A stretch of 60,344 nucleotides of DNA from an uncultured Jannaschia sp. (lineage in GTDB: Bacteria > Pseudomonadota > Alphaproteobacteria > Rhodobacterales > Rhodobacteraceae), in contig NZ_CANLTQ010000016.1 in NCBI RefSeq assembly GCF_947494025.1, positions 1 to 60,344 on the forward strand, read 5' to 3'. This document shows positions 1-60,344 of this stretch, one piece after another (position 1 is the first letter of the stretch; each line of letters starts with the position of its first letter). A program made the position numbers and the translations under genes. The notes beneath the pieces are model-generated. The model saw only the letters and a program-made list of their open reading frames with translations, ran no database searches and was not told where the DNA came from.

Positions 1-852
<852 letters not shown>

Positions 853-859
853 TCCAAAC

Positions 860-891
860 CAATCAGCCTCCGGGAAACTCGGGGCGGTTCA
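860..891. repeat. Right terminal inverted repeat of the IS3-family element
   Basis: The bases after the OrfB stop end in GGGGCGGTTCA. Read from outside the element this is TGAACCGCCCC followed by GAGTTTCCC, the TGA-first terminus expected for IS3-family inverted repeats. The left partner is outside the window, so repeat identity and target duplication cannot be checked. Confidence 0.7.
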
Positions 892-1003
892 GAACCGATC
901 GTCCCGGGATCTCGCAGATATCAATCTCATTTCCCGCGACTTCGCCGTCGGTGGCTATAGATCAATCGGTTCGATCGGAAACGATCACAAGGTGTCTACC
1001 GGT

Positions 1004-1432
1004 ATGCGTTACGTCCTATTCCACGTCCTTGTCGTGACTCTCGTCGGGGGATGCCAACCTGCGACGGAACAGAGGGTCGCACCGACCACAGCGTCGGCAA
1101 GCTATCCTGTCCCTCCTGCGCAAGTGGCAAGCGGACCGACCGAAGGGTTTGAAAGCAACGCACAGGCACGTGCGACGCTGCTTCGTCGACACCAAGCTCA
1201 GATGGAGGGCTTCGACGCAGGTCTAGGTAACGAACGGCGCCAAAACATCCTACCTTCCGCGTCCGCCCAGTTGTCCATACCACCCGTTCGGACAGTCCCG
1301 CCCCAGGGGGAGATGTGCAGAGCGTCGATCGGCCCAAGCGGGGTCACGCGATACGTGCCGTGCAGCCGCACCTTGCCATCCTGCCAAGTCGCGATATTGA
1401 CCCAGCCTCGAGACTGCTTCTTTCGCTATTGA
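1004..1432 (+). CDS. Small predicted lipoprotein
   Basis: A 142-residue protein of unknown role. The N-terminus MRYVLFHVLVVTLVGGC is a short lipoprotein signal with lipobox LVGGC, so it is probably cleaved and lipidated at the Cys and anchored in the inner or outer membrane. The rest is Pro/Ser/Thr/Gln rich with four late cysteines (around PQGEMCRA, YVPCSR, PSCQV and PRDCFF) that could pair in the periplasm. I chose ATG 1004 over GTG 992 because it places the signal peptide at the very start. It is a lone gene between an IS end and a toxin-antitoxin remnant; no family recognised. Confidence 0.6.
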   Translation: MRYVLFHVLVVTLVGGCQPATEQRVAPTTASASYPVPPAQVASGPTEGFESNAQARATLLRRHQAQMEGFDAGLGNERRQNILPSASAQLSIPPVRTVPPQGEMCRASIGPSGVTRYVPCSRTLPSCQVAILTQPRDCFFRY

Positions 1433-1606
1433 TTGCGCCGGGCCTGCGCGGCTGTGACTGCGACACGCTTCGCATCAAATGTTGTTCGCATCACGGGCCG
1501 TTTCTGACCCACCCTGACCGCTCAAGCGCGATCATTGACTCGGTCGGGACATAACCTTGGGCCAAAACTTCTGGTATCGTGGGGCGTTTCTGGCCATGAT
1601 CCGGTC

Positions 1607-1966
1607 ATGAGGATCGACCCTGCCGCTATGCTTGCGCGTCTGCGCGACCACCAAGTCGAGTTCGAAGGCATGGGCGTCCGTCATCTCGGGCTGTTCGGCT
1701 CGCAGGTTCGAGGCGACGCGGATGAGGCCTCGGATGTCGATGTCGCCGTTGTCTTTGATGAGGCCGTGCACGAGGAAGGGCTGGCCTACTTTGCCTGCCG
1801 GCAGCGCGTCGCGGACCGATTGTCCGTGATCCTCGCCGCGGAGATAGATCTGTCGGACGAGGCTATGCAGCGGCCGCTCGTCCGCGAGGCCTACGAGACC
1901 GACCGGGTCTATGCCTTCAAGCGACCCGGTCCGCCGGTTCCGGGACATCGAAGGCTACTTGGATGA
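1607..1966 (+). CDS. MNT-type minimal nucleotidyltransferase (antitoxin of a MNT/HEPN pair)
   Basis: A 119-residue minimal nucleotidyltransferase. The pol-beta signature GS-x(10)-D-x-D is present in LFGSQVRGDADEASDVDVAVV, split as GSQVRG then SDVDV. In MntA/HepT-type systems this protein neutralises a HEPN RNase by nucleotidylating it. ATG 1607 is preferred over an upstream start at 1535 because MRIDPAAML begins the usual family N-terminus. The HEPN partner starts inside its 3' end (1911) but is broken, so the antitoxin is probably an orphan. The protein is much too small and of the wrong family to be a cyclic-dinucleotide synthase. Confidence 0.8.
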   Translation: MRIDPAAMLARLRDHQVEFEGMGVRHLGLFGSQVRGDADEASDVDVAVVFDEAVHEEGLAYFACRQRVADRLSVILAAEIDLSDEAMQRPLVREAYETDRVYAFKRPGPPVPGHRRLLG

Positions 1967-2125
1967 CTACGATTTCGCCCGGTTTGCGCAAAAACCCCGG
2001 GCGCCGTCGAGCACTACGTGCGATGCGTCACCAAGGCCGCGATCAAGACCCCAAAAGACCCAATCGTGCATACTTGGATATTTTGTAGAACGTTCGACGA
2101 ACAATCTATTCGCCTGACTGGCTGA
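1911..2125 (+). pseudogene. HEPN (DUF86/HepT-like) toxin remnant with frameshift
   Basis: The reading frame begins MPSSDPVRRFRDI, the typical start of DUF86 HEPN toxins, and overlaps the MNT gene as in intact pairs. After FARFAQ the frame shifts at the run AAAAACCCC near 1990-2000. The family-like stretch AVEHYVRCVTKAAIK then continues in another frame, up to TGA 2123-2125. Most of the HEPN domain, including the region where the RNase R-x(4)-H motif should lie, is missing. The toxin is therefore predicted to be dead by both frameshift and truncation; the right end runs into a convergent gene. Confidence 0.7.
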
Positions 2126-2555
2126 GGTACAAGGCGACATCTTCGGCGGAGAACTTGTATCCGCGGCCGTCGGCGACGCGTTCGACGCTGATCGGATATT
2201 TCGGGCGGTTGGGATTTATGGCGGTGATGCGGAAGGTTTCGCCGCCGGTCCTGAAGATGCGGGCGTAGTCGGAGGGTTCCAGTCCGAAGCTGCTCGCCAG
2301 TGCCTCGAACAGAGTCCTTTCCGGGGAGAAGAGCGATCCGTCCGGTGTCGGGATCCCGACACGGAACGCGATGTCAAAGCCGTGGCGCAAGTCGATCTCG
2401 CTCAGATCGCCGCCTTCCACGGCAAGCCCATGGGTCTCGGCGACGCGTCGGCATGCGGCCAGAAGGTCTCGCCGGAGATGTTCGCAGAGAGCCGGGGTCA
2501 GATTGCGAGGCGGGGCGGGCTTGGCCATCGTCGTCGCCTTGCTCTTCTTCGTCAT
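2106..2555 (-). CDS. Hypothetical protein next to a resolvase remnant
   Basis: A 149-residue protein (ATG at 2555; a GTG at 2558 is also possible) starting MTKKSKATTMAKPAPPRNL and ending in TAG. It contains a central LRHGFDIAFRVG stretch and a C-terminal YKFSAEDVALYL. No catalytic motif, signal or membrane segment is visible. Its start overlaps the stop of the upstream resolvase fragment, so it was probably co-transcribed with that resolvase, an arrangement common for small accessory genes carried with Pin/Hin-type recombinases. Function unknown. Confidence 0.55.
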   Translation of the reverse strand: MTKKSKATTMAKPAPPRNLTPALCEHLRRDLLAACRRVAETHGLAVEGGDLSEIDLRHGFDIAFRVGIPTPDGSLFSPERTLFEALASSFGLEPSDYARIFRTGGETFRITAINPNRPKYPISVERVADGRGYKFSAEDVALYLSQSGE

Positions 2556-2770
2556 CACATCGAGACCTTTGCCTTGTAAACGGTTCCGCGGGGAATCCCC
2601 ATCTCGCGGGCGATTTCCGTCGGGGACAGTCCCTTGGAGAGAAGCGCCCTGATCCCGTCCATATCGATATTGGGCGGACGTCCGCGATAGACGCCCCGGT
2701 GTTTGGCGGCGGCGATGCCCTTGGCCTGCCGCTCACGCCGCAAATTGGTCTCGAACTCGGCGAAGTCATG
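2555..2770 (-). pseudogene. C-terminal fragment of a Pin/Hin-like serine resolvase
   Basis: The conceptual product runs HDFAEFETNLRRERQAKGI, then YRGRPPNID and an HTH, LSPTEIAREMGIPRGTVYKA. This is the end of helix E and the DNA-binding domain of a resolvase/invertase. The catalytic N-terminal 120 or so residues, with the nucleophilic serine, are absent, because the frame is cut off against the stop of the TPR gene at 2780. It cannot recombine DNA. It marks an old recombination junction at about 2770-2780. Confidence 0.8.
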
Positions 2771-2779
2771 GCGACGAGA

Positions 2780-3688
2780 TCAATGCAGCGGCACGTCGGG
2801 TCGACCGCCTCGCAGCCGCGGTTTCAGACGTTTCGTTGCCTCCGTCAGCCAGTCGACGGCCCCGGGCGTCTCGGACCAGGCAAAGCCGTATTCCTCGACG
2901 TAGTAGGCAGCCTCGTCTTCGCCGCCGAGCGTGTAGTATCCCGTATCCTCATAGCGAATACGGTTTTTCCGCGCGAGCAGAGTCGGCACGTGGTGATTGC
3001 ACTCCCAGGCGTCCTCGACAGCCCGTCGGGCAACACTTCCATCGTCCGACTTTCGGAAAGCGAAGAGCGCCTGCGTGTACCGGATGAACGTACTGGCCTC
3101 GTCGCTGTGCGCGCGCAGAAGGTCTTCGGCACCGGCGTCATCATGCATGGCTAAGAGCCAGGCGAGCAGCACGGATCTCAGTCCCTGGTTGTCGCCTGGA
3201 TTGAGGACGAGCATCTCGCGCAGATGCCCGATCGCGGCGTCCCGGTCGCCGGCTTGCCACAAGTCCTCGGCCAGACGGTGTCGGGCCCGCATGTAGGGCC
3301 GGGTTTCCAGAAATCCCCAGAAATGCCCCGCGTACTCGCCGAAACCATCCTCGCCGAGCGCCAGTTCACCGGCCTTGACAGCGCGCTCGAGAAAGTCCCG
3401 TCGGTCCTTCGCGCCGAGCGACGGACGCTCGGCCAGGATAAGCCAGGCATCCGCGCAGAACGGAGAGAGCTTCAGGGCCTGGCGAGCAAGCGCTGAGCGG
3501 CTGCGGCCATCCGGGGTGTCCCATGCCTCGTAAACGAGGTCCTGTGCCTCATCGAGAGCGTCGTCGCCTGGCCCCGCGCCGAGGTCTCTCCAGATACGTT
3601 CGAGCGCCGTCGGATCGGGCAGCTTCAGCAGCTCGCCTCCGCCCGCGGCGCGGGGAGATGGCTTGCGGGGCTTCTTGGACGTGGGCAT
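2780..3688 (-). CDS. TPR-containing protein of unknown function
   Basis: A 302-residue soluble protein. After a basic N-terminus (MPTSKKPRKPSPRA) it shows tetratricopeptide-like helices, for example SRSALARQALKLSPFCADAW and DRDAAIGHLREMLVLNPGDN. A C-terminal part rich in aromatic residues follows (YEDTGYYTLGGEDEAAYYV). TPRs usually mediate protein-protein contacts; the partner is not evident. The C-terminus abuts the resolvase fragment. No signal peptide or membrane segment is seen. It is a complete gene on its own transcript. Confidence 0.7.
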   Translation of the reverse strand: MPTSKKPRKPSPRAAGGGELLKLPDPTALERIWRDLGAGPGDDALDEAQDLVYEAWDTPDGRSRSALARQALKLSPFCADAWLILAERPSLGAKDRRDFLERAVKAGELALGEDGFGEYAGHFWGFLETRPYMRARHRLAEDLWQAGDRDAAIGHLREMLVLNPGDNQGLRSVLLAWLLAMHDDAGAEDLLRAHSDEASTFIRYTQALFAFRKSDDGSVARRAVEDAWECNHHVPTLLARKNRIRYEDTGYYTLGGEDEAAYYVEEYGFAWSETPGAVDWLTEATKRLKPRLRGGRPDVPLH

Positions 3689-3983
3689 GGGGCGGCCCTT
3701 TCGTGCAACTTTTCGCAGCCAGCTTCGAGGGCCGAAAGGGTGAGGTCAACGCGAAGATCGTTCTTCACAGGTTATGCAAAAAGTCGGAACGTGCACGTTC
3801 GAGCCTGTTGGGCCCTATCGTCCCAGCAACCGACGCGGCTTACAGGGTCCGTGCCTTCTAGCGATCCCGTCCGCCAAGGGAGATCGGTGTCGCGGGAGGC
3901 GAGCCAGGACCGTCGAACCCGAACATCGAATATTGGGCTTTGCCATCCTGACTGTCCTGTCAGGACGCTTCATCTCCGCCCGC
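3689..3983. other. Intergenic stretch without a supported gene
   Basis: Frames crossing this stretch have low-complexity Arg/Ser-rich translations typical of non-coding GC-rich DNA. It must contain the promoter of the TPR gene (which reads leftward) and the end of the AbrB-like gene. I see no clear hairpin or RNA gene. Confidence 0.4.
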
Positions 3984-4580
3984 CTAGACCGTCCCTGCTC
4001 GATCCCCGTTCTCGTCGCTTGCTCCGCGCAATCTTGATCGCAAGTCGCGCAGGTCCGCATGATCCTCTGCTGCCATCTCGACACGCCCATCCGATCCGCA
4101 GATGAAGCGGACCCCTTGGTCCGGTCCGAGGGCCAAGGCATCCAGTGCGGCCCGAGGAACCGTCACCCGACCCGCGGGCGTGACGATTGCAGGTCGGTCG
4201 ACCCATTCGGTGCCGTCACCGTCCTCGCCGTCCCGCGGGCGCAGGCTCGCCATTCGCGCGGTGACGTGCGGCTCGGCCTCCTCCCAAGAGCAACCCAGTT
4301 CTGCCGCCACTTCCGAAACGAGGGCCGACCGGTCATGTTCGGATCCCTGCAGCGCGCCGAGCGTCCGCTGCAAGAACACAAAGGCTGAAGCGATGTCGCG
4401 GTAACCCAGCTGCGCGGCGCGCTCGAAGGCCCGCGCGTCGAGGAGTTGGTCGAGCGCGTCGAGCGCCTGGCGCATCTCGTCGGTCGCCTGTGCGACGCCG
4501 GCAACATCCATGATCAAGGTGTCGTCGAGCCGCGCGATCTCCGCTGCGCGGGCCTCGAAGATGGTGTCAGGATCGGTCAC
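3984..4580 (-). CDS. Hypothetical protein with a C-terminal AbrB/SpoVT-like segment
   Basis: A 198-residue acidic protein starting at GTG 4580 and ending in TAG. Residues about 1-120 are helical without a known motif. From about 130, VTPAGRVTVPRAALDALAL followed by GPDQGVRF resembles a swapped-hairpin AbrB DNA-binding domain (pattern G-R-V-T-V-P). The C-terminal tail is charged. A DNA-binding or antitoxin-like role is possible, but no adjacent toxin is obvious; the PIN/HTH pair immediately upstream has its own partner. Its position 25 bases downstream of the PIN gene, on the same strand, suggests co-transcription. Confidence 0.6.
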   Translation of the reverse strand: MTDPDTIFEARAAEIARLDDTLIMDVAGVAQATDEMRQALDALDQLLDARAFERAAQLGYRDIASAFVFLQRTLGALQGSEHDRSALVSEVAAELGCSWEEAEPHVTARMASLRPRDGEDGDGTEWVDRPAIVTPAGRVTVPRAALDALALGPDQGVRFICGSDGRVEMAAEDHADLRDLRSRLRGASDENGDRAGTV

Positions 4581-4604
4581 AGCGCATCTCCGGGCATCCC
4601 GAGG

Positions 4605-5183
4605 TTACAGATAATCACGCAGCGGCATCAGCCGGGATGCGAGGCGCGGCATCTGCTTCTGTCGCAGCATCATCAGATACTCGGCAGCGGACGGCGCCGC
4701 GCGTAATCCCGCCCGATGTTCCCGCAGAACGACCAGAGCCGGCCCTTCGTAATGCTCGAACGTGCCGGCCAGGAACGCGTCGGCCGTACCTGCCTCGATG
4801 CCGAACCGATCCAGCTCCGCCGCGGGGAAGTGCTTGATGTTGTCTGTGACGATGTAGTTGGCCGAGCCCGCGATGGCCGCCGCGACGACGTGGCGGTCAT
4901 CCAGGTCTGGCAGGGCGATCGCCTCGACGAACGCCTCGTACTCCGTCTCGATCCAGGCGCTGGCGAAGTGCGTGCGCATGAGGCCATCCGTCCGGCGCAG
5001 CGCCTTCTCCTGGTCTGGATACTGCGAGATCGCGTTCGTGAGCCATTCCTGCTGAATGCGCTCGGTCCAGCTTGCCCGATACAGATCGGCCTCGAAGAAC
5101 CGCAGCAGCAAATCGCGCTTCATGTTCGGAAAGAGGACGCTCGCGTCGAGAATGGCCGTGTAGCGATTGGCCGCGGGGATCAC
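4605..5183 (-). CDS. PIN-domain toxin (RNase)
   Basis: A 192-residue PIN protein of the larger 'PIN_3' type. The acidic residues expected to bind Mg2+ are visible in AILDASVLFP, in the EY/E region (IETEYEAFV), and in PDLDDRHVVAAAI and NYIVTDNIKHFP. It starts at GTG 5183, overlapping the antitoxin stop by four bases (GTGA), the usual coupling of antitoxin-toxin pairs. A longer frame extends upstream to 5702 but its first half is the antitoxin gene read out of frame. Expected role: cleavage of tRNA or mRNA when released from the HTH antitoxin. Confidence 0.82.
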   Translation of the reverse strand: MIPAANRYTAILDASVLFPNMKRDLLLRFFEADLYRASWTERIQQEWLTNAISQYPDQEKALRRTDGLMRTHFASAWIETEYEAFVEAIALPDLDDRHVVAAAIAGSANYIVTDNIKHFPAAELDRFGIEAGTADAFLAGTFEHYEGPALVVLREHRAGLRAAPSAAEYLMMLRQKQMPRLASRLMPLRDYL

Positions 5184-5623
5184 GTGGGGTCGAGCGCGTC
5201 TGCGATGTCCTGCATCTCCTGCAGCGCCGCCTTCCGGCTCGCACCACGCCGGGCCTTGTACTCCAGCACGTCCCGGAGGGCGACCCGGCGATGCGTCCCG
5301 ACCATCTCGTGATCGATCTCGCCATTCTGCAGCAGCTTGATGAGATGCGGCCGGGAAACGTTGAGAAGGTCCGCGGCCTCCTGCGTCGTCAGACGCCGTG
5401 ATATGGGCGCATAGGTCACGGTCTCGCCCCGGGCGACGATGCTGAGAAGGTCGGTGATGAGCCCGACGAGGGAGCTCGACAACAGGGCCTCCCCGATCGG
5501 CAGGGCCCCGTTCGCGGTCCGGCTGTTCTCGATCGCCGTCAGCGCTTCGGCGGCGCTGTCGGTCTCCTCGGCCGTGGGCAAGCGGTCGCCGAAATCGGCG
5601 AGGACGAAGTTCGGTTCGGTCAT
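5180..5623 (-). CDS. HTH (excisionase/MerR-like) antitoxin of the PIN toxin
   Basis: A 147-residue protein with a winged helix-turn-helix of the excisionase type, LTTQEAADLLNVSRPHLIKL, near residue 95, followed by MVGTHRRVALRDVLEY. This domain pairs with PIN_3 toxins and represses its own promoter. I chose ATG 5623 (MTEPNFVLADFG) because GGGAGA lies seven bases upstream; ATG 5677 would add an unlikely leader. The C-terminal helix (RKAALQEMQDIADAL) probably wraps around the toxin. Confidence 0.8.
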   Translation of the reverse strand: MTEPNFVLADFGDRLPTAEETDSAAEALTAIENSRTANGALPIGEALLSSSLVGLITDLLSIVARGETVTYAPISRRLTTQEAADLLNVSRPHLIKLLQNGEIDHEMVGTHRRVALRDVLEYKARRGASRKAALQEMQDIADALDPT

Positions 5624-5786
5624 GTCGGTCTCCCGTGCCGGCGCAACAGGACGAGTCTCCGCGCCTTGGCTTTTCATATGTGCCAGCTGGCACCCGTATC
5701 AAACGAAATATTCGAAGCAGTCGAATTAATCGAAAGGCGACGGGATCGATGGCGCCTTGCTGTGATCGCTGTACGGGAGCCCCTGC

Positions 5787-6374
5787 TCACCACAGCCCGT
5801 CGAACCGTGTCGCCGCCGTGCGCGTGTAATGCGCGGTGTGACGCGGGTCGCGGTGCCCGAGCCAGTCCTGGATGAGCCGAAGGTCGTGCTTCCTGTTCGC
5901 CAGTGCAAAGCCGCAGGAATGGCGCAGCATATGGGGATGGACGTGTCCGAGACCGGCGCGCTCGCCGGCAGCCTTGATGACGTAGTTCACCGCCTGCCGG
6001 GTGAGCGGCTGGCGACGCTCGGAGACGAAGAGCCAGGGCAGGTCGTCGTCGCGTCGCGCAAGCCATCGCTTGATGGCGCGGAGTTCGTCGCCGGCAACGG
6101 GGTGCTCGACGCTGAGCCCCTTCTTGAGCCGCGCGACCCAGAGCCGGGACTGCAGGAGATCGACGTGCTCCCGGCGCAGGGCGACGGCCTCGGAGACGCG
6201 AAGCCCGTGGCGGAACATCATCAGGAGTAGGAGATGATCGCGGACGCCGTGCCGGCCCTTCTTGGCAGCCTGGAGGAGCCGATCGACCTGCGGCTGTCCA
6301 AGGTAGTCCCGGCCGCGCTCGTGGGCGTCCGCGGCGTTGCCGTCGGCACTCTTGACACTTCGCCGGTTGGTCAT
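5787..6374 (-). CDS. Small tyrosine recombinase (FimB/FimE size class)
   Basis: A 195-residue phage-type integrase consisting almost only of the catalytic domain. All conserved residues are visible: Arg in FRHGLRVSEA (59), Lys in ARLKKG (84/85), HxxR in HPHMLRHS (148/151), His in WLGHRDPRHT (174) and nucleophilic Tyr in AHYTRTA (183). The short length without an N-terminal core-binding domain is like FimB/FimE invertases and some small island integrases. No invertible segment flanked by obvious inverted repeats was found beside it, so whether it inverts, excises or is a passenger is open. It probably has its own promoter in the 6375-6500 gap. Confidence 0.88.
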   Translation of the reverse strand: MTNRRSVKSADGNAADAHERGRDYLGQPQVDRLLQAAKKGRHGVRDHLLLLMMFRHGLRVSEAVALRREHVDLLQSRLWVARLKKGLSVEHPVAGDELRAIKRWLARRDDDLPWLFVSERRQPLTRQAVNYVIKAAGERAGLGHVHPHMLRHSCGFALANRKHDLRLIQDWLGHRDPRHTAHYTRTAATRFDGLW

Positions 6375-6462
6375 TGTTCCGTCGCGCTCCGCAAGCCCCT
6401 GCCCTATCTAGGTCTTCGTAGCACGACTTTTTACACTAGGCACCTTTCGTAAAGAGTTTGTT

Positions 6463-6478
6463 GGCCTCTTTTGAGGCC
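6463..6478. terminator. Perfect 6-bp hairpin between recombinase and BRCT-like gene
   Basis: GGCCTC and GAGGCC are separated by TTTT. The hairpin lies 25 bases past the stop of the leftward BRCT-like gene and could end its transcript, but no strong U-run follows on either strand, so an intrinsic terminator is only suggested. Confidence 0.4.
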
Positions 6479-6502
6479 GATAGCAGCCCTAGCCGTGGCC
6501 GC

Positions 6503-7003
6503 TTACTGCTTCGCGGGCTCCGTCAGGTCCGTTTGGTTTACCGTCGAGAGCGGCCTGATCGCCATGGCCGCCGCTATCAGATCGTCGTCACTGTCAGATA
6601 TATTCAGATCACGCCGCGCCTCGGGATCGGTCGTGGCATGAACACCGTGCAAAGCAAGGACCAGGAATTGCGCACCGCTCATCATCGGCACGTCATTGCG
6701 TCGCGCAGCCGCGATCTTCTTCTCTCCGGGCTCCGCGCCGACGACGAGGATTGCGGTGCTCTTCGCCATACCGCTCATCACCCGATAGGCGCCGGTCATC
6801 TCGGCTGCGTCCTTCAGGACGCTTTTCTGCGATGGAGTGAAGCCGGTGAGCGTGATCCGTGTGCGGGTATCTTCGGGCTTCTTTCGCGCGGCACCGAACG
6901 CATAGACATGATCCCACGCCTCTGCATCGCTCATGCCGTCGATCTCTTCTGCCGACAGATCGGACTTCGATCGAAGGATCTTCGAGACACGTTCCGATGG
7001 CAT
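6503..7003 (-). CDS. Stand-alone BRCT-like domain protein
   Basis: A 166-residue soluble protein. The middle (about residues 48-120) follows the BRCT pattern of bacterial NAD-dependent ligases: a first strand ITLTGFTPSQK, a helix, then Gly-Ala (MTGAYRV), a Ser/Lys/Thr stretch leading to ILVVGAEPGEKKIAAARRND, and VPMMSGAQFLVLAL. In LigA this fold binds DNA ends or phosphopeptides. Here it stands alone, flanked by a charged N-terminus and a tail of about 45 residues. It sits between a recombinase and the patatin/E2-E1-JAB locus, so it may belong to the mobile island, but its partner is unknown. Confidence 0.6.
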   Translation of the reverse strand: MPSERVSKILRSKSDLSAEEIDGMSDAEAWDHVYAFGAARKKPEDTRTRITLTGFTPSQKSVLKDAAEMTGAYRVMSGMAKSTAILVVGAEPGEKKIAAARRNDVPMMSGAQFLVLALHGVHATTDPEARRDLNISDSDDDLIAAAMAIRPLSTVNQTDLTEPAKQ

Positions 7004-7470
7004 AAAACCTCCGACTTAAGAACGGTCGCAAAAGATCGAGAAAACGCTAATTCCCGGTAAACGAAGCCGAACTCAGCGGATATTCCGCAGATGATCGAAG
7101 AGAGCGATCATGGCCCCTACGCACGCGGCCTCCTACATCACCACCCGGGACACTGTCCTACTGTTCGTGCCTGAAGGTCCTACGAACCGTTCTCCTGAAC
7201 GAAATACCCGGGAACTGTTCAACCCGGGAACGGCGCGTACCCTGCCTCGCCTCGGATACTCTCGTTTTCAAAAATCGAGGTTTGAATTAACGACTATGGG
7301 GCTGAACGGAATTGGTAATAGGGTTCAGCGGCGCTCCTGAGTGCCCAAAGCAGACCTTCTCCGGGAAGTTTAGCCACCGCGCAGTTCGAGCGGAGGGAAT
7401 TAGACTATTGTTCTGGTTGGTGAGAGACTGGGGCACAGCGGTTCGGTGAACCCCAGGTTGAACCACTGTT
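7004..7470. repeat. Gene-free stretch with GTTC/GAAC repeats
   Basis: No convincing gene (a 76-codon frame at 7110 has no recognisable features). Directly visible structure: CCCGGGAAC twice (7207-7215, 7223-7231); GCTGAAC/GTTCAGC inverted (7301-7307, 7323-7329); the palindromes GGTTC-ggt-GAACC (7440-7452) and GGTTgAACC (7456-7464) right after the patatin stop. These could be terminator elements, repressor sites or a recombination site at the edge of the defence locus. Confidence 0.45.
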
Positions 7471-8679
7471 CTATGCGAGCCCATCGTCCGCGGACTGGAT
7501 CGATGCACGGGGTGCGACCAGTTCGGGCAGGTATTGCGCGATCAGGGCTCGCGTCTGCTGCTCGCCCCGAAGGACGAGACGATCGATCCACGGTCCGGGC
7601 ATGGCCGAGAAATCCGTTGGGTAATCCTGCACGTCGCCTCGTGGCACGAGGTCCTGCGGCGAACAACTTAGCTGGGCGTCGTTCTGGTCGAGGAACGGCA
7701 TGGCGAACCCGCGGATCGCGCCCGCGTCACGCAGTTCATGAAGCCGCTTCACCGATGAGTTCTCGGCCCGGCGCGCGGTGCAATCATACGATGCGCTCAC
7801 CCGCCCGTACGGCCCGAACCCCGGGTCTTGCCGGGTAAGGCCGTAGCCGGCCCTACAGGCAATGATAGTATCGACCTTCGGGAACGGGAGGCTGATCTTC
7901 GGATCGCGGCCTGGCCAGAACGGTCCCAATCCGAGGTTGTCGTAGACCCCGCCATCCGTCAGCACGACCCGCTCTGGTGTGATTACCCCACGGTGCTCGA
8001 ACTTCGCATGGAGATCCAAGGGCGAGAGCCATAGCGGATACGCTGCCGAAGCCGCCACGGCGTATCCAAGCGTAGGATCGTTCGTAGCAAGGTGCCCGAA
8101 CCGGTAGCATCCGCTATGCGCCTTCGAGAAACGGAACGCCGACCGCGTTCGAAGCTCGGTTGCGTTCACGACCAGCGGCGGACGCCCGTCGGGAAGGTCC
8201 GATATTCGCAGGCCGTCGAACAGGTCGTCTTCGAAGACGGCCTGCAGGAGTGTGGTCATACTGATGGACTTTGGAAGCGGCTCGCGCCGCCGTCGCAGAT
8301 GAGCGTGCGATGGGTCGATGAACATGCGGTCCAAGGCCCCAAAGGTGGCTGCCGCGACCACGCGGGCGATCTGTTGGCCCGCCCGGCTCGTGCCCGTACC
8401 GAGAAGGTGCCAACCTAGCGAGGTGGACAGGGCCTTGCTGAGCGCCGGTCGGAGGAAGCCCCGCGCTAGGTGATGCCTCACGCGGTTCTCGAACGCGGCG
8501 AACGGCTCAACGCGGGCCGCGTAGAGGCCGCCGATGACGCTTCCGCCCGACACCGTCGAGATCATCTCCACCCTGGCAAGAATATCCATCTCGTGCAGCG
8601 CGCGCAGGCAGCCCAGATGGAACGCCAGCGCGCGGACGCCGCCACCTGACAGGCTGAGCCCGATCCGGGGGGCGGACAT
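7471..8679 (-). CDS. Patatin-like phospholipase, probable effector
   Basis: A 402-residue patatin-fold acyl hydrolase, third gene of the MBL / E2-E1-JAB / patatin operon. The oxyanion loop is GLSLSGGGVRALAFH (residues 7-21), the nucleophile Ser47 is in STVSGGSVIGG, and the dyad Asp242 is in LTDGGVYDN; all are intact, so an active lipase is predicted. No signal peptide, so it should attack the cytoplasmic face of the membrane. Patatin proteins such as CapV are membrane-degrading effectors of CBASS; no cyclic-nucleotide sensor domain could be recognised here. ATG 8679 shares its A with the upstream stop (TGATG), so translation is coupled; the longer frame to 8871 is antisense to nothing real and was rejected. 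Ends in TAG; C-terminus is DDGLA. Confidence 0.88.
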   Translation of the reverse strand: MSAPRIGLSLSGGGVRALAFHLGCLRALHEMDILARVEMISTVSGGSVIGGLYAARVEPFAAFENRVRHHLARGFLRPALSKALSTSLGWHLLGTGTSRAGQQIARVVAAATFGALDRMFIDPSHAHLRRRREPLPKSISMTTLLQAVFEDDLFDGLRISDLPDGRPPLVVNATELRTRSAFRFSKAHSGCYRFGHLATNDPTLGYAVAASAAYPLWLSPLDLHAKFEHRGVITPERVVLTDGGVYDNLGLGPFWPGRDPKISLPFPKVDTIIACRAGYGLTRQDPGFGPYGRVSASYDCTARRAENSSVKRLHELRDAGAIRGFAMPFLDQNDAQLSCSPQDLVPRGDVQDYPTDFSAMPGPWIDRLVLRGEQQTRALIAQYLPELVAPRASIQSADDGLA

Positions 8680-10958
8680 CAGGCGGTCTTCCCGTGAGGC
8701 AGCGGGATCGTGGCCGTATGAGGTCCGAAAGCGATCGTGATGCTGTATCCGCCGATGATGGTCATCAGTCCGGGTAGTTCCTCCATGCCGAGCGTGGCGG
8801 AGAGCCAATCGAGCTGCTCCAGATCGACCGCGCTTGGGCGCGTGCCGCTCCCATCCGGATGGCTGTGCCATTCGCCTAGATACCGGACTTGGCTCATCGT
8901 CCTATCCCGTACGCGATCGAGATGCGCCTCGACGCCGTCGGTACCGCGGACGAACCCTGCAGGGGCGTGCACGCTATCGGCGGGCGGCGACGCGGCGTGA
9001 AGGACGTGCAGCCGCTTGGCAGGGATGTCGACCATGCCAGTGAGCACGCCGCCCGTCTCGTCGGGAAGAGCGCTTGCGCGCAGGGCCACGATCCGTTTGA
9101 GTACGATCGCGTCAAGCGACACTGTCCAGCCACCGATTTCGACTTCCGTCGGCACCGTCGGCACGTATGCGTGGCAATCGACTGCCCCGCCGATCGACAT
9201 CGACCAGACCCGAATGTCTCCGACCTCGCGTTCAGCGGCCTGCGCGATACCGATCGCGGCTGACCCGCTGAGAACCGCCACACGCGACTGCGGGAACACA
9301 CTGGTGACCGCCCCACAGCCACCGGAATACGCGATCCGGTCGGACTCGGTCCCGTAATGGCCCTCCAAGGACGCAGTCCTCGCAACATTCTGTAAAAACT
9401 GAGCCTCAAGATCCCGCAAGGTAACGCTGCGATCCGCGGGCTCGGCCAGAACCACCACGGCCGTGCCCGCCGGGTTAAAAAACGCTGACAGTCGGCGCGC
9501 GGAGCTCGCGTGGTCGCTGAGATAGCGCGCGGCCGCCAGCGATGCCGTCGCATCGATGATCAGGTCGGCCTCGGCCAAGACTGCATCGATCGCGTCGTGA
9601 CCCTCATCAGAACTCGTGACATCGTAAGGTATGGCCGTTGCCACATCGCACTCGTCGAGGATGTCGGAGAGGTGCTCTGCAAGAACCTCTGCCTTGTTAC
9701 GGAACACAGCCGTATGTCCGGCGACGTGGCGCGCGACGTTGTGCGGGGAGATCACATCGGGGTCGATGATCGTCCAGAGGTATCGCCCCTCTCGGGCAAG
9801 GCACGTCGCTAGGTGCGATCCGATCGCGCCGGCGCCCACGAGCACGACACGTCGCGCGTCCTGGGCAGGTGTGCCCGCAAACCGCGACGCCGCGATTCGA
9901 TCCATCGCCAGGTGCACGTCGCAAGGAAGGAGCCGTGCTCCCGCGAGGACGGATGCCTTCAAGGGCGTGGCACCGATCGCCCGCACGACGTTCACCAGCT
10001 CCGGGTTCTTGGGGTCCGGCTCGCACGCGTGCGCAACACCCAGATCGACGGCGACCTGGCCAAGGGAACGGTCGGCAAGGAAAGCGATAGTCTGGACGTT
10101 CGTCGCTCCGCCGCTGGTGATGGACATCTGAACGAGGACGAGCAGACCACCATCAACGAGCGGTTTTCGGTACAGCGGGGACGTGTCGAGCGCAGCGAGG
10201 AAAGCCTCCGCCAGCAAGGCGGGGAGATCGACGCCGCGCTCCGCAAGGAAGTCCGCAAGGTCGGAGAGCGTACCGGGCGCGAACCGAAGGCGCGTCATCG
10301 CTTCGGGTGGCACTGTCACCAAGAGCGGGCTGAACATTCCGCCTAGCACTCCGCCTTCGCGGACGTCCTCGACGCCGATGATCTCGAGATCGCCGCCGTC
10401 GCCCTTCGTGAGGCCGATCAACGGTTCGCGGTCTTTCCGATCGAGAAGCCTGCGCGGGACGAGAATGCGTACGCCGCTGGTGATCAGGTTTGGATCGATC
10501 GGTTGCGCGGTGTCGTGAAGCTCGCCCTCTGCAGCCCGTCGGAACCAGTTCAGGATATAGCCGAGGAGGTCCGGCGGCCCCCATGTCAGGCGCGCTTCGC
10601 TCCAAGCGCGCTCGTCGATGCAGATCGCGGGCGGTCGATCAGGCAGCGAAAGATGCTGATGGCCCGTAACGGGAAAGTTCGCCCGAAGAGGGCGGACCAT
10701 CGGCATACCCAATGCATCGTGGGGGAACTCGATGCCGATCCGTTCTACGGTCTCGATCTCGACCGCACTGTTCTGCGGGCGACCGGTCTGGAGATCGAAG
10801 ACAGCGAGCGAGGAATGCTCGCCCTCCCGCGTCTCTACCACCCTACCGACACCTTCCCCGTAGCGTTCGAGGTAGCGGACGAAGGCGCAAGCCTCCGTCG
10901 AACGGAGCTCCGCCGCCGCCACGCCGCGCGCGAACCCCGTAAGCCAAGCTTCGATCAT
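8679..10958 (-). CDS. E2-E1-JAB fusion: ubiquitin-type conjugation/deconjugation protein
   Basis: A 759-residue protein combining three ubiquitin-pathway modules. Residues 1-170 look like a divergent E2/UBC domain: HQHLSLP, then PPAICIDERAW with candidate catalytic Cys113, and LNWFRRAAEGELH after it. Residues 370-600 are a ThiF/E1 adenylation domain: VVLVGAGAIGSHLATCL (375-380), IIDPDVISPHNVARH, and a candidate catalytic Cys548 in YSGGCGAV. Residues 620-759 form a JAB/MPN metalloprotease with Glu634 (DETGGVL) and GEWHSHPDGSGTRPSAVDL (His698, His700, Ser709, Asp712), a complete JAMM motif. Residues 170-370 match no family I recognise. Type II CBASS has E1-E2 (Cap2) and JAB (Cap3) as separate proteins; here all are one chain. 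It starts 3 bases after the MBL stop and overlaps the patatin start. Confidence 0.9.
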   Translation of the reverse strand: MIEAWLTGFARGVAAAELRSTEACAFVRYLERYGEGVGRVVETREGEHSSLAVFDLQTGRPQNSAVEIETVERIGIEFPHDALGMPMVRPLRANFPVTGHQHLSLPDRPPAICIDERAWSEARLTWGPPDLLGYILNWFRRAAEGELHDTAQPIDPNLITSGVRILVPRRLLDRKDREPLIGLTKGDGGDLEIIGVEDVREGGVLGGMFSPLLVTVPPEAMTRLRFAPGTLSDLADFLAERGVDLPALLAEAFLAALDTSPLYRKPLVDGGLLVLVQMSITSGGATNVQTIAFLADRSLGQVAVDLGVAHACEPDPKNPELVNVVRAIGATPLKASVLAGARLLPCDVHLAMDRIAASRFAGTPAQDARRVVLVGAGAIGSHLATCLAREGRYLWTIIDPDVISPHNVARHVAGHTAVFRNKAEVLAEHLSDILDECDVATAIPYDVTSSDEGHDAIDAVLAEADLIIDATASLAAARYLSDHASSARRLSAFFNPAGTAVVVLAEPADRSVTLRDLEAQFLQNVARTASLEGHYGTESDRIAYSGGCGAVTSVFPQSRVAVLSGSAAIGIAQAAEREVGDIRVWSMSIGGAVDCHAYVPTVPTEVEIGGWTVSLDAIVLKRIVALRASALPDETGGVLTGMVDIPAKRLHVLHAASPPADSVHAPAGFVRGTDGVEAHLDRVRDRTMSQVRYLGEWHSHPDGSGTRPSAVDLEQLDWLSATLGMEELPGLMTIIGGYSITIAFGPHTATIPLPHGKTA

Positions 10959-10961
10959 CCC

Positions 10962-12092
10962 TCAGCCTGCTCGCGGATTGGAGCGGGCCGTCCTGGCGGC
11001 CGCGTCGGGAGCCGCGAGCGCAGGTGCGACGCCGAGAGCTGTGAACTTGTAGGCGAAAGGCTTCGGGCGGGCGACGCTCGGGTCTTCCATGGTGACTCGG
11101 AACGAGACGCCCCGCCCTTGGCTGCGGTGGTAGTTCGCCGCCTGCCTGTGGGGCGGTTGCACGTCCCTATCCTCCTTTGTGCCCGCTTCTGGGATAGGCT
11201 TGGACGTCGACACAATCACCGCATTGTCCGCGCGATAGTTCTCGAACAGGCGCTTCGTCTTGGATGTCGGCACGGTTGCCTTGTCGCCCGCGCCGCGCTC
11301 TGGACCGATAGAAAGATAAGAGCAGTGGTGGGGTAGCTTGAGGAGGTCCCATTCGAGGCGGTGCGCGTTGTTGTTGGCCTCGGAGATGCCGACGATATCG
11401 CCAAGCGCCTCGTGCGTGACGTCTGACGCGAGCAACACCCGCGAGTCGCGTGCCCCTTCCCGGAACACTGCCTGCAGCACGATGCTGTTCGCGTTGCGGT
11501 CGATATAGCTGCCGTCAGTCTGCTTGGAAGCAAAGGGGCTATGGACAAAAAATTCGCAGCCCTCGGCTTCATCGAGGCTGAACCCCGGAACGCAGGTACC
11601 CGCATCAACGAAGAGGTGCCGCTTGCCGTCGATGTTGATCCCCCGGCCCAAGAGGTGGGGCCGCAGGGGGTCGGGCCGGGAGAAGATACGCACGCCGCGT
11701 CCCTGACGGAGGCGGTGCATGGCCTCGCGCTGCACCAGCGCCGCGTCATCCTTCAGACCGGTCTCGAGGATCGCGGCCGCTGGCACCCAGAGTTCGTCGA
11801 CCCCGATGCGATTCTCACCAGGGTAGCTGGCGCGATGATCAAGCCGGAACGTGTCACCGATTCCGTGGCAATGGTCGTCGTCGATATGGGTGATGCAGAG
11901 CACGGCCACACGGCCCTGCCCCGCGCGGCGGAGCGCAGAGCGTAGTTCGGCATCGAGGTCGCAGCGCCGATCCGTGTTGTCCTCGGGGTTCCGCACGTCT
12001 GCAAAGTCGAACACCGCAAGACGAGCATCTGCGAGCTGGAAGACTGCGCAGTCGGCGTTGCCGAGCGGGTGGAAGGTGATGGTTGCGGGCAT
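10962..12092 (-). CDS. Metallo-beta-lactamase-fold hydrolase (ComEC C-domain-like)
   Basis: A 376-residue MBL-fold protein, first gene of the operon. The metal motif is ITHIDDDHCHG (His69, Asp71, Asp73, His74), the variant seen in ComEC/Rec2-type and related nucleases. Further expected elements are present: VLLASDVTHEAL with an Asp, and LLKLPHHCSYLS with a His pair. The C-terminus is a flexible Ala/Pro/Arg tail ending SNPRAG. The substrate is unknown; nucleic acid, cyclic nucleotide or a conjugate are possible. GGAGG sits seven bases before ATG 12092. Transcription starts in the 185-base gap shared with the divergent XRE gene. MBL genes beside ubiquitin-type operons have been noted in comparative genomics, but their role is not established. 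Confidence 0.85.
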   Translation of the reverse strand: MPATITFHPLGNADCAVFQLADARLAVFDFADVRNPEDNTDRRCDLDAELRSALRRAGQGRVAVLCITHIDDDHCHGIGDTFRLDHRASYPGENRIGVDELWVPAAAILETGLKDDAALVQREAMHRLRQGRGVRIFSRPDPLRPHLLGRGINIDGKRHLFVDAGTCVPGFSLDEAEGCEFFVHSPFASKQTDGSYIDRNANSIVLQAVFREGARDSRVLLASDVTHEALGDIVGISEANNNAHRLEWDLLKLPHHCSYLSIGPERGAGDKATVPTSKTKRLFENYRADNAVIVSTSKPIPEAGTKEDRDVQPPHRQAANYHRSQGRGVSFRVTMEDPSVARPKPFAYKFTALGVAPALAAPDAAARTARSNPRAG

Positions 12093-12277
12093 GAAGCCTC
12101 CGAATCGCGAAGTCGATGTCGACCATCAGCTTGGAGGCCTCAGTGGTTTTAGTCAATCAGACAAACATTGGTATATTGACAGCATGGGTGTCATTTATCC
12201 GCTACTGTCCGCTGGGTCTAACTTTGACGTCGTTTGTCCCGTTGACACGGAACTCCTCTTGACAGAACAATCGCGCC
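12093..12277. promoter_or_regulatory. Divergent promoter/operator region of the E2-E1-JAB locus and XRE-ImmA pair
   Basis: This 185-base gap separates the two operons and is richer in A/T than its neighbours. It contains TTGACA three times (12176, 12242, 12259), an imperfect palindrome TTGACA-gcatggg-TGTCA (12176-12193), GACAAAC at 12160 matched by inverted GTTTGTC at 12232, and TGTCccgttGACA around 12236. These repeated TTGACA/TGTCA half-sites are good candidates for XRE repressor sites covering both promoters. No -10 box could be assigned with confidence. Confidence 0.55.
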
Positions 12278-12646
12278 ATGGATTCTGACGCTCTCTACGC
12301 TCAAATCGGCAACAAGATCAGCGCCGCACGACGTGATGCCGGCCTTACGCAGAACGCCGTTGCACGACAGGTCGGTGTATCCCGTGCATCGCTCGCCAAC
12401 ATCGAAGCCGGTCGTCAGCAGGTGTTCGTCCATCACCTTGTGAAGATCGCGCATGCGCTCGAACTTTGTGATATCTCCGCTCTTTTGCACTACGATCTGA
12501 ACGGGCAAGACCATGGCTTGAGAGCCGAAGATGTCCGGTTCTCGGGTGCCGATCTCTCGATGGAAGAAAGAGAGGGTGTGCTGGCTTTCTTGAGCAGAGC
12601 GGCATCGAAGGACCGCCACGGTGACGACGCGCAGCCCGTGCGATGA
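12278..12646 (+). CDS. XRE-family repressor (CapH-like position)
   Basis: A 122-residue regulator with an N-terminal HTH_3 domain: IGNKISAARRDAGLTQNAVA, then VGVSRASLANIEAGRQQVFV, with the Q-x(3)-A...S-x(2)-S...N-x-E-x-G pattern of lambda-Cro-type domains. The C-terminal half is charged and may bind the peptidase or dimerise. Its stop overlaps the start of the ImmA/IrrE gene (ATGA), so the two are made together. In mobile elements and CBASS (CapH/CapP), such a repressor is cleaved by the COG2856 peptidase after DNA damage, releasing the divergent operon. That regulation is inferred here from gene order. Confidence 0.85.
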   Translation: MDSDALYAQIGNKISAARRDAGLTQNAVARQVGVSRASLANIEAGRQQVFVHHLVKIAHALELCDISALLHYDLNGQDHGLRAEDVRFSGADLSMEEREGVLAFLSRAASKDRHGDDAQPVR

Positions 12647-13173
12647 CTTACATCCCGCCAAACAAAATCGAGAGTAGAGCTGCCGCTCTTCTGGAGAAGG
12701 CTTGCATCGAGAAGCCTGCCGTTTCTGTCGAAAAGATCGCAAGCGCGCTTGGCGCGGTGATCGAGTATTCCCGGTTGAACAATGCACTGTCGGGTCTCGT
12801 CTTCCTCGGTGGCGAGAAGCCGATCATCGGAGTTAATGCGGGTGATCCTCCAAATCGGCAACGGTTCACGATCGCCCATGAGATCGGCCACATTGTATTG
12901 CACGCCGCTCAGATTGGACGGGACATTCATGTAGACCGCGGGTTTACAGTTTTGCGTCGCGACTCGAGATCGGCACAGGGTACCGACGCCTTAGAGATCC
13001 AAGCCAATCGGTTCGCCGCAGCGCTTCTAATGCCCAGAGCCTTCCTCGAGCGATCGATCGCGGAAGAAGGCATTGAGATCGACGACGACAAGAGGGCCGT
13101 GCCCAGCCTCGCAGGAACGTATCGCGTCAGCGAGGCGGCAATGCAGATTAGGCTCGCTAGCTTATTCGTATGA
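12643..13173 (+). CDS. ImmA/IrrE-family (COG2856) metallopeptidase
   Basis: A 176-residue peptidase with the zinc motif FTIAHEIGHIVLHA (HExxH) near residue 80 and the downstream Glu in DALEIQANRFAAALLMP, the typical ImmA/IrrE pattern. Expected to cleave the XRE repressor encoded immediately upstream. The size and stand-alone form fit CapP and ImmA rather than fused regulators. It is the last gene of its two-gene operon; the next gene (vapC) is convergent. Confidence 0.88.
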   Translation: MTYIPPNKIESRAAALLEKACIEKPAVSVEKIASALGAVIEYSRLNNALSGLVFLGGEKPIIGVNAGDPPNRQRFTIAHEIGHIVLHAAQIGRDIHVDRGFTVLRRDSRSAQGTDALEIQANRFAAALLMPRAFLERSIAEEGIEIDDDKRAVPSLAGTYRVSEAAMQIRLASLFV

Positions 13174-13335
13174 CAGAGGTTCTTTCGAAAGACGGCAGGT
13201 TAGCCGACCAAGAATAACGATCCAGCCGCAGCAATCTAACGAAAAGCATTTAACACAACAGCCCAGTCTGTAAAACGCGCCTCGCAGGGCGAATAAGCAC
13301 GCTCTATGTCATCTTTCGGTCACAGCCATTGCGCC

Positions 13336-13743
13336 TCAGGGTGTGGTCAGATCGAGCGTTGGGAAGTACGTCCGGAACCGGGCCGCATCCCGGGTCAGCA
13401 ACCTGTAGCCCCGGACCGCAGCATGGGCACCGATGTAAAAGTCCGGTAGGGGCAACGACCGTGCACCGCCGCGACGGCGATAGTTGCGAAACGCCTTGCC
13501 TGCTAGAAACGCAGCCTCCCAGGGAAGGTCCTCGCGGTGAAAGATCGCCTCCGGCAGGAGCGCGTCCAGATCCTCGATCTGATCGAACGCGATCGAGATC
13601 TCGGCGTAGATGATCGAGTTTAGGACGAGCCGTCCGCCCTGCCCTGCTTGCGCCAAGGCGGCAGATGACCAATCGCTCCAGTGCGGATCGTCGGTCGCGA
13701 CATCGATCAGGACGTTGGCGTCGACAAGCGTGTCGCCGGTCAC
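13336..13743 (-). CDS. VapC-type PIN toxin
   Basis: A 135-residue PIN RNase. Acidic residues are visible in TLVDANVLIDVATDD, NSIIYAEISIAF, LPLPDFYIGAHA and LLTRDAARFRTYFP. GTG 13743 overlaps the antitoxin stop by four bases (GTGA). The longer open frame up to 14070 covers the antitoxin out of frame and is not coding. Partner of the AbrB-type antitoxin just upstream. Confidence 0.88.
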   Translation of the reverse strand: MTGDTLVDANVLIDVATDDPHWSDWSSAALAQAGQGGRLVLNSIIYAEISIAFDQIEDLDALLPEAIFHREDLPWEAAFLAGKAFRNYRRRGGARSLPLPDFYIGAHAAVRGYRLLTRDAARFRTYFPTLDLTTP

Positions 13744-13973
13744 TCCCGGGTCAGCGCCATGATCTCGTCGGTCGTCATCTTCGTCGTCGCCCTGCCACGC
13801 AACAGACCGAGCGCGGCCTTCAAAGCCAGGTTCTCCGGCTGATCGGCGTGACGGCGAACGCGGACGTTGCCGGTATCGTCCATGACGAACTCGATCTCGG
13901 TCCCGGGCAGAAACCCGGCCGCTTCGCGGATATGCTGGGGGATCGTCACCTGTCCCTTGCTCGTCATGCGCAT
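13740..13973 (-). CDS. AbrB-type VapB antitoxin
   Basis: A 77-residue antitoxin with an N-terminal swapped-hairpin domain, MRMTSKGQVTIPQHIREAAG, that binds the operator, and a C-terminal segment ending TTDEIMALTRE, which is the usual part that occupies the PIN toxin. It lies 14 bases from a perfect palindrome in its own promoter, consistent with autorepression by the VapBC complex. Confidence 0.88.
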   Translation of the reverse strand: MRMTSKGQVTIPQHIREAAGFLPGTEIEFVMDDTGNVRVRRHADQPENLALKAALGLLRGRATTKMTTDEIMALTRE

Positions 13974-13987
13974 GGTCGTTCCTTTTG

Positions 13988-14008
13988 GTATTACTTATTT
14001 GGTAATAC
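13988..14008. promoter_or_regulatory. Palindromic operator of the AbrB-type vapBC operon
   Basis: GTATTAC (13988-13994) and GTAATAC (14002-14008) form a perfect 7-base inverted repeat with a 7-base AT-rich spacer, directly upstream of vapB. AbrB-type antitoxins bind such sites; the AT-rich core probably includes the -10 region. Confidence 0.75.
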
Positions 14009-14066
14009 TCAAATTCCATCGCGTCAAGTAGAGCCGTATGAAGCCGACAATGACGGGCCCGGAATG

Positions 14067-14681
14067 TCAAAGCTCGGCCATGTCAACCACGGCGGCGTCG
14101 ACCCTCTGCCTGCCAAGCCACTGGATGTCGCGTACGCGGCAGGCGACGCCGACCACGACCGGCGTCCCGTGCCGCCGTCCCATTCGACGCAGGGAGAAGA
14201 CCGACCACCACGCACGAAAGGCCAGGCGCGTCCATGTCCGGTCGTTCCAGCCAAGCAGGATCACGTCGGGCCTCACGGCGGCGGCTAAGCGGGCGATCTG
14301 CCAGGGATACGGGACGATCAGACCGAGCCGGATCCGGCGCTCGCCCTCCAGCCGCTCCAGCAGTTCGACGGGGCCGATGATCACGGCACGGCTGGCCAGA
14401 CCGCCGTTGACCAGCGCTCGCGCCACGTCCGCAGTGAGCCCCGCCTCCTTCACCTCGACATAGGCTTCGAGTTCCGATCGAACGAGGAGCGCCAAGACCG
14501 CGTCGAGGGCCGCGGTTCCCTCCTCCGGTGGATCGTGCGAGACGACGATGGCGCCGTCAGCAGCGCGACGCACATCGAACTCGACCCCCGACACACCAGG
14601 TTCGGCGGCGGCACGGTGGAACGCAGCAAGCGTGTTTTCCCCGGCGCCGGCGGACCATCCACGGTGGGCGATGAGTTTCAT
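14067..14681 (-). CDS. Glycerophosphodiester phosphodiesterase
   Basis: A 204-residue GDPD TIM-barrel enzyme that hydrolyses glycerophosphodiesters to sn-glycerol-3-phosphate and alcohol. The catalytic N-terminus MKLIAHRGWSAGAGENTLAA carries the HR and EN residues, and VEFDVRRAADG plus VVSHDP carry the metal Glu/Asp and second His. ATG 14681 was chosen because GGGAGG precedes it. It has no signal peptide, so it is a cytoplasmic, UgpQ-like form. It is slightly short compared with typical 240-residue members but keeps all catalytic parts. It is a lone housekeeping-type gene in a mobile region. Confidence 0.88.
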   Translation of the reverse strand: MKLIAHRGWSAGAGENTLAAFHRAAAEPGVSGVEFDVRRAADGAIVVSHDPPEEGTAALDAVLALLVRSELEAYVEVKEAGLTADVARALVNGGLASRAVIIGPVELLERLEGERRIRLGLIVPYPWQIARLAAAVRPDVILLGWNDRTWTRLAFRAWWSVFSLRRMGRRHGTPVVVGVACRVRDIQWLGRQRVDAAVVDMAEL

Positions 14682-14814
14682 CCCGGGCCCTCCCTCGCCT
14701 GCGTGACCAAGTCGCGCGACATGACGATACCCTTCACCGAGTATGGATTTGCTATGCGAAGACACCACCGCTGGATCGACCCTGCGCCGTCAAATCCGAG
14801 AAGTCCTTTCTAGT

Positions 14815-15420
14815 TCAGGTATTCTCAGCCGGTGCGTTCACCTTACCACGATGGTCGCGGATGCACTGCACGGTCTGTCGGCTGGTCTTGAACTGTCGTG
14901 CCAGGGCGGAGATCGCCTCGCCTTTCCGTAGTCCGGCCTCGATCTCGGCCCGCCGCTCCGGGTCGAGGACCGGCGGCCGGCCGAGCCTCTTGCCCTGCGC
15001 CCTCGCCCGGTCGATCCCGGCCTTCGTCCGCTCGATGAGCAACTCCCGCTCGAACTGCGCGACCACGTTCAGGATGTGCGTGGTCATCCGACCTGCGGCG
15101 CTGGTCAGGTCCATATCACCCAGATCGAGGCTCTTTACCCGGATCGACATCTCGCCCAGCCGCGCGATCGTCGCCATGACGTCCATCGCGTTGCGCCCCA
15201 AGCGGTCCATCTTCGTGACCACCAGCGTGTCACCGGGCTCGAGCCGGTCGACGAGCCGTACAAAGCCCGGACGCTTCATCGCCTCGACGCTACCCGAAAC
15301 CGTCTCAACCATGATGCGGTAGTCCTCGATCTCGATCCCGGCCGCCGCGATCTGCCGCTTCTGGGTCTCGGTCGTCTGGCCGGCGGTCGAGACGCGAAGG
15401 TAGGCAAAGGTACGGGACAC
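14815..15420 (-). CDS. Serine recombinase (resolvase/invertase)
   Basis: A 201-residue resolvase. The nucleophile Ser11 is in FAYLRVSTAGQTTETQKRQI, the active-site helper Arg residues are in VVTKMDRLGRNAMDV, and the E-helix FERELLIERTKAGIDRARAQ leads into LGRPPVLD and an HTH (ISALARQFKTSRQTVQCIRD). The start is GTG 15420, preceded by AGGGGA; an ATG at 15468 would add 16 residues ahead of the conserved core. It looks intact, so it may resolve a Tn3-like or plasmid dimer site, though no transposase is adjacent. Confidence 0.9.
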   Translation of the reverse strand: MSRTFAYLRVSTAGQTTETQKRQIAAAGIEIEDYRIMVETVSGSVEAMKRPGFVRLVDRLEPGDTLVVTKMDRLGRNAMDVMATIARLGEMSIRVKSLDLGDMDLTSAAGRMTTHILNVVAQFERELLIERTKAGIDRARAQGKRLGRPPVLDPERRAEIEAGLRKGEAISALARQFKTSRQTVQCIRDHRGKVNAPAENT

Positions 15421-15587
15421 GGCGTCAAAATCCCCTGTTCTTTTCGGACATGACCATAAGTACGACATCCGGCGGTTTAGAACAGTGTCCTCAGCGGGTG
15501 CTCTAAATTGTTCGATTTCGAACACCTCACTTGGCGGACTTGCCGATGAATATTGGATGAGCTTGTCAGAAACGGTCACACAGCTTA

Positions 15588-15615
15588 TGTGTATAATAAC
15601 GTGCTAGGATACACA
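15588..15615. promoter_or_regulatory. Palindromic operator and -10 box of the second vapBC operon
   Basis: TGTGTAT (15588-15594) and ATACACA (15609-15615) form a perfect inverted repeat ending one base before the vapB start. A consensus TATAAT lies at 15592-15597, inside the palindrome, so binding would directly block transcription. No -35 box with ideal spacing is seen. The leader would be nearly absent. Confidence 0.78.
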
Positions 15616-15616
15616 T

Positions 15617-15811
15617 ATGCGTACCAACATCATCATCGACGACAACCTCATGACCTCTGCGATGGCTGCGACCGGCGCCAAGACCAAGCGCGAGGCGGTT
15701 GAACTCGGGCTCAAGACCTTGCTGAGGCTTCGACGCCAAGGCGAGCTTCGTCAGTTTCGGGGCAGGATCGACTGGAGCGGTGATCTGCAGGAGATGCGAA
15801 CCGACCGATGA
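15617..15811 (+). CDS. VapB antitoxin (ribbon-helix-helix, DUF2191 type)
   Basis: A 64-residue antitoxin. The N-terminus MRTNIIIDDNLMTSAMAATG is an Arc-like ribbon-helix-helix strand and helix, followed by TKREAVELGLKTLLRL. The C-terminal RGRIDWSGDLQEMRTDR is the usual toxin-binding tail. The stop overlaps the vapC start (ATGA). It binds the palindrome just upstream. Confidence 0.9.
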   Translation: MRTNIIIDDNLMTSAMAATGAKTKREAVELGLKTLLRLRRQGELRQFRGRIDWSGDLQEMRTDR

Positions 15812-16218
15812 TCCTGGTCGATTCAAGCGTCTGGATCGATTACTTCCGCGGAACCGCAAACGCCGAGACGGATTTCCTCGACGGGATCCTCGGCATTGAG
15901 TCCGTAGCCATAGGGGACATCGTTCTGACGGAAGTTCTGCAGGGATTTTCAACTGACGCGTCCTTCGATCGTGCCCGGACGCTCTTCGCCGCACTCGAGC
16001 TCATCGATATCGGAGGAGAAACGATTGCCCTTGAAGCCGCCCGAAACTACCGCCGGCTTCGCACCCAAGGCATTACCGTCCGGAAGACAATCGACACGCT
16101 GATCGCGACCCGCTGCATCCACGACGATCTTCCACTGCTCTTTACGGATCGCGACTTCCAACCGTTCGTCGATCACCTGAGACTGGTCTCAGCGCTGCAG
16201 TGCAAAGCAGGAGACTGA
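15808..16218 (+). CDS. VapC toxin (PIN-domain RNase)
   Basis: A 136-residue PIN toxin. The metal-binding acidic residues are visible in MILVDSSVWIDYFRG, IVLTEVLQGF, KTIDTLIATRCIHDD and LLFTDRDFQPFV. It is a complete gene translationally coupled to vapB. Expected to cleave tRNA or rRNA when VapB is degraded. Confidence 0.92.
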   Translation: MILVDSSVWIDYFRGTANAETDFLDGILGIESVAIGDIVLTEVLQGFSTDASFDRARTLFAALELIDIGGETIALEAARNYRRLRTQGITVRKTIDTLIATRCIHDDLPLLFTDRDFQPFVDHLRLVSALQCKAGD

Positions 16219-16671
16219 CCAGTTGCGCGAGCGGCGCCCGCTGGCGGGAATGGATGTACCGCATCGAGGCGGTGCTGTTCGACTCGGCCGCGCCGGTGCC
16301 GCGGCAAGGATCGTGGGGCAGGCCGCCTCGGTCGACCTGTCGGTCACGGACTTGACCGTCGATCTGACCGGACGGCCCGTCGAGGTCGGTCCCGTCGCGC
16401 TAACCGCGATCGCCTATCACCAGCCGGTCACTCGTGACAGGCTCACTGAGATCTTTGGCAGGGCCATCTCCCGCGAATTGCTTGGACGGCTGCGCGCGCA
16501 GGATCTTATCGCCACCGAATCGCCCAGCCCGCGCCCCACACCTTCGTCACCACCGAAAGCTTCCTTGCAGCCTTCGGCCTGGCCTCGCTCCACGACCTGC
16601 CAGAGCGCGAAGGTATGGAAGACGCGGGGATCGCGGCGGGCGAGGCGACGGGGGCGATCTCGTTTCCATGA
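16219..16671 (+). pseudogene. Shattered scpB-like gene (SMC-ScpB subunit)
   Basis: Three family-like segments occur in different frames. WREWMYRIEAVLFDSAAPVP is the typical beginning of the alphaproteobacterial 'ScpB' form, followed in a second frame by GQAASVDLSV. AYHQPVTRDRLTEIFGRAIS and LLGRLRAQDLIATESP are the winged-helix middle. HTFVTTESFLAAFGLASLHD is the C-terminus in a third frame, ending MEDAGIAAGEATG before TGA 16669-16671. A large central segment is also missing. At least two frameshifts and a deletion make it non-functional. Confidence 0.72.
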
Positions 16672-16718
16672 TCGTCGACGCGGGGTCAAGTGCGGTTCCC
16701 AGGCCGGCGGGTGCATAG

Positions 16719-16865
16719 GCGGCCTACCTCCCGAACCTCCTGAACGAGACCGGCGAGACCGGTTTGGTTCTGCAGAACGACCAATTCCCCGCGCTCGGCC
16801 TCGAGCCGTGGACGGTGTCCGATGGTCTGCTTCAAGAGGTGGACGCCGCGCGCCGCTTCGCCTAA
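16719..16865 (+). pseudogene. Possible C-terminal gene remnant
   Basis: One frame reads AYLPNLLNETGETGLVLQND, then FPALGLEPWTVSDGLLQEVD and ARRFA before TAA. Its composition is protein-like, unlike the flanking frames, but there is no start and I recognise no family. It may be the tail of a gene cut by the same event that broke scpB. The rest of 16672-16988 holds nothing I can support. Confidence 0.3.
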
Positions 16866-16988
16866 CGCATCGACCGCAGCCGTGTGCCGGCAATCCCGGC
16901 CTGAACCCGCGATCCCGGCATCAGGGCGGAACGCGATCCCAAGGCCGGATGTTCGAGCCGGTCTCACGAGAGATAAGGCCGAGAGTCG

Positions 16989-17795
16989 ATGCCACGCGAC
17001 GCCTATGTCACGCTCATCACGAAGGATGCGTTTGCGATCGGGGCAGAGGCGCTGCTGAACTCCCTGGCACATACCGGCACGACGGCCGATCGTGTCGTCC
17101 TCCACACAGGCAGCGTCAGCGCAAATGCCCTGTCGCGGCTGCGCCGGTCGGGCGCAACGCTTCTCGAGATCGGTCTCCTGCCGACCTCGGATGCCTTCAA
17201 CGCGGCGCATGACCGGGCCCGGCTTCACGGCGCGGTGGCCTTCACCCGGGGCGAGAAGCCGGCCTTCCACACGCCGCTCGACAATTTCGCGAAGCTTCGG
17301 CTCTGGGAACTCGATTACGACCGGCTGGTGTATCTCGACGCCGACACGCTCGTCCTCCGCAACATCGACCGGTTGTTTGACTATCCGGAATTCTCGGCCG
17401 CGCCGAACGTCTATGAGCGCCTGTCGGATTTCCACCGTCTGAACTCCGGCGTGTTCACCGCGCGGCCGTCTCGCGCGACGTATCAAGCGATGCTCGCCCG
17501 GTTGGACGTTCCGGGGGCGTTCTGGCGGCGGACCGACCAGACCTTTCTCGAGACGTTCTTCCCCGACTGGCACGGGCTGCCCGTGACCATGAACATGCTG
17601 CAATATGTTTGGCTCAACCTGCCGGAGCTATGGTCCTGGGATTCCATCCGCGTCCTGCACTTCCAGTACGAGAAGCCATGGGAGCCGCATGCCAAGGCCG
17701 ACCGGCTCAGGCCCCTGATCGATCTCTGGCATGCCTATTCGGAGGGCACGCCCCCCGACCTTTCGCGTCTGCCGGACCCGTGCGCGTCGCGCTGA
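16989..17795 (+). CDS. Glycosyltransferase family 8 (glycogenin-like)
   Basis: A 268-residue retaining GT8 enzyme. Metal/nucleotide-sugar motif DxD is in LVYLDADTLVLRNID, with FAKLRLWELDYDR before it; FHRLNSGVFTARPS and VLHFQYEKPWEPHAK are further GT8 hallmarks. It transfers a hexose or galacturonosyl unit from a nucleotide sugar to an unknown acceptor. It overlaps the downstream epimerase by 16 bases, so they form one operon and probably act on the same sugar. Confidence 0.9.
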   Translation: MPRDAYVTLITKDAFAIGAEALLNSLAHTGTTADRVVLHTGSVSANALSRLRRSGATLLEIGLLPTSDAFNAAHDRARLHGAVAFTRGEKPAFHTPLDNFAKLRLWELDYDRLVYLDADTLVLRNIDRLFDYPEFSAAPNVYERLSDFHRLNSGVFTARPSRATYQAMLARLDVPGAFWRRTDQTFLETFFPDWHGLPVTMNMLQYVWLNLPELWSWDSIRVLHFQYEKPWEPHAKADRLRPLIDLWHAYSEGTPPDLSRLPDPCASR

Positions 17796-18640
17796 CCGGC
17801 GCCACGGGGATCGCCGGCCACGCGGTCGCGGCCCGTCTCTTATCGGCCGGATGGGACGTCGTCACGCTCGGTCGGCGGCCTTCCCGTTTCGACATGCCGC
17901 ATGTGGGCTGGTCGCTGGGCGAGCAGCCGGACGTGGCCTGCGATGCGCTCGTGCATTGCGCGTTCGCGCATGTGCCTGGGCGCTACCGAGGCGGGGAAGG
18001 GAACGACCCGGACGGGTTCCTGCACCTGAATCGTGACGGGACATTGCGGCTTCTCGATGCCATGGCGGGCGCGCGGATCGTCTTTCTCTCCTCCCGCGCA
18101 GTCTACGGCGCTTATCCCCCCGGCACGCGTCTCGACGAGACGATGCCGCCACGTCCCGACACGCTCTATGGCCGGTTGAAGGCCGAGACGGAGATCGAGG
18201 TAAGCCAACGCGGCGGGACGAGCCTTCGCGCGACGGGTCTCTACGGACCCGCGCCGCCCGGCCGGGACCACAAATGGGCCAATCTCTTCGCAGACTTCGT
18301 CGCAGGCCGATCCATCCTCCCGCGGGTCGCGACCGAGCTTCACGTCGACGATCTCGCGGATGCCGTCGAGCTCTGCCTTCGCGGCCGGACGCCGCCTGTT
18401 CTCGACGTCTCCGACATCCTTCTCGACCGGCGCGATCTTCTCGCGCTCTACGCGGAGATCAGCGGCACCGACGGACGCCTGCCTGATCGCGGCGACGCGA
18501 CACGGGTCAGCGAGATGGGGGGCGGGCGCATCCGCGCGCTCGGCTGGATGCCGCAGGGCCGCGCGGGACTTCGGCCAAGCCTCGTCGAAATGCTTGGATT
18601 GCCGAAGCCAAAGCTCGGCGCGGAGCGGTCCAGCCGGTGA
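17780..18640 (+). CDS. NAD-dependent epimerase/dehydratase (SDR)
   Basis: A 286-residue extended SDR. The nucleotide-binding motif VRVALTGATGIAGHAVA (TGxxGxxG) opens the protein from GTG 17780; the catalytic YxxxK is in DTLYGRLKAETEIEV, with Ser in VFLSSRAVYGAYPPG. A longer frame from 17609 overlaps the GT8 gene and is not used. The coupled start with GT8 suggests it makes or modifies the sugar nucleotide that GT8 uses. Substrate not predictable. Confidence 0.88.
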   Translation: MRVALTGATGIAGHAVAARLLSAGWDVVTLGRRPSRFDMPHVGWSLGEQPDVACDALVHCAFAHVPGRYRGGEGNDPDGFLHLNRDGTLRLLDAMAGARIVFLSSRAVYGAYPPGTRLDETMPPRPDTLYGRLKAETEIEVSQRGGTSLRATGLYGPAPPGRDHKWANLFADFVAGRSILPRVATELHVDDLADAVELCLRGRTPPVLDVSDILLDRRDLLALYAEISGTDGRLPDRGDATRVSEMGGGRIRALGWMPQGRAGLRPSLVEMLGLPKPKLGAERSSR

Positions 18641-18749
18641 CGGCTAATTCTATAGCGTGCAATCTTCAGGCCTGAAACCTCCCCAGGATCATGTCGCGTC
18701 ACCCAGTTTCAGCCTCCGCTGCCCGGCCCCGAAGCCGCTGGCTTTAACT

Positions 18750-20036
18750 ATGCTGCTGCCTGTCTGCGGAACTGCCGGACGGACGCGGCGGTTCGCAAAA
18801 GGACTGAAGCATCAGCTTTTGAAGAACGCCTTGAGCACGCCACGCTACGGCCCCTCGATCGAAACCCAATCACCGGATGAGGCGGAAACCGGAGAGCGCC
18901 TCAACGATTTGATGCGCGATGTTCAGCGCACGACATACGATGATTACGACCACGCAATGCGACCTGTTCATGCCAAAAGCCACGGCTTGATCGAAGGCGA
19001 GCTCGAGGTGCTGGGTAACCTTCTCATGACCCTGGCGCAAGGTATCTTCGCACGGCCAGCGACGTATCCGGTGGTGCTGCGCCTCTCGACCAATCCCGGC
19101 GACATGCTCGACGACAGCATTTCGGCGCCGCGCAGGATGGTGATCGGAGTCGAGGGCGAGCGGCTGGAAGGCTATCGGACGCAGGACTTCGTCATGGTCA
19201 ACGCGCCGATCTTCGCCGCGTCCGATCCGGCGGCCTTCGCAAAGAACCTGAGACTCCTCGCCCCCACGACCGATACCGGCCAAGGCTGGAACAAGGCGTT
19301 CTCGGCCGCTCTGCGCGGCGCCGAGGCGGCGGTGGAAGCCGCGGGCAGCGAAAGCCCGATGCTGACGATGATGGGCGGCCAGACGCTGACGCATTCTTTG
19401 GGCGAGACATTTTACACCCAGACGCCGTTCCGTTACGGCGATTACGTGGCGAAGCTGTCGCTGGCGTCGGTTTCGCCTGCGCGTCGGGCGCTCTTCGGTC
19501 AGCCGGTCGAAACGCGGGGGCTGCCGAACCGCCTGCACGAGGAGGTCATCCACTCCCTTCGGGAGCATGAGGCGGAATGGGAGCTTCGCGTCCAACTGCG
19601 CATCAATCCCGAGACGATGCCGATCGAGGACGCATCCGCGATCTGGCCGGAGGACGAGAGCCCTTATGTAGCGGTGGCCCGGATCCGACCGCCCCGGCAG
19701 CCTGCCTGGAACGAGGTGCGGGCGCGACAGGTCGATGACGCGCTGGTATTCAGTCCCTGGCACGGCATCGAGGCTCATTGGCCCCTCGGTGGCGTGAACC
19801 GGGCCCGCAAGGACGCCTACGGCGCCGCTGCGGACTTCCGCTCAGAGCTGAACCGCTGTTCGATCGCCGAGCCTACGAGCCGCCCGAGCCTGGCAGGCGG
19901 TTCGGCACGGACTTACGGGACGGCCCCGGGGCGGGAAGGACGCCGGACGCGCGCCGGAGCGCCTTTAGGCGCGAGCGTGGCCAGCCGGTCAACGAGAGCT
20001 TGCGCCATGCAACCGCCGGAGCGGCGGGCGGCCTGA
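18750..20036 (+). CDS. Catalase-family haem protein
   Basis: About 428 residues of the small catalase-like family that lacks the full-size catalase C-terminus. Family motifs are YDDYDHAMRPVHAKSHGLI (catalytic His region), GIFARPATYPVVLRLSTNPG, QDFVMVNAPIFAASDP, ETFYTQTPFRYGDYVAKLS and FSPWHGIEAHWPLGGVNRAR. It probably consumes H2O2 or organic peroxides using haem. The start is uncertain; ATG 18750 is used, though homologues begin nearer STPRYGPSIET (about 18832). The C-terminus runs on for about 60 residues past FRSELNRCSIAEP without family features, overlapping the next decayed gene; the original stop may be lost. Confidence 0.8.
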   Translation: MLLPVCGTAGRTRRFAKGLKHQLLKNALSTPRYGPSIETQSPDEAETGERLNDLMRDVQRTTYDDYDHAMRPVHAKSHGLIEGELEVLGNLLMTLAQGIFARPATYPVVLRLSTNPGDMLDDSISAPRRMVIGVEGERLEGYRTQDFVMVNAPIFAASDPAAFAKNLRLLAPTTDTGQGWNKAFSAALRGAEAAVEAAGSESPMLTMMGGQTLTHSLGETFYTQTPFRYGDYVAKLSLASVSPARRALFGQPVETRGLPNRLHEEVIHSLREHEAEWELRVQLRINPETMPIEDASAIWPEDESPYVAVARIRPPRQPAWNEVRARQVDDALVFSPWHGIEAHWPLGGVNRARKDAYGAAADFRSELNRCSIAEPTSRPSLAGGSARTYGTAPGREGRRTRAGAPLGASVASRSTRACAMQPPERRAA

Positions 20037-20462
20037 TCGCGGGCCTGCTCCTTTCGGGGGTCATCGCGGGCATGGACGCGTCACAGGGGTGAGCCTCGGA
20101 GCTTGTCGCGCTCGAGCGGCGTACCGCAGGCAGGATGGCGGGGCGCCCGGTCCGTGGAGACGAAGCACCCGCAAAGGTTGGCGAGAAGGCGATCAGCCAT
20201 CGAGGTCATCTGGCGCTCTCGACGCTCGCCGGCGCCGGGTATGGTGCGGTGCACGACCGGGACAGGCGCCCATCGCCGCGGGGCTGACGTTCGGAGCCGG
20301 GTTTTAGCTGCTAGCCTACGGCCTTGTCGGACCTGCTCTTGGCGTCTCCTCGAAACCTTGGCGCGACAGCCCCGCGAGCTTGGCCCAGCCCGGGCTCTGC
20401 ACGCGATGTTCGGCGTCGTCACGGCGCTCGCCACGGACCGCTTTGCCCCCCGCCAGCGCTGA
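19996..20462 (+). pseudogene. Decayed DUF1440-like membrane protein gene
   Basis: Family-like pieces appear in several frames: RHATAGAAGGLIAGLLLSGV (first membrane helix), HLALSTLAGAGYGAV, then LTFGAGF, an in-frame TAG, and LLAYGLVGPALGVSSKPWRD, followed in another frame by LHAMFGVVTALATDRFAPRQ and TGA. At least two frameshifts plus one nonsense codon make a functional product impossible. The gene was probably an inner-membrane protein of YagU type. Confidence 0.6.
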
Positions 20463-20569
20463 GGTCGCCATGCAACCCGCGCGATCAGCCATCCTCCGGT
20501 CCGACGCCGCCACATTGGCTAGTGAGCGCCCTGCCCGACCGCGAGCGCATAGAGGCGGCCTGGCCGTCC

Positions 20570-21398
20570 ATGCGACTCACGGTCTGTGTCGCCACCAAGC
20601 TCAACCGCACTCATCTGACGCCGAGCCGGGTTTGCTACCTTTTGCCCTGCCTCGGTAGGCTCGATGAGGACGTACAGGCGACGGCAACGCAGGCCATCAG
20701 CATCGAATGCTCGCTCAGCCACATCTACGGCTCGATCGGACAGGCGAAGCCTGCCTCGGAGCATCTGAGGTCCGAAACGGCCATTGTTGCAGGCATGGCG
20801 AAGGCAACACTTGATCCGAATTCGAAGCTCAAATGGGACGAATGGACAGGCGACTACGCCCTGATCCGGAATCTGATCGAAGAGAGCTATCCCGATGATT
20901 TTCGCGACTTCAACGGTCGAATGTTCAATCCGGGCGGCTTCTATCGCGGCAATTCGGCGCGAGAGCGCAACTGGCAAACGGAAAGTGGCAAAGCCGAGTT
21001 CACAACGCCCACAGTACTTTCGGCCATCGGGTTCGAGGAAGCCGAAGGACGGCTGACCCTCGTCACCCTGCGCTCGAACGACCAGTCCAACACCACGATC
21101 TACGGGTTCTCCGACAGGCTCCGCGGTCTGTCGGGCTCGCGCGATATCGTGCTTATCAATCGCGACGAAATGCGTCGCCAGGGATTGGAAGAGGGGCAAA
21201 AGATCACCCTCGCCTCTAGACCTGGACGACGGAGTGGACCGGAAGGTGCGGGGACTGACGGTGACGCCGTTCGACGTTCCAGACGGCTGCATCACAGGAT
21301 ACTACCCAGAGCTCAATGTTCTGGTGCCGTTGTCCTATCATGACAGGAAGTCTTTGACGCCCGGCTCGAAGGGGGCGCCTGTCCGCATCTTTGCATGA
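20570..21398 (+). pseudogene. C-terminal part of a YdeP/FdhF-like molybdopterin oxidoreductase
   Basis: Only the C-terminal third of a molybdopterin oxidoreductase remains. VCVATKLNRTHLTPSR, LLPCLGRLDEDVQATATQAI and KPASEHLRSETAIVAGMAKA are characteristic of the YdeP-type alpha subunit; VLSAIGFEEAEGRLTLVTLR, NDQSNTTIYGF and LEEGQKITLAS belong to the C-terminal cap. A frameshift near 21218 moves the rest, DVPDGCITGYYPELNVL and SLTPGSKGAPVRIFA, into another frame ending at TGA 21396-21398. The Mo-binding core is absent. Inactive. Confidence 0.78.
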
Positions 21399-21663
21399 CA
21401 ACGTTCCGGCTTTGATGCGACGTCCTCCGAGAATCCAAGGACTCTCGGCCTGCTACGGGCGAGCGCAGGCTGATTGGACTTCGGCAGACGGCGGCAAATC
21501 CGAGAGGGTATGTCCGTCATTTTTCATAGGGCGTCCGACGCCTCACCGAGGAGCGTCATTAAGTACGCTTGTGTACAGGACAATGCTCGGCCCGACTTCT
21601 GGACACCAGTCGGATTCCTCTGGAACTATTGGTGTGAGCGAGTTCATGTCCGGGTGCTAGATC
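21399..21663. promoter_or_regulatory. Gap upstream of the ACIII-caa3 operon (presumed promoter)
   Basis: This 265-base stretch must drive the 11.7-kb respiratory operon. GTAC-gcttgt-GTAC near 21565-21580 is a short palindrome. No FNR box or confident -35/-10 pair was found, and no strong ribosome-binding site precedes actA. Confidence 0.35.
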
Positions 21664-22320
21664 ATGGCGCAAGACTTCGAGCCACGGGCGAACACCGTCG
21701 CGCGGCTGATCCTCGCCGGCCTCGTCCTCATGCCCCTAACCTTCGTGGGCCTGGGCTACGCGCTCGAGCGGTCGGATTACGTGACGGGGCAGAACGAGAC
21801 GGTCGAGCAGCCGATCCCGTTCAGCCACGCGCATCATTCCGGCGAGATCGGCATCGACTGCCGTTACTGCCACACCAGTGTCGAGGTCTCGGCCAAGGCC
21901 GGCCTGCCGCCCACGACGACCTGCATGTCCTGCCACAGCCAGCTCTGGACCGAGGCCGAGATGCTCGCCCCCGTGCGCGAGAGCCTTTCCACTGGCGTGC
22001 GACTGAAATGGGAGCCGGTGAACGAGCTGCCGGACTACGTCTACTTCAACCATTCGGTCCACGTCACCAACGGCATCGCCTGCACCGAATGCCACGGATC
22101 GGTGGGCGAGATGCGCCTGATGCGGCAGGCGGCGCCGTTGACGATGGATTGGTGCCTCGATTGCCACCGCGATCCGGTCCCGTACTTGCAGCCGCCGGAA
22201 ATGATCACCTATCCGTACCGGACAACGTCGCAGATGTCCGAGATCGACCAGGCCCCGCTGGCGGAGTTCTACGACATCCATCCCGGGGGGCTGACCGATT
22301 GCTCGACATGCCACCGATGA
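21664..22320 (+). CDS. actA: Alternative complex III subunit ActA, pentahaem cytochrome c
   Basis: A 218-residue membrane-anchored cytochrome. One N-terminal transmembrane helix (ARLILAGLVLMPLTFVGLGY) is followed by five CxxCH haem-binding sites: CRYCH, CMSCH, CTECH, CLDCH and CSTCH, with additional His residues for bis-His ligation (HAHHSGEIG, HSVHVTNG). ActA passes electrons from the ActB/ActC quinol oxidation site to the mono-haem subunit. First gene of the operon; the next gene starts 19 bases after its stop. Confidence 0.93.
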   Translation: MAQDFEPRANTVARLILAGLVLMPLTFVGLGYALERSDYVTGQNETVEQPIPFSHAHHSGEIGIDCRYCHTSVEVSAKAGLPPTTTCMSCHSQLWTEAEMLAPVRESLSTGVRLKWEPVNELPDYVYFNHSVHVTNGIACTECHGSVGEMRLMRQAAPLTMDWCLDCHRDPVPYLQPPEMITYPYRTTSQMSEIDQAPLAEFYDIHPGGLTDCSTCHR

Positions 22321-22339
22321 CCCGCGCGGGACGCTTCCG

Positions 22340-25114
22340 GTGACGCCGGACGACGCGAAAGGGCCGACGCGGCGGGAGACGCTGGCGCTCATGTCCGCCG
22401 GGGCCGCGGCGCTCGTCGCGGGCTGCAAGCGGCGCGAGGAATATCTCGTCCCCTACGTCGCGCAGCCCGAGGGGCTGGTACCCGGCCGGGCGGACTTCTT
22501 CGCCACGACCCTGCCGCTCGGCGGGCTCGGGCGCGGAGTCGTGGTCGAGAGCCACGAGGGCCGGCCCACCAAGGTCCACGGCAACCCCGCCCATCCCGCG
22601 AGCCTCGGCGCGACCGACGTGTTCGCCGAGGCCGCGGTGCTCGACCTCTTCGACCCGGCCCGTCCGCGCGCGCCCGAACGCGAGGGCAGGCTGTCCTCCT
22701 GGCTGGCGTTCGAGGAGGAGCTCGCCCGCACGATGCCCGACGACGGGGTCGGCGCGCGGCTCCTGACGGGACCCGTCACCTCGCCCACGACGGCGCGGCA
22801 GATCGCGACGCTCCTTGCACGGCGGCCCGCGATGCGCTGGCACGTGATGGATTCGCCACCCCGCGCGCTCGAGACCGGGCGCGGGGCGGACCGCCGGGGA
22901 ATCGTCCCGGATTTCGGGCGCGCCGGGCTCGTGGTCTCGCTCGGCTGCGACTTCCTCGGCGCGGGACCGGAGCAGATCGCGACCGCCCGGGCCTTCGTCA
23001 CGGCCCGCACGCCCCGGCACGACGCGCTGCGGCTCACGGTATTCGAGCCTGCGCCCACGCTGACCGGCGCCAAGGCCGACCGGCGCGTCTCGGCCTCGAT
23101 GGCGGATCTGGTGCGCCTCGCGGACTGGCTCGACGCGCGGCTGGGCAACGCGGAGCCGGCGCCCCTGCCCCAACGACTGCGCGACGAGGCCGAGCGGCTG
23201 GCCGCGCAGCTCGCGCGTGCCGGAACCGGCCGGGCGATGGTCCTCGCCGCGCCGGAGCTTTCGCCGCGGGCCACCCGCGCCGTGGCCCGGCTCAACGCCC
23301 GGCTCGCGGCCCCGCTCGCCTACCGGCCCGCCGCCGACCGCTGGCCGGATCTCGAGCCGGACGGGCTCGCGGATCTCGTGACGGCAATGCGAGACGGCGA
23401 GGTCCGGTCGCTCTTCGTCCTCGACGTCGATCCGGTGTTCTCCGCCCCCGCCGCGGCGGGCTTCGCGGATGCGCTGGCCGGCGTGCCCTTCACCGCGCAG
23501 GCCAGCGTCGCGCGCACCGACACGGCCGTGCATTGCCAATGGCGCCTGCCACTCGCCCATCCGCTCGAGGATTGGTCCGACCTGCGCGGACCCGACGGGA
23601 CGGTCGGGCTGGTCCAGCCGCTGATCGCGCCGCTGCACGGCAGCCGGTCGCGCCACGAACTCCTGGACCTGCTGACGAACGGCCCCGCCGCGGCGCGCCC
23701 GGCCCGCGCCATTGTCGAGGAAACCTGGCGGGGCACGCGTTCGGACGCGGCCTTCGCGGTGTCCTGGATCGCGGCGCTGCACGACGGACTCGTGCCGGAC
23801 ACGGCCCTGCCCGTCATCTCTGCGCCCGAGATCGCCGCGTCGGACGACGCGGGGCCCCCGGCGGAGTCGGAGGGGTTCGAGTTGCTGCTGCGTCCCTCCC
23901 CTTCGGTCTGGATGGGCGAAGGCGCCGGCAATGCCTGGCTCCTGGAATGTCCCGAACCCGTCACCAAGCAGGTCTGGGGCAACGCGCTCTGGATGGCGCC
24001 GGCCGACGTGCTGCGCCTCGGGCTCGCCGATGGCGACGGGGTGCGCCTCGCCACGCCGCAGGGCGCGGTCGAGGTCCCGGTCCTGTCGGTGCGCGGGCAG
24101 CACCCCGGCACGCTGTCGCTCGCCCTGGGCTACGGCCGGGCCGAAGCCGGACCCATCGGCACCGGAATCGGCACCGCCACCGCCTTGCTCCTGCCGACCG
24201 ACGGCGCCACCCTGATCGCCGGCGCCACCGTCACCCCGCTCGGCCGGCGCCTCCCCGTCCACCGGACCCAGCTGCATTTCGAACAGGGGCCGCGCGACAT
24301 CCTGCGCACCGTCTCGGCCGCCGAGCCGCGCCTGCCGCCGGAACCGGAGACACCGTCCTTCTATCCGCCCTGGGAGTACGCGGACCACGCCTGGGCGATG
24401 GTGATCGACCTCGACCGCTGCATCGGCTGCAACGCCTGCACGATCGCCTGCCAATCCGAGAATAACGTCCCCGTGGTCGGCCCCGAGGAGGTGGATCGCG
24501 GCCGGATCATGCACTGGATGCGGGTCGACACCTATTCCCGCGACGACGGCGCCCCGGCCTTCCAGCCGGTGCCCTGCATGCATTGCGAGAAGGCCCCATG
24601 CGAGCCGGTCTGCCCCGTCGCCGCCTCGGTCCACGACGGCCAGGGGCTCAACGTCCAGGTCTACAACCGCTGCGTCGGCACCCGGTTCTGTCAGGCGAAC
24701 TGCCCCTACAAGGTGCGCCGCTTCAACTTCCAGGACTATTCCGGGGCCGAGGCCGAGCGGGCGGCGGCGGACGGGGCGGGCATCGACCTCCTCGCCGCGC
24801 TCCGCAACCCCGAGGTGAGTGTCCGCGGGCGCGGGGTGATGGAGAAATGCACCTATTGCGTGCAGCGCATCGAGCGGGCCCGCCACGAAGCGAGCCGCGA
24901 CGACGAATCCATCCCGCCCGGCGCCGTCCGCACCGCCTGCCAGGATGCCTGCCCGACCGAGGCCATCACCTTCGGCGATCTGGCCGCCGAGACCTCCGCG
25001 ATCGCCCGGCTGCGCGACGACCCGCGGCACTACGCGCTGCTGGGCGAGCTCGGCACCCGACCGCGCACCACCTATCTCGCCCGCATCGAGGCCGGCGAGG
25101 AGGACGGGGCGTGA
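22340..25114 (+). CDS. actB: ACIII subunit ActB, molybdopterin-oxidoreductase-like/Fe-S fusion
   Basis: A 924-residue periplasmic subunit. GTG start, then a twin-arginine-like signal TRRETLALMSAGAAALVAGC. Residues 40-650 are a degenerate molybdopterin oxidoreductase fold; members of this family do not bind Mo. Residues about 680-900 are a four-cluster ferredoxin domain: CIGCNACTIACQSEN from residue 694, CMHCEKAPCEPVCPV, CVGTRFCQANCPYKV, CTYCVQRIERA and ACQDACPTEAITFGD. It carries electrons from quinol to the haems. It overlaps actC by four bases (GTGA). Very long antisense frames over this gene are GC-rich shadows. Confidence 0.94.
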   Translation: MTPDDAKGPTRRETLALMSAGAAALVAGCKRREEYLVPYVAQPEGLVPGRADFFATTLPLGGLGRGVVVESHEGRPTKVHGNPAHPASLGATDVFAEAAVLDLFDPARPRAPEREGRLSSWLAFEEELARTMPDDGVGARLLTGPVTSPTTARQIATLLARRPAMRWHVMDSPPRALETGRGADRRGIVPDFGRAGLVVSLGCDFLGAGPEQIATARAFVTARTPRHDALRLTVFEPAPTLTGAKADRRVSASMADLVRLADWLDARLGNAEPAPLPQRLRDEAERLAAQLARAGTGRAMVLAAPELSPRATRAVARLNARLAAPLAYRPAADRWPDLEPDGLADLVTAMRDGEVRSLFVLDVDPVFSAPAAAGFADALAGVPFTAQASVARTDTAVHCQWRLPLAHPLEDWSDLRGPDGTVGLVQPLIAPLHGSRSRHELLDLLTNGPAAARPARAIVEETWRGTRSDAAFAVSWIAALHDGLVPDTALPVISAPEIAASDDAGPPAESEGFELLLRPSPSVWMGEGAGNAWLLECPEPVTKQVWGNALWMAPADVLRLGLADGDGVRLATPQGAVEVPVLSVRGQHPGTLSLALGYGRAEAGPIGTGIGTATALLLPTDGATLIAGATVTPLGRRLPVHRTQLHFEQGPRDILRTVSAAEPRLPPEPETPSFYPPWEYADHAWAMVIDLDRCIGCNACTIACQSENNVPVVGPEEVDRGRIMHWMRVDTYSRDDGAPAFQPVPCMHCEKAPCEPVCPVAASVHDGQGLNVQVYNRCVGTRFCQANCPYKVRRFNFQDYSGAEAERAAADGAGIDLLAALRNPEVSVRGRGVMEKCTYCVQRIERARHEASRDDESIPPGAVRTACQDACPTEAITFGDLAAETSAIARLRDDPRHYALLGELGTRPRTTYLARIEAGEEDGA

Positions 25115-26499
25115 CCGCGACGGCCACGGAGTTCCACGACCGGCGCGCGGACGAGGCCCGCGAGACGGCCCGACGCTACCTGCCGACCGGGATGCGCCCG
25201 GACCGGATCACCGCCGCCGTGGCCGACCCGGTCCTCGAGCGTCGCTTCGGACGCCTCTGGTGGACCGCCTTTCTCGTGTCGAGCACGCTCACCCTGGTGA
25301 TGATCGCGAGCCTGATCTGGCTGGTCCGGGAAGGCGTCGGCATCTGGGGGATCAACACCACCAATGTCTGGGGCTTCGCCATCGCGAACTACGTCTGGTG
25401 GATCGGCATCGGCAATGCCGGCACGCTGATCTCCTCGATGCTGCTTCTGACGCGGCAGCGCTGGCGCACCTCGATCAGCCGCTTCGCCGAGGCGATGACC
25501 CTCTTCGCGGCGGCCATCGCCGGACTGTTCCCGATCTTCCATCTGGGGCGGCCGTGGCTGTTCTACTGGCTGGTCCCCTATCCCGACACGATGGACCTGA
25601 TGCCGCAATGGCGCTCGCCGCTGGTCTGGGACTTCTTCGCCATCGCGAGCTACCTGATCTTCTCGCTGCTGTTCTGGTACACCGGCGCCCTGCCCGACCT
25701 CGCCACGATGCGGGACCGGGCGCGGAACGGGATCGCGCGCCGGATCTACGGCGCCTTCGCGCTCGGCTGGCGCGGCTCGGCCCGGCACTGGCACCATTAC
25801 GAGGCGTTCTACCGGGCGATGGCCGCGCTCGGCGTGCCGCTCGTCGTCTCCGTCCATTCGGTCGTCGGCATGGACTTCGCCGCGGGGCTGATGCCGGGCT
25901 GGAACGAGTCGATCTTCCCGCCCTATTTCGTCGTCGGCGCGATGTTCTCGGGCTTCGCGATGGTCGTGGTGCTGGCCGCGCTGATCCGCCGGGGGCTGGG
26001 GCTCCACCGGCTCATCTCCCTCGACCATTTCGACGCGATGGCGCGGATCCTGCTCTTCGCCTCGCTCGTGATGTCGCTCTCCTACGCGACGGAATGGTTC
26101 TTCGCATGGTATTCCGGCGATCACGCGGAGCGGCTCCTCGTCCGGTTCGAGTTCGCCGGCCTCTACGCGCCGCTCTACTGGACGATGATCCTCTGCAACT
26201 GCATCGTCCCGCTGGCCTTCGTCCTCCGGGCGGCCCGCCGCTCGTTGCCCGTGCTCATCGGCGTGGCGGTCCTGATCAACGTGGGCATGTGGCTCGAGCG
26301 CATCCTCATCATCACCGAGACGCTCTCGCGCGGGCACCTGCCGTCGCAATGGCGCACCTACGCGCCGACGATCTGGGATTGGCTGCTGCTTCTGGGCACG
26401 CTCGGCTTCTTCGCCTGGATGTTCCTGATCTTCGTCCGTCTCGTCCCTTCGGTCTCGATGCACGAGATGAAGGCGCGCCTGCGGGAGGTCGGGGCGTGA
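25111..26499 (+). CDS. actC: ACIII subunit ActC, NrfD-like membrane protein
   Basis: A 462-residue polytopic membrane protein with about ten helices, for example LWWTAFLVSSTLTLVMIASL, IFPPYFVVGAMFSGFAMVVV and IWDWLLLLGTLGFFAWMFLI. It is the quinol-binding, possibly proton-translocating, subunit of ACIII. The GTG start overlaps the actB stop and excludes the long upstream frame from 24583, which is an actB shadow. Conserved family features such as WIGIGNAGTLISSMLLL and HLGRPWLFYWLVPYP are present. Confidence 0.94.
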   Translation: MTATATEFHDRRADEARETARRYLPTGMRPDRITAAVADPVLERRFGRLWWTAFLVSSTLTLVMIASLIWLVREGVGIWGINTTNVWGFAIANYVWWIGIGNAGTLISSMLLLTRQRWRTSISRFAEAMTLFAAAIAGLFPIFHLGRPWLFYWLVPYPDTMDLMPQWRSPLVWDFFAIASYLIFSLLFWYTGALPDLATMRDRARNGIARRIYGAFALGWRGSARHWHHYEAFYRAMAALGVPLVVSVHSVVGMDFAAGLMPGWNESIFPPYFVVGAMFSGFAMVVVLAALIRRGLGLHRLISLDHFDAMARILLFASLVMSLSYATEWFFAWYSGDHAERLLVRFEFAGLYAPLYWTMILCNCIVPLAFVLRAARRSLPVLIGVAVLINVGMWLERILIITETLSRGHLPSQWRTYAPTIWDWLLLLGTLGFFAWMFLIFVRLVPSVSMHEMKARLREVGA

Positions 26500-27020
26500 G
26501 CGCGGCGCTCCTCGTGGCACGCGTCGGGTCCGCCGACGACCTCCTCGCCCTCGCCCGCGCCGCGCGCGAGCTCGGCTTCGCGACGCTCGACGCCCATGCC
26601 CCGCACACGGTCGAGGGATTGGGCGAGGCGCTGGCGCTCCCCCCCTCCCCGGTGCGGTCGCTGATGCTGGTCGGCGGGCTCGGCGCGGCGGCGGCGATCT
26701 TCGCCTACCAGTACTGGACCTCCGTCCACGGCTACCCGATCAATTCCGGCGGCCGGCCGCTGAACTCCTGGCCCGCCTTCCTGTTCGCGACCTTCGAGAC
26801 CGGCGTGCTCGGCGCGGCTCTGGCGGGCTTCACGGGCTTCCTGTGGTCCTGCGGCCTGCCGCGTCCTTCGCATCCGTTCTTCGAGGCGGCGGCGGCGCGC
26901 GCGGTCACCGACGACGGCTATGCGCTCACGCTCGACCCGCGCGATCCGCGGGCACGGATCGACGCGCTCGACATCCTCCGCACACGGCCGGAGATCCTCT
27001 CGGTGGAGGTGATCGGGTGA
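26496..27020 (+). CDS. actD: ACIII subunit ActD (DUF3341)
   Basis: A 174-residue subunit with a soluble N-terminal domain (VARVGSADDLLALARAAREL, DAHAPHTVEGLGEAL) and two transmembrane helices (SLMLVGGLGAAAAIFAYQYW; AFLFATFETGVLGAALAGF). PINSGGRPLNSWPAF between the helices is a DUF3341 hallmark. It fills a structural role in the ACIII membrane arm. GTG start overlapping the actC stop. Confidence 0.92.
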   Translation: MSAALLVARVGSADDLLALARAARELGFATLDAHAPHTVEGLGEALALPPSPVRSLMLVGGLGAAAAIFAYQYWTSVHGYPINSGGRPLNSWPAFLFATFETGVLGAALAGFTGFLWSCGLPRPSHPFFEAAAARAVTDDGYALTLDPRDPRARIDALDILRTRPEILSVEVIG

Positions 27021-27571
27021 GCGTCGGGCGCGCCCTCGTCCTCCTCCTCGCGCTCGCGGCGTGCCGCGACGACATGGGCGAGCAGAACAAGGACGTGGCC
27101 TACGATCCCTCGGGTGTCTGGTCCGACGGCGCCTCCACCCGGCCCCGCGTCGCGGGCACCGTCACACGCGACGCGCCCCTGCGCGTCATCGCGCTGGCCG
27201 AGCCGCCGGAGGTCACGCCCGCCCTCCTCGCGCGCGGACGGGAGCGGTTCGAGATCTTCTGCGCGCCCTGTCACGGCTTCGACGGGACCGGCGACGGACG
27301 CGTGGTCCAGCGCGGCTTTCCCCGGCCGCCCTCCTATCTCTCCGAACGCCTGCGCGCCGCCCCGGCCGCGCATTTCCTGTCGATCATCGCGGACGGATTC
27401 GGGGTGATGTATCCCTACGGCGACCGGGTGGAGCCGGCCGACCGCTGGGCGATCGTGGCCTATATCCGCGCGCTGCAACTCGCCGGCGGCGACGCGCCCC
27501 AGCCGGACCCCGCCCGCGCCGCCGTCCCGGTCGAAACGCCGTTCCCGCCCGCAGACGAGGCCCCCGAATGA
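27017..27571 (+). CDS. actE: ACIII subunit ActE, mono-haem cytochrome c lipoprotein
   Basis: A 184-residue lipoprotein with signal GRALVLLLALAACRDD, lipobox Cys, and one haem site FEIFCAPCHGFDGTGDG. The distal Met is probably in DGFGVMYPYGDRV. ActE is the electron exit of ACIII towards the cytochrome c domain of the caa3 oxidase. GTG start overlaps the actD stop. Confidence 0.92.
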   Translation: MSVGRALVLLLALAACRDDMGEQNKDVAYDPSGVWSDGASTRPRVAGTVTRDAPLRVIALAEPPEVTPALLARGRERFEIFCAPCHGFDGTGDGRVVQRGFPRPPSYLSERLRAAPAAHFLSIIADGFGVMYPYGDRVEPADRWAIVAYIRALQLAGGDAPQPDPARAAVPVETPFPPADEAPE

Positions 27572-28578
27572 GCGCGGTCCTGTCGCGTGGCCGGACCATG
27601 CCCGGCGTCGGTGCGCTGCTCGCCGCACTCGGTCTCGTCGCGCTCGCTTGGTTCGACCCCGCGAACGCGGCGCGTGGCTGGCTCGCGGGGTGGGTCCTCG
27701 CGCTCTCCGTCGCCATCGGGTCCGCCGTCCTCCTGCTGATCCACGCGCTGACGGGAGGCGGGTGGCGCGCAGCCGGGGAGCCCTGGCTCACCGTCGCGGC
27801 CGGCACCACGCCTCTCCTCGCGCTCGGCGGGGCGGTCCTGTTCGCCGGGCTCGGGCCGCTCTACCCCTGGGCGGACGGCACGAGCGAAGGAAGCGTCGCG
27901 CGGATCTGGCTCAACGTGCCGTCCTGGACGTTGCGCCTTTTCGTGGTGCTGGCGCTCTGGGCCGGGTTGGGCCTCGTCGCGCGGCGGGGGCCGGGCCGGG
28001 CCGTGGCGGCGGCGGGGCTCGCGATCTACGCGCTCACCGTCTCGGTGGCCGGTGTCGACTGGCTCCTCTCGCTCGACCGCCACTTCGTCTCCACCGATTT
28101 CGGCGCGCAGTTGGCGGTCACGCAGATCGGCGCGGCGCTCGCCCTGCCGGCCGCGCTCGGGCTCGCGCCGGTCGCCGCCGCGCGGGCCGATTGGGGGAGG
28201 CTGATGATGGCCTGCTTGCTGGGCGCGTTCTACCTCGCGGGGATGCAGTTCCTCGTCAGCTGGTCGGGCGACCTGCCGGACAAGGCGGCCTGGTATCTCG
28301 CCCGCAATCAGGGCGCCGGGCTTGCGCTGGCCTGGGCCGTCCTCGTGCTGGGCGCCCTCGCGCCGTTCACGATCCTGCTCCGCACCGCCTGGCGCGGTGC
28401 CGAGCGACCGTTGCGGCTCGCCGGGGCGCTGATGCTCGCGGGCGCGCTCGGCCACCTCGTCTGGATCGTCGCGCCGCTCTCCGATCCGGCCGCGCGCCCC
28501 GCCCTGTCCGCCGCGCTCCTCGCCGTGTGGTTCCTCGCAAGCCTCGCCCGGCTCCTCCACGGCGGGGGGCCGCGATGA
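27568..28578 (+). CDS. actF: ACIII subunit ActF, membrane protein
   Basis: A 336-residue membrane protein with about nine or ten helices (for example GVGALLAALGLVALAWFDPA, LRLFVVLALWAGLGLVARRG, MMACLLGAFYLAGMQFLVSW). It is homologous in architecture to ActC's partner and stabilises the complex. The Asp in SVAGVDWLLSLDRHFVSTDF is a typical ActF feature. ATGA overlaps join it to actE upstream and the small gene downstream. Confidence 0.9.
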   Translation: MSAVLSRGRTMPGVGALLAALGLVALAWFDPANAARGWLAGWVLALSVAIGSAVLLLIHALTGGGWRAAGEPWLTVAAGTTPLLALGGAVLFAGLGPLYPWADGTSEGSVARIWLNVPSWTLRLFVVLALWAGLGLVARRGPGRAVAAAGLAIYALTVSVAGVDWLLSLDRHFVSTDFGAQLAVTQIGAALALPAALGLAPVAAARADWGRLMMACLLGAFYLAGMQFLVSWSGDLPDKAAWYLARNQGAGLALAWAVLVLGALAPFTILLRTAWRGAERPLRLAGALMLAGALGHLVWIVAPLSDPAARPALSAALLAVWFLASLARLLHGGGPR

Positions 28579-28907
28579 GCGCGCCGCACCTCCCCGAGGA
28601 TCCGGGCGTCCCGAACGGGATCGTCATCGTCGCCATCGCGGTCTCCTTCTCGCTCGTGGCCGCGGCCGCGCTCGCGGTGTGGATTTTCTATCCCGACGCG
28701 CGGCACGATCAGATGCCCCGGATCGACGCCTTCCCCGAGCCGCAGCTGGAGATCGAGCCCGTGGCCCGTTACGCCGAATACCTCGCCGAGGAACGCGCGC
28801 GTCTGTCGGGCGCCGAGGATCGCCTGCCCATCGACGCGGCCATGGCGCGGATTGTCGCACGCGGCGCGGTAGCCTTCGCTCCGCTGCCGGCGGAGGACCG
28901 GCCGTGA
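28575..28907 (+). CDS. Small single-span membrane protein between ActF and SCO
   Basis: A 110-residue protein with one N-terminal transmembrane helix (NGIVIVAIAVSFSLVAAAAL) and a periplasmic part with ARYAEYLAEERARLSGAEDR and LPIDAAMARIVARGAVAFAP. No haem or metal motif. The LPIDAAM pattern is often found in small proteins of ACIII-oxidase operons. It could tether ACIII to the oxidase or help assembly. Coupled at both ends by overlapping start/stop codons. Confidence 0.8.
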   Translation: MSAPHLPEDPGVPNGIVIVAIAVSFSLVAAAALAVWIFYPDARHDQMPRIDAFPEPQLEIEPVARYAEYLAEERARLSGAEDRLPIDAAMARIVARGAVAFAPLPAEDRP

Positions 28908-29647
28908 TCGGCCGCGTCCTGTTCCTCGCGCTGGCCCTCCTCGCCGCAGCGCCATCCGAAGCCGGGCTGACCCCGGCCGAACTCGACGCGGTCGGCGCGC
29001 GGCCGGGCGCATCGGCGGTCGTGCCCGCCGATCTGGGCCTGACCGACGGGACGCGACCCGCCGTGCTCGTCTTCACGGATTACGACTGCCCCGAGATCTG
29101 CGACCCGCTGGTCGCACAGATCGCGGCGAGCCTCGCCGGGACCGGCCTCGACGCGGGTGAGGATTACCGCCTTGCCGTCGTCGGCATCGACCCGCGCGAC
29201 GACGCGGCAGCGCGGGACGCCTTCCTTGGCGGCACGCTCGGCGCCGCGCGGGAGGCGGCCGTCGCCCCGCTGCTGTCGTCGGAGGATCTGACCCGCCTGA
29301 CCCGGGCGCTTGGCTTCACCTACGCCTTCGACGCCGAACGCGACCGCTTCGCCCATCCCGTCGCGAGCTACGTGCTGACGCCCGAGGGCCGCGTCAGCCG
29401 CCTCTTCCCCGGCCTCTTCACCGACCCGGCCGACATGCGCCGCGCGCTGGTGCAGGCCGGGCGCGGCACGGTCGGCGGACTCGCCGAGCGGCTGGCGCTG
29501 ACCTGCTACGGGTTCGATCCGCTCACCGGGCGCTACAGCCTCGCCATCGAGCGCGTCCTGACGATCGTGAGCCTGCTCTTTGCCGCGACGTTCGGCGGTG
29601 CCCTCGCCCTGGCGCATTGGCGCGAGCGGCGCCGGGGCGGCGCCTGA
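28904..29647 (+). CDS. SCO1/SenC copper chaperone for CuA
   Basis: A 247-residue thioredoxin-fold protein with signal RVLFLALALLAAAPSEA and copper ligands Cys62/Cys66 in DYDCPEICDPL plus His151 in RFAHPVASYVL. It delivers Cu to CuA of subunit II, encoded next. An unusual C-terminal transmembrane helix (ERVLTIVSLLFAATFGGALA) gives it a second membrane anchor. GTG start overlapping the previous gene. Confidence 0.92.
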   Translation: MIGRVLFLALALLAAAPSEAGLTPAELDAVGARPGASAVVPADLGLTDGTRPAVLVFTDYDCPEICDPLVAQIAASLAGTGLDAGEDYRLAVVGIDPRDDAAARDAFLGGTLGAAREAAVAPLLSSEDLTRLTRALGFTYAFDAERDRFAHPVASYVLTPEGRVSRLFPGLFTDPADMRRALVQAGRGTVGGLAERLALTCYGFDPLTGRYSLAIERVLTIVSLLFAATFGGALALAHWRERRRGGA

Positions 29648-30630
29648 TGGACCGGCTATTCAGCCCCGGCGCCGCCTCCGCCAATACCGGAGGCTTCGAC
29701 ACGCTCTTCACCGCGCTGTCGATCCTGTCGATCCTGATCGTGCTGCTGGTGGGCACGCTGATCGTCGTCTTCTCCGTCCGCTTCCGGAAAGGCAGCGACG
29801 TGCCGCGTCACCGGGTTCCCGCGTTGCATGCCCGCGAGTTCGAGATCGGCTGGACCATCGTCACGGCCTTCGTCGCGGTGTTCATCTTCTGGTGGGCCGC
29901 CGGCTACCGCATCACCGACGACAAGGTGCCCGCCGACGCGCTGGAGATCCATGTCGAGGCCAAGCAATGGATGTGGAAGACGCAGCACCCGTCCGGCGCG
30001 CGCGAGATCAACGCGCTGCACGTCCCGCGCGGGCATCCGGTGGTCCTGCGCATGTCGTCGCAGGACGTGATCCATTCCTTCTACGTCCCCGCCTTCCGCC
30101 TGAAGCAGGACGTGGTGCCCGGGCGCATCTCGACGCTCTGGTTCGAGCCGACCGAGACCGGGACCTACCCGATCGAATGCGCCGAATATTGCGGCACCGA
30201 CCACGCCCGGATGCTGGGCGAGGTCACGGTGATGGAGCCCGAGCTCTACGCCGAGTGGAGCGCGGCGCAGCCCGAGGCCGACACGCTGGCGCGGCAGGGG
30301 GCCGCGCTCTTCACCGCGCAGGGCTGCTCGGGCTGCCATGCGGCGGCGTCGAGCGTCCATGCGCCCCCGCTCGAGGGCGTCTACGGCCGGCCCGTCGCGC
30401 TCGCCGACGGACGCACCGTGCTGGCCGACGAGGCCTATATCCGCGACTCGATCCTGATGCCGCGCCGCGACGTCGTGGCGGGGTACGAGCCGATCATGCC
30501 CACCAATTTCGACGAGATCCTGTCGCTGGGCGAGATTGCCGCGCTCACCGCCTACATCCGCGAACTCGGCGGCGGCCTGCCGCCCGACGCGCGGGTTCTG
30601 CGATCCCCCGCCATGGAGACGGAGAGATGA
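29647..30630 (+). CDS. caa3 oxidase subunit II with fused cytochrome c
   Basis: A 327-residue CoxB/CtaC. Two N-terminal helices (DTLFTALSILSILIVLLVGT; IGWTIVTAFVAVFIFWWAAG) are followed by the cupredoxin domain with CuA ligands His143, Cys178, Glu180, Cys182, His186 and Met189 (IECAEYCGTDHARML), then a cytochrome c domain with CSGCH (227-231) and candidate Met284. It accepts electrons from ActE and passes them to CuA. ATG 29647 shares its A with the SCO stop; no long signal peptide is seen. Confidence 0.95.
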   Translation: MDRLFSPGAASANTGGFDTLFTALSILSILIVLLVGTLIVVFSVRFRKGSDVPRHRVPALHAREFEIGWTIVTAFVAVFIFWWAAGYRITDDKVPADALEIHVEAKQWMWKTQHPSGAREINALHVPRGHPVVLRMSSQDVIHSFYVPAFRLKQDVVPGRISTLWFEPTETGTYPIECAEYCGTDHARMLGEVTVMEPELYAEWSAAQPEADTLARQGAALFTAQGCSGCHAAASSVHAPPLEGVYGRPVALADGRTVLADEAYIRDSILMPRRDVVAGYEPIMPTNFDEILSLGEIAALTAYIRELGGGLPPDARVLRSPAMETER

Positions 30631-32375
30631 GCGACGCGACCATCGACGTCACCCGCGGCGCCGGCGCGCCGAGCTACCTGTCGGCCGGGCACCGGATCCG
30701 GTCCTGGCTGCTGACGACGGACCACAAGCGGATCGCGATCCTCTACTTCGCGGCGATCACCGTGTTCTTCCTGATCGGCGGGGCGGCGGCGACGCTGATG
30801 CGGATGGAGCTCTTCACGCCGGGCGCGGACGTGGTCTCGGCGGACGGCTACAACAAGCTCTTCACGCTGCACGGCGTGATCATGGTGTGGTTCTTCCTCG
30901 TCCCCTCGATCCCGACGACGCTCGGCAACTTCGTCCTGCCGCTGGCCATCGGCGCGCGCGACGTGGCGTTCCCCCGGCTGAACCTGCTGAGCTGGTACCT
31001 GACCGTCGCGGGCGGGCTGCTGGTGCTGACATCGCTGCTCGCCGGCGGGGTCGATACCGGCTGGACCTTCTACACCCCCTATTCCTCGCTCTACTCGAAC
31101 TCCTACGTGACGCTCGCCGCGATGGGCGTCTTCGTGGCGGGGTTCGGGACGATCGCGACGGGGCTCAACTTCATCGTCACCGTCCACACGCAGCGGACGC
31201 CGGGGCTCACCTGGGGGCGGTTGCCGCTCTTCGTCTGGGCCCATTACGCGACCTCGATCATCATCGTGCTGGGCACGCCGGCGCTGGCCGCCGCGCTCCT
31301 GATGGTGGTGGCCGAGCGGCTCTTCGGGCTGGGGCTCCTCGACCCCGCGCGGGGCGGCGATCCGATCATCTTCCAGCACGTGTTCTGGTTCTACTCGCAC
31401 CCGGCCGTCTACATCATGCTGCTGCCCGGGATGGGCGTGGTGACGGAAATCATCACCTGCTTCGCCCGCCGTCGCGTCTTCGGCTATCCGATGATGGTGG
31501 CGGCCCTCCTCGCCATCGCGGTGGTCAGCTTCTTCGTCTGGGGCCACCACATGTTCGTCTCGGGCCAGTCGCTCTATGCCAGCCTGATCTTCTCGTTCCT
31601 GAGCTTCGTCATCGCCGTGCCCTCGGCCATCAAGGTCTTCAACTGGACCGCGACGCTCTACGGCGGGCACATCACCTTCGAGAGCCCGATGCTCTACGCG
31701 ATGGGCTTCGTCGGGCTGTTCACGCTCGGCGGTCTGTCGGGGCTGTTCCTCGCCTCGGTGCCGATCGACGTGCATGTCCACGACACCTACTTCGTGGTCG
31801 CGCATTTCCACTACATCATGGTCGGCGGCACGGTCGCGGCGTTTTTCGCGGGGCTGCATTTCTGGTGGCCCAAGATCACCGGGCGGACCTACCCGGAAGC
31901 GATGGCGAAGGCCGCCGCGATCCTGATGTTCCTCGGCTTCAACTTCACCTTCGCGCCGCAATTCGTGCTGGGCTACATGGGGATGCCGCGGCGCTACCAC
32001 GTCTACCTCGACCAGTTCCAGGTCTGGCACGCCGCCTCCTCGCTGGGCGCGGTGCTGCTGGCGGTGGCCTACATCCTGCCGGTCTTCTACCTCGGCTGGT
32101 CGCTCGTCCGGGGCCGCCCGGCCGGCGACGATCCGTGGTCGGCCACCGGGCTCGAATGGCAGACCGCCTCGCCGCCGCCGGAGCACAACTTCGCGCGGCT
32201 GCCGATCGTCCGGGAAAAACCCTACGCCTATCACGAGCACGACGAGCACCCGCAGGAGCGCGAGGCGACCACGCATCGCGCCCAAGGCACGGGACGCACG
32301 CCGGGCGAGGCCCGCGCGGACGGGGCCAGCGGCGACGGGCCCCGCGCCGACGACCGCGAGGAGGCCAGGGAATGA
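30627..32375 (+). CDS. caa3 oxidase subunit I (A2-type haem-copper oxidase)
   Basis: A 582-residue catalytic subunit. Haem a ligands His82 (FTLHGVIMVW) and His395, haem a3 ligand His393 (VVAHFHYIM), CuB ligands His258, His307 and His308 (WGHHMF). Helix VI reads WFYSHPAVYIM: Tyr256-Ser257 stand where A1 oxidases have the D-channel Glu, marking the A2 subfamily, and Tyr262 is the cross-linked Tyr. It reduces O2 and pumps protons. After the last helix there is an 80-residue hydrophilic tail, first His-rich (YAYHEHDEHPQE), then Gly/Asp/Arg-rich. Coupled to subunits II and III. Confidence 0.96.
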   Translation: MSDATIDVTRGAGAPSYLSAGHRIRSWLLTTDHKRIAILYFAAITVFFLIGGAAATLMRMELFTPGADVVSADGYNKLFTLHGVIMVWFFLVPSIPTTLGNFVLPLAIGARDVAFPRLNLLSWYLTVAGGLLVLTSLLAGGVDTGWTFYTPYSSLYSNSYVTLAAMGVFVAGFGTIATGLNFIVTVHTQRTPGLTWGRLPLFVWAHYATSIIIVLGTPALAAALLMVVAERLFGLGLLDPARGGDPIIFQHVFWFYSHPAVYIMLLPGMGVVTEIITCFARRRVFGYPMMVAALLAIAVVSFFVWGHHMFVSGQSLYASLIFSFLSFVIAVPSAIKVFNWTATLYGGHITFESPMLYAMGFVGLFTLGGLSGLFLASVPIDVHVHDTYFVVAHFHYIMVGGTVAAFFAGLHFWWPKITGRTYPEAMAKAAAILMFLGFNFTFAPQFVLGYMGMPRRYHVYLDQFQVWHAASSLGAVLLAVAYILPVFYLGWSLVRGRPAGDDPWSATGLEWQTASPPPEHNFARLPIVREKPYAYHEHDEHPQEREATTHRAQGTGRTPGEARADGASGDGPRADDREEARE

Positions 32376-33019
32376 GCCGCGTCACCAGCCCCGGGGCGGA
32401 GCCGAACGAGCCGTTCCTCTCGTGGCAGCGCCAGCGAGAGGCGGCCACGTTCGGGCTGTGGATCTTCCTCGCCTCGGAGGTGGTGTTCTTCGGCGCGCTG
32501 ATCGTCGCCTACGGCGCGCATCGGTTCCTGTATTCGGCGGCCTTCGAGACGGCGGGCGCGGAGACGAACATCTGGTACGGCTCGATCAACACCGCGATCC
32601 TGCTCACGTCGAGCGCCACGATGGCGGTCGCCGCCTGGGCCGCGAAGGCGGGGCTGAAGCGAACGGTCCTCATCGGCCTGTCGCTCACCGCGGCGCTCGG
32701 GTTCGCGTTCCTCGTGCTCAAGGGGTTCGAATACCGCGAGGACATACACGAGCACCTCGTCCCGGGATCGCCCGCCTTCCCGCTCGCGCCGGCCCAGACG
32801 CAGATCTTCTTCTCCTATTACTGGGCGATGACCGGCGTGCACGCGATCCACCTCACGATCGGCATCGGCGCGGTGCTCTGGATCGCCTTCGTCGTCCTGA
32901 CGGACCGCACCGACTGGACGCGGTCGGGAACGCTGCACGGGCTCGCCCTCTACTGGCACCTGATCGACGTGGTGTGGATCGTGCTTTACCCGCTGCTCTA
33001 CCTCGCGGGGCGCGGATGA
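32372..33019 (+). CDS. Cytochrome c oxidase subunit III
   Basis: A 215-residue membrane protein with about five helices. Family features: FGLWIFLASEVVFFGALIVA with the conserved Glu, NTAILLTSSATMAVAAWAAK, YYWAMTGVHAIHLTIG and LYWHLIDVVWIVLYPLLYL. It stabilises subunit I and proton uptake. It is the short form without the two N-terminal helices. ATGA overlaps on both sides. Confidence 0.94.
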   Translation: MSRVTSPGAEPNEPFLSWQRQREAATFGLWIFLASEVVFFGALIVAYGAHRFLYSAAFETAGAETNIWYGSINTAILLTSSATMAVAAWAAKAGLKRTVLIGLSLTAALGFAFLVLKGFEYREDIHEHLVPGSPAFPLAPAQTQIFFSYYWAMTGVHAIHLTIGIGAVLWIAFVVLTDRTDWTRSGTLHGLALYWHLIDVVWIVLYPLLYLAGRG

Positions 33020-33351
33020 GCGGGCGGGGGGAGCGTGCGGGTCGGCTGTGGCTTCGGGCGGGGCTCGTCTGGCTCGCGCTGACGGGACTGCTCGCCGCGA
33101 CGATCCTCGGCGCCTACCTGCCGCTCGGGACGTGGAAGCTGCCGGTGGCGCTCGGGATCGCGGCGCTGAAGGCGGGTCTCGTGGGCCTCGTCTTCATGGA
33201 GTTCGCCTCGGCCCGCGCGATCACCCGCTTCGCCGCTCTGTCGGGGTTCCTCTTCGCGGCGCTCCTGATGGCGATCGTGTTCCTGGAGGAGGCGACCCGC
33301 AGTCATCTAACCGATACCTTTCCGGCCGCCGCCCGGGCCACGCCGGACTGA
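33016..33351 (+). CDS. Cytochrome c oxidase subunit IV (prokaryotic)
   Basis: A 111-residue protein with three predicted helices (WLALTGLLAATILGAYLPLG, GIAALKAGLVGLVFMEF, AALSGFLFAALLMAIVFLEE), the pattern of bacterial CoxD/COX4_pro proteins. Last gene of the ACIII-caa3 operon; role structural. No clear terminator hairpin was seen in the 80 bases that follow. Confidence 0.88.
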   Translation: MSGRGERAGRLWLRAGLVWLALTGLLAATILGAYLPLGTWKLPVALGIAALKAGLVGLVFMEFASARAITRFAALSGFLFAALLMAIVFLEEATRSHLTDTFPAAARATPD

Positions 33352-33430
33352 CGGGCGGTCGGTCGGATGAAGGGGACACGCTCGCCTTCCTTGCCAACGT
33401 TCCGGACGAAGGAACGGGGATCAGATCAAG

Positions 33431-33866
33431 GGACTAGGGATAGATCGACGCGAGCTAGTCGAGAACGGACTCCTCCGCTCGCGGACGATCGATGCCGCCG
33501 AACTCTCCCCGGGCGAATTCTCGCAGCTCGTGCGTGAGGCGCTGGAAGAAGGCCAGGCAATGGTTGTGATGATCGACAGCCTCACCGGCTATTTCCACGC
33601 CATGCCGCAGGAGGACGCGCTCCTGACACAGTTGCATGAACTGCGAGCGTTTCTCAGCCAGAATGGTGTGCGGTCGCTCCTGACCATGAGCCAGCACGGC
33701 ATGCTCGGAGAAAGCATCAAGAGGCCGCTCGAGGCGAGCTACCTCGCCGACACCGTGGTCGTACTGCCCCATTTCGAAGCGGCGGACCGCGTGCGCAAGG
33801 CGATCTCGGTGCTCGAAAAACGGCACGGGCACACGAGACGGCGATCCGCGAACAGACGCTGGCACG
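33431..33866 (+). pseudogene. KaiC-like ATPase remnant (second copy)
   Basis: From GLGIDRRELVENGLLRSR the frame follows the last third of the intact KaiC-like protein at 53.5-55.0 kb almost residue by residue (there: GLGMDLRPLVEAGLIRLQ). MVVMIDSLTGYFHAMPQEDA and EASYLADTVVVLPHFEAADR continue the match. After LEKRHG the frame shifts by one and reads HETAIREQ, matching HETTIREL of the intact copy. Both ATPase P-loops are missing. It continues directly into HWE-kinase sequence. Confidence 0.85.
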
Positions 33867-34874
33867 GGATGCCGAGGTCGCCTGCAACCTTCTGGATCAG
33901 GCGGAGATCACATGCAAGCCCGGTCGTAGCATCGCCGAGCTCGACGAAAGCAGTTTCAAAAATCTGGGTGGACTCGTTCTGACGGAAGAGATCCTGACCG
34001 ACGCGGCGATGGAGCAATTGGCCGGGCACCTGAATGCGCAGGCGTCCTGATCGAGCCTGCCAGTCATCCTGTTGGTCGACACGGAGTGCCGACGGATCGC
34101 GATCGGGGTCCGGATCACTGCAAAGCGCTCGCGTCGCGGCCCGGGATCGTGCTGCAGCAGCGGCCAATGCTCATTGCGACCTTCGTGTCGGTCGCCCGTG
34201 CGGCGCTCGCGACCCGGCAATGGCAGTTCAGGCTGCGCGACGAGTTCGCAGCGCGCAGGCGAGCCGAGGCCCGAGCGAGAACGCTGGCGGGCGAGATGAA
34301 GCACCGGGTCATGGACGTCTTCGCGGTTGCCACCAGCATCGCGTCACAAACCTTTCGCAAGGCTGATACGCTCAATAACGCTTACCAGGCATTTTCTGAG
34401 CGGCTGACCTCGATGGCCAAAGCACAGGACCTGATCACCGCCGAGGGCGACAACATGGTGGCGTTCCATCATCTCGTGGAGCAAGCAACCGAGCCCTATC
34501 GCCCGCACGGCAAAACCGGTCCCTTCGACATGGACAGGTCACAGGTCCTCCTCCCCGCTCGCAAGGCGATGACCTTTGCGATAGCCCTGCACGAATTTGC
34601 CAACAATGCCGCCAAACACAATGCCCTTACCAACGATGCCGAATGCATCAGCATCCGGTGGTGGACCGAGACGTCCGACGGGCGGCCGGAGCTGTTTGTG
34701 GAATGGCGCGAGAGCGGCGGTCCCCCGGTTGCGCCGCCCGCGCACCGGGGCCTCGGCTCGCTCCTCGTGGAACGCGCGCTCAGCCGGAATCTGGGCGGCA
34801 CGGCCCGGCTGGAGTTCGACCCGGGAGGCGTCGTCTGCACGATCCGGGCTGCCATGGCCGAAGTGAAGCGCTGA
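33867..34874 (+). pseudogene. HWE histidine kinase remnant (second copy), joined to the KaiC remnant
   Basis: Directly after the KaiC tail the frame reads RDAEVACNLLDQAEITCKPG and NLGGLVLTEEILTDAAMEQL, matching the N-terminus of the intact kinase at 52.4-53.5 kb (RDARLGCAALGEAGIDCHAG). At 34048 a TGA stands where the intact copy has TGG (Trp80 of AWSSLAVILLVD). After SSLPVILLVD a frameshift follows. From about 34146 the frame PGIVLQQRP to the end includes the His box GEMKHRVMDVF, ALHEFANNAAKHNAL and VEWRESGGPPV, ending at 34874. The 263-codon 3' frame might still be expressed, but without its sensor part. Confidence 0.83.
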
Positions 34875-34947
34875 ACTGACGAAGCGGGGTTCGGGCAGAC
34901 GCGCATTTGCAATCCTGCAGCCAGGTTGGTCATGCCCAAGCTCCTGT

Positions 34948-36612
34948 TCAGCCGCGACTGCCGACATCGAACTGGTTTCGTGATCTGGACCCGGTATCGC
35001 TCAACATCGCACGAACCATCTCCATATCGAGCATGAGGTCGGGGATCAGGCGCTGATGAAAGAACTCGAGGGCCCGTGAGATTTCACTAGGTGCCGCAAG
35101 ATCCGCTCTGGGCGCTTCCTTCATTAGGCGCTCGGCCTTTCCGATCAGGTCCGCCCGAGCCTTCACGTAAGCCTTGTCGCCGACATGCGGACGCATACCC
35201 TGCCATACTCGCTTGAGCAGGGCTGGCCATTGCCCGAGAGAACGGAAATACGTTGCGACCTTGGGATGTTGGTGACGATCGCGAATATCATCGAAGAGCC
35301 TGCGCAACTCCTCATCGGCGATCTCTGGATCAACCATCGGGATCTTCTCCGTCCCGTCGGCGACCCCCATCGGTATGGGGGAACCGGCAACCCAGCGATC
35401 GGAGCCAGTGGTTTTGTCAAGCAACATGGCAATTAGAAGCAGTTTTGGCAGGACGTAATCAATCGACTCGGTGAATGCCCTGACCCGGTCGATGTCGCCG
35501 AGCTCTCGCCAGTCATCTTTTACCGCGTCCGGCATCACGCTCGACCGCACCAGCACGCGCAGTTCGGATGCGGCATCCTCGAATGCCCGGGTACCTGCAA
35601 TCGGACGAAGATGCGTCCAGGCGCGCTCCAGATAGTCAGGATCGCTGGCCATGACACGAAACAGGAAGTTCACGAATGGCACCCGCAGGACGTTCTGGAT
35701 GTCCTGATAGATGCCCTGCACCTTCGGGTTTGCCTCGACCGGCATCACTTCCGGGAGGGACGCGAGCGCAGCGCGGGCTGCCGCCAAAGAGTTCTCACCG
35801 TCCTGCTTGGAGCCTGAGGCACCTGCTTTGCGTTGCCGCACCTCTTCGAGCAGATCGTTGATCGCAGCGGCCACTGCTTCGGGGTGATCTTCAGGCATGA
35901 AGTGCTTCCCCCCTTCCACCCTGACCAACGTGGCGTTGAGATCGCGCGCGAACCACTCGCCATACTTGATCTTTTGAAACCGGTCGGCAGCCCCCCAGAC
36001 AATCCGTGCCGGAATATCGAGCTGCGAAAGCGCGTCCGCCACCTCCAGCGTGTCGTTTACGTCGAGTGCCGCGACCTGCCGGGCCATGGCCTCTCCCGCA
36101 CCATTCGTTCGGTAATGGGGCCAATGCTCCTTCAGCGCAGCACCCGCCTGCTCCGCGTCGTCGTGGCCTCGCCGGAAGAGTGCCGCCATGGTCAGGCGCA
36201 TGGCGGCATCGGGCATCCGACGCACCAATGCCTGCCCTGTCCGCATCGCCTTCACGCTGGGGATCGGCCAGGAATCATAGCCGATGGCGTTGGTCAGAAA
36301 GAGCCCGGCACAGAGCTTCGGATGGCGAACCGCCGCGATCTGCGCCACGCCGCCTCCAAGATCATGGCCAGCGAAGATGGCCCGTTCGATCTCCATCTCT
36401 TTCAGCCAGTCCACGAGATACTCCGCTTGCCGGCTGACCGAAATGTCCCTGCCTTCTCCCTGCGGGATCGAGGCGCCGTAGCCGACCATCTTCCAAGCCA
36501 GGCAACGGGCATCCCCGATCCTCGGGACGACGTGGCGCCACAGCGCGGGAGACGTGGGGATTCCGTGTATGAACACTACGGGAAAGCCGGTTCCGGATTC
36601 CTCCCATCGCAT
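34948..36612 (-). CDS. Alpha/beta-hydrolase fused to a DehI-like dehalogenase domain
   Basis: A 554-residue two-domain protein. Residues 1-260 are an alpha/beta hydrolase with oxyanion HGIPTSPALW, nucleophile Asp84 in FAGHDLGGGVAQ (Asp rather than Ser, as in haloalkane dehalogenases and epoxide hydrolases), acid Asp210 in WGAADRF and His237 in GGKHFMPEDHP. After a linker (260-300), residues 300-545 resemble the two-repeat DehI haloacid dehalogenase family: LRVPFVNFLFRVMASDPDYL, AWTHLRPIAGTRAFEDAASE, and the repeat HPKVATYFRSLGQWPALLKR with GMRPHVGDKAYVKARADLI. A role in dehalogenation or detoxification is inferred. The N-terminus may be clipped: TVNDLP precedes ATG 36612 in frame, but after a stop. 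Confidence 0.75.
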   Translation of the reverse strand: MRWEESGTGFPVVFIHGIPTSPALWRHVVPRIGDARCLAWKMVGYGASIPQGEGRDISVSRQAEYLVDWLKEMEIERAIFAGHDLGGGVAQIAAVRHPKLCAGLFLTNAIGYDSWPIPSVKAMRTGQALVRRMPDAAMRLTMAALFRRGHDDAEQAGAALKEHWPHYRTNGAGEAMARQVAALDVNDTLEVADALSQLDIPARIVWGAADRFQKIKYGEWFARDLNATLVRVEGGKHFMPEDHPEAVAAAINDLLEEVRQRKAGASGSKQDGENSLAAARAALASLPEVMPVEANPKVQGIYQDIQNVLRVPFVNFLFRVMASDPDYLERAWTHLRPIAGTRAFEDAASELRVLVRSSVMPDAVKDDWRELGDIDRVRAFTESIDYVLPKLLLIAMLLDKTTGSDRWVAGSPIPMGVADGTEKIPMVDPEIADEELRRLFDDIRDRHQHPKVATYFRSLGQWPALLKRVWQGMRPHVGDKAYVKARADLIGKAERLMKEAPRADLAAPSEISRALEFFHQRLIPDLMLDMEMVRAMLSDTGSRSRNQFDVGSRG

Positions 36613-36659
36613 CGGCAGGTCGTTGACTGTTCATGTGTGGCTTTCCATTCCAAGGGTCC

Positions 36660-37295
36660 TCACAGGACGACGCCAGGATACTCGTTTCGCTTCAGCAGCC
36701 TGACCAGATGGACGGCGTTCGAGGCCGCGGTCGCCAGGGTCGACGCAACCGCATCGGGTATAGTTTCGAGGTCGACATAGTTCGTCGCCTGCATTGCTTC
36801 GCCGACCCAGTAGACACCCGAATTGGCGGGGATGGTGAAGCCGACGTCGTTCACGGCCTGAAAGCAGGCGGCATGGCACGCATGCGCCCCATCCTCGTTT
36901 CCAACGACAGCGACCAGGGCAACTTTGCCCGCAGCCGGCATCCTGCCGCGATCATCGGTCTCGGAAAGGAACGCATCCATCCGTTCGAGTACGCGACGGG
37001 CCATGCTCGAAGGCTGGCCAAGCCAGATTGGGGTCCCAAGAATGAAGATGTCGGCGGCCAGAAGGCGCGCGCGCAGCTTTGGCCAGTCGTCCCCCGCCCC
37101 CATATCGGAGAGAACACCCACCATCACGTTGTGATCCGCGACCCGCTCGGTTTCTCCTGTGATCCCGTGCGGGCGCATGGCACCGAGAAGATCGCCGATC
37201 ATCCGGTCGGTCGAACTGGGCCGGTCGGAGCCGGAAGGACGCAACGAACAGTTCAGCGCAAAGGCCGTCAGGGCTGGCTGCTCGAGGTCAGACAT
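36660..37295 (-). CDS. Flavodoxin-fold NAD(P)H-dependent oxidoreductase
   Basis: A 211-residue FMN-reductase/flavodoxin-like protein: FALNCSLRPSGSDRPSSTDR (FMN phosphate loop), DIFILGTPIWLGQPSSMARR (the TPIW loop stacking on the flavin) and VALVAVVGNEDGAHACHA. It probably reduces quinones or other electrophiles. It lies 48 bases upstream of the hydrolase-DehI gene on the same strand, so they may be co-transcribed as a detoxification unit. Intact, no signal peptide. Confidence 0.85.
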   Translation of the reverse strand: MSDLEQPALTAFALNCSLRPSGSDRPSSTDRMIGDLLGAMRPHGITGETERVADHNVMVGVLSDMGAGDDWPKLRARLLAADIFILGTPIWLGQPSSMARRVLERMDAFLSETDDRGRMPAAGKVALVAVVGNEDGAHACHAACFQAVNDVGFTIPANSGVYWVGEAMQATNYVDLETIPDAVASTLATAASNAVHLVRLLKRNEYPGVVL

Positions 37296-37331
37296 AAAGG
37301 ATTTCCTCTCGCCGCAGGTGTGGCGCCATGT

Positions 37332-38087
37332 TCAACACAAGCTCCAGGAGCCGACTTCGTTCCGCCGAGGCAGGGCATCGCGCAGCGATGCACGAGAGGG
37401 GACGACGGCGATGAGGATGTCGCCCAGGCCACGCGCTTTCGGCTCATTCATCGCCCGCAGCCAGAATCCGGCACCTTCGGTCTGCTCGATCCACAGCCCG
37501 AGAATGTCCTTGGTGCCGTCCGGCAGGATGCCGAGCGCGATGTGGACTGCCTTGTTTCGCACAAAGCCTTCGTCGCGGATCTTCACCCGGATCGCATCGA
37601 GGAAAACCAGCGGATAGCAGATGTCGCGAGGCCGGTTCCGCCGTTCCGCCACCTCCTCCAGCATCGCGTTGGTCACCGCCGAGATCAGGTCCGGCGACAC
37701 GTCGATGCCGTAGGGTTCCTCGAGATGCATCCCGATCTCGCGCACGCTCCTGCCGCGCGCATACATCGAGATGACCTTTCCGTCGAAATCGGGAAACCGC
37801 CGCCGATACTTGGCGATCAGCTTCGGATCGAAGCTGCCGTCCCGATCACGCGGGATATCCAGCGTCACCTTCGACGTGCCCGTCAGCATCGCCTTTTTCG
37901 ACACGCCGTTACCATGGTTGCCCGCCACCCGACCGGCATCGCCGACCAGATGCTCGTCAAGCTCGGCATTCAGAAGCCGCTCGGATAGCGCCTTCTTCAA
38001 CTCATCGACCAGCCCGTCCTTCGCAAACAGATCCTGCGGGTCGCGGCCAGCCAGAAGCTGGTCCAACAGATCCTTCTCGATTGCCAT
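37332..38087 (-). pseudogene. IS256-family transposase, 3'-truncated
   Basis: A 251-residue N-terminal part of a Mutator/IS256 transposase (full length about 400). Typical parts: NAELDEHLVGDAGRVAGNHG, SKVTLDIPRDRDGSFDPKLI, MYARGRSVREIGMHLEEPYG and the first catalytic Asp in PLVFLDAIRVKIRDEGFVRN. The family sequence stops after GLGDILIAVV near 37403; the last 22 codons are unrelated. The remaining two acidic residues are lost, so it is inactive. Confidence 0.9.
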
Positions 38088-38179
38088 GTGATGCTCCTCT
38101 CCGTTCCATCATCATGGCCTCACACACAAGATTCCTGACAGTCCCGAGGTCACGGATCGGGTCATACAGACGTTCCTGA

Positions 38180-38325
38180 GTGACGCAGGACACGCTCTCG
38201 AAGGCGCTCCGGGCGCTCATCTTCGGCCAGGCATCTTCGACGGCATCCAGGGCCTCATGAGGCGCAGGCAGGACCTGCTGGAGAAGGGCCATGTGCGAGG
38301 CAAGATCGTGCTGACCATCGCTTGA
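38180..38325 (+). pseudogene. Possible C-terminal scrap of a zinc alcohol dehydrogenase
   Basis: One frame reads GIFDGIQGLMRRRQDLLEKG then [11 protein letters not shown] and TGA, like the last helix-strand of MDR/zinc-type dehydrogenases. There is no start and no upstream domain. It is squeezed between IS256 and IS3 debris. The surrounding 38088-38330 stretch has nothing else I can support. Confidence 0.3.
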
Positions 38326-38332
38326 GACCGCC

Positions 38333-38626
38333 CAATATGCTTCTGCGAAGCACAGGGCACTCGTCGCCAAACACGGCTTCTTCGGCTCCATGAGCCGACG
38401 CGGCAACCCTTACGACAACCCGCAGGCCGAGAGCTTCATGAAGACCCTCGAGGCCGGAGCCGTCTACCTCAACGAATACGACACCTACGAAGACGTCACG
38501 GCCGATCTGCACGGCTTCATCGAGGACGTCTACAACGCCCGACGCCTGCATTCATCGCTGGGCTATCTCAGCCCGGTTCAATACGAGATCGACAACGCCC
38601 GCCAATCGGTCAAAACCGCGACCTGA
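38333..38626 (+). pseudogene. IS3-family OrfB C-terminal fragment
   Basis: The frame reads [40 protein letters not shown] and [19 protein letters not shown], the last 95 or so residues of an IS3-family transposase with only the third catalytic residue, Glu (QAESF). The first two Asp residues are missing. It differs from the IS3 element at position 1, so it is from a separate insertion. Confidence 0.85.
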
Positions 38627-38663
38627 TCCTGTATTGCCTGACCTACGTTTCCTCAGTCGGAAC

Positions 38664-39419
38664 TCACTCCTGGCTCTCCATCTCCGCGAAGTGACGCTGG
38701 ATCTCTTCGGGAGCGCCTTCCAGGTGGAGGTAACTCGGGTCGAAGCCCGCCATCTTGATGAGCCCGGCCGGGTCGGTCACGTCCAGAACCCCGCCGCTCC
38801 ATGAGATCAGGTTCTGACGACGCAACTCCTGCAGAAGGCGGTTCACGTAGGACGGGGTTAGCCGCAGGGCCTCGCCCAGTTCCTGCTGCGTCAGGGGGAG
38901 TCGCAACGCCGTTCCGTCCGTTCTTCCTACGGCTTCCATTCGCCAGAGAATTTCGCACAGCAGATACGCCACCCGGCTCCTGGCATCCCGTGTCCCCAGA
39001 GCGACAATGCGTTCGCGCAGGATCGCCTCCTCCTGCAGCATGCTCCACCACAAGGCCGCCGTTATGCGGGGGTAATCGAAGAACATGCCGAGGATGTCCT
39101 CCGTCGCGATGGCCGACACCGTGGTTCGCATCAGCGTCCCGATCGAATGGTCCATCTCCTTCAGCAGGAACACATGGAGATCGCAGATGTCCCCGGGCAA
39201 CAGGAACGTCAGGATTTGGCGCCGCCCGTCCTGGCTGAGCTTGTAGCGAAACGCCATCCCGGAGGTCAGCACGAAGACGGATCGCGGTCGCTCGCCTTCG
39301 GCGACGAGGTCACGATCCGCCTCGAATGTCTCGGTCCGACCGCCGATGTCCTCGAGCTTGCAGCGATCCGCCTGCGAGAGTGGTGCAAAATGCTCGAGCT
39401 TGCGGATGAGGTGTTTCAA
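38664..39419 (-). CDS. Crp/Fnr-family transcription regulator
   Basis: About 251 residues. A cyclic-nucleotide-binding-like beta-roll (SRDLVAEGE-type segment ADRDLVAEGERPRSVFVLTS, FLLPGDICDLHVFLL) is followed by an HTH_Crp domain: LRLPLTQQELGEALRLTPSY, VNRLLQELRRQNLISWSGG. No cysteine cluster for an Fe-S centre is visible at the N-terminus, so it is not an FNR-type oxygen sensor. I prefer TTG 39419 (LKHLIRKLEHFAPLS), with AGGGG upstream, over ATG 39494, which would overlap the divergent gene. It probably shares a promoter region with its neighbour. Confidence 0.85.
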   Translation of the reverse strand: MKHLIRKLEHFAPLSQADRCKLEDIGGRTETFEADRDLVAEGERPRSVFVLTSGMAFRYKLSQDGRRQILTFLLPGDICDLHVFLLKEMDHSIGTLMRTTVSAIATEDILGMFFDYPRITAALWWSMLQEEAILRERIVALGTRDARSRVAYLLCEILWRMEAVGRTDGTALRLPLTQQELGEALRLTPSYVNRLLQELRRQNLISWSGGVLDVTDPAGLIKMAGFDPSYLHLEGAPEEIQRHFAEMESQE

Positions 39420-39448
39420 CAGCGACCCCTGAAAACTGAACTGGTATA

Positions 39449-40360
39449 ATGAACGATCGCCAGATTTCCGCAAACTGCGAAGAAACGGCCCCATATCTGC
39501 CTGTTCCGGGCAAGCGGGGTGTCACGGAGAGGTACGTGCATTCAAGCTCCCCGGCCCTTCTGCCGGTATCGAAGCGACTGGCTCCCAGCCCTACACCGCG
39601 AGCGAAGACAGAAGTTGGACGTCTCCGAGCGGAAGGTCGCGAGGGAACCACTCGTGTTCCCTGGCTGGCGGCACGACGAAACCGTCTTCTGGCATCCTTG
39701 CCCATGTGCGACGCCCTGATCCTGATGCCGCATCTGAACCACGTCGATCTGCAGAAGCACCAGTCGCTTGAAGACCCCGGAAAACCCATCGAAGACGTCT
39801 GCTTTCCCCTTTCGGCCCTCGTATCGGTGATGGTGTCTGGTGAGCGGACGGGCTGCCATGTCGAAGTCGGCCTTTTCGGCCGGGACGGAATGTCGGGAAC
39901 GACGGTTCTGCTCGGCGCCGGGCAATCCGCCTATGACATTTCGGTCGCGATTGCGGGGACCGGTCTCTCGCTTCCGGCGACTCGCTTCCGTGAGCTTCTG
40001 GAACAGCGGCCGACGATGAGGGCGCACTTTCTGAAATACGTGCATGCCGCGCAGGTGCAGATGGCCCATCTGGCCCTGGCGCAGGGACACGAGACCTTGC
40101 AGCCCCGGCTGGCCCGCTGGCTTCTGATGGCGCATGACCGCGTTGACGGAGACGGCCTCGAATTGACGCATGATTACCTGTCGAAGGCTCTCGGCGTGCG
40201 CCGCGCCGGCGTGACCCTGGCAATCCATTACCTGGAAGGGTACGGCGCCATCAGGGCGATGCGAGGGCATATCAGAATCCTCGACCGCGAGGGTCTCCTC
40301 AAGGTCGCAGGCGGGTCCTATGGCGCGCCCGAGGCAGAGTACGACCGGATGTTCGATTAA
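39449..40360 (+). CDS. Second Crp/Fnr-family regulator, divergent to the first
   Basis: The conserved part begins RRNRLLASLPMCDALILMPH (about 39668) with a beta-roll (PGKPIEDVCFPLSALVSVMV, VEVGLFGRDGMSGTTVLLGA) and a C-terminal HTH (LTHDYLSKALGVRRAGVTLA). The family core starts about 70 codons into the open frame; the first part has no family features and includes the probable promoter of the divergent gene, so the true start is unclear, between 39449 and 39701. It may regulate the downstream sugar-oxidation operon, 200 bases away. Confidence 0.78.
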   Translation: MNDRQISANCEETAPYLPVPGKRGVTERYVHSSSPALLPVSKRLAPSPTPRAKTEVGRLRAEGREGTTRVPWLAARRNRLLASLPMCDALILMPHLNHVDLQKHQSLEDPGKPIEDVCFPLSALVSVMVSGERTGCHVEVGLFGRDGMSGTTVLLGAGQSAYDISVAIAGTGLSLPATRFRELLEQRPTMRAHFLKYVHAAQVQMAHLALAQGHETLQPRLARWLLMAHDRVDGDGLELTHDYLSKALGVRRAGVTLAIHYLEGYGAIRAMRGHIRILDREGLLKVAGGSYGAPEAEYDRMFD

Positions 40361-40561
40361 CCCGCTGTACTGGTGCCCGGAGAGGCCTGAGCCGAGAAGC
40401 GTCAGGGGCGCGGCTCCGATCCCGGATACCGTGCACAGGACCGACCTTCGCGGCCTGTACGCTCGCGGCCGGGACCTTTTCGCGCGCTGCACGTTTTGTC
40501 GCAGGCACCGCGACCGGCGTCATGGTTGCCACGAACCCCGACCCATGCGGAGGACCCCCCG

Positions 40562-42352
40562 ATGAGCCCCACTGTCAGCGACTTCTTCATCGACCGACTT
40601 GGCGCCTGGGGGGTGAAGACGATCTTCGGCTACCCGGGCGACGGCATCAACGGCCTGATCGGCGCGCTCGACCGCGCCGGCGACCGCTTCGAGTTCATCC
40701 AGACCCGGCACGAGGAGATGGCCGCGTTCATGGCTTCGGCCTACGCCAAGTTCTCGGGCGAGCTCGGCGTCTGCATGGCGACCTCCGGCCCGGGCGCCGC
40801 GCATCTGATCACCGGGCTTTACGACGCCAAGGCCGACCACATGCCGGTCCTCGCCATCGCCGGGCAGCATCCGCGCACCGCGCTCGGCGCCCACGACCAG
40901 CAGGAGATCGACCTCGTCTCGATGTACAAGGACGTGGCCTCGGACTTCGTGCAGCAGGCCTCGGTCCCTCAGCAGGTGCGCCACCTCGTCGACCGGGCGG
41001 TGCGCATCGCCCTGGGCGACCGCGCCGTGACCGCGCTGGTGATGCCGAGCGACCTGCAGGACCTGCCCTACGAGGCGCCGAGCCACGCCCACGGGATGAT
41101 GCATTCGGGCGTCGGCTACACCCGCCCCCGCGTGGTGCCGCAGGATGCCGACCTCGCCCGCGCGGCCGAGGTGCTCAATGCCGGAAAGAAGGTGGCGATC
41201 CTCGTGGGCGCGGGCGCGCTCGAGGCCACCGACGAGGTGATCGCGGTGGCCGAAAGGCTGCAGGCCGGCGCGGCCAAGGCGCTTCTGGGCAAGGCCGTGC
41301 TGCCCGACGACCTGCCTTGGGTCACCGGCTGCATCGGCCTCCTTGGCACAGCGCCGAGCTCGGACATGATGCGCGAATGCGACACGCTGCTGATGATCGG
41401 CTCGGGCTTTCCCTGGGCGGACTTCCTGCCCGAGGAGGGCCAGGCGCGCGGCGTGCAGATCGACATCAAGCCAGACATGCTGAGCCTGCGCTACCCGATG
41501 GAGGTCCCCCTCTGCGGCGACGCGGCCGAGACGCTGCGCGCGCTGCTGCCGCTGCTCGAGCAGAAGACCGACACGTCCTGGCGCGAGACCATCGCGGAGG
41601 ATCTCGAGAAGTGGTGGGACGTGCTCGAGGACCGCGCCATGGTCCCCGCCCATCCCGTCAACCCGCAGCGCGTGGTCTGGGAGCTGTCGCCGCGGGTTCC
41701 CGCGAACGCGATCGTCACCTCCGATTCCGGCTCCTGCGCGAACTGGTACGCGCGCGACCTGAAGGTGCGGCCCGGGATGATGTGTTCGCTGTCGGGCGGG
41801 CTCGCCTCGATGGGCGCGGCGGTGCCCTACGCGATCGCCGCCAAGTTCGCGCATCCCGGCCGCCCGGTCGTGGCGCTCGTGGGCGACGGCGCGATGCAGA
41901 TGAACAACATGGCGGAGATGATCACCGTCGCGAAGTACTGGCGCCGCTGGGCGGACCCGCGCTTCGTGGTCTGCGTGTTCAACAACCAGGACCTCAACCA
42001 GGTCACCTGGGAGCAGCGGGTGATGGAGGGCAACCCGAAATACGAGGCCAGCCAGACCCTGCCCGACGTGCCCTACCACAAGTTCGCCGAGCTGATCGGT
42101 CTGAAGGGCATCTACGTCGACGACCCCGACCGCCTCGGCGCGGCCTGGGACGAGGCGCTGGCTACGCCGGGCCCGGTCGTGCTCGAGGTGCGCACCGATC
42201 CCGAGGTGCCGCCCCTGCCGCCCCACATCAAGTTCGAGCAGGCGAAGGCCTACATGTCCACGATCGTGAAGGGCGACCCGGCGCAGGGCCACATGATCCG
42301 CGACTCCGCCCGACAGGTCCTCGCCAGCTTCCTGCCCGGCGGCCGGGACTGA
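40562..42352 (+). CDS. Thiamine-pyrophosphate enzyme (pyruvate-oxidase/acetolactate-synthase-like)
   Basis: A 596-residue TPP enzyme. Activating Glu51 lies in QTRHEEMAAFMASAYAK; the TPP/Mg motif is VALVGDGAMQMNNMAEMITV to VVCVFNNQDLNQ. YPGDGINGLIGAL and TSGPGAAHLITGLYDAKADH are PoxB-like. ATG 40562 is preceded by GGAGG. It decarboxylates a 2-keto acid; pyruvate or a sugar-derived keto acid are both possible. First gene of the sugar-oxidation operon; the enolase-superfamily gene starts 8 bases after its stop. Confidence 0.9.
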   Translation: MSPTVSDFFIDRLGAWGVKTIFGYPGDGINGLIGALDRAGDRFEFIQTRHEEMAAFMASAYAKFSGELGVCMATSGPGAAHLITGLYDAKADHMPVLAIAGQHPRTALGAHDQQEIDLVSMYKDVASDFVQQASVPQQVRHLVDRAVRIALGDRAVTALVMPSDLQDLPYEAPSHAHGMMHSGVGYTRPRVVPQDADLARAAEVLNAGKKVAILVGAGALEATDEVIAVAERLQAGAAKALLGKAVLPDDLPWVTGCIGLLGTAPSSDMMRECDTLLMIGSGFPWADFLPEEGQARGVQIDIKPDMLSLRYPMEVPLCGDAAETLRALLPLLEQKTDTSWRETIAEDLEKWWDVLEDRAMVPAHPVNPQRVVWELSPRVPANAIVTSDSGSCANWYARDLKVRPGMMCSLSGGLASMGAAVPYAIAAKFAHPGRPVVALVGDGAMQMNNMAEMITVAKYWRRWADPRFVVCVFNNQDLNQVTWEQRVMEGNPKYEASQTLPDVPYHKFAELIGLKGIYVDDPDRLGAAWDEALATPGPVVLEVRTDPEVPPLPPHIKFEQAKAYMSTIVKGDPAQGHMIRDSARQVLASFLPGGRD

Positions 42353-42360
42353 GTCCCGGG

Positions 42361-43455
42361 ATGCCGGACGCGGAGTCGCCAATCCGATCGGTGCGCGCCA
42401 CCGCGTACCGGATTCCGACCGACCGGCCCGAGGCGGACGGCACCTATGCCTGGGATGCGACCACGCTCGTCGTGGCCGAGCTCTCGGCCGGGGGCGAAAC
42501 GGGGCTGGGCTACACCTATGCCGACGCGACGAACGCGGCCCTGATCGCGGGGCCGCTCGCGGAGGTCCTCGAGGGGATGGACGCCTTCGACGTGCGGGCC
42601 TGCGTCCGGGCCATGCGGGTCCGCGTTCGCAATCTCGGCCGGGCCGGGCTCGCCGCCACGGCAATCGCGGCGCTGGACGCCGCGCTCTGGGACGTCAAGG
42701 CGAAGCTTCTCGGCCTGCCGCTCGCCCGCCTGCTGGGCCAGGCGCGCGCGGCAGTGCCGATCTATGGCAGCGGGGGCTTCACCACCTACGACGACGCGAC
42801 GCTGCGCACGCAACTCGCGGGCTGGGTGGAGGAGGACGGCTGCCGCTGGGTGAAGATGAAGATCGGCACCTATCCCGGCCGCGACCCGGCGCGCGCCGCC
42901 GCCGCCCGCGCGGCGATCGGTCCGGCCGAGCTCTTCGTCGATGCCAACGGCGCGCTGAGCGTCCGTCAAACGCTTGCGATGGCCGAACGACTGTCGGATG
43001 TCGGCGTCACTTGGTTCGAGGAGCCGGTGTCGAGCGACGACCGCGCCGGTCTCCGTCGCCTGCGCGACCGGATGCCGGCGGCGATCGACCTGGCGGCGGG
43101 CGAATACGTCTACGACCTCGACGACGCGCGGCACCTCCTCGAAGACGGCGCGGTCGACGTGCTGCAATGCGACGCCTCGCGCGCGGGCATCACCGGCTTC
43201 CTCGACGTGGCCGCGCTGGCCGAGGCGTTCCATGTCGATCTCTCAGGACATTGCGCGCCCGCGCTGCACCTGCACGCAGCCTGCGCGGTCCCGGAGTTGC
43301 GCCATCTCGAGTGGTTTTACGACCATGTCCGCATCGAACGCATGCTCTTCGAGGGCGCGCCCGTGCCGCGGGCGGGGCGGATCGCGCCCGATCTGTCCCG
43401 GCCCGGACTGGGTCTCGGATTCAAGCGGAAGGATGCCGAAGCCTATGCGTGCTGA
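42361..43455 (+). CDS. Enolase-superfamily sugar-acid dehydratase/racemase-like
   Basis: A 364-residue mandelate-racemase-subgroup protein. Catalytic KxK is Lys165/Lys167 in WVKMKIGTYPG; metal ligands Asp194 (FVDANGALS), Glu220 (WFEEPVSSDD) and Glu248 (AAGEYVYD); the opposite-face Asp271/His297 dyad is in QCDASRAGITG and LSGHCAPALH. These residues fit acid-sugar dehydratases or racemases. The context with a lactonase and glucose-type oxidation suggests an aldonic acid substrate. Its end overlaps the next gene by 11 bases. Confidence 0.88.
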   Translation: MPDAESPIRSVRATAYRIPTDRPEADGTYAWDATTLVVAELSAGGETGLGYTYADATNAALIAGPLAEVLEGMDAFDVRACVRAMRVRVRNLGRAGLAATAIAALDAALWDVKAKLLGLPLARLLGQARAAVPIYGSGGFTTYDDATLRTQLAGWVEEDGCRWVKMKIGTYPGRDPARAAAARAAIGPAELFVDANGALSVRQTLAMAERLSDVGVTWFEEPVSSDDRAGLRRLRDRMPAAIDLAAGEYVYDLDDARHLLEDGAVDVLQCDASRAGITGFLDVAALAEAFHVDLSGHCAPALHLHAACAVPELRHLEWFYDHVRIERMLFEGAPVPRAGRIAPDLSRPGLGLGFKRKDAEAYAC

Positions 43456-44407
43456 ACGTCTTCCCGTTTCCCGACCCGCCCGGCGGCGCATCCCGGTGCC
43501 CGGCGCGACGGCCATGATCGCCGCGGGGCTGGGCGCGGGTCTTGCCGGGTGGTGGCTCGCCGCACGGCGGCGGCCGGCGCGGCGCGAGCCGGGCACGCAC
43601 CGGGCCGCACGGCGCCTCAACGAGGCTTCCGCGCTGCTTGGCCTGTCGGTCATGGCCGATAGCGGGCTCGAGCACTTCCGCGGCGAGTATCATAATCGCG
43701 CAATGTTCGCCGCGCCCTCCGTCTCCGGCATCCAGATCGGGGCAAGCGCGCTCGGCGCAGTCTCGGACCCGGCGCGGTGGTCGACTCCGCATCATGCCGT
43801 GCAGGTTGCTTCGGCCGCAACGGGCGTGTCGGGGCTCGCCTTCCACCTCTGGAACGTGCTGCGCCGGCCAGGCGGGCTGTCCTGGCAGAACCTGTTCTAC
43901 GGCGCGCCGGTCGGCGCTCCCTTCGCGCTGACGCTCGCGGGCACGGTCGGCGCCGCGGCCGAGCATGTCCGCGGCGCCGATCCGCACCACACGCGCCTCC
44001 TCGGCCGCCCCGCCGGGCCCGCCCTCGCGGCGGGGGCGGCTTTCGGCCTGGGCGGCACCGTGGCGGAGGCGTGGTTGCTTCATCTCCGTGGCGCCTTCCA
44101 CAATCCGCTGATGTGGCTCCCCGTCACCGTGCCGCCGGTCACGGCCGCGCTGTTGGCCCGCGCGGCGTTCGTCGGCCGCGGCCGGATGCCGGTGACGCGC
44201 CGCATGCTCGAGGCGACGGCCGCCCTCGGCTTCGCGGGCTCTGCCTTCCACGCCTTCGGCGTGGCGCGCAACATGGGCGGCTGGCGGAACTGGTCGCAGA
44301 ACATCCAGAGCGGCCCGCCGCTGCCCGCCCCGCCGAGCTTCACCGGCATGGCGCTCGCCGGTCTGGCGGCGCTCGAGATGATGGAGGCGCGCAATGCCCG
44401 GGACTGA
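43445..44407 (+). CDS. Multi-pass membrane protein of unknown function
   Basis: A 320-residue protein with about seven hydrophobic segments (ATAMIAAGLGAGLAGWWLAA, PFALTLAGTVGAAAEHVRG, WLPVTVPPVTAALLARAAF and others) and many His residues in loops (GLEHFRGEYHNRAMF, LHLRGAFHNPLMW). Repeated patterns H-x-R-G-x-[FY]-H-N at two places suggest an internal duplication. It overlaps both neighbours, so it is part of the operon. It could be a membrane anchor or electron-transfer partner for the GMC dehydrogenase; no haem motif is evident. Confidence 0.75.
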   Translation: MRAERLPVSRPARRRIPVPGATAMIAAGLGAGLAGWWLAARRRPARREPGTHRAARRLNEASALLGLSVMADSGLEHFRGEYHNRAMFAAPSVSGIQIGASALGAVSDPARWSTPHHAVQVASAATGVSGLAFHLWNVLRRPGGLSWQNLFYGAPVGAPFALTLAGTVGAAAEHVRGADPHHTRLLGRPAGPALAAGAAFGLGGTVAEAWLLHLRGAFHNPLMWLPVTVPPVTAALLARAAFVGRGRMPVTRRMLEATAALGFAGSAFHAFGVARNMGGWRNWSQNIQSGPPLPAPPSFTGMALAGLAALEMMEARNARD

Positions 44408-45056
44408 TCCCCGCCGCGACCGCTTCCCCGGCTACGACGTGACGGCGAAGCGCGATACGCCCTCCTGGAACGCAAAGACCCGCGCCGTGGTGGACGAGCG
44501 GCTGGCGATCGATCCCGAGGCGCATCGCTTCTTCGACACGACCGAGTGGCGGACCCTGCGGGCCCTCTGCGACCGGATCGTCCCGCAACCCGCTGACCGT
44601 CCGGGCCGCGTGTCCCTCGCTGCGATGGTGGATGCCAAGGCCGGGTCCGGCAAGGGTGACGGATACCGCAACGTCAAGCTCCCACCCCTGGGCGCGGCCT
44701 GGCGGCGCGCGCTCGCCGCGCTCGAGGCCGAGGCGAACGCCCGTCACGGCCACCCGTTCTCCGCCCTGCCCGCGACCGCGCAGGACGAGCTGATCGAGGC
44801 GATGCGCCGAGGCGATCTGCACGACCTGGCCTGGGGCGACATGCCGCCCGACCTGTTCTTCCAGGACCGTGTCGTGCCCGACGTGGTGAAATCGTACTAC
44901 GCCCATCCCACGGCCTGGAGCGAGATCGGCTTCGGCGGGCCGGCCAGCCCGCGCGGCTATGTCCGGCTCGGCCCCGACCGCCAGGACCCTTGGGAGGCGC
45001 ACGAGGATCATGGCGACGGCCACGCGCGTCCCGCCAACGAAAGGATCGGGCGATGA
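44394..45056 (+). CDS. Gluconate 2-dehydrogenase subunit 3-family protein
   Basis: A 220-residue small subunit: TTEWRTLRALCDRIVPQP is the family signature, and DMPPDLFFQDRVVPDVVKSY and GEIGF-like SEIGFGGPASPRGYVRLGPD follow. In membrane-bound sugar dehydrogenases this subunit carries the Tat signal and stabilises the GMC flavoprotein. Here no Tat or Sec signal is visible (MPGTDPRRDRFPGYDV), so the complex may be cytoplasmic. It overlaps the GMC gene by four bases. Confidence 0.87.
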   Translation: MPGTDPRRDRFPGYDVTAKRDTPSWNAKTRAVVDERLAIDPEAHRFFDTTEWRTLRALCDRIVPQPADRPGRVSLAAMVDAKAGSGKGDGYRNVKLPPLGAAWRRALAALEAEANARHGHPFSALPATAQDELIEAMRRGDLHDLAWGDMPPDLFFQDRVVPDVVKSYYAHPTAWSEIGFGGPASPRGYVRLGPDRQDPWEAHEDHGDGHARPANERIGR

Positions 45057-46783
45057 GCCGGGTGCGCCGCCATGCCGACAATCCGGCCCACGCCTTGCCC
45101 GGTGACGATCCCGAACACGAGCCCCGCGCGCGGCACGGCCGGGCGCCCGACGTGATGCGACTGGGCGGCTGGACGCCGATGCGCGAACACGGCGAGGACG
45201 AACCGGTCGACTTCGTCATCGTCGGCACCGGTGCGGGCGGCGGGACGCTCGCCGCGAAGCTCGCCGAATACGGCTTCTCGGTCGTGGCGATGGATGCCGG
45301 CCCCTACTGGCGTCCGCTCGAGGACTTCGCATCCGACGAGATGCACCAGTCCAAGCTCTACTGGACCGACGACCGCATCGTCGACGGCGAGAACCCGCTC
45401 CAGCTCGGCGCCAACAACTCGGGCAAGTCGGTGGGCGGCTCCACCGTCCACTTTGCGATGGTCTCGCTCCGGTTCCGACCGGAATGGTTCAAGTCCCGCA
45501 CTCTGCTCGGCTACGGCACCGACTGGCCGGTCGACTGGCGCGAGATGTGGCGGTACTACGACGAGGTCGAGCGGGTGCTGGCGATCTCGGGCCCGCTTAC
45601 CTATCCCTGGGGGCCGAAGCGGCCGCGCTACCCCTACCGCGCGCACGAGCTCAACGCCGCCGCGCGGGTACTCGCGCGCGGGGCGGAGGCCATGGGCATC
45701 GCCTGGACCGAGTCGCCGATCGCCACGCTCTCGGCGCCGCGCGGCCTCGCGCCGCCCTGCGTCTATCGCGGCTTCTGCACCTCGGGCTGCTCGACCAACG
45801 CCAAGCAGAGCGTGCTCAACACCTGGCTCGTCCGCGCCCTCGCCGCCGGCGCCGAGATTCGCGACCTCGCGATGGTCGGTCAGGTCGAGACCGGCGCGGA
45901 CGGGCGCGCGACCGGCGTGCGCTATCACCGCGAGGGGCGCTGGCGGTTCCAGAGGGCGCGGAACGTCGTCGTGGCGGGCTACGCCATCGAGACGCCGCGC
46001 CTGCTCCTGAATTCGGCCAGCGCACGCCATCCCGACGGGCTGGCGAATTCCTCCGGCCTCGTCGGACGCTACCTCACCGTGCAGGCCAACCAGGCCGTCT
46101 GGGGCACGAGCGCGGAAGAGATCCGCTCCTACAAGGCCCCGCCCTCGCTCGCGATCAGCGAGCACTGGAACTACGAGGATCACGGCAAGGACTATCACGG
46201 CGGCTGGTGCTACATGGCGCAAGGTCCATTGCCGACGCTCTGGAGTTCCACCCTCGCCACCGGCCACGACCTCTGGGGCGATGCGCTCGTGGCCGAGATG
46301 CAGAACTACAACCATTCGGTCGGACTGAAGAACGTGGGCGAGTACATGCCGCAGGCGCGCAACGGCGTGACCCTGGCCGACGAGACCGACCAGTACGGTC
46401 TGCCGATCGCCCGCGTGACCTATTCCTGGTGCGACAACGACCGCGCGCAGAACGCCCATGCCCGCGCCTTCATGGGCGAGGCGCTCGCCGCCGCCGATGT
46501 CCGCGACATCTGGGAGCAGACCAACGACACCTGCCACCTGAACGGCACCTGCCGGATGGGCGACGATCCCTGCACCAGCGTGGTGGACGCCGATTGCCGG
46601 TCCTGGGACGTGGACAACCTGTGGGTCTGCGACGGCTCGGTGTTTCCGACCGTGGGCGGGGTGAATCCCTCCCTCACGATCCAGGCCATCGCCTGCCGGA
46701 CCGCGGACCGCATCCGCGACATGGCCGCCCGCGGCGAGCTCGACCGCCGGGCCCGCCCGCCTGCGCGGGAGCGGGCCCGATGA
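45053..46783 (+). CDS. GMC-family oxidoreductase (FAD sugar dehydrogenase subunit)
   Basis: A 576-residue flavoprotein. FAD-binding VDFVIVGTGAGGGTLAAKLA (GTGAGGG at 58-64), the second FAD loop NNSGKSVGGSTVHFAMVSLR, cysteine-rich YRGFCTSGCSTNAKQSV and the C-terminal WVCDGSVFPTVGGVNPSLTI. The catalytic His is in NDTCHLNGTCRMGDDP (His/Asn pair completed by VNPSLT). Homologues oxidise glucose, gluconate or sugar alcohols together with subunit 3, encoded just before. No cytochrome subunit is present. Its stop overlaps the GH15 start. Confidence 0.92.
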   Translation: MSRVRRHADNPAHALPGDDPEHEPRARHGRAPDVMRLGGWTPMREHGEDEPVDFVIVGTGAGGGTLAAKLAEYGFSVVAMDAGPYWRPLEDFASDEMHQSKLYWTDDRIVDGENPLQLGANNSGKSVGGSTVHFAMVSLRFRPEWFKSRTLLGYGTDWPVDWREMWRYYDEVERVLAISGPLTYPWGPKRPRYPYRAHELNAAARVLARGAEAMGIAWTESPIATLSAPRGLAPPCVYRGFCTSGCSTNAKQSVLNTWLVRALAAGAEIRDLAMVGQVETGADGRATGVRYHREGRWRFQRARNVVVAGYAIETPRLLLNSASARHPDGLANSSGLVGRYLTVQANQAVWGTSAEEIRSYKAPPSLAISEHWNYEDHGKDYHGGWCYMAQGPLPTLWSSTLATGHDLWGDALVAEMQNYNHSVGLKNVGEYMPQARNGVTLADETDQYGLPIARVTYSWCDNDRAQNAHARAFMGEALAAADVRDIWEQTNDTCHLNGTCRMGDDPCTSVVDADCRSWDVDNLWVCDGSVFPTVGGVNPSLTIQAIACRTADRIRDMAARGELDRRARPPARERAR

Positions 46784-48570
46784 GCCCGCGGATCGAGGAT
46801 TACGCGATGATCGGCGACGGACATTCCGCCGCCCTCGTACGGAAGGACGGCTCGATCGACTGGCTCTGCTGGCCGCGCTTCGATTCCGATGCCTGCTTCG
46901 CGGCACTCCTGGGAACGGCCGATCACGGACGCTGGCGCATCGCGCCGGCCGAACGATCCGTGTCGTCACGACGATACCGGGCCGACACGCTGATCCTCGA
47001 GACCGAGTTCGAAACCGAAGCGGGCGCCGTCCGCGTCACCGATTTCATGCCGATGCGCCCTTGCGACGGCGACCCCGCGCCGACTTTGGTGCGCCTCGTC
47101 CGTGGTCTGCGTGGCGTCGTGGAGATGGCTCTGACGCTCGATCTCCGCTTCGATTACGGCTCTTTCACCCCGTGGCTCGAACAGTCTGGGGACGGGACGG
47201 TGACAGCCTCGGTCGCACCGCATCTCGCGGTGCTGCGTGCGCCGGTCGAGCTGATCGTCGACGACGCGACGGTGCGTGCCGGGTTCGAGGTCGCGGAAGG
47301 CACAGAGCTGGCCTTCGTATTGCGCTACGGGGCGGCACACGAGGCGCCGCCCGGCCCGATCGATGCGGCGAACTGCCTTCGGGAGACGGACGCTTTCTGG
47401 ACGGACTGGATCGGTCGCTTCGACGGGACGACGGACTGGCCGGACGCGGTGCGTCGCTCCCTCATCACGTTGAAGGCGATGATCCATCGCCCGACCGGCG
47501 GTATCGTGGCGGCGCCGTCCACCTCCCTGCCGGAAGTGTTCGGCGGCCGGGAGAACTGGGATTACCGCTATGCCTGGCTCAGGGATTCGACCTTCACCCT
47601 GAGGGCGCTGCTCGATGCCGGCTACGAGGCTGAAGCACGCGAGTGGACGACGTGGCTGCTGCGCGCGGTCGCAGGCGATCCGGACAAGATGCGCATCGCC
47701 TACCATGTCGACGGCGCACGGCGTCTGGAGGAATGGGAGGTGGACTGGCTGCCGGGCTTTCGCTGGTCGTCGCCCGTCCGGGTGGGCAATGCCGCCGCGG
47801 CGCAGCTCCAGCTCGACATCTACGGCGAGGTGATGGACACGCTCTGGCTCGCCTCCCGCACCTGCATGGACCACACCGCGCAGGTCGGGAAGCTGGAGGA
47901 AGCGATCGTGGATCACGTCGCGGAAATCTGGCGCGAGCCCGACCAGGGCCTCTGGGAGACGCGCGGTCGGCCCCGCCACTACGTCTATTCCAAGGTCATG
48001 TGCTGGGTGGCTGTCGACCGCTGCGCCCGGATGAGCGCGAAAGCAGCCGATCTCGGATCGCGCCGGAAATCGGCCGGCCTGGCGGCGGAAGCGCAGAAGA
48101 TGCACGACGAGATCTGCCGGGAAGGATTCGACGCGGATCTCGGCCACTTCACGCAACATTACGGCAGCCAGCGGGTGGACGCGAGCCTGCTCCTGCTGCC
48201 GCTGGTCGGGTTCCTGCCGGTATCGGACGAACGGATCGCCGGCACGATCGCCGCGGTGGAGGGCGACCTGGCGGAAGACGGGCTGGTGCGGCGCAACGAT
48301 GCGTCGGACGCGGCATCGAACGCGTTTCTCGCCTGTTCCTGCTGGCTGGCCGATTGTCAGGCGCTCCAGGGCCGGACCGACGCCGCCCGCAAGACGTTCG
48401 AGCGCTTCCTGTCGATCCGCAACGATGTCGGCCTGCTGTCGGAGCAGTTCGATCCGCACGCCCGGCGGATGACCGGAAACTTTCCGCAGGCGCTGAGCCA
48501 TCTGGCGCTGGTTCGGACCGCGTTGAGCTTGTCCAACTCGACACCGGTGCGATCCGACGGGGTTACCTGA
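46780..48570 (+). CDS. Glycoside hydrolase family 15 (glucoamylase/trehalase-like)
   Basis: A 596-residue GH15 protein. N-terminal beta-sandwich: IEDYAMIGDGHSAALVRKDG, SIDWLCWPRFDSDACFAALL. The (alpha/alpha)6 barrel has ENWDYRYAWLRDSTFTLRAL and SKVMCWVAVDRCARM, plus PEVFGGRENWDYRY, typical of trehalase-like GH15 enzymes. It releases glucose from trehalose or maltosaccharides. No signal peptide, so the substrate is cytoplasmic. It supplies glucose to the coupled dehydrogenase. Confidence 0.92.
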   Translation: MSPRIEDYAMIGDGHSAALVRKDGSIDWLCWPRFDSDACFAALLGTADHGRWRIAPAERSVSSRRYRADTLILETEFETEAGAVRVTDFMPMRPCDGDPAPTLVRLVRGLRGVVEMALTLDLRFDYGSFTPWLEQSGDGTVTASVAPHLAVLRAPVELIVDDATVRAGFEVAEGTELAFVLRYGAAHEAPPGPIDAANCLRETDAFWTDWIGRFDGTTDWPDAVRRSLITLKAMIHRPTGGIVAAPSTSLPEVFGGRENWDYRYAWLRDSTFTLRALLDAGYEAEAREWTTWLLRAVAGDPDKMRIAYHVDGARRLEEWEVDWLPGFRWSSPVRVGNAAAAQLQLDIYGEVMDTLWLASRTCMDHTAQVGKLEEAIVDHVAEIWREPDQGLWETRGRPRHYVYSKVMCWVAVDRCARMSAKAADLGSRRKSAGLAAEAQKMHDEICREGFDADLGHFTQHYGSQRVDASLLLLPLVGFLPVSDERIAGTIAAVEGDLAEDGLVRRNDASDAASNAFLACSCWLADCQALQGRTDAARKTFERFLSIRNDVGLLSEQFDPHARRMTGNFPQALSHLALVRTALSLSNSTPVRSDGVT

Positions 48571-48577
48571 GGCGGGC

Positions 48578-49465
48578 ATGATGGAAGAACCGGAGGTGGA
48601 GCTGGTCGTCGACGCGCAGGCCCTGATCGGGGAGAGCCCGGTCTGGTCCCCTGCCGAGGGCGCCCTCTATTGGGCGGACGTTTCGGGAAAGGTCCTCTGC
48701 CGGACCGACCATGCAACCGGCGCGACGCAACGTTGGCGCGTGCCCGACGATCTGGGCGGCTACGCGATCCTGCCCGGCGGGGACGGCGCCATCGTCGCGC
48801 TGCGCTCCGGAATCCACCGGCTCGATCTGCGGACGAACGAGGTGGCGCTCTTGGTCGAGCCGCCCTTCGATCCTCGGACGCACCGCTTCAACGAATGCGG
48901 CATCGACCCGGCCGGCCGGCTCTGGCTGGGCGAGATGTTCGACCCTCTGCCCGGTATCGATGCGGAACCGACGAGCGGCCCGCTTCACTCCTTCACGCTC
49001 GCGAACGGCCTCGTCACCCATGACGTGAAGGCGCGCACCGCGAACGGCTTCGCCTGGAGCGCGGACGGCACCGCCTTCATGCTCGCCCATACGAACGAGG
49101 ACGTCATCGAGCGCATCGCCTTCGATGTCGATGCCGGCACGCTGGGGCATCGGTCGGTCTTCGCACGGGTCGACCCACAGATCGGACAGCCCGACGGGGC
49201 CTGCTTCGACGCCGAAGGATATTACTGGACCGCCCTTCACGGTGGCGGCCGTCTGCACCGCTACGCCCCCGACGGCACGCTCGACCGCGTGATCCGCCTG
49301 CCCGTGGACGATCCGACGATGCCCACCTTCGGGGGACCGGCGCTCGACGTCCTCTACGTCACCACGGCGTGCCACGGACGCGCGGATGGCGACTCGCATG
49401 CAGGCGGCCTCTTCCGCCTCCGCCCCGGCCAGCGCGGCCGGCCGACCCCGCCTTTCGGCGGGTGA
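48578..49465 (+). CDS. SMP-30/gluconolactonase-family protein
   Basis: A 295-residue six-bladed propeller lactonase. Metal ligands: Glu19 (ALIGESPVWSPAEGAL), Asn in RTHRFNECGIDPAGRLWLGE, Asn in ARTANGFAWSADG and Asp in IGQPDGACFDAEG. It hydrolyses a sugar lactone, such as gluconolactone formed by the dehydrogenase. It starts 7 bases after the GH15 stop; last gene of the operon. Confidence 0.92.
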   Translation: MMEEPEVELVVDAQALIGESPVWSPAEGALYWADVSGKVLCRTDHATGATQRWRVPDDLGGYAILPGGDGAIVALRSGIHRLDLRTNEVALLVEPPFDPRTHRFNECGIDPAGRLWLGEMFDPLPGIDAEPTSGPLHSFTLANGLVTHDVKARTANGFAWSADGTAFMLAHTNEDVIERIAFDVDAGTLGHRSVFARVDPQIGQPDGACFDAEGYYWTALHGGGRLHRYAPDGTLDRVIRLPVDDPTMPTFGGPALDVLYVTTACHGRADGDSHAGGLFRLRPGQRGRPTPPFGG

Positions 49466-49473
49466 ACGGGCCT

Positions 49474-49842
49474 GTGACGGAGTTCAACCTCGCGCTGACC
49501 ATCGTCGGCGCCGTGGTCCTGATCCTCGGCCTTGTCGCGGGCTACGTGAAGAACCGGCTCCTGCGGCGTCTGCCGTGGTGGTGGCTGCTGGGCCGCTGGC
49601 TCGAGTCAGTGCCGGGGCGGGTCGACCTCGCCCTGCTGGGATGGTTCGGTCCGATCGGCGTGGCCTCGATCTACTAGGCTATCCTGTCCGAAGACCGCAC
49701 CGGACTCTCTGAGACCTAGCCGCTCGCCAGCCTCGTCGTGCTGTTCTCCGTCCTGATCCACGGCCTGACGGTCACGCCGCTCGTGCGGCGCCGCGCGCCC
49801 CCCGAAGATGCCCCCGCCGACGCGCAGGACCTCCCGGCCTGA
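49474..49842 (+). pseudogene. CPA1-type Na+/H+ antiporter remnant with internal deletion and two amber codons
   Basis: One single frame contains both ends of an antiporter: VTEFNLALTIVGAVVLILGL at the start, then directly LALLGWFGPIGVASIY, a TAG (49675), AILSEDRTGLSET, a second TAG (49717) and PLASLVVLFSVLIHGLTVTP, which is the last helix of NhaP-type proteins. The middle 250-300 residues are deleted. There is no frameshift, only two TAG codons where homologues usually have Tyr and Trp. Inactive. Confidence 0.75.
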
Positions 49843-50089
49843 GGACGACAGTGGCGCGGCAGTCGCTGTTGGAGCGGGAGGCCTCCAGAATCCCGCCAGA
49901 ACGATGAAGGAGGCCGAGGTCACGGATCAGGTCATGAGACCCACGCAGATGACCGGGATCCGCGGCGAGAGGGGTCGAGGCGCCGGCGGGACGAACTGGA
50001 GAGCGGCCATGTCCCATCCGGGATCGTGTTCCCCGTTGCCCGGAGAACGGGTTGTGCGAAGCCGGACCGGAGTTCGGGCATCCGGTGCG

Positions 50090-51472
50090 TTATAGCAGCC
50101 TTGCTGCGCCCCCCCGGAGCAGCGCACGCATTGCCGCGATGGCGGGCCCGAGGATCGCACTGCCCGTCGCGCCCGGATCGACCCGCAGGACGCGGATCGG
50201 GCCGGGGCCCGTCGGCCGCCACCGATCGGCGTGACGCAGCCCGGCGGCAGTTACGAAGATCGTCAGCGTCGGCACGCCCAGGGCAGCGGCGATGTGCTGT
50301 CCGGCGGAATCGTAGCCCAGATGCGCGTCCGAGGCCGCGATCACGGCCAGGAACGCGCCCGAATCGGCCTGCCACGTCACCACATCCGCCTCCGCGCCCG
50401 GGCGGAGGTGACGACCCTCCGGAAGGTGGCGCACCCGTAGGCCCCGGTCGACGAGCGCCGCGTAGAACGCCTCCGTCGCAGCCCGCGCCGAGCCATCCAC
50501 CCCGCGCGCGAGCAGGACGCGATGCCCGTCCGCGACCAGCGCGGCGAGCGCCCCCGCCTCGAACTCCGGCCCGACCCGCTTGGCCGGGTTGCCGCCGAAC
50601 CCGAACCCCGCGGCGACGAGCCGCCGGCCATCGGCTGTCATCGCGCTCCGAAGCCGTCGCGCCCAGGCAGCGTCCGCGAGACGGAGCGGCAGCGGCGTCG
50701 TCGGCGCGGCGGCGCCGAACCGGGCGGCGAGCCAGTCACGGGCGATCTGGCCCAGGCACCCCGCCTCCACCTTGCGGCTCGGCAGGCGCCAATAAGCCGC
50801 GCGCGGGCCGGACGCGAGCAGGCCTCGCTGCGTGAGCCGGGTGTCGGGATCGATCAGGAGCCAGCGCCCCGGCCCCACCCCGGCCGCCTCCGCCGCGATT
50901 GCCTCGCGCAGCCCGACCCAGGCGCCGAGCCGCGCGGCAAGCCCGCCCTGCCGCCCGTCGCCGACCGATACGAACCGCGCGCTCAAGCCCTCGATGACGG
51001 GGCGAAGGCTCTCGCGGCCGAACACCACGATCTCCGCTTTCGGCCAGCGCGCGGCCAGCCCGCGCAGCAGCGGGAGCGAGATGGCCAGGTCCGCGCCGAG
51101 CGTCCCCCGCGAGATGAGGCCGATCCGGTCCGGCGTGCCCGTCGAGGTGGGGTCGCGCTGGCCCCAGGCGGCGCGAGCGCGCAGATCGGCCTCACCGCCG
51201 ATCCCCTCTTCCGTCAGCGCCGCGTCAAGCGCCGCGCAGTCAGGGTGCCGCCGGGCCAAGTCGATCACCTGGGCCAGAACGCCCTCGCAGATCAGCGTTC
51301 CCCGCCGCGTGAACCCGTCGCAGAGCGGCTCGACCACATCACCGAACAGCGCCTCGGTCGCGCCTTCCGCGCCGTCGAGCGCGAGCGCCGTCAGTCGCAC
51401 GGTCGCAGCCCGGTCGCCGGTCCGCAGGATGCATGTGGCGAGCGCCGCAGGCGGATGGAACACCTCGTTCAC
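50090..51472 (-). CDS. GT9-like (heptosyltransferase-type) glycosyltransferase
   Basis: A 460-residue protein. The second Rossmann half has the GT9 pattern FLAVIAASDAHLGYDSAGQH followed by IAAALGVPTLTIFVTAAGL, and the first half has DRIGLISRGTLGADLAISLP and LRGLAARWPKAEIVVFGRES. A C-terminal HADRWRPTGPG segment is also typical. It should transfer a sugar in LPS or polysaccharide synthesis. GTG 51472 overlaps the stop of a decayed upstream gene (GTGA), so it was part of a longer polysaccharide operon. Residues 1-110 are unlike standard heptosyltransferases. Confidence 0.78.
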   Translation of the reverse strand: MNEVFHPPAALATCILRTGDRAATVRLTALALDGAEGATEALFGDVVEPLCDGFTRRGTLICEGVLAQVIDLARRHPDCAALDAALTEEGIGGEADLRARAAWGQRDPTSTGTPDRIGLISRGTLGADLAISLPLLRGLAARWPKAEIVVFGRESLRPVIEGLSARFVSVGDGRQGGLAARLGAWVGLREAIAAEAAGVGPGRWLLIDPDTRLTQRGLLASGPRAAYWRLPSRKVEAGCLGQIARDWLAARFGAAAPTTPLPLRLADAAWARRLRSAMTADGRRLVAAGFGFGGNPAKRVGPEFEAGALAALVADGHRVLLARGVDGSARAATEAFYAALVDRGLRVRHLPEGRHLRPGAEADVVTWQADSGAFLAVIAASDAHLGYDSAGQHIAAALGVPTLTIFVTAAGLRHADRWRPTGPGPIRVLRVDPGATGSAILGPAIAAMRALLRGGAARLL

Positions 51473-51986
51473 GAGCCCGCCCGCACCGGCCGGGCGAGCA
51501 GCGCGTCCGCGGCGTTGGTCCAGAGCGAGATGAGCAGATAGCCACCCGGTCCGGACGGTCCCGCAAGCGCCCGCGCGGCAGTGCGCGCCGCGTCGGAAAC
51601 GGGGAGCCGCATCGCCGCATCGCCCGCCGCGAAGCCGTGCGCGCGGACCAGCGCGCGGGTGTGCTCGGCCTGATGCATCCGCCGGTCCCCCTTCGGCAGC
51701 CGATGGGTGACCGCGCCACCGGCCTCGTCGGGCTCAGGATTTCCTCCGAGTCGATCCGCCAATTCCAATGCAACTGCCTGAACACGGTGTCGAACGGCAT
51801 GTCGCGCACGCCTCGACCGGCACGTCGTGCAGATTTTCGGACCGATCGAAGCCGGGCAAAAGGGCTGCGATAATCCTTCGGCCACCCCGCGCTTGGCAGC
51901 GGGACGATATCGTGCGGCACATGCGACAGCTACCACAGGTAGCTGCCATGCACGTGCCAGATCAGAAGACGGAGCCATTGGGTCAT
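51469..51986 (-). pseudogene. Decayed glycosyltransferase gene upstream of the GT9-like gene
   Basis: From ATG 51986 the frame reads MTQWLRLLIWHVHGSYLW, a start typical of GT1-type polysaccharide glycosyltransferases, then TAG and LSHVPHDIVPLPSAGWPKDY. Other frames carry ENLHDVPVEAC and RDMPFDTVFRQLHWNWRIDS plus EEILSP. The last frame (GGYLLISLWTNAADALLARP) ends at 51469 in a GTGA overlap with the intact downstream gene. One nonsense codon and several frameshifts destroy it, and the central region is missing. Confidence 0.55.
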
Positions 51987-52413
51987 CGCCAAGCAAATTC
52001 AAAGGCGAGGTTTTGAGTTGCTCCAGATTGGACCCGAGTACGTTTGCGTACGACGCGGCCGGACAAAGCCCGAGCGCGGCGACGATCTCGAGATACGCCG
52101 CTGCGGGCGGCGGTTTTACGGACGAGAATGGATCGGTCAGCACATCCCTGCCGAACTCCCTCAGGGCGGTGCGATGAGGACCGCCTGCGCGGTGAAGCAC
52201 CTACGCGAAGTCGAGGATCGTCTGGTCCGGGTCAGTCAGCAGGACCTCGCTGCCGGAGTGCCCACCGTCGGATCGCGGGCCACGTCCTCGCCATAGGCCA
52301 GGTCGCGGTCGGTGAGGCCAACGGCCAGAACCTTCGGATGCTGCCGAATGCGCCCGGCGCCGCCGGGATCGAGAACGTGGTCTCCGAGGAAAGCGCGCGT
52401 TTCCTTTGCCGTC
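51987..52413. other. Stretch without an intact gene
   Basis: Minus-strand frames contain short protein-like strings (GLTDRDLAYGEDVARDP near 52270-52320; TALREFGRDVLTDP near 52150) separated by stops. They may be remains of further polysaccharide genes, but no family is recognisable. Confidence 0.35.
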
Positions 52414-53478
52414 TCAGCCTCCGGTCGCGGGGATCAGGGCCTGGATCGTGCAGACGGCGCCGGACGGATCGAAGGTCAGATCCGTCGAACCGTTTAGATC
52501 GCGCGACAGCGCCTGCTTGATGAGGAGGGAGCCGAACCCCCGGCGCGTGGGCGGCTGGACAGGCGGCCCGCCACGCTCCCGCCATTCGAGGGTCAGCTCG
52601 TCTCCGTCTGCGGCGGTATTCACGGTCCATCGCAAATCGACGTGTCCGGTACCGGTCGATAGAGCGCCGTATTTGGCCGCGTTCGTGGCCAGTTCGTGGA
52701 ACGCCATCGACAGGGCCGTCGCCTTCTCCCGCGGGATCAGGACCTTCGGGCCGTCGCCGGCGATCCGCTCGGGGTCTTCGGTCGGCCGGTGGGGCGCGAG
52801 CGTCCGGTCGAGAAGCTCCCGGAGATCGACGACGTCGCCCCGACCCGGGGCCAGCAGGTCCTGCGCGCGCACCATCGCCTCCAGCCGCCCGGTGAAGGCC
52901 TCGAGGGCGTCGGCCAGGGTCTCCGCGCCCCGAAAGCTCTGCCGCGCGATGCTCAGGGCCAGCGCGTAGGTGTTCTTCACCCGATGCTGCATCTCCTGGG
53001 CCAGCGTTTGCGCGCGCGCCTCCGCCGCCTCGCGGGCCTCGAGCTCGTCGCGGAGCTCGAATTGCCGATGCCGGTCGGCGACGGCGGACCGGACAACGGA
53101 GACGAGGGTCTCCTCCTGCGTCGGCCGCTGCAGCAGCACCGTGCCGGGACGCGACAGGAGCGGCCGCAGGCGGCTTGCCGCGGCCCCGGCGCGCCGCGCG
53201 TGTTCGGGATCGACGAGCAGGATCACGGCGAGGCTCGACCAGGCCGGCGGTGCCGCCAATCGCTCGGACAGCACTGCGACCGCCGGACCGGTCAGCGCCT
53301 CCTCGGTCAGTACCAGCGCGCCGACATCTTCGAGCGAGACCGTCTCGAGGTCGGCGACGGCGCGCCCGGCATGGCAGTCGATCCCCGCCTCGCCGAGCGC
53401 GGCGCATCCGAGCCGCGCATCCCGGCCCACCGGGGCGAGCAGCCAGACCCGCCGCGCCGCGTCGCCGGTCGGGCTCAC
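52414..53478 (-). CDS. HWE-family sensor histidine kinase with receiver-like N-terminus
   Basis: A 354-residue kinase. Residues 1-130 resemble a degenerate receiver domain (VWLLAPVGRDARLGCAALGE, ALVLTEEALTGPAVAVLSER, LAVILLVDPEHARRAG). The phosphoacceptor His165 is in LAQEMQHRVKNTYALALSIA. The ATPase domain has AFHELATNAAKYGALSTGTG (N box), LEWRERGGPPV (the Trp-x-Glu of HWE kinases) and GFGSLLIKQAL (G box). It is cytoplasmic, with no membrane segment. GTG start overlaps the KaiC stop (GTGA), so the ATPase and kinase are co-translated and probably act together. A decayed inverted copy lies at 33.4-34.9 kb. Confidence 0.88.
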   Translation of the reverse strand: MSPTGDAARRVWLLAPVGRDARLGCAALGEAGIDCHAGRAVADLETVSLEDVGALVLTEEALTGPAVAVLSERLAAPPAWSSLAVILLVDPEHARRAGAAASRLRPLLSRPGTVLLQRPTQEETLVSVVRSAVADRHRQFELRDELEAREAAEARAQTLAQEMQHRVKNTYALALSIARQSFRGAETLADALEAFTGRLEAMVRAQDLLAPGRGDVVDLRELLDRTLAPHRPTEDPERIAGDGPKVLIPREKATALSMAFHELATNAAKYGALSTGTGHVDLRWTVNTAADGDELTLEWRERGGPPVQPPTRRGFGSLLIKQALSRDLNGSTDLTFDPSGAVCTIQALIPATGG

Positions 53479-54956
53479 TCCGGCAGGTCCGTCGCGTGCC
53501 CGAGAAATTCCGGCCGGCCGGAGAGCACGCCGGTGAAGTCGGTGATCGGGTCGCCCACCTCGACCCGGCCGGGAGCGAGCTGCAACTCGCGAATGGTCGT
53601 CTCGTGCGGGCCGTAGCGCTTCTTCAGGACCGAGATCGCCTTTCGGACCGAGCCGCTGGCCTCGAAGTGCCGCAGCAGGATGACGGTGTCGGCAAGATAG
53701 CTGACCTCCATCGGTCCGCGGACCCGCTCGCCGACCATGCCGTGCTGGTTGACGATCAGGAGCGACAGCACGCCCGTCTGTCCCAGGAAGTACAGAAGGT
53801 CGTGCATCTGTGTGATCAGCGCATTCTCCTGCGGCATCGAATGGAAGTAGCCGGTCAGGCTGTCGATCATCACGACCTTCGCGCCGTCCTCCTCGACGGC
53901 CCTGCGGACGAGATCGGTGAACTCGGTCGGCGCCAGCTCGGCGGTGCGGACCGCCTGGAGGCGGATCAGGCCCGCCTCGACCAGCGGCCGCAGATCCATG
54001 CCGAGGCCCTCGGAGCGCTTCAGGAAGGTCTCCCTCCGCTCGTCGAAGGTGAAGATCGCCGCGCGGTCGCCACGTCCGGCGGCCGCGTAGGCATAGAGCG
54101 TCGCAACCGAGGTCTTGCCGGTGCCGGTCGCGCCGACGACCATGCAGGCCGTGCCCGCTTCGAGCCCGCCCCCGAGCAGCGCGTCGAGCTCCCGCGCCCC
54201 GCTCTCGACCACCGCGTCCGTCCCGTCCGACGCGTCCGCCTGAGGCTCCAGCCGCGGAAACACGTCGAGGCCGCCGGTCCGGATGCGGAAGTTGTGGCTG
54301 CCGCCGTGGAAACTGACGCCCCGCATCTTGGCCAGATGCACGCTGCGCCGGACATCGCCGTAATCGTGCGCGTTCCGGTCGACCACGAGCGTACCGTGCA
54401 CGAGTTCATCGAGCGCCGTATCCGACGTCTGCCCGCTATCGGTGATCAGGACCGTCGCCCGGCGCGGGGCCAGAAAGTCACGCAACACCAGAAGCTGACG
54501 ATGGTAGCGCAGTGGCGTGTCGGCGAGATGCCGGATCGTGCTGATGGCGTCGATGACGATGCGGTCGGGATCGGCCCGATCGATTTCGGCCGTCAGCGCC
54601 GACATCGTCTCGCCCAGCTCGACCACGGCGGTGTGGAAGATCGTCTGCTCCTCCGCGCCGTCCGGTCCCCCGGCGCCGCGCTGCTCGCTGATCCGAACCC
54701 CGTCGAGCGACCACCCGTGCGAGGCCGCGATCTTGCGCAAGGCGCGCTCGGTCTGCGACAGCGTGACGAAGAGGACCGTCTCGCCCCGCGCCACGCCGTC
54801 CCTCAGGAACTGCAGTCCCAGCGTCGTCTTCCCCGTCCCCGCACCGCCGCGCACGAGATGCATCTCCCCGCGCGGAAGACCGCCGCCAAGAATGTCGTCG
54901 AGCCCGCCGATACCGGTCGGGGCCTTCTCGCTGTCCTCGGGACTCGTGTCGGCCAT
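53475..54956 (-). CDS. KaiC-like double-domain RecA-type ATPase
   Basis: A 493-residue KaiC-family protein. Domain I has Walker A VRGGAGTGKTTLGLQFLRDG (38-45) and DRIVIDAISTIRHLAD (Walker B). Domain II has MVVGATGTGKTSVATLYAYA (near residue 280) and KVVMIDSLTGYFHSMPQENA. Such non-circadian KaiC homologues usually sense energy state or stress and signal to a kinase. ATG 54956 is preferred, with GGAGA upstream, over 55004. The paired gene is an HWE kinase. No kaiA or kaiB is present. Confidence 0.92.
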   Translation of the reverse strand: MADTSPEDSEKAPTGIGGLDDILGGGLPRGEMHLVRGGAGTGKTTLGLQFLRDGVARGETVLFVTLSQTERALRKIAASHGWSLDGVRISEQRGAGGPDGAEEQTIFHTAVVELGETMSALTAEIDRADPDRIVIDAISTIRHLADTPLRYHRQLLVLRDFLAPRRATVLITDSGQTSDTALDELVHGTLVVDRNAHDYGDVRRSVHLAKMRGVSFHGGSHNFRIRTGGLDVFPRLEPQADASDGTDAVVESGARELDALLGGGLEAGTACMVVGATGTGKTSVATLYAYAAAGRGDRAAIFTFDERRETFLKRSEGLGMDLRPLVEAGLIRLQAVRTAELAPTEFTDLVRRAVEEDGAKVVMIDSLTGYFHSMPQENALITQMHDLLYFLGQTGVLSLLIVNQHGMVGERVRGPMEVSYLADTVILLRHFEASGSVRKAISVLKKRYGPHETTIRELQLAPGRVEVGDPITDFTGVLSGRPEFLGHATDLPE

Positions 54957-55137
54957 GTCGGTTCTCCATTCGCTCGAAGCGGCATGGACGGACGATCCGG
55001 ACACCCCGGGGGGACCCTAACCGGATACACGGGGGCCGACAAACGCGCGGTGATCCGACCGCAGATGGGTTCCGGGTCCTGCCAGCTTACGTGGGGCCCA
55101 CGCATCCGCAGACGAAGATCGATTTAGAGCACCGCCG

Positions 55138-55644
55138 TCATTGCCTCTGGCTTCGCCGGTACTCCGACGGCTCGTCCAGATCCTCGAACAGCCAAATCCC
55201 GCGCCCGGCCTTCTGCGCCTCCTAGGCCTCGGCCTCGTAATCCGATCCCCGGGCATAGGGGAACACGATACCGTTGCGGACGAGCACTTGGTTCAGCTCC
55301 CGCTTGCCGGTGTAGCAGATCGCCAGCGGCCGATCGTAGACGTCGCGCTCGGTGCTTTCGCAGCGGACGGATCGGGGGCCGACCAGCTCGCGAAAGCTGT
55401 CCCGCGCCCATGTCCTGCAGTCGATCTCGGCGCCGGCCCACCGGGCGGGCTGTCCCAGCTCGCAGGCGTCGATGCCGACGAGGCGGATATTCACGCCGCC
55501 GATGTTCACGTTGTCGCCGTCCCGGATGGTCGGCACGCCTTCATAAACCGTGACGGGGTCCTCGGTGTCGGCCTGGTTGGACGTCAACTGCCATCCGACG
55601 CCGGCGGCAAGCGCGACGAGCAAGGCGGCCACGACCCTCAACAC
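55138..55644 (-). pseudogene. Thermonuclease-like (SNase) gene interrupted by one amber codon
   Basis: From GTG 55644, preceded by GGAGG, a membrane-anchor helix (VLRVVAALLVALAAGVGW) leads to a staphylococcal-nuclease fold: DGDNVNIGGVNIRLVGIDAC, TERDVYDRPLAICYTGKREL and NQVLVRNGIVFPYARGSDYE. At 55222 a TAG follows DYEAEA; the same frame then reads EAQKAGRGIWLFEDLDEPSE and YRRSQRQ before TGA 55138, which is the expected family C-terminus. So a single nonsense codon removes the last helix, needed for folding in SNase. The repC stop overlaps its start, so it was translated with repC. A shortened 140-residue product is possible. Confidence 0.72.
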
Positions 55645-56822
55645 GGCTCGGCCTCCTTGTTGAGCAACCCGAACAGGGTTCGGTTCAGGTGGGCGGTGCC
55701 GTCCTCGGCCCGTTCCGCCATCCGCCGGACCCATCCCCCGACGGATCGGACCTTTCCGCCCCGTTCGACGCTCTGGGCATCTCCCAGCATGACGATGACG
55801 GCGGCGCCGGGCGCACCGATGGCGCCTTGCGCGATGGCCCAGGCGGTCGGGTCAATCCCCAACCTCTTGGCCCGCTCGGAGGCGACCCCCGCGAAGGTAT
55901 ACCACGACGGCTGTCCGTAGAGGTTCATCTCCACCTGCCAATCCTGTGGTGCTGCGCGCAGCACTTGCGGGAGGCTCACGTTCTCCAAGCCGCATGTCGC
56001 CGGTTTGGTAGGTTGCCGGTTCTCCGGTTCCTCCTTCTTCCCTGCCGGTATCGCCTGATTACAGGGATCTGAGTTTGTTTGATCTGTAATGTATTGCTGG
56101 CCTGGATCTGCCGGTCGGGCGGCATCAATCTGCCGATTAGGACTGATTGCGGCAATGATCCGATCGACCTTATCCACAACCAACCTGAGGGCTTCGATCC
56201 CGAGCCCTTCGAGACGCCGGGGCAGTTCGGTCCAGATTGACGCGAGGTCTGCGGGCAACTGTTCCGCGCCCAATATCCGCCGGACGATTCCGCGCTTCCG
56301 AGAAACCTGGCGGCCGAGCTGCAACCGATCATTATAGGCGTCCTGCTTCCGCGCAGCTTCGTAGGCCAACTCATCTGCTTGGTCGTACAAGGGGGAGAGG
56401 TCGATCCCGGCAATGTCGATGATTCTGCCGGTTCTGTCGCGCTCTACATAGCGTCGGCCGTTATCGAGGCAGAGGTTTTCGACGATGCCGACTTTGCCCA
56501 GCCTGGCGATCTGGTCGCGCAGCGTCCGGCCTTTGCAGCCGAGTTTATTACCGAGGAACTGCGCTGATGCAGGGCAGATGGGCTTGGGCGCATCGTTCGG
56601 AATGTGCCCGATCAGGGTATCCAAGAGGTTCTTCAGGTTCCCTCTGATCTTGCCGACGTAGATCGCGTCTCTGGCCGCTTTGAAGAGAACGGCCTTCCGA
56701 ACCTCGTGTGGCGTCTCACCGTCACGCTGACGTGAGGCCAACGTGGCAACTGTGTCACTGTTCGCTTGGCGGTCCGGCAAGGCCGGACCTTTTGCAAGGC
56801 TCTGTATGGATTGGTCTCTCAC
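55638..56822 (-). CDS. repC: RepC-type plasmid replication initiator
   Basis: A 394-residue initiator of the alphaproteobacterial RepC family. N-terminal HTH-rich part: SRQRDGETPHEVRKAVLFKA, SAQFLGNKLGCKGRTLRDQI, ARLGKVGIVENL and RIIDIAGIDLSPLYDQADEL. C-terminal hallmark: VRSVGGWVRRMAERAEDGTA followed by HLNRTLFGLL. GTG 56822 is preferred; the open frame to 56945 covers a leader hairpin. The middle of the gene (about 56040-56160) is clearly AT-richer than its flanks, as expected for oriV, which lies inside repC in related replicons. No repA/repB precede it in the 600 bases upstream, so this is a solo repC locus, not repABC. Confidence 0.85.
   Translation of the reverse strand: MRDQSIQSLAKGPALPDRQANSDTVATLASRQRDGETPHEVRKAVLFKAARDAIYVGKIRGNLKNLLDTLIGHIPNDAPKPICPASAQFLGNKLGCKGRTLRDQIARLGKVGIVENLCLDNGRRYVERDRTGRIIDIAGIDLSPLYDQADELAYEAARKQDAYNDRLQLGRQVSRKRGIVRRILGAEQLPADLASIWTELPRRLEGLGIEALRLVVDKVDRIIAAISPNRQIDAARPADPGQQYITDQTNSDPCNQAIPAGKKEEPENRQPTKPATCGLENVSLPQVLRAAPQDWQVEMNLYGQPSWYTFAGVASERAKRLGIDPTAWAIAQGAIGAPGAAVIVMLGDAQSVERGGKVRSVGGWVRRMAERAEDGTAHLNRTLFGLLNKEAEPC
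56040..56160. other. Candidate replication origin (AT-rich core within repC)
   Basis: This stretch is AT-richer than the rest of the gene, with repeated GATCTG/CAGATC-like and ATTGC/GCAAT strings (GATCTG at 56060s and GGATCTGCC at 56105). RepC initiators bind an AT-rich region inside their own gene. The assignment is by analogy; no iterons of fixed spacing were found. Confidence 0.4.
56771..56793 (+). terminator. Intrinsic-terminator-like hairpin in the 5' part of repC, antisense orientation
   Basis: GGTCCGGC-aag-GCCGGACC followed by TTTT on the plus strand, a perfect 8-bp stem. The plus strand is antisense to repC, so this would end an antisense RNA rather than repC mRNA. On the minus strand it would form the same hairpin in codons 11-17 of repC. 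Confidence 0.6.
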
Positions 56823-56826
56823 TGCT

Positions 56827-56855
56827 CTTGTCCTGTCGAAAACGTGTGGGACAAG
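56827..56855. promoter_or_regulatory. Leader hairpin covering the repC ribosome-binding region
   Basis: CTTGTCC (56827-56833) and GGACAAG (56849-56855) are perfect inverted repeats. On repC mRNA one arm is AGGACAAG-like sequence just before GTG 56822, so folding would hide the ribosome-binding site. This is the usual logic of antisense-RNA-controlled initiators. Confidence 0.55.
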
Positions 56856-56983
56856 GCGGCTGAGGCATGGCTTTCCCGTTCGCACGGGTGCGCTTTTTTC
56901 TTGCCTCGATTGTCGGGGGAGACTAAAACCAATCCAACATCTCATGATGGACCGTCAGGAACGCCAATTCCTTGGTTCTAGAG

Positions 56984-57026
56984 CCCCCCTCGCTTGGTCG
57001 CCGCCTTGCGGGGGGTTTCGCTTTTT
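56984..57026 (+). terminator. Strong intrinsic terminator upstream of repC
   Basis: CCCCCC (56984-56989) pairs with GGGGGG (57010-57015), followed by TTTCGCTTTTT on the plus strand. It would end a rightward transcript that starts in or near the repC leader, compatible with a short regulatory RNA. Confidence 0.6.
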
Positions 57027-57559
57027 GGGGTTGTGTCCTGCTGCCTCTTGATTCTTGTCTTGTCCGTTCCCGAGCGTAGCCGGTCAAGGAAATTGGAGCA
57101 ATTCTGGCGTTAACCGGTCAGCGCTCCTACGCCTTTAGCGACATCGCCCTTCTTGGTCCGGAACCCTATCTTCGTCCGTTGCAGGACGGTGCAGGGATCG
57201 GTGCTTCAGTTCACTTCCCTTCCTCAAAGACCCTGAGCGGTGCGCGGTGCTTGACGCTGCGTTAACGCTGTTTTTCACGCGGATTGCCTCAGGTTGTATT
57301 GTGGTCTTACTAGGTGCTTTTAGAAAGATAGAGAGCCTATGTCCAACAGGATGGTCTGTAGCCGTGTACAGGTCCTGTATTTTACTATAGGAAGAATTCT
57401 CCAATTGCTAGCCGAGAACGCTGGCAAAGGGTCGCGATGCGGTTGGGCTGCCCCGGCGTCACTACACCTCATGGCTGTTAGATGCGTTGCGGTCGTTAAC
57501 TAAATCACGTCCTACTACGAAGGCATACGAAACAGCACGAAACGGAACCCTGCAGAGCC
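57027..57559. other. Gene-free, lower-GC stretch between repC and the membrane protein gene
   Basis: No frame with coding character. The stretch should contain the leftward repC promoter and the rightward promoter for the following operon; TACTAT near 57384 is a possible -10 box without a convincing -35. No iterons or tRNA found. Confidence 0.4.
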
Positions 57560-59173
57560 TTGATTAAAAACGGAAAATATTTTGTTCCACCGGGTGACGG
57601 CGAGCACGATTTCAAGGCGCTGTTCAAGCGCACTGTAAGTGCTGGGGCTGGAAGGCCCGTCGACAGCGAGGGTTTCCCGCAAGGATCATGGACACCTGAT
57701 GCTCTTGCGGAAGCGATTTCGCAGCTCGAGGCCAATCGCGCTGGCATCGAGCTGCGGACGGTTCAGCTATGGTTCCAAGACAACGAAAAGGGCATCAGCG
57801 CCGACAATATCCGATGGCTGGCAAGGGTCTTCGGATGCGATGATCCTGAGGCGACGAGTGCTTGGCAGGCCGAACTCAGCGCATCTCAAGCGCGCTTGAC
57901 GGCCAAGCGCCGTCAGATGCGTCGACACAAGGACGACGAGCAGATCGTTCCTCAGCAGTGGGATACCGATCAGCCGGTTGTCCTCGAAACTGTCGAATCC
58001 TCAGATCCGACGACGGCGGAAGGCCAAACAGCCGAGACCACGGTGGAGCGCACTAGCCTTGCTCGCGCTTCGGAGGCGCTCTTCAGTCAGGGATCGCCCC
58101 TGAACCTCCCGGTGACTGTGTTCGCCGGGGCAGTCTCTTTGCAGTTCTTATCCCTGTTTCTTGACATTAGCAGCGTCACGTACACGCGCGATGATGGCAT
58201 CATCAAGCAAGTGGGGTTTCTTTGGGCACCCAACTGGACGATTCTTTTCATTATCTTCCTGCCGCTGTTCCTGGCCTTCGTCGTTGACTTGTTGGTGTTC
58301 TGGCGACGGGAGGGACGCGCGGAACTATCCGGTCTGGGAAGCCGGAATGAACTCCTCAAAGGATGGGAGCGGAAGGTCGGCGCATCCTCTTATACTTTTT
58401 GGGCGGCGTTTCTGGTCAACATTGGGTTTGCCGGTATTTTCCAATGGGTTGACATCAGATTACTTCCCCTACTGACTGGTGAAGATGACCATGCAGTAGA
58501 CTGGGGGTCACTGGCTCTAGTGGACCCGGACGCGATCGGTGTGTCTCAGCAGATCGTATTCACCGGTCTCGCCTACTTCTACATGTGCATTTGCTTCTAC
58601 TTGTTCTTCACGGGCCTCATCCTGCTTTATACCCTGGTGCACGATTTCTCGGAGATCGTGCACCAGCGAGGCAGTAAGGTAGGCGGTGATCCATCGCGGG
58701 TCAGCAAAATCGAACTGAGGATCATGCAGGGAATATTCCGCTGTACGATTCTGGGTTTGCTTATCGCGATCACCATGAAGCTACAGGCGTTGTACGTCAC
58801 GACCACGGCGTCAAATGTACCGCATTGGCTGCTGATAGACGGGCTTTCGCTCATGCCTGGTGTCAGCGGGACGATTGGGTGGGGCGATTATGCCACCCCC
58901 ACGAACTACACGAGCTTGGTAGTCGCGCTCTCGACATGCACGGTGTTCTTGTACGGCTTCGTTCGAATTGGGCTTAGTGGGCCATACCGCGCTGCTGTGG
59001 TGAAGATGATGGTCGTCGTGGTGCTGGAGGTCTTGGCCTATCTGTCGATGGGCGCATTCAGCGGCTTCTCAGTTCTTCTCGTCCTTGGGATACTGCTTGC
59101 TACTTACGGCTTGTTCGACCCGGGTTTTGGCACCGGTCAGGTTGCGACAAGGGGCACACGGGATGTTACATAA
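57560..59173 (+). CDS. Polytopic membrane protein with soluble N-terminal domain
   Basis: A 537-residue protein with a TTG start (an in-frame stop lies at 57497, no ATG in between). Residues 1-110 are soluble and HTH-like: RTVQLWFQDNEKGISADNIR then WLARVFGCDD, resembling a homeodomain-like or phage-regulator fold. A charged linker (110-170) leads to about eight to ten membrane helices (NWTILFIIFLPLFLAFVVDL, AYFYMCICFYLFFTGLILLY, FSVLLVLGILLATYGLFD). I do not know its substrate; it may match the 'RcgA family putative transporter' described for Rhodobacter, but this is from memory. It overlaps the next gene by 11 bases. Confidence 0.75.
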   Translation: MIKNGKYFVPPGDGEHDFKALFKRTVSAGAGRPVDSEGFPQGSWTPDALAEAISQLEANRAGIELRTVQLWFQDNEKGISADNIRWLARVFGCDDPEATSAWQAELSASQARLTAKRRQMRRHKDDEQIVPQQWDTDQPVVLETVESSDPTTAEGQTAETTVERTSLARASEALFSQGSPLNLPVTVFAGAVSLQFLSLFLDISSVTYTRDDGIIKQVGFLWAPNWTILFIIFLPLFLAFVVDLLVFWRREGRAELSGLGSRNELLKGWERKVGASSYTFWAAFLVNIGFAGIFQWVDIRLLPLLTGEDDHAVDWGSLALVDPDAIGVSQQIVFTGLAYFYMCICFYLFFTGLILLYTLVHDFSEIVHQRGSKVGGDPSRVSKIELRIMQGIFRCTILGLLIAITMKLQALYVTTTASNVPHWLLIDGLSLMPGVSGTIGWGDYATPTNYTSLVVALSTCTVFLYGFVRIGLSGPYRAAVVKMMVVVVLEVLAYLSMGAFSGFSVLLVLGILLATYGLFDPGFGTGQVATRGTRDVT

Positions 59174-60170
59174 GTGGCTTGACGAGCGGGATGAGCGCCG
59201 CGCACGGCGCGGCGACGAAGACAAAAAAGTGACCGATCTGGCCCTAGACGCGGATCTCGCGTTTTCTGCTGCTCAGAATGTGGACAGCATCGCGGAGTTT
59301 TGCGCTCACGCGGATCATGCCGTCGCCAACTCAGTGAGCTTCTATGGGTGGGATGGGGACACATCGGACGTGGTTTGGGAGGATGGGTGGATAACCTTTC
59401 CTTCGAGCCTTGAGACCGACATCGTCGAGAACAACACTGTTCGGGCAAAGGTGACGCAAGGCAGGTCGTCGGACCATGCTCTTGTGGTCTTCCATCACTG
59501 GAACGCTCCATCGCGCAAACCTCAACTCGCCCAATTCTTCGCTTGGCAAGGGATCACGGTGGTCGAGGTCGCTATGCCCTATCACTTGGAGCGTAGTCGC
59601 CCGGGCTCTTCTCACGCTGATTACATGCTCAGTCCGAACCTCGGACGCACGATCCAGTCCATGCGACAAGCGGTACTGGATGGGCGCAAGATCGTCGGCA
59701 TCCTGAATGATGCTGGCTACAAGAAGGTCTCAGTCCTGGGGATGAGCTTGGGCTCCTGGGTGGCTGGTCTGGTAGCGAGCCACGAGCCGATGATCGGGAA
59801 AGCGGTGTTGCTCCTGACGGCGGGAAGCCTCGCAGATATGGTATGGACGGGGCGCGCTACGCGCCACATCCGAGCAAGTCTCGAAGGGAAAGTCGAGTTA
59901 TCCGAGCTTCGCAAGGCTTGGGCTCCACTCAGCCTTGAGAGCTATTCCGGTCAACTGGCTCGGTCGGACCTCGCGCTCCAGCTCGTGTTGGCCGAGAGAG
60001 ACACAGTGGTGCTGCCGCAGGTTTCGCGCCAGTTGATCGAGACCCTGAACCGGTCCGGTGCGACGCCAAAAGTGCTGAACCTGGATTGCGGGCACTACTC
60101 CTTGTCGTTGCCACCTTACATCCTGCGCGCTGGCTTCGCTGGGTCGCGCCTTCTCCATCGTCAAATCTGA
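59163..60170 (+). CDS. Alpha/beta hydrolase coupled to the membrane protein
   Basis: A 335-residue alpha/beta hydrolase, ABHD18-like: HALVVFHHWNAPSRKPQLAQ (oxyanion region), nucleophile Ser in KVSVLGMSLGSWVAGLVASH (GxSxG), Asp in LAERDTVVLPQV and His in LNLDCGHYSLSLPPY. N-terminus is charged and cytoplasmic (LDERDERRARRGDEDKK). ATG 59163 overlaps the upstream gene, so the two proteins are made together and probably act together. It may correspond to a putative lactone hydrolase family paired with RcgA-type proteins, which would suggest quorum-signal handling; this is tentative. Confidence 0.78.
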   Translation: MLHKWLDERDERRARRGDEDKKVTDLALDADLAFSAAQNVDSIAEFCAHADHAVANSVSFYGWDGDTSDVVWEDGWITFPSSLETDIVENNTVRAKVTQGRSSDHALVVFHHWNAPSRKPQLAQFFAWQGITVVEVAMPYHLERSRPGSSHADYMLSPNLGRTIQSMRQAVLDGRKIVGILNDAGYKKVSVLGMSLGSWVAGLVASHEPMIGKAVLLLTAGSLADMVWTGRATRHIRASLEGKVELSELRKAWAPLSLESYSGQLARSDLALQLVLAERDTVVLPQVSRQLIETLNRSGATPKVLNLDCGHYSLSLPPYILRAGFAGSRLLHRQI

Positions 60171-60282
60171 AAGCGGTCCGAACCGGGAGCGGGTTCGTAG
60201 GAGGCATTTGCCTACTGCGGCGCGCGCCGCTGGCCACGTTCCACAAAAATCCGCTTCAGGAAAATATTAAAGCGGTTTGCGT

Positions 60283-60344
60283 TTAATCAGGCGCGTATCC
60301 TGCGGCACTGAAGAAGTTCAGGCACTCCTTGGGATCGAACAGGC
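60283..60344 (-). CDS. 3' tip of an IS630-like transposase (continues beyond window)
   Basis: The minus-strand frame reads LFDPKECLNFFSAAGYAPD and stops at TAA (60283-60285). PxECxNxFxxAGY is the C-terminal signature of IS630/Tc1-type transposases. Only these 20 or so codons are in the window, so the state of the rest is unknown. The 112 bases between it and the hydrolase gene hold no gene. Confidence 0.6.
   Translation of the reverse strand, partial: LFDPKECLNFFSAAGYAPD

What the first reader, a model, noticed from the sequence alone, without database searches (positions are those of the whole stretch)
7471..12092. MBL-fold protein + E2-E1-JAB fusion + patatin: a ubiquitin-type defence operon without a known signal synthase
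Three tightly coupled genes encode an MBL-fold hydrolase, one chain with E2-like (Cys113), E1 (GAGAIG, Cys548) and JAB (full JAMM motif) modules, and an intact patatin lipase. Bacterial E1/E2/JAB proteins act in type II CBASS and Bil-type antiphage systems, and patatins such as CapV kill by membrane damage. But the combination here lacks a CD-NTase and lacks any visible ubiquitin-like protein. A lipase gated by conjugation/deconjugation rather than by a cyclic nucleotide would be a distinct mechanism. Comparative genomics has noted E2/E1/JAB operons with MBL genes, so the parts are known; the patatin partnership and absence of signal enzyme make it worth study.
Basis: partly seen in the sequence, partly recalled or inferred. 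Interest (0 to 1): 0.88.

Follow-up and report, generated by a model that had tools for sequence, protein, structure and literature searches.

The report
Enzyme probably used like bacterial ubiquitin
A bacterial three-gene operon, of a kind already named in databases as an anti-virus system, pairs a ubiquitin-style linking machine with a DNA-cutting-type enzyme and a membrane-damaging lipase, and the enzyme's own tail looks like the missing piece that gets linked.

Summary
In detail: three tightly coupled minus-strand genes encode an MBL-fold protein, an E2-E1-JAB fusion and a patatin. The core is not new. It is operon type 6a of Iyer 2006 and NCBIfam's "anti-phage 6A-MBL system" (both proteins far above cut-off). 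The patatin partnership is real: a patatin is found in 29 of 59 loci, and other loci have membrane proteins instead, one of them Csx27-like. No SMODS CD-NTase was found in the genome.

Its flexible C-terminus ends in R-A-G. R-x-G lies in the last 16 residues of 53 of 59 distinct MBLs, against 39 of 1,047 background ORFs and 0 of 29 MBL relatives without a fusion partner. The MBL sits where type II CBASS has its CD-NTase, whose C-terminal Gly/Ala is known to be conjugated; Cap2 is the fusion's nearest solved relative. So the ComEC-like MBL enzyme is probably the conjugated protein, a second non-beta-grasp case, with JAB trimming or releasing it and the patatin as killer. No biochemistry was done; how the patatin is gated is inferred.

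The parts
10962..12092 (-). ComEC-like MBL-fold protein (NCBIfam 6A-MBL_enzyme), 376 aa; proposed enzyme and conjugated donor
10965..10976 (-). C-terminal P-R-A-G of the MBL protein (residues 373-376), end of a flexible tail; proposed conjugation tail with Gly376 as donor
   Evidence: R[AVLS]G within the last 16 aa in 53 of 59 distinct MBLs; residues 362-376 are the only segment of three or more residues under pLDDT 50
8679..10958 (-). E2-E1-JAB fusion (Cap2-Cap3-like, NCBIfam 6A-MBL_cap2_3), 759 aa
10476..10877 (-). E2-like domain (residues 28-161), catalytic Cys113 at 10622-10620
   Evidence: Prok-E2_A PF14457 4.7e-16; E72, H100, C113, W138 invariant in 42 aligned fusions
9501..9854 (-). E1 adenylation core (residues 369-486, GAGAIG); putative catalytic Cys548 lies downstream at 9317-9315
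   Evidence: ThiF PF00899 8.7e-19; G375, G377, G380, D399, K422, C548 invariant
8808..9104 (-). JAB/JAMM peptidase domain (residues 619-717)
   Evidence: Prok-JAB PF14464 8.5e-11; E634, H698, H700, S709, D712 invariant; 9ild 'Peptidase' 4.1e-6
7471..8679 (-). Patatin-like phospholipase, 402 aa (Ser44 at 8550-8548, Asp242 at 7956-7954); proposed membrane-damaging effector
   Evidence: PF01734 1.9e-17; S44-G-G and D242-G-G invariant in the 22 operon patatins aligned; PlpD 5fqu 2.9e-6 over residues 3-59
12278..12646 (+). CapH-like HTH repressor, divergent
   Evidence: PADLOC capH 1.3e-8; HTH_31 2.2e-10; homologue in the same place in L034 (3.8e-47)
12643..13173 (+). CapP-like M78/IrrE peptidase, divergent
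   Evidence: PADLOC capP 5.3e-30; PF06114 4.8e-23

Best explanation
This is a 6A-MBL anti-phage-type operon with a patatin effector. Proposed working: (1, inferred from CapH/CapP literature) DNA damage or phage attack relieves the divergent CapH/CapP-type regulators. (2, inferred, strong comparative evidence) The E1 domain adenylates the C-terminal Gly376 of the MBL protein's flexible ...PRAG tail, and passes it through C548 to E2 C113 and then to a lysine of a target; where the tail runs past the Gly in other species, the JAB domain trims it first. So the MBL enzyme is itself the 'ubiquitin', as the CD-NTase is in type II CBASS. (3, inferred) JAB also removes the MBL from targets, making the switch reversible. 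(4, inferred) Conjugation changes or places the activity of the ComEC-like, probably nuclease or phosphodiesterase, MBL enzyme. (5, inferred, weakest) The MBL's action or product releases the membrane-damaging effector, here a patatin, elsewhere Csx27-like or other transmembrane proteins, and the infected cell dies or stops growing. Shown here: gene anatomy, conserved catalytic residues, tail conservation, operon slot equivalence, effector swapping. Not shown: any chemistry or phage resistance.
For: Tail: 53 of 59 distinct MBLs next to a fusion have R[AVLS]G in the last 16 aa (50 RAG), 39 of 53 with P before it; background 39 of 1,047 mechanical ORFs >=250 aa (14 RAG). Near-copies are not the cause: of single-linkage clusters, 44 of 50 at 80% identity and 27 of 32 at 60% have it in every member (4 of 9 at 50%, where most rows merge). 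Anchored on the motif, R/A/G have entropies 0.13/0.40/0.00 bits while positions -20 to -4 have 2.2-3.3 bits. 0 of 29 MBL-profile relatives not beside a fusion have it. All 6 Arg, 4 Ala and 4 Gly codons are used and the tail runs 0-8 aa past the Gly, so the constraint is on protein, not on a ribosome site. Residues 362-376 are the only run below pLDDT 50. Slot: in 20 related loci without an MBL the gene just upstream of the Cap2-type gene ends in Gly or Ala in 19; 9 of these 20 were scanned and all 9 match PADLOC cyclases. In CBASS that residue is the proven donor and is not conserved in operons lacking Cap2 and Cap3 or lacking an E2 domain (PMC10097602, passages; also PMC11153139, passages). 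Cap2 is the nearest solved relative. Effectors: patatin 29, TM family 10, Csx27-like/TM 3, none recognised 17 of 59; the label needs at least 18 changes on the fusion tree.
Against: Comparative only. The motif is not universal: a second clade ends in HG (L008, L009, L115, L116, L155), VG[FY]G (L012, L120, L156) or GGGGYG (L011), and a Gly near a C-terminus is common by chance (123 of 1,047 background ORFs end in Gly), so that clade adds little. L044 shows no motif in the called frame (a neighbouring frame does). The entropy test is anchored on the motif, so its own three values are partly by construction. In alignment A2 Gly376 is only 90% or more conserved, not invariant as in A1, and R374 is not listed there. 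Two of the 29 controls (L128, and one in L046) carry RAG with 17 and 15 residues after it, just outside the 16-residue window. Seventeen of 59 loci have no recognised effector, so the membrane effector is not essential everywhere. The anti-phage label is NCBI's; I found no paper testing it.
Confidence: 0.75

Rival explanations
1. The fusion conjugates a separate ubiquitin-like protein encoded elsewhere (ThiS, MoaD or an unseen small protein), and the MBL tail is conserved for another reason, such as docking to the fusion.
For: [quoted passage not shown] ThiS/MoaD are common in bacteria (recalled; not searched for in this genome).
Against: No Ubl among the three operon genes; a tail ending exactly at a Gly, or a few residues past it, is what E1 and JAB chemistry needs and docking does not; the sister systems use the upstream gene's C-terminus.
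Confidence: 0.12
2. Conjugation holds the MBL inactive or parked (as CBASS cyclase is parked on PspA), and infection plus JAB cleavage frees the active enzyme.
For: In a Bacillus cereus CBASS the cyclase is conjugated to PspA without phage and released on infection (PMC11153139, passages). JAB is fused in cis in the fusions studied. Defence MBLs elsewhere are gated pro-nucleases (PMC12799240, passages).
Against: In the E. coli CBASS studied by Jenson et al. conjugation increases cGAMP production (PMC10097602, passages). Nothing here decides the sign.
Confidence: 0.3
3. The MBL nuclease is the only killer and the patatin or TM gene is an optional accessory with its own trigger.
For: 17 of 59 loci show no recognised effector; Iyer 2006 described the operon as usually two genes; MBL metal-site residues are invariant.
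Against: In the window the patatin start overlaps the fusion stop by one base; three effector kinds recur in the same slot.
Confidence: 0.25
4. The operon is not for defence but modifies proteins in a housekeeping or stress pathway.
For: No phage assay found in the papers searched; Iyer 2006 called it an uncharacterized operon.
Against: Patchy distribution (9 of 295 family genomes over cut-off), 245 plasmid records, CapH/CapP or WYL regulators beside at least 18 of 53 loci, NCBIfam's anti-phage name.
Confidence: 0.07

Closest known systems
Operon type 6a (Iyer et al. 2006, PMC1779556) = NCBIfam anti-phage 6A-MBL system (NF058523, NF058524); that the two names mean one thing is my inference
   Same: Same core pair: E2-E1-JAB triple protein beside a specialised metallo-beta-lactamase-fold gene; both window proteins exceed NCBI's cut-offs.
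   Different: The 2006 paper calls it usually two genes and has 0 mentions of patatin; the passages I saw assign no conjugation role to the MBL.
Type II CBASS (Cap2/Cap3 with CD-NTase)
   Same: Nearest solved relative of the fusion is Cap2; the gene upstream of it carries a conserved C-terminal Gly/Ala; a phospholipase (CapV) is also a CBASS effector.
   Different: MBL instead of CD-NTase; no SMODS match in the genome; MBL-linked fusions form their own clade apart from one unplaced row.
HamM/Avs1a/canu gated MBL nucleases (PMC12799240)
   Same: MBL-fold, ComEC-like defence enzymes; window MBL hits PADLOC RTasMBL 3.9e-13 and Avs1a 1.0e-4.
   Different: Those are activated by a trypsin-like or caspase protease; here the partner is a conjugation enzyme.
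Bil and Bub systems
   Same: E1, E2 and JAB used in antiviral defence (Bil, PMC11354881, passage; Bub as a putative immune pathway, PMC13373217).
   Different: They encode ubiquitin-like proteins; none is seen among this operon's three genes.
Csx27 (type VI-B CRISPR accessory)
   Same: TM protein in the effector slot of L040 (PADLOC 2.5e-12; NCBIfam 38.5 bits, below its cut-off of 65).
   Different: It follows an MBL and fusion pair; Cas13b was not searched for.

Membership tests
6A-MBL system (NCBIfam) | MBL protein above NF058524 cut-off (220 bits) | tested here: met
   343.4 bits, profile 1-346 of 346
6A-MBL system (NCBIfam) | cap2_3 fusion above NF058523 cut-off (320 bits) | tested here: met
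   597.5 bits, profile 1-665 of 665
6A-MBL system (NCBIfam) | Anti-phage activity | not testable with these tools
   Name is NCBI's; '6A-MBL' gave 0 papers
Type II CBASS | CD-NTase gene in the operon | tested here: not met
   Upstream gene is the MBL; no SMODS PF18144 match in the whole genome (one family tried, 215 contigs); no ORF like nine reference cyclases in the window
Type II CBASS | Cap2-type E2-E1 and Cap3-type JAB | tested here: met
Type II CBASS | Enzyme just upstream of Cap2 with conserved C-terminal Gly/Ala | tested here: met
   Met by the MBL: RxG near the C-terminus in 53 of 59
Bil/Bub | Ubiquitin-like protein in the operon | tested here: not met
   Operon holds three genes; none is Ubl by Pfam. 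A Ubl elsewhere in the genome was not sought
Gated MBL pro-nuclease (HamM type) | Partner trypsin-like or caspase protease | tested here: not met
   No such domain in the two operon partners; JAB is a different peptidase
CapV-type patatin | Activation by a cyclic nucleotide | not testable with these tools
   PADLOC phospholipase effector only 5.4e-4, partial

The most novel reading that the evidence does not exclude
An MBL-fold hydrolase, not a beta-grasp protein and not a nucleotide cyclase, is the protein that is activated through its C-terminal glycine and covalently attached to targets in 6A-MBL defence. Bacteria thus use the same E1-E2-JAB machine to tag with whichever defence enzyme sits in the slot upstream of it, and a swappable membrane effector (patatin, Csx27-like, or an unnamed 3-4 TM family) is fired without a CD-NTase.
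Probability: 0.78. Interest if true: 0.85.

Novelty: new variant of a known kind. Interest (0 to 1): 0.74.

Why it matters
[quoted passage not shown] This would be the second, and would show the principle is general: the E1-E2-JAB device conjugates an enzyme, and the enzyme is exchangeable. It gives a named donor residue (Gly376) for an operon type described in 2006 without an assigned substrate (passages), and a testable relative is carried by 31 of 5,426 E. coli genomes.

Tried and rejected
Rejected: (1) 'A CD-NTase was deleted here': 0 of 59 MBL-type loci (L114 and L118, with short flanks, included) hold an ORF like nine reference cyclases, and MBL-linked fusions are a separate clade except L012, which stayed unplaced on a long branch. 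(2) 'RAG reflects a Shine-Dalgarno site or gene overlap': codons vary freely and the distance to the fusion start varies. (3) 'RAG is an MBL-family feature': 0 of 29 relatives within the last 16 residues; two (L128 and one in L046) carry RAGW with 17 and 15 residues after the Gly, which I read as unrelated but did not test further. (4) S47 as patatin nucleophile.

Rows dropped or labelled by hand: for the 29 controls I left out ORFs under 200 aa, ORFs open at the 3' end, window copies, an alternative reading of the L005 MBL (L105), L121 (157-aa fragment) and L115, L116 and L120, which one search had listed among unpartnered hits but one search showed beside a fusion. L157 and L158 (one gene, also L159) have broken frames and were only described. 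In the tree, 59 rows are labelled MBL: L048 and L065 are cut before the MBL gene and were so labelled by me; of 21 rows labelled CD-NTase, 20 have an upstream gene that I read off and L084 was labelled by its clade (a cyclase-like ORF lies in its locus); upstream genes of L016 and L017 are truncated and matched no reference cyclase. Effector groups: nine TM proteins confirmed by leave-one-out profiles (E 2.3e-57 to 6e-79), L053 added afterwards; of the Csx27-like three, L040 matches Csx27, L010 (as L109) matches only L040 at 1.9e-8, L152 matches Csx27 weakly (0.0035). The 18 effector changes were counted before L053 was moved from 'none' to TM. 'None' is an upper bound (L080 has 315 bases downstream). 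The regulator count 18 of 53 includes near-identical Pseudomonas rows and some weak hits (down to 3.5e-5), and misses L149, which is annotated with HTH and ImmA genes.

Led nowhere: viral-contig scan found no relative of the fusion. Paper searches returned nothing. The listings (25 of 34 shown; 25 of 163 shown; 4; 9) showed no title on MBL conjugation; most of those papers I did not open. Chambers 2024, Gong 2025, Ye 2026 and one more DOI (Ledvina 2023, recalled) were not held, so they may describe this. The TM family gave nothing above a curated cut-off in Pfam or NCBIfam and at best E 0.052 in PADLOC for the four members scanned.
Full report
What is there. The minus strand at 12092-7471 carries three genes, apparently one transcription unit: an MBL-fold protein (376 aa), an E2-E1-JAB fusion (759 aa) and a patatin. 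Three bases separate the first two; the fusion's stop TGA shares one base with the patatin's ATG. The patatin therefore most likely starts at 8679 and has 402 residues. Divergently, across a 185-base gap, lie a CapH-like HTH gene and a CapP-like M78 peptidase gene (PADLOC capP 5.3e-30). Pfam gives Prok-E2_A, ThiF, Prok-JAB and Patatin, all above curated cut-offs.

It is a named kind. NCBIfam (June 2026) scores the MBL at 343 bits against '6A-MBL_enzyme' (cut-off 220) and the fusion at 597 bits against '6A-MBL_cap2_3' (cut-off 320), both titled 'anti-phage 6A-MBL system'. The core pair fits row 6a of Iyer et al. 2006 (PMC1779556; passages seen): a triple module protein, usually in a two-gene operon with a specialised metallo-beta-lactamase. 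The held text of that paper has no 'patatin'. [quoted passage not shown] passages). A search for '6A-MBL' found 0 papers in the held library; subscription papers and preprints are mostly not held.

How widespread. A scan of genome contigs gave 70 related loci from 94 candidate stretches, 46 of them with a matching ORF over 650 aa (one, L084, is of the CD-NTase type). Record titles include Alpha- and Gammaproteobacteria, Planctomycetes, Gemmatimonadetes, Bacteroidetes, a cyanobacterium and Chloroflexi-type MAGs. Over NCBI's fusion cut-off were 9 of 295 genomes of the window's family. Among plasmids 245 of 72,556 records match at E 1e-30. DNA like the Klebsiella two-gene version is in 31 of 5,426 E. 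coli genomes, 29 of them with at least 80% of it. The closest named relative is Jannaschia rubra (fusion 69% identical), with the same three genes and the same CapH/CapP pair.

The missing ubiquitin. Reading MBL C-termini side by side showed an Ala/Ser/Thr-rich variable stretch ending in PRAG. Of 59 distinct MBLs next to a fusion (one, L079, is a 75-residue C-terminal piece), 53 have R[AVLS]G within the last 16 residues and 50 have RAG exactly; 28 of the 53 end at the Gly, the others run 1 to 8 residues further. Grouped by single linkage, 44 of 50 clusters at 80% identity, 27 of 32 at 60% and 4 of 9 at 50% have the motif in every member; at 50% most rows fall into few clusters, so one exception spoils a cluster. 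Background: 39 of 1,047 other mechanical ORFs of at least 250 aa, 14 with RAG. MBL-profile relatives not beside a fusion: 0 of 29, with two near misses told under Tried and rejected. Anchored at the motif (54 sequences, QAG of L070 included), the positions just before are variable (2.2-3.3 bits over -20 to -4) while R, A and G are at 0.13, 0.40 and 0.00; the anchoring inflates these last three. All synonymous codons are in use and the distance to the fusion start varies, so selection acts on the protein. In the model the tail, residues 362-376, is the only run of three or more residues below pLDDT 50: a folded body with a loose tail whose last residue is among the most conserved of the protein (invariant in 44 aligned MBLs; 90% or more in the 39).

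Why that points to conjugation. In type II CBASS, Cap2 forms a thioester with the C-terminal Gly of the CD-NTase and links it to lysines; the last residue is Gly or Ala across 1,583 such proteins from operons with full-length Cap2 and Cap3, and is not conserved in operons that lack Cap2 and Cap3 or lack an E2 domain (PMC10097602; passages). Cap3 cleaves at that C-terminus and releases the conjugate. My own loci contain this as an internal control: in 20 relatives whose Cap2-type gene is not next to an MBL, the gene just upstream ends in Gly (14), Ala (5) or Gly-Tyr (1). Nine of these 20 were scanned and all nine match PADLOC oligonucleotide cyclases; of seven scanned with Pfam, six exceed the SMODS cut-off and L103 does not. 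The MBL sits in the same slot, in the same order, before the same enzyme, with the same type of terminal residue. The parsimonious reading is that the MBL enzyme is the conjugated protein. A 2025 review says the Cap2 system is the only one known to activate a non-beta-grasp protein (PMC12355090; passages).

Limits of the tail evidence. A second clade does not have RAG: L008, L009, L115, L116 and L155 end in HG plus 0-6 residues, L012, L120 and L156 in VG[FY]G plus 1-6 residues, L011 in GGGGYG. A Gly near a C-terminus is common, so these only fail to contradict. L044 has no motif in the called frame; a neighbouring frame over the same DNA reads APRAGA. L070 has PPQAG.

Effectors are exchanged. 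Over 59 MBL-type fusions (two, L048 and L065, cut before the MBL) a patatin is found in 29 (downstream of the fusion, but upstream of the MBL in L058), a 3-4 TM protein family in 10, a Csx27-like or similar TM protein in 3, and nothing recognised in 17. On the fusion tree the label needs at least 18 changes (counted with L053 as 'none'). The recognised kinds are a lipase family and predicted membrane proteins. The 3-4 TM family has no named relative in the three libraries (four members scanned). The genome shows no SMODS-type CD-NTase (3 of 14 control genomes rang, so the search works), and 0 of 59 MBL-type loci hold an ORF like the nine reference cyclases. That leaves a signal made by, or a contact with, the MBL as the likely trigger; this step is inference.

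Tree. MBL-partner fusions form one clade of 58 of 59 rows with SH-aLRT 97 in a quick 80-row tree; L012 is unplaced on a long branch and the program warns of long-branch joins. Partner type needs 2 changes against 18.8 in shuffles. So the MBL partnership is old and stable, not a chance neighbour.

Regulation. At least 18 of 53 loci with 1.5 kb or more upstream have a divergent CapH/CapP-type or WYL regulator within 2.5 kb. CapW (WYL) and CapH+CapP are DNA-damage-responsive controllers of adjacent immune operons in the literature (PMC13373217, passages).

Verdict. The system is known as a family. The patatin partnership, the effector exchange and the proposal that the MBL enzyme is the conjugated protein did not appear in the passages and listings I saw, but key papers of the field were not held. 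I give 0.75 to the overall model and 0.78 to its core claim; the way the patatin is switched on is the weakest link.

Noticed in passing
L039:12241-13011, L043:12150-12926, L107:9463-10209, L151:6319-7107 (+ strand): A coherent 3-4 TM protein family ('..YTRRARxxPxxLxxLP..') without a significant Pfam, PADLOC or NCBIfam match occupies the effector slot; relatives also in L053, L068, L081 and L130.
   Followed up: partly
L068:11499-12578 and L068:13821-14609: One locus (Methylophilus) carries both a patatin and the 3-4 TM protein downstream of the fusion.
   Followed up: no
L081: A partial fusion ORF (209 aa) is followed by the 3-4 TM protein (10224-11000), and the same locus has a cyclase-like ORF; not resolved.
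   Followed up: no
L092, L094, L097, L099, L103, L089: Cap2-type proteins of 696-716 aa that reach into the JAB region, from Bacteroidota and one archaeal MAG, sit just downstream of a CD-NTase; L092 also has a NucC nuclease downstream.
   Followed up: partly
L040:13122-13940: A second, shorter MBL protein (272 aa, no RAG tail) directly follows the Csx27-like gene; similar small MBL-like ORFs lie near the operons in L046 and L047.
   Followed up: no
L149:2575-2796: A DUF2188 gene (222 bases with stop) lies between the regulators and the MBL in the Ruegeria plasmid copy; the window's gap there is only 185 bases.
   Followed up: no
window 5787-6374 (-), 14815-15579 (-): A phage-type integrase (PF00589) and a serine resolvase (PF00239) flank the operon region, which suggests a mobile setting.
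   Followed up: no
window 6503-7003 (-): A 166-aa ORF with weak BRCT similarity (Pfam 0.019, below cut-off; PADLOC PDC-S48 3.5e-5) lies just downstream of the patatin.
   Followed up: no
NZ_CP011136.1, hit H44: In E. coli VR50 the match to the two-gene version is in two pieces with an IS3-family transposase annotated within its span.
   Followed up: no
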